This document shows positions 1-11,964 of a stretch of 11,964 nucleotides of DNA, in pieces; the first letter of the stretch is position 1, and each line of letters begins with the position of its first letter. Source of the stretch: Akkermansiaceae bacterium. GTDB lineage: Bacteria; Verrucomicrobiota; Verrucomicrobiia; Verrucomicrobiales; Akkermansiaceae. Where the stretch lies: NCBI GenBank assembly GCA_028293225.1, contig JAQGPE010000218.1, forward strand, positions 1-11,964. The letters run 5' to 3'. The notes under the pieces were generated by a model, which saw only the letters and a list, made by a program, of their open reading frames with translations, did no database searches and had not been told where the DNA came from. A program made the position numbers and the translations under genes.

Positions 1-619
1 TTAGATCGACCACCCCGCGCACTTCCTTGTGTTCATTGCGGAAGTAGTCGAAGGGAGGCACCAGCGGCGGCTCGAAGCGGCTGAAGGGCTTCAGACCGGT
101 AGTGGCGGCGGTCGAAGTAAAGATCCCCAGCGCATACTGCGGGATACTGGTGTCGCCCCACAGCCAGAAGAGCCGGTCGCCATAGCGGGCCACCTGGACG
201 GTGTCGCAGCCATGCACGCCGAAATCCACCTCCGGCACCTTGTCGCCGAGCTTCTCCGCCTCCGCGAAAACGCCCGCTCCCGTCAGACGCCCGAGCCGCT
301 TGGCGACGATGCGCCGCTCCACCTCGATCCGCAGCTTGCCGCCCGGCACCGGCTTGGCACGGACGCCTTCATAGCCGAAGCCATCCTTCGCCACCCCGTA
401 GCCCTGGCCCTTGATCCCGAACCAGACTTCGTGGTTCATCAGCTCCGGATCATCGAGCGCGATCACACCGAGATTATCGGTCACATGGCGGACATCATGG
501 GTCGTTTTCAGCTCCACCAGCGGCACCGGCCAGCCGTTCTCCTTATCCACCACCTCGATCCGGAAGGGCTGAATCGCGAGGAGGGGCAGGGGAGCCAGCC
601 AGGCCAGGAGTTTGAGCAT
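1..619 (-). CDS. Exported protein of unknown function, N-terminal part (runs off left edge)
   Basis: An open frame of 206 codons starts at the ATG at 619-617 and continues without a stop past base 1, so the C-terminus is missing. Residues 1-15 (MLKLLAWLAPLPLLA) are a short positively charged hydrophobic leader, read as a signal peptide. Residues about 19-100 look like a small beta-sandwich of the carboxypeptidase-regulatory/transthyretin type, with a TDNLG turn at 47-51. After 'AKRLGRLTGAG' (106-116) comes the start of a second domain with CDTVQVARYGDRLFWLWGDT (138-157). From memory, similar 'RL.R.TG.G...DSV...Y.G.L.WFWGDT' arrangements occur in large hypothetical secreted proteins of planctomycetes and verrucomicrobia, perhaps beta-propellers. 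I cannot assign a reaction. It is divergent from the hydrolase at 711. Only a GGGG directly before the ATG could serve as a ribosome site, so the start is fair, not certain. Confidence 0.75.
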   Translation of the reverse strand, partial: MLKLLAWLAPLPLLAIQPFRIEVVDKENGWPVPLVELKTTHDVRHVTDNLGVIALDDPELMNHEVWFGIKGQGYGVAKDGFGYEGVRAKPVPGGKLRIEVERRIVAKRLGRLTGAGVFAEAEKLGDKVPEVDFGVHGCDTVQVARYGDRLFWLWGDTSIPQYALGIFTSTAATTGLKPFSRFEPPLVPPFDYFRNEHKEVRGVVDL

Positions 620-710
620 GCCCCATCATTCGATCAGACAACCGGAATCCTTTCAAAAGCAAACGTCATCCCGCTTGACCGGCATCGTTCCGCCATCTCC
701 ATGATACGCC
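620..710. promoter_or_regulatory. Divergent intergenic region between exported protein and hydrolase
   Basis: This 91 bp stretch separates two divergently transcribed genes, so it must hold both promoters if each gene has its own. On the minus strand, TTGCTT (657-662) and TCTGAT (633-638) lie 18 bp apart and resemble a weak sigma-70 pair. The implied transcript start would leave a leader of only about 7 bases before the ATG at 619. On the plus strand, TTGACC (675-680) is a good -35 box but no properly spaced -10 follows. No operator-like repeat was seen. Weak inference only. Confidence 0.25.
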
Positions 711-1619
711 ATGAACCGGATCCTGCTGCACAACATCGCCCTCGCCACGGCCCTGCTCAGCAATTCATGCATTACCCGCCGCGCCACCGACTTTCTGACC
801 ATCCCGAACCGCGCGGTCGATGGCGCTCATTGGGAGAAGGAAGCAGGTGTGCACCCACAGCGCTTCACGGTCGTCGCCAGCGACGGCATTCAGCTTTCCT
901 GCCTCATTCTTGAGGCCAACCCCGCGGTGAAAAAACGCGGCACCGCCTATCTCTTCCACGGCCTCGGCAACAGCAAGGAGCAGATGCTGCCGACCGCGCG
1001 CCGTCTCTCCGATGCCGGCTTCCGCTGTGTGGCCTGGGACAGCCGCGGTCACGGCAAAAGCGGCGGCGTGCGGATCAGCTACGGCATCCGCGAAGTCGAC
1101 GACGCCCGCCGCGTGATCGCCGAAGGCCGCAAGCGCGACCACGGCCGCCGCGGCACGGAGGTGATCTGGGCCTACTCGATGGGCACCGCCGTCGCCCTCC
1201 AGACCCTGCCATATCTGCCGGAGGTGAAAGCCGCGGTCCTGCTCGCCCCGATCGCCGATCTCGGCGGCGTGATCCGTTACCAGGCCAGCGCGAACTACCA
1301 TGGCTCCCTGACTCCGCTGCTGCCGCTGGTACGCGCCGATATCCGCAGCACCGCCGGCTTCGATCCGAACCAAGTCCGGCCGGTCGACGCTCTGCGTCTG
1401 ACGAAGTGCAAGCTGCTGCTGGTCCACGGCGGACAGGACCGGGTGATCCCTCCCAGCCAGTCGCAGAAATTGCTCGATGCCAGCGCGCCCGGCCAGAGCC
1501 GCCGCGTTCTCATTCCCGGCTTCCTCCACCACCAGGTCATGTGGGAGCTCCCGGAAAAAACCCAGGCCGAGGCCGTGCAGTTCCTGGTCGATGAGTCGAA
1601 GCCCCGCTGGCTGCGCTGA
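711..1619 (+). CDS. Exported alpha/beta hydrolase (serine hydrolase)
   Basis: A 302-residue protein with the full alpha/beta-hydrolase fold signature. HGLGN (83-87) forms the oxyanion-hole loop, and AYSMG (154-158) is a variant nucleophile elbow (Ala for the first Gly) with Ser156 as nucleophile. GGQDRVIP (240-247) supplies the acid Asp243, and FLHH (271-274) the catalytic His273 or His274. WDSRGHGKS (109-117) is the usual strand-5 loop of lysophospholipase/esterase-like members. The first 20 residues form a hydrophobic leader ending in SNSC. This resembles a lipobox but lacks Leu at -3, so it could be a lipoprotein (Cys20) or a plain secreted protein. The substrate is unknown; an ester or acyl group is likely. 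It converges on the formylglycine-generating enzyme gene with only 7 bp between stops. No good Shine-Dalgarno precedes the ATG. Confidence 0.88.
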   Translation: MNRILLHNIALATALLSNSCITRRATDFLTIPNRAVDGAHWEKEAGVHPQRFTVVASDGIQLSCLILEANPAVKKRGTAYLFHGLGNSKEQMLPTARRLSDAGFRCVAWDSRGHGKSGGVRISYGIREVDDARRVIAEGRKRDHGRRGTEVIWAYSMGTAVALQTLPYLPEVKAAVLLAPIADLGGVIRYQASANYHGSLTPLLPLVRADIRSTAGFDPNQVRPVDALRLTKCKLLLVHGGQDRVIPPSQSQKLLDASAPGQSRRVLIPGFLHHQVMWELPEKTQAEAVQFLVDESKPRWLR

Positions 1620-1626
1620 GCGCCGG

Positions 1627-2700
1627 TCAGTCCTTCACGCAGCGGAAGCCCGCATGATTGGTCGGCGAGTCGCCGGCCTGGGACTGCCGCGCCGCCGGAC
1701 GGTAGCGCATGCAGTAGGAGGCGTGGCAGAGGAAAGAGCCGCCCTTGATGACATGGCAGATCGGACCCTGGCCTTTTTCGCCGCTGTCGGGATTCACCCA
1801 GACCTCGGGACCCTTCGGATTATTGACCGGACTTTCATAGAAATAGGCAGGATCGTAGAGGTCCGAGCAGATCTCCCAGACATTGCCGGCCATATCGTAG
1901 AGCCCGACGGTATTGGCCGGGAAACTCGCCACCGGCGCCGCACCGGTGAAACCATCCTCGCCGGTATTTTTGTTAGGGAATTCGCCCTGCCAGATGTTCG
2001 CCATCCATTTCCCGCCTGGCTGAAGTTCATCACCCCAGGCGAATAGCCGCTGGTCCAGAATGCCGCGGGCCGCATACTCCCACTCGGCTTCGGTCGGCAG
2101 CCGTTTCTTCGCCCATTTGGCATAGGCCGCCGCATCGTCGTAGGTCACGCACACCACCGGGCAGTTGCCTTTGCCTTCGATCGTTGAACCGCTTCCGCCG
2201 GGCTGGCGCCAGTTGGCGGTGGGGTCCACGATCCACCATTCCAGCACTTTGCCGGGCGCATTCGGGTCGCCCTTGATGTGGGGATTCTCCCGGAAAATGA
2301 TCGCACCATTGGCGATCCTGCCCTTCGGCAGGTCGGCGATCGCTCCCTCCGGAAGATCCCCCGGCTTGATCTCCTGTTCCGCGAAGGTGACGAAGTCCGT
2401 CGCCTTCACAAAGGCGGCAAACTGATCGTTGGTGACCTCGGTCTTGTCGATCCAGAAGCCGTTGACCTCCACCTCATGCGCGGGCTCCTCCTCGGCATAG
2501 CGTTTCGGACCGGACGTTGTCTCGATCGGCCCGCTGTGACCCATGGTGAAACGGCCGCCTTTCAGATGGATCATCCCGTCCTTCTCTTCCGGTGATGTGG
2601 CCTGGGCGGCGGCTTCCGGGGCGGCAGGGGTGACCGCCGTGGGCCCGGTCTTGTCCTTGCACCCCGCCAACAGCAGGAGAATCGGCAAAAGTCGCTTCAT
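1627..2700 (-). CDS. Formylglycine-generating enzyme (sulfatase-modifying factor), lipoprotein form
   Basis: A 357-residue protein of the FGE-sulfatase (SUMF1/EgtB/PvdO) fold. Fold markers include GGRFTMG (48-54), KRLPTEAEWEYAARG (199-213), GLYDMAGNVWE (266-276) and the ending KGGSF...GFRC (319-354). Cys325 and Cys330 in FLCHASYCMRYR match the copper-binding cysteine pair of true FGE, which turns a sulfatase active-site cysteine into formylglycine using O2; many paralogues lack this pair. Cys180 and Cys184 may form a further disulfide. The N-terminus MKRLLPILLLLAGC has a standard lipobox (LAGC, Cys14), followed by a Pro/Ala/Thr-rich linker (about 15-40). The protein is therefore predicted to be membrane-attached outside the cytoplasm. 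No sulfatase gene lies in the window, so partners must be elsewhere. A formylglycine-unrelated role remains possible. Its start is 46 bp from the divergent hisA. Confidence 0.9.
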   Translation of the reverse strand: MKRLLPILLLLAGCKDKTGPTAVTPAAPEAAAQATSPEEKDGMIHLKGGRFTMGHSGPIETTSGPKRYAEEEPAHEVEVNGFWIDKTEVTNDQFAAFVKATDFVTFAEQEIKPGDLPEGAIADLPKGRIANGAIIFRENPHIKGDPNAPGKVLEWWIVDPTANWRQPGGSGSTIEGKGNCPVVCVTYDDAAAYAKWAKKRLPTEAEWEYAARGILDQRLFAWGDELQPGGKWMANIWQGEFPNKNTGEDGFTGAAPVASFPANTVGLYDMAGNVWEICSDLYDPAYFYESPVNNPKGPEVWVNPDSGEKGQGPICHVIKGGSFLCHASYCMRYRPAARQSQAGDSPTNHAGFRCVKD

Positions 2701-2746
2701 GGTTGCTTGGCTGGCGGCACCCTAGCGGTCTACTTTCTCGCCCGCC

Positions 2747-3511
2747 ATGACGAAGTTCCGCCCCTGCATTGATCTCCACGAGGGAAAGGTGAAGCAGATC
2801 GTGGGCGGAACCCTGAGCGATCACGGCCCCGGCCCGCGGGAAAACTTCGTCTCGCCGGACGGCGCCGGAGACTTCGCGGGCCGCTTCCGCGCCGATCGCC
2901 TGACCGGCGGACACATTATCAAGCTGGGCCCCGGCAACGATGAGGCCGCAAAAGATGCGCTCGCCGCCTGGCCGGGCGGCATGCAACTCGGCGGCGGCAT
3001 CCATGCCGGAAATGCGGCCCAATGGCTCGCGGCAGGAGCCAGCCACATCATCATTACTTCTTCACTCTTTGATAGTTTCTATCATTTTTCCGATTCGAAC
3101 TTAGCATCCATCGTCGCCGCAGCCGGCTCCGACCGGATCGTCATCGACCTCTCCTGCCGCCGCACCGCCGATGGCTGGACCGTCGCAATGAACCGCTGGC
3201 AGACCCTGACCGATCTCCATATCACTCCGGCGGTGCTCGACCGCCTCGCCCCCCACTGCGCGGAATTCCTGATCCACGCCGCCGATGTCGAAGGCCTCTG
3301 CCGCGGCATCGACGGCGACCTGGTGAAGGTCCTCGGCGACTGGGGCGGCTGCCCGATCACCTACGCCGGCGGCGCCGCCTCCATGGCCGACGTCGAAAAG
3401 GTCCAGGAATTGAGCGGCGGCAAGGTCGATGTCACCGTTGGCTCCGCGCTCGATCTTTTCGGCGGCTCCGGCATCCCATACGATACCCTGGTGGCCTGGA
3501 ACCGCCGCTGA
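2747..3511 (+). CDS. hisA: Phosphoribosylformimino-5-aminoimidazole carboxamide ribotide isomerase, eukaryotic (His6) type
   Basis: A 254-residue TIM-barrel isomerase for the fourth step of histidine biosynthesis (ProFAR to PRFAR). The sequence follows the plant/fungal His6 form rather than the usual bacterial HisA: FRPCIDLHEGKVKQIVG (4-20), LTGGHIIKLG (52-61), GGMQLGGGIHAGN (77-89), IDLSCRR (133-139) and VDVTVGSALDLFGG (227-240). Asp9 and Asp134 are the expected acid/base pair; Asp180 lies in HAADVEG near the phosphate/substrate end. Length agrees with the family. No other his gene is present in the window, so it is detached from any his operon and heads a plus-strand gene run instead. A patch at residues 104-119 uses AT-rich codons unlike the rest. 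From memory, the eukaryotic-type family is described for few bacteria, so transfer or an old lineage-specific variant is possible. Confidence 0.9.
   Translation: MTKFRPCIDLHEGKVKQIVGGTLSDHGPGPRENFVSPDGAGDFAGRFRADRLTGGHIIKLGPGNDEAAKDALAAWPGGMQLGGGIHAGNAAQWLAAGASHIIITSSLFDSFYHFSDSNLASIVAAAGSDRIVIDLSCRRTADGWTVAMNRWQTLTDLHITPAVLDRLAPHCAEFLIHAADVEGLCRGIDGDLVKVLGDWGGCPITYAGGAASMADVEKVQELSGGKVDVTVGSALDLFGGSGIPYDTLVAWNRR
3070..3089 (+). other. AT-rich hairpin followed by T-run inside hisA
   Basis: TGATAG-TTT-CTATCA is a perfect 6 bp stem with a 3-base loop, followed directly by five T residues. It has the shape of a small intrinsic terminator but lies inside the coding frame (residues 108-115), and the stem is mostly A-T pairs, so it would be weak. 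It may be chance within an AT-rich codon patch. Confidence 0.3.
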
Positions 3512-3528
3512 CAACTCCCCCAACTGGC

Positions 3529-4266
3529 ATGGCGAAACCTCACGATCTGACCTACCTCCCCGCAAGCTTCGAACTGGAGCAGGAAATCCTCGACCAGCTC
3601 AGCAGCCGTCCGGGCAGCCAGCGCTGCGTGGTCGGCCGCGATGAACTCCTGCTGATCACCCAGGATGTTCCAAAATCCGGCAACCCGGAGAGGGATGCGG
3701 TCGCCTTCTGGCGTCGCCACGACGGCCTATGGGTCGACACCCAGGGCGGCCGCGGCCTGCGCCGCCTTGCGGAGCTGATCGAGCGCTTCGCCGCCGAAAT
3801 CAAAGCCATCGAGACGGCGATCGACACCGTCGCCACCGCCGCCGAAGCCTTCGGCCTGGCCCGTGCCTCCGGTCCGCTGGCCCGCGCGACCCGCAATCTC
3901 GCCGTCGCCGTCGAGCAGGCCCTCGCCCAGGACGAAGACAGCAAGGAACTTCGCGCGCTCCGCGACCGGGTCCGCGAGGTCGAGCGCGCGGCGGAAACGG
4001 TCTATCAGGACACCCGGCTGGCACTGGAATTCCGGCAGGCCGAGCGGATCGAAAAGCAGAATTCCGCCTCGGAAGGTCTCACCAAAACGGTCTTCCAGTT
4101 GAACGTGCTGGCCGGATTTTTCCTGCCGGTGATCACCCTCTGCGGCCTCTTCCTGCTCTACTTCCACAGCAAGCTGACCTTCTGGCTGGCGGGCCCCTGC
4201 GGCCTTGCCATCGGTGCCGGCGTGGTTTTCATGCTCCTGAAGAACTCGGGCAAGTCATGGAAATGA
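3529..4266 (+). CDS. CorA-like membrane protein with C-terminal two-helix domain, no GMN motif
   Basis: A 245-residue protein with a polar N-terminal part (1-80) containing strand-like segments. A long charged helical region follows (about 78-185, likely coiled coil, with LRALRDRVREVERA at 141-154). Two closely spaced membrane helices lie at the C-terminus (about 191-212 and 216-237), and the tail KNSGKSWK is basic. This order, with TVFQLNVLAGFFLPVITLCG (187-206) entering the first helix, matches the CorA/MIT magnesium-transporter plan, where the family has a Gly-Met-Asn loop between the helices. Here the loop reads LYFHSKLTF, so the pore signature is absent and Mg2+ transport should not be assumed. 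It begins 17 bp after hisA and its stop overlaps the peptidase start by ATGA, which implies translational coupling. The true function is unknown; a membrane sensor or partner of the peptidase is possible. Confidence 0.72.
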   Translation: MAKPHDLTYLPASFELEQEILDQLSSRPGSQRCVVGRDELLLITQDVPKSGNPERDAVAFWRRHDGLWVDTQGGRGLRRLAELIERFAAEIKAIETAIDTVATAAEAFGLARASGPLARATRNLAVAVEQALAQDEDSKELRALRDRVREVERAAETVYQDTRLALEFRQAERIEKQNSASEGLTKTVFQLNVLAGFFLPVITLCGLFLLYFHSKLTFWLAGPCGLAIGAGVVFMLLKNSGKSWK

Positions 4267-5066
4267 TCCGGATCGCGATTCTGCTCGGCCTGATCGCCTT
4301 GGTCGGCGGAATCCTGTTCTGGCACAGCCGCCGCGTCCGCAATCTCCGCGAACAGTTGCGGAAAAAGCGCCTCGATCCGCGGGAAACGGCCATCGTGGTG
4401 GAGCATTTCCCGCTCTGGGAGGTCATTCCGGACGAGATCCGCCGCGATGTCGAGGGCTGGATGCGCGTCTTCATCGCCGAGAAGAGCTTCGAAGCCTGCG
4501 GCGGTCTGGAAACGATTACCGAGGAAATGTTGCTCGCGATCTCCGCTCCGGCCTGCCTGCTGGTCGCCAGGCGTCCGCAGGATTTCTACGAGCGCCTGCG
4601 CAGCATCCTGATCTACCCGGACGCCTTCACCGTGCGGGAGGACGGCTATGGCGAGGATGCCCGCCTGGGCGAATCCTGGGTCACCGGCAGCGTGGTGCTT
4701 TCCTGGCAGAGCGTGAAACAGGGCGACGCCAACGTCGAAGACGGCCTGAACGTGGTCCTGCACGAGTTCGCCCATCAGCTCGATCAGGGCGATGGCGACG
4801 CCGACGGCCTGCCCGAGCTGGAGGAACCGGAGGACGTCGGCCAGTGGTCGCGGGTCTTCCGCCCCGCTTACCAGGGCTTCTGCGAGCGGGTCAATGCCGG
4901 CCGGCGCTCGGTGATCGACGATTATGGCGCGGAAAGTCCGGCCGAATTTTTCGCCGTGGTGACCGAGACATTCTTCGAACGTCCGAAAGGTCTGCGGCGC
5001 GAAGAGCCGGAAGTATACGCCGAACTGGCGCACTTTTACGGCATGGACCCGGCCTCCTGGGACTGA
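4263..5066 (+). CDS. mtfA: Membrane-anchored zinc metallopeptidase, MtfA (M90) family
   Basis: A 267-residue protein, close to the 265 residues of E. coli MtfA. HEFAHQLD (167-174) is the zinc site: His167 and His171 bind metal and Glu168 is the catalytic base. Glu228 in ESPAEFFAVVTETFF (224-238) is the likely third ligand. Other family landmarks are LDPRETAIVVEHFP (37-50) and SWVTGSVVLSWQSV (138-151). Residues 3-20 form a hydrophobic helix followed by HSRRVRNLREQLRKKR, so this version seems to be inserted in the membrane with the domain in the cytoplasm; E. coli MtfA is soluble and acts on the regulator Mlc. The start at 4263 gives an ATGA overlap with the upstream stop; an in-frame ATG at 4257 would add two residues. 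No Mlc or PTS gene is nearby, so the substrate is open. Confidence 0.87.
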   Translation: MIRIAILLGLIALVGGILFWHSRRVRNLREQLRKKRLDPRETAIVVEHFPLWEVIPDEIRRDVEGWMRVFIAEKSFEACGGLETITEEMLLAISAPACLLVARRPQDFYERLRSILIYPDAFTVREDGYGEDARLGESWVTGSVVLSWQSVKQGDANVEDGLNVVLHEFAHQLDQGDGDADGLPELEEPEDVGQWSRVFRPAYQGFCERVNAGRRSVIDDYGAESPAEFFAVVTETFFERPKGLRREEPEVYAELAHFYGMDPASWD

Positions 5067-5128
5067 GCCCCTGAACGGGCGGAAAAACCATTGGGAAAAG
5101 CGGCCGACGTGTGATTGCGTCAGGGCGC

Positions 5129-6043
5129 ATGCGCTGCTTCTACTCGCAGGACCTGGAACTGAGCCTTCCCTCCGGCCATCCCTTCCCGATGGACAAGTTC
5201 CGGATCTCGAAGGACATGCTGCTGGACGGCGGCATCCTGCGCCCGGAGGAGATCGTGGAGGTCAGGGCGGTGGACGCCCACCTGCTCGGCGCGGTCCATG
5301 ACAAGACCTACATCTCGAACATTTACTCCGGCCTGATGGACCGCAAGCAGGAGATCCGGCTCGGCCTGCCGGTCACGCCGCAGCTCTACACCCGCAGCGC
5401 TACCGAGGTCGAGGCCACCCGCATGGCTTGCCACGCCGCCCTGGCGGAGGGCGTTTCCGTCTGCCTCGCCGGTGGCACCCACCATGCTTTCCACGAGCAC
5501 GGCGAGGGCTACTGCGTTTTCAATGACGTCGCCGTCGCGATCCGGGATCTCCAGATGCGCCAGCCGGGCATCAAGGTAATGGTGGTCGATACCGACGCGC
5601 ACCAGGGCAACGGCACCGCCGCCCTGCTCGGCGACGACCCGCGCGTGTTCACCTACTCGATCCACGTCGGTAAAAATTACCCGACCCAGAAAGTGCGGAG
5701 CTCCATGGACGTCGAGACCGTCCGCTACGTCGAAGGGGATATGTATCTGAAGCAGCTCTTCAGCACCCTGGCCGGGGCGCTCGATACCTTCGCACCCGAT
5801 CTGGTCATCTGGATCGCCGGCGCCGACAACCACCGCAACGACCGCTTCGGCCAGATGCACCTTTCCGTGAAGGATCTGCAGCGCCGCGACGAGGTCCTGC
5901 TGCGGGCCTTCATCCGCAACCGCGTGCCGGTCGCCGTGCTCTATGGCGGCGGCTACAACCGCCAGGCCGAGTTCACCGCCAAGATCCACCGCAATACCGT
6001 GGCCACGGCCAAGAAGTTGGCCAGCGAGTTTCGCGGATTGTGA
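5129..6043 (+). CDS. Histone deacetylase superfamily (AcuC/class IV-like) metal-dependent deacetylase
   Basis: A 304-residue arginase-fold deacetylase that removes acyl groups from lysine or small amines. GGTHHAF (115-121) gives the His118/His119 pair, and GEGYCVFND (125-133) the following loop. VVDTDAHQGNGTA (152-164) carries zinc ligands Asp156 and His158. GADNHRNDRFGQMHLS (231-246) supplies the third ligand Asp233, and LYGGGYN (271-277) the transition-state Tyr276. All catalytic residues appear intact. The wording DAHQGNG resembles HDAC11/class IV and bacterial relatives more than class I. The ATG at 5129 is preceded by AGGG and puts the first residues at the normal family start; a GTG at 5111 would add six residues. 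It lies 62 bp after the peptidase gene and 48 bp before the reductase. The real substrate cannot be read from sequence. Confidence 0.87.
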   Translation: MRCFYSQDLELSLPSGHPFPMDKFRISKDMLLDGGILRPEEIVEVRAVDAHLLGAVHDKTYISNIYSGLMDRKQEIRLGLPVTPQLYTRSATEVEATRMACHAALAEGVSVCLAGGTHHAFHEHGEGYCVFNDVAVAIRDLQMRQPGIKVMVVDTDAHQGNGTAALLGDDPRVFTYSIHVGKNYPTQKVRSSMDVETVRYVEGDMYLKQLFSTLAGALDTFAPDLVIWIAGADNHRNDRFGQMHLSVKDLQRRDEVLLRAFIRNRVPVAVLYGGGYNRQAEFTAKIHRNTVATAKKLASEFRGL

Positions 6044-6091
6044 GGCGAGGGGAGTTGCGGCCACCGCGTCTCCCGTCGTAGGGAAGGGGGC

Positions 6092-7036
6092 GTGAGCTGG
6101 ACTTTCAAATCGGTAGCCGTCGTCGGAGCCGGCGCGGTGGGACTCTACTATGGCGCCCGCCTGGCGCGGAATGGCGAGGAGGTGAAATTCCTGCTGCGCA
6201 CCGACTTCGATGCGGTCCGGGCGAACGGCATCCAGGTCGAGAGCGTGGCCGGGGATTTCCACCTCGGCGAGGTGGCGGCTTTCAGGACTTCTGCGGAAAT
6301 CGGCCCGGTCGATCTGGTGATCGTGGCCTGGAAATCGACGTCGAATCATCTCTTCGAGTCGATCCTGCCGCCGCTGCTGCATGAGACGACCCAGATCCTC
6401 ACCCTGCAGAACGGCCTGGGAAATGGCGAGCTGCTCGCAGGCCTGTTCGGGCCGCAGCGGGTTCTCGGCGGGCTGTGCTTCGTCTGCCTCAACCGTCTCG
6501 CTTCCGGGGTGGTCAGCCATACGGCCGGCGGCCGCATCGCGGTGGGGGAATACCGCGTCGACGAGCGAGGTCGCGCCGAGGAAATCGCCCGCCGCCTTTC
6601 CGCTGCCAACATTCCCTGCGAAGCCGAGGACAATCTCGCAGCCGCCCAGTGGAAAAAGCTGATCTGGAACATCCCGTTCAATGGCCTGGCGATCGCCGAG
6701 GGCGGCGTCACCACCGACGTGCTGCTGGCAGCCGACGGCATCGAGGACGAGATCCGCGCGCTGATGACCGAAGTGGTCGCGACGGCGAATCAACTGGGCT
6801 TGAAGGTGGATTCGAAGCTGATCGAATCCAACATCGAGCGCACCCGCCCGATGGGTCCCTACCGGCCCTCCAGCATGATCGATTTCGTCGAGGGCCGTGA
6901 AGTCGAGTATGAGGCCATCTGGCAGGAGCCGCTGAGGCGCGCGCAAGCCGCTGGGGTAGCGGTGCCGCATCTGGAGAAGCTGGCGGCACGCATTCAAAAG
7001 CGGATCGCCGAGCGTGACTCGAAGATTGGCGGATAG
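6092..7036 (+). CDS. panE: 2-dehydropantoate 2-reductase (ketopantoate reductase) family
   Basis: A 314-residue protein with an N-terminal Rossmann domain: VVGAGAVGLYYGARLARNG (10-28) is the NADPH loop. LTLQNGLGN (103-111) is the second family signature. The C-terminal helical domain has AQWKKLIWNIPFN (185-197), whose Lys189 and Asn193 match the catalytic Lys and Asn of E. coli PanE. SSMIDFVEGREVEYE (260-274) holds the likely conserved acid Glu272. Known members reduce ketopantoate to pantoate for coenzyme A synthesis, but the family also includes reductases of other 2-oxo acids, and no panB or panC is nearby, so the substrate is probable rather than certain. The start is GTG at 6092, directly behind a strong GGAAGGGGG purine stretch with very short spacing; it places the Rossmann loop 11 residues in, as usual. 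Confidence 0.83.
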   Translation: MSWTFKSVAVVGAGAVGLYYGARLARNGEEVKFLLRTDFDAVRANGIQVESVAGDFHLGEVAAFRTSAEIGPVDLVIVAWKSTSNHLFESILPPLLHETTQILTLQNGLGNGELLAGLFGPQRVLGGLCFVCLNRLASGVVSHTAGGRIAVGEYRVDERGRAEEIARRLSAANIPCEAEDNLAAAQWKKLIWNIPFNGLAIAEGGVTTDVLLAADGIEDEIRALMTEVVATANQLGLKVDSKLIESNIERTRPMGPYRPSSMIDFVEGREVEYEAIWQEPLRRAQAAGVAVPHLEKLAARIQKRIAERDSKIGG

Positions 7037-7060
7037 GTCCGCACCCGCCAGGCTGCTGCG

Positions 7061-7810
7061 ATGACGGCAGCGAAAACGGGAATCGTGCTGGGCTCCGGCC
7101 TCGGCTCGCTTGCGAACCTCATTGAGGTTTATTCGGAGGTCTCTTTCGAAGAAGCCGGCCTTCATCCCTCTCTGGTCTCCGGGCATGCCGGGCGTTTCCT
7201 CGCCGGCAGGCTGGGAGAGAGGGAGGTGATCGCCATGCAGGGGCGTCTGCATCTCTACGAAGGTCACGACGCGAAGGCGGTCACTGCCGGGATCCGCTGG
7301 CTGCACCAGCAGGGCGCCGAAACGCTTATCCTCACCAACGCCGCGGGCACCCTGCACCCGGATCATCCGCCGGGCCACTGGATGATGTTGACGGACCATC
7401 TCAATCTGACCGGAACCTCACCGCTGGAGGGCGGCCCGAACTTCATCGACATGAGCGCCGTCTACGATCCGCGCCTGCGGATCAGGTTCAGCCAGCTCGC
7501 GGAGGCAGCCGGGCTGCCGCTGCACGAGGGCGTCTACGCCGCACTACGAGGCCCGCAGTACGAAACCCCCGCTGAAATCCGCATGCTGCGCACACTCGGC
7601 GCGGATGCAGTGGGAATGAGCACCGTGCTGGAAGCAATCCAGGCCCGCGCCCTCGGCATGCGGGTCGCCGCCTTTTCCTGCCTGACCAACTGGGCCGCCG
7701 GCATGAGTGGGGAATTCCTCAGCCACGACGAAGTGATCGGCACCGGCGCCGATGCCGCCCCGGGCATGACCGAGTTGCTGAAGGCCTGGTGCGCTCAGGA
7801 AACGACCTGA
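7061..7810 (+). CDS. Purine nucleoside phosphorylase, trimeric (PNP-I/MTAP superfamily) type
   Basis: A 249-residue enzyme that splits purine nucleosides with phosphate into base and (deoxy)ribose-1-phosphate in the cytoplasm. Motifs in order: GIVLGSGLGSL (7-17); GHAGRF (41-46) and GRLHLYEGH (61-69) for phosphate and ribose; TNAAGTL (92-98), where relatives usually have a second Gly; GPQYETPAEIR (164-174); VGMSTVLEA (184-192); and CLTNWAAG (207-214). Glu168 and Asn210 match the Glu/Asn pair of the guanosine/inosine-specific trimeric class, so 6-oxopurines are the expected substrates; a methylthioadenosine phosphorylase would carry Asp here. Slightly shorter than mammalian PNP at the N-terminus. 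It follows the reductase by 24 bp as the last gene of the plus-strand run, and its final 16 bases overlap the 3' end of the opposing gene. Confidence 0.9.
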   Translation: MTAAKTGIVLGSGLGSLANLIEVYSEVSFEEAGLHPSLVSGHAGRFLAGRLGEREVIAMQGRLHLYEGHDAKAVTAGIRWLHQQGAETLILTNAAGTLHPDHPPGHWMMLTDHLNLTGTSPLEGGPNFIDMSAVYDPRLRIRFSQLAEAAGLPLHEGVYAALRGPQYETPAEIRMLRTLGADAVGMSTVLEAIQARALGMRVAAFSCLTNWAAGMSGEFLSHDEVIGTGADAAPGMTELLKAWCAQETT

Positions 7811-8217
7811 GCCGTCAGCGCTCCGCTGAAGGGAGCCTTTGGCTGGAACGGCTTCACGAAGGTTTCTTCGTAGTCGAACACTCCGACGAAATCCTCTTTC
7901 CGGTCGGTGTCCTGCTTGCCGAACATCTGCTCCTCGATGAGATGAAAAACCATCTCGCCGACGTCGCCGGATTCCCGCACGCCCCACTCCTGGAGCAGGG
8001 TGGCCGCCATCGGACCGAACTCGTGCAGGGCCAGGTCGCGAAAGCCCTCGCAGAGCTCCGTGCCGCAGACATGGCGGTGCTCGCCATCGTTCGCTTCCGT
8101 GATGCGGCGCAACGTGAAATCGAGCGCGTCCTTCAGGAAGACGTACGCCTGGAAGTCATAGCGCTTGTCGCGCTTGAGGATGGCTTCGACGGCTTCCTCG
8201 AATTGTGCCCGCTGCAT
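7795..8217 (-). CDS. Minf_1886 family protein (function unknown)
   Basis: A 140-residue soluble protein without signal peptide or membrane segment. It matches, as I remember it, the small Minf_1886 family of verrucomicrobia and planctomycetes. Shared features are an N-terminal helix FEEAVEAILKRDKRYDFQAY (6-25), LDFTLRR (32-38), RHVCGTELCEGFRDLALHEFG (48-68) with His49, FGPMAATLLQEWGV (67-80), and GDVGEMVFHLIEEQMFGK (84-101). A DFVGVFDYEETF segment (109-120) follows. The periodic helices and conserved His/Cys/Glu positions suggest a compact helical domain, but no activity is known to me. It lies 45 bp downstream of the PBP pair on the same strand, so it may be co-transcribed. There is no clear Shine-Dalgarno. 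The 3' end overlaps the phosphorylase by 16 bp antisense. Confidence 0.8.
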   Translation of the reverse strand: MQRAQFEEAVEAILKRDKRYDFQAYVFLKDALDFTLRRITEANDGEHRHVCGTELCEGFRDLALHEFGPMAATLLQEWGVRESGDVGEMVFHLIEEQMFGKQDTDRKEDFVGVFDYEETFVKPFQPKAPFSGALTAQVVS

Positions 8218-8235
8218 ATGCAGGAAGGAATTACC

Positions 8236-8251
8236 CCGGCGGGGACGCCGG
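8236..8251. other. Perfect GC hairpin between PBP and Minf_1886 genes
   Basis: CCGGCG-GGGA-CGCCGG is a perfect 6 bp all-G/C stem. The loop reads GGGA (a GNRA-type tetraloop) on the plus strand and TCCC on the minus strand, which is the transcribed strand here. It sits in the 45 bp gap after the PBP stop (8263) and before the Minf_1886 start (8217). No T-run follows on the minus strand, so it is not a standard intrinsic terminator. It could protect or separate segments of a shared transcript, or be chance in GC-rich DNA. Confidence 0.35.
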
Positions 8252-8262
8252 AGTCAAAGCTG

Positions 8263-9975
8263 TTAGTCGTTGCCCAGGCGGCGGCCGAGGTCGTCCATCA
8301 CCGTGTCGAGCTGGGCCCGGGTGCTGATTTTCTGCGGCTGGTCGAAGCCGACCCAGATCGCCGTCGAGCCTTTCGGCCCCAGCCGCAGCAGCCAGGCGTC
8401 GCGGCCGGAACCGGTCGCACCGCCGTGCACCCGCGTGCCCGCGGTCGTCGTCAGCAAGGCGGCAGCCTCCCGCGCGGCGTTCTTGCCGATCGCCTGGGTG
8501 GAGATCTTTTCGCTGGTGTAAAGCACCTCGCCATCCGGCCCGGTGACCGACTCGATCAGATACGGAGCAGGCCGCGCGCCCTTGTTACCGAGGGTCGCCA
8601 ATCCGGTCGCCACCTCCATGGGCGTCGCAGCCGCCGCGCCGCGGAAAAGATCCTCCGTCGCCTGGAAAGGCCCGCCAAGCCCGCAGCGCTTCGCCAGCCG
8701 GATGGTCTCGTCCGGCCCGATCTGCCGCCCGGTCAGCACCGGCTTGCCCGGCAGTACCAGCTTGCCGCGCTCCGCCGCCGCCGCCGCGATCCATGGTTCG
8801 AACGCCGCGCCCAGATCCCGTGGCGTCCCCTGGGTCCGGTCGTAGCGGGAGTCGGCGAAATCCCGGCCGCCGATGATCGCCAGGATCGCGCCGGTTTTCG
8901 TCTCCAAGGTTACCGCCGCGCACTGCACGTAGGTCGGATTTTCGCCGTCCTTGTGATCGGCGTAAACCGGGTGATCCCAGGTTTTATCTTTCTCGATCCG
9001 CGTCAGCGACTCGGCCAGGTCGCTCTCCAGCCGGGCCTGCCAGGCGCTGTCCAGGCTGGTCTTCACCACCAGCCCGCCGTTGCGGATGTCCAGCTTGTCG
9101 AGGATGTCCCGCAGCTCCGCCCGCACCGCTTCCAGCGGATAGGTCCGCTCCACCTGGCGCTTCTCATCCGCCACCAGCACGATCGGCAACGCCTTGATCC
9201 GGGGAATGTCGGCCTCGGTGATGAAGTTCATCGTCTTCATCCGCTCCAGCACCTGCCCCTGCTGCTCGCGCGCTTTGTCCAGATGCCGGAAGGGCGAAAA
9301 GATCACCGGTCCGCGGATGATCCCGATCAGCATCGCGCACTCGCCCTCGTGCAGCTTCGAGGTCGTCTTGCCGAAATAAGTCTGCGAGGCCTCCTCGATC
9401 CCGTGGCAACCCGCGCCGAAATAGATCCGGTTCAGGTAGCCGCTCAGGATCTCGTCCTTGCTGTAGCGATGCTCGATCCGCAGCGTCAACGCGATCTCCA
9501 GTAGCTTCCGGTTGATCGACTTCGCGCGCATGTTCTCATAGCTGTTACGAGCCAGCTGCATCGTCAGCGTGGAGGCGCCTTGAGTGAACTTGCGATCGAT
9601 CACGTTGCGGACGGTCGCCCGCGCCATGCCGATCACATCGACGCCGCTGTGAGTGTAAAAGGTCTTGTCCTCGCGCGCCTGCAGCGCCTTCACCATGAAA
9701 TCCGGCAGGTCAGCCCGCGTGACCAGCCGCCCGCCACTGCCGCCGGAGCCCAGCTCCTTGTCATTGCGATCCAGGATCACCGTCCGCGACGGCAGTCGCC
9801 CCACTTCCTCGATGTCGAACTTCGCCGCCGCGTTGTAATAATAGGCCGCGACAAAGAACCCGAGCAGCAGCCCGATCCCCGTCATCCAGATCCCCACCGT
9901 CAGCACAAACCTCAGCCACGCCGGCATCCAGTTGAGCCAGCGGGGAGTGCGTGAAATCGGACGCCAGGTGGACAT
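8263..9975 (-). CDS. Class A PBP paralogue with intact glycosyltransferase (GT51) and degenerate transpeptidase domain
   Basis: A 570-residue protein with a membrane anchor at about 22-46. The GT51 domain is intact: AREDKTFYTHSGVD (100-113) with catalytic Glu102, TQGASTLTMQLARNS (131-145), and RKLLEIALTLRIEHRYSKDEI (156-176) with Glu160. YLNRIYFG (180-187) and GIIRGP (218-223) complete it. It should polymerise lipid II into glycan outside the membrane. The transpeptidase-like region (about 355-570) keeps GAILAIIGGRD (362-372), ATPMEVA (450-456) and AIWVGFD (539-545) but has lost catalysis. The SxxK site reads GAAFEP (Ala390 for Ser, Glu393 for Lys), the SxN region is missing in a segment about 42 residues shorter than in its neighbour, and KTGT reads ATGS (Ala520 for Lys). 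The start is 14 bp after the stop of the upstream paralogue, so the two are co-transcribed. It is not a pseudogene by frame: reading is open and domain shape is kept. Confidence 0.9.
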   Translation of the reverse strand: MSTWRPISRTPRWLNWMPAWLRFVLTVGIWMTGIGLLLGFFVAAYYYNAAAKFDIEEVGRLPSRTVILDRNDKELGSGGSGGRLVTRADLPDFMVKALQAREDKTFYTHSGVDVIGMARATVRNVIDRKFTQGASTLTMQLARNSYENMRAKSINRKLLEIALTLRIEHRYSKDEILSGYLNRIYFGAGCHGIEEASQTYFGKTTSKLHEGECAMLIGIIRGPVIFSPFRHLDKAREQQGQVLERMKTMNFITEADIPRIKALPIVLVADEKRQVERTYPLEAVRAELRDILDKLDIRNGGLVVKTSLDSAWQARLESDLAESLTRIEKDKTWDHPVYADHKDGENPTYVQCAAVTLETKTGAILAIIGGRDFADSRYDRTQGTPRDLGAAFEPWIAAAAAERGKLVLPGKPVLTGRQIGPDETIRLAKRCGLGGPFQATEDLFRGAAAATPMEVATGLATLGNKGARPAPYLIESVTGPDGEVLYTSEKISTQAIGKNAAREAAALLTTTAGTRVHGGATGSGRDAWLLRLGPKGSTAIWVGFDQPQKISTRAQLDTVMDDLGRRLGND

Positions 9976-9989
9976 CGGAAAAAGAAATG

Positions 9990-11964
9990 CTACTCGCCAA
10001 TTGGGATGGCCTTCAACGGCGAAGCCGCTGGTGGCGGGGAAGGGGGAGTCTCATCGGACTCATCGATGCTCTGCGCCCGCGGCGGACCGCCGCCGGCATC
10101 CTCCTGATCCACCGCCTGCGCGCGGATCGGGTGCACCGGACACAGATCGTTCTTCGCCGGCACACTGTCGCTCGGCAGTTGATCCGTGTAGGCCTGCCCG
10201 GCCGCCTCACAGGCCGGCGTCGCCCGCTTGCCCGAGGCATGGCAGAGACGGCACTCCACGAACGACAGCTTTGACTTCAGCCCCTCGGCCTTATAGCCCA
10301 GCTTGTCCGCCGTCTTCATGATCTCCGCCCACACCGGCAGCGCCAGCGTCGCCCCATAGCCGCCCTGGATCGTCCGCACCGGCTTGTCCAGACCGACCCA
10401 CACGGCGCAGGTCACCGATGAGGTGAAGCCCGCGAACCACGCGTCCTTGAAATCGTTCGTCGTGCCGGTCTTGCCCGCGCACGGCTTGGTAAAGCCCATC
10501 GTTTTTACGGCAGCCGCCGTACCCGACGTGGTCACTTCCGCCAGGATCCGGGAAATCGCCCAGGCCGACCCCGCCTTCGCGGTCGCATAGCCCAGCGGCG
10601 GCGTCTTATAGAGCACGTTGCCCTGGCGGTCGCGGATCTCGTCGATCAGATACGGCCGGTAGCGCTGCCCTTCGTTCGGGAAAATCGTATACGCCGACGC
10701 CACCTCCATCGGCGTCGCCTCCCACGCGCCCAGATACGACGAGGGCTGGTGCGGCACCTTGCCCGCGAAGCCGACATCCCGGGCCATGTCCTGAACCTTG
10801 TCCAGGCCCGCCCGGTCGCCGACCCGGATCGACATCGTGTTCCGCGAGTGAATCAGCCCATACGAAGCCGGATAGTAGCCGCCGAATTTCCCGTCGGAGT
10901 TGTGCGGATGCCAGCCCTTCGCCCCCTTGATTTCTCCGGGGTTCAGCGGCCCGTCGTCCACCATCGTGTCCGGCCGCATGCCCTCATCGAACGCCGACAG
11001 GTAAACGAACGGCTTGAAGATCGATCCCAGCTGGCGCTGCGCCTGCAGAGCCCGGTTGAACTTCGACTCATCCGCATCGCGGCCGCCGACAATCGCCAGC
11101 ACCGCGCCGGTCAGGTTCTCGATCACCACCGCGCTGCCCTGCATGTATTCCGGCGCCGCCTTCTGGTCGCCGGTCAGCTCCTTCCAGGCAGCCCGCGTCT
11201 GGTGCGCATAGCCCTGGCTCCGCTCCACCTGTCGCAGTCGCGCATCCAGCGCCTCCTCGGCTTTCTTCTGGATCAGATTGTCGATCGTCGTCGTGATCAC
11301 CAGGCCGCCAAACTCGATATTTTCCTGCTCCAGGATCCGCTCCAGATCCCGCCGCACCGCATCCATCGCATAGGTGTCGTGGGTGATGCGCCGCCATTCC
11401 GGCCGGATGCTGATGTTCTCCTTCTTCGCCTCCGCGGCCTGGGCCTCGGTGATGCTCTCCCCCTTGACCATCCGGTCCAGCGTCGTGTCGCGCTCCCGCT
11501 TCGCGCGGACCAGATCGTTGAAAGGGGAGAACGCATTCGGACCGCGGACGATCCCGGCCAGCATGGCGGACTCGGACAGATCCAGCTCCCAGGCATCCTT
11601 CTCCAGATACGTCCGCGAAGCCTCTTCGATCCCCCGGATCGAGTGACCCCAGAAAATCCGGTTCACGTAGTGGGTGATGATCTCCGACTTCGAGTAGTTG
11701 GCCTCGATCCGGTAGGACACCGCCGCCTCCAGCAGCTTGCGGTCGAGCTCCTGGAGCTTCGGGGAAAACGCCAGCAGCTTGTTGCGCAGGTCAAAGCTGT
11801 TGCGGGAAAGCTGCATCGTCAGGGTCGAGGCCCCCTGGCTCATCCCGCCGCGCTTGAAGTTCTGCACCACCGCACGCCCCACGCCATACCAGTCGACCCC
11901 GCGGTGGTCGTACAACCGCGAGTCCTCCCGCGCCAGGATCGCCGCCAGGAAGTTCGGGGAGATC
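9990..11964 (-). CDS. Class A penicillin-binding protein (PBP1A/1C-like, bifunctional), N-terminus cut by right edge
   Basis: 657 residues are visible; the frame stays open to base 11964, so the true start and membrane anchor lie outside (an in-frame TTG at 11915 is internal). The GT51 domain begins with LAREDSRLYDHRGVD, carrying the catalytic Glu, then SQGASTLTMQLSRNS. The transpeptidase is complete: GSIFKPF with Ser codon 11022-11024 and Lys codon 11013-11015, SRNT near 10838-10852, and GKTGTTND with Lys codon 10470-10472. It should both polymerise glycan and cross-link peptides, and be beta-lactam sensitive. The C-terminal tail follows a known class A tail plan (C..SG..AT..C....C..H) seen as ECRLCHASGKRATPAC and LCPVHP, with one extra Cys that makes a CxxCH. 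A Pro/Ser/Glu-rich low-complexity end follows. The downstream paralogue starts 14 bp after the TAG stop. Confidence 0.93.
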   Translation of the reverse strand, partial: ISPNFLAAILAREDSRLYDHRGVDWYGVGRAVVQNFKRGGMSQGASTLTMQLSRNSFDLRNKLLAFSPKLQELDRKLLEAAVSYRIEANYSKSEIITHYVNRIFWGHSIRGIEEASRTYLEKDAWELDLSESAMLAGIVRGPNAFSPFNDLVRAKRERDTTLDRMVKGESITEAQAAEAKKENISIRPEWRRITHDTYAMDAVRRDLERILEQENIEFGGLVITTTIDNLIQKKAEEALDARLRQVERSQGYAHQTRAAWKELTGDQKAAPEYMQGSAVVIENLTGAVLAIVGGRDADESKFNRALQAQRQLGSIFKPFVYLSAFDEGMRPDTMVDDGPLNPGEIKGAKGWHPHNSDGKFGGYYPASYGLIHSRNTMSIRVGDRAGLDKVQDMARDVGFAGKVPHQPSSYLGAWEATPMEVASAYTIFPNEGQRYRPYLIDEIRDRQGNVLYKTPPLGYATAKAGSAWAISRILAEVTTSGTAAAVKTMGFTKPCAGKTGTTNDFKDAWFAGFTSSVTCAVWVGLDKPVRTIQGGYGATLALPVWAEIMKTADKLGYKAEGLKSKLSFVECRLCHASGKRATPACEAAGQAYTDQLPSDSVPAKNDLCPVHPIRAQAVDQEDAGGGPPRAQSIDESDETPPSPPPAASPLKAIPIGE

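Follow-up and report, generated by a model that had tools for sequence, protein, structure and literature searches.

A class A penicillin-binding protein with a degenerate transpeptidase domain, retained across genera of the Akkermansiaceae

The window, an 11,964-nucleotide stretch of DNA from an Akkermansiaceae bacterium, carries two adjacent class A penicillin-binding protein (aPBP) genes on its minus strand. One of these, at 8263..9975 (-), is open from ATG to stop and encodes a 570-residue protein, the clean reading frame reported in the initial annotation of this DNA; it was assigned as a class A PBP with a dead transpeptidase (TP) domain from the open-reading frame, its Pfam matches, and an alignment with the neighboring protein. 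The neighbor, at 9990..11963 (-), is an active aPBP paralogue with SIFK, SRN, and KTGTT motifs, its N-terminus cut by the contig end; it lies directly upstream in the direction of transcription, separated from the dead-TP gene by 14 bases. The dead-TP protein consists of an N-terminal helix at residues 19–51 (9823..9921, -), which the AlphaFold2 model delineates and which is a putative membrane anchor, a GT51 glycosyltransferase domain at residues 83–247 (9235..9729, -; PF00912, 185.8 bits), and the dead TP domain with its linker at residues 278–570 (8266..9144, -). The match to PF00905 reaches 23.1 bits against a cut-off of 22.1, compared to 112.1 bits for the neighbor. The protein is nevertheless predicted to retain the PBP fold (AlphaFold2, pLDDT 89.8), including the C-terminal TP fold of a class A PBP, an outcome in line with the fold check proposed earlier. 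It falls below the curated cut-offs of both TIGR02070 (monofunctional glycosyltransferase; 102.3 bits against 182.65) and TIGR02074 (PBP_1a_fam; 322.4 bits against 508.75), the latter a threshold that the N-terminally cut neighbor also misses, at 491.3 bits. The genome from which the window derives is incompletely assembled, in 820 contigs with a completeness of 61.84. A 759-residue open-reading frame at 5120..7399 (-) and other long antisense frames in the window face plausible genes and are probably due to chance.

Alignment with the neighbor locates the losses in the TP domain. SxxK is replaced by AAFE (8797..8808, -), with Ala390 encoded at 8806–8808 and Glu393 at 8797–8799, KTG is replaced by ATG (8410..8418, -), with Ala520 encoded at 8416–8418, and 42 residues are absent as two gaps, one of 3 residues between residues 405 and 406 and one of 39 residues at the Pro412/Val413 junction (8739..8740, -), which takes in the SRN of the neighbor. 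Both replacements lie exactly at the codons given for them in the initial annotation, and its count of about 42 lost residues including SxN is exact. Since the catalytic motifs are gone, the protein should neither crosslink nor bind penicillin. The same annotation described the GT51 motifs as intact, which is correct for the first catalytic glutamate, present in all 40 dead-TP relatives aligned, but slightly too strong for the second, which we take to be the equivalent of E290 of E. coli PBP1b and whose place is occupied by Ala151 in the window protein. By a simple pattern, Glu was found at this place in 7 of 40 dead-TP proteins (1 unreadable) and 7 of 36 active paralogues (4 unreadable), and with such similar counts the position does not separate the two groups.

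A whole-protein search returned 2567 matches, of which the best 120 were listed and 119 aligned (529–574 residues; the entries P0001 and P0002, which represent the window itself, were excluded). None of these 119 close homologues, the best of 2567, has the SxxK lysine, its place being taken by Glu in 107, Ser in 5, Thr in 4, Ala in 2, and Ile in 1, while the serine place holds Ser in 65, Ala in 33, and Thr in 17. The KTG lysine is likewise absent from all 119, with Ala in 103, although the T is kept in 119/119 and the G in 117/119. Scanning named genomes yielded 80 loci (the best of 161) under titles such as Luteolibacter, Haloferula, Akkermansiaceae, and Verrucomicrobiaceae, in which the SxxK lysine is again never found (Glu 79, Thr 1); the peptide patterns used to retrieve them included FEP, so that the Glu count is a selected one, a bias from which the 119 homologues and the genome searches are free. 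Of these loci, L132 ends before the catalytic strand, and the other 79 show no KTG there. Nine of the scanned loci (L057, L089, L098, L106, L110, L114, L121, L124, and L127) come from metagenome-assembled genomes (MAGs) titled Akkermansia muciniphila that carry a Luteolibacter/Haloferula-type protein, and these titles look wrong. A search with an Akkermansia-type protein found the lysine absent in 119 of the 120 matches listed, some of them fragments and named, where a name was given, Akkermansia sp. or generically, with P0158 as the one exception; most of the Akkermansia-type proteins listed have no TG left at the cleft motif. One Akkermansia dead-TP protein, P0131, is listed as an 861-residue fusion with an inositol-monophosphatase domain (PF00459), an arrangement seen in this one member.

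To extend the comparison across genera, 40 dead-TP proteins from 13 genera were aligned with 36 active paralogues. The SxxK lysine is present in 0/40 of the former and 36/36 of the latter, the SxN columns contain only gaps in all 40, and the KTG column is without lysine in all 40, whereas S, K, S, N, K, T, and G all occupy their catalytic columns in the 36 active paralogues. KTG strings do occur in some dead-TP members, but outside the catalytic place, and the SxxK serine place holds Pro or Asp in 20 of the 40. In the comparison across genera that the initial annotation had proposed, the absence of both lysines and of SxN is therefore general, but the exact AxxE and ATG letters hold only in part, with AxxE belonging to the window's own group. 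Close relatives with intact SxxK and KTG, which the initial annotation had named as a refutation, did not turn up; the single apparent case was P0158 (760 residues; SLFK, SRN, KTG), from a contig of 4,973 bases, which the first tree grouped with the Akkermansia type. Its residues 60–180 match the dead-TP protein of L037 throughout (60/60, 60/60), and over residues 240–760 it is identical to L172's active PBP (60/60 for every full block), indicating a chimera, natural or assembly-made, and it was excluded from later trees.

The first tree comprised all 82 GT51 proteins in stretches from 19 genomes together with the window and two further contigs of its genome; its type labels were assigned by pattern, and L180 and L181, wrongly labeled A1, were excluded from later trees and from the 36 active rows. 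A wider tree covered 81 rows and more genera, both being quick trees with SH-aLRT support only. In the 81-row tree, all 40 dead-TP proteins, drawn from 13 genera, group together in a single clade (SH-aLRT 100), and the same split is recovered from the GT columns alone (SH-aLRT 99), which are free of the lesions. As 40 proteins in one clade require a single change, the simplest reading is that TP chemistry was lost once, long ago and family-wide, in a common ancestor. The clade is sister to the active PBP1A type of the order, a placement that could reflect either an old duplication or a long branch.

The distribution of the gene was followed with a profile (A3) built from 58 members and run on 117 genomes of the window's family, representing 16 genera, with a cut of 1e-129 that we set at the point where full-length matches yield to matches ending near position 400, which are active paralogues. 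The dead-TP protein was found in 103/117 genomes and 12/16 genera. The remaining 14 genomes, several of them small or incomplete, score below the cut, which implies that the gene is dispensable in some. Across the order (288 genomes, cut 1e-128), 126 genomes pass, 121 of 129 inside the family, taken as Akkermansiaceae from the titles of the named loci, and 5 of 159 outside it. Among the latter, G011, G031, and G258 (family f2) exceed the cut only by matches over profile positions 11/15–397, and G233, which carries STVK, SRN, and KTG, was rejected as an active PBP. This leaves one confirmed member among the 159 genomes outside the family, G055, which is genuine by its motif (RDLGGAFSP) and is located at the end of a contig in an incomplete MAG. 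The occurrence of a dead-TP gene at a contig end in this MAG of family f3 (G055:C500, L052 and L132) may represent transfer or contamination.

The earlier expectation that dN/dS over the dead domain would lie well below 1 was borne out among close pairs. Ratios were 0.016–0.216 in the 12 closest of 14 listed pairs and 0–0.108 in 15 close Akkermansia pairs; the other two of the 14 gave 0.70 and 0.85 at dN 0.20–0.32, where the dS of the method is unreliable, and the GT domain in these same pairs gave 0.54 and 0.83. These ratios indicate that the dead TP domain is under purifying selection, and the model predicts that it is still folded. Conservation is nonetheless weaker than in the active paralogues, with a mean top frequency over the TP domain of 0.48 compared to 0.64, and 17 of 201 TP columns at 90% compared to 51 of 201, and in the Akkermansia pairs dN is higher in the TP domain (~ 0.06) than in the GT domain (~ 0.01). 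Such weaker conservation and higher dN are as expected if only the scaffold matters.

In many genera, the gene immediately follows that of an active aPBP. An active aPBP lies upstream on the same strand in 33 of 69 assessable named loci (11 of the 80 were too short and were left out of this count), within 391 bp in 31 of them and at 1,486 and 2,585 bp in the others. The remaining 36 have none within the available DNA, indicating that the tandem arrangement is not obligatory. Among 20 further loci from other genera, whose selection was partly guided by visible neighbors, 13 show the tandem, with the active gene no more than 280 bp away, and the 7 from genus g40 lack it. In Akkermansia, the order is ExbB, ExbD, a TPR protein of ~ 810 residues, and the dead-TP protein in all nine loci (L036–L044), the identities being backed by Pfam for the ExbB and ExbD of one locus and for two of the TPR proteins. 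CpoB of E. coli is also a TPR protein. As described in PMC4458516, CpoB links the Tol system to PBP1B, and the position of the Akkermansia dead-TP gene behind ExbB/ExbD-like and TPR genes, an observation of gene order, recalls that system by analogy. Relatives of the Akkermansia TPR protein are present in all 15 other genomes tested, but its best match there lies elsewhere in the genome, and no ExbB-ExbD-TPR genes were seen at the 80 named loci or in the stretches of G088 examined. In G091, an ExbB-ExbD-TPR set lies ~ 4.7 kb upstream, its TPR gene being the weaker of two copies there. The link may thus be peculiar to Akkermansia.

Given a dead half that is both retained and under selection, a structural or partnering job replacing the chemistry is suggested. 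The reading we favor, at a probability of roughly 0.55, is that the protein is a beta-lactam-blind glycan polymerase whose dead TP domain acts as a structural element or docking platform, probably to the benefit of the active paralogue. The protein would be anchored in the inner membrane, would polymerize lipid II with its GT51 domain, and would not be acylated by beta-lactams, and the dead TP domain would form a rigid module that fixes the GT domain within a synthase complex by docking. The partner would most likely be the active paralogue encoded alongside, which would then crosslink the strand; in Akkermansia, this role could fall instead, or in addition, to the ExbB-ExbD-TPR machinery whose genes lie immediately upstream, for which the analogy with CpoB and Tol acting on PBP1B may offer a weak lead. 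The explanation is weakened by the alanine at the second GT glutamate, by a tandem that is not universal, by the lower conservation of the TP domain, and by the lack of the gene in some genomes. The facts in the initial annotation were right and the meaning it gave them, a domain kept in frame for a structural or regulatory role, was reasonable; that interpretation is supported here.

The strongest competitor, which we consider doubtful, is that the dead domain is kept solely for the folding or stability of the GT domain, with neither docking nor sensing, making the protein in effect a monofunctional glycosyltransferase. Within the TP domain, most positions conserved to at least 90% are occupied by fold residues (Gly, Pro, and Trp), and the active-site columns vary freely among subclades, as such a role would allow. 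Against this, dN/dS of the TP domain in close pairs of the window's group is about as low as that of the GT domain, none of the 40 proteins (frames of 540–671 residues) has shrunk past the one shared deletion, and monofunctional glycosyltransferases such as MtgA and S. aureus MGT are active without any such domain. It is unlikely that the cleft acts as a sensor, still binding stem peptides or muropeptides and controlling the GT domain. Conservation of the altered cleft in the Luteolibacter/Haloferula group, with its Glu, T, and G in 107, 119, and 117 of the 119 best of 2567 matches, would be consistent with sensing, but the cleft motif differs by subclade, TG having gone from most Akkermansia-type proteins listed, and in all 40 proteins the deletion has removed the cleft's SxN side. 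A changed chemistry, in which Ser together with Glu in place of Lys forms another kind of acyl enzyme, appears very improbable: the serine found in 65 of the 119 close homologues (best of 2567) does mostly accompany Glu at the lysine place, but its place holds Ala in 33 of the 119, as in the window, and Pro or Asp in 20/40 across genera, leaving no active-site residue common to the clade. Recent decay, assembly error, or a pseudogene in one strain, for which the incompleteness of the window genome might be cited, is refuted by the presence of the same lesions in open frames across 13 genera under purifying selection.

A second degenerate class A type was found alongside the dead-TP family in all 20 genomes typed (the 19 and the window's own), which span five families of the order. 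It shares with the dead-TP protein a GT51 domain and a TP domain without the SxxK lysine, but forms a separate clade, is longer (~ 700–900 residues), has an SK-type second motif, and mostly keeps KTG. Its SxxK reads T/S-x-x-non-Lys, mostly TxxL/F/I, in 21 of 22 proteins, the exception being L212 with TAFK; 20 have Thr and 2 Ser at the first place. The copy in the window's genome (L219, 3070–5643, +, on contig C754) has TAFF and KTGTT, and the other members are L166, L168, L171, L173, L175, L179–L181, L184, L186, L189, L192, L193, L195, L197, L200, L205, L207, L212, L214, and L215, among which L180 and L214 have long branches and may be of a different kind. Of the three GT51 proteins in the Akkermansia genome G015, a single one has SxxK, SxN, and KTG intact. 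Returning to the favored role as a polymerase docked to its paralogue, we tentatively suggest, as a possibility that is more doubtful than not, that the Akkermansiaceae possess two-part class A synthases in which the dead-TP protein is a polymerizing subunit bound to the active paralogue, with the second, broken-SxxK type as a possible GT-only enzyme. If true, genomes such as G015 would split polymerization and crosslinking between class A proteins, and their polymerizing capacity would be partly beta-lactam-blind.

Compared to known class A PBPs (PBP1A and PBP1b, with GT51 and PF00905), the dead-TP protein has the same domain order, putative N-terminal anchor helix, GT51 domain, and predicted TP fold, but is without the SxxK and KTG lysines and without the whole SxN segment. 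Like the monofunctional glycosyltransferases (MtgA and MGT, TIGR02070), it would be expected to be a glycan polymerase only, but it lies below the TIGR02070 cut-off and retains a TP-like domain of ~ 290 residues. Its predicted fold and GT domain place it among the class A PBPs, but no motif tested marks it as a transpeptidase. A literature search that lay mostly outside subscription journals and preprints found no description of a family of class A PBPs in which a dead TP domain is conserved, and the available portions of PMC12283558 and PMC8406291 make no mention of one.

As a rule, class A PBPs are regarded as bifunctional enzymes that are by definition targets of penicillin, and counts of their genes are taken as a measure of crosslinking capacity. 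Here, a class A PBP with a dead TP domain has been kept through the divergence of at least 12 genera of Akkermansiaceae, the gut microbe Akkermansia included, and counts of PF00912 and PF00905 overstate the number of transpeptidases in these genomes. The family provides a natural test case for what the TP domain contributes to glycan synthesis beyond its chemistry. Glycan polymerization that persists under beta-lactams is known so far from mutants and monofunctional enzymes, and in these bacteria some polymerization may likewise go on in the presence of the drugs.
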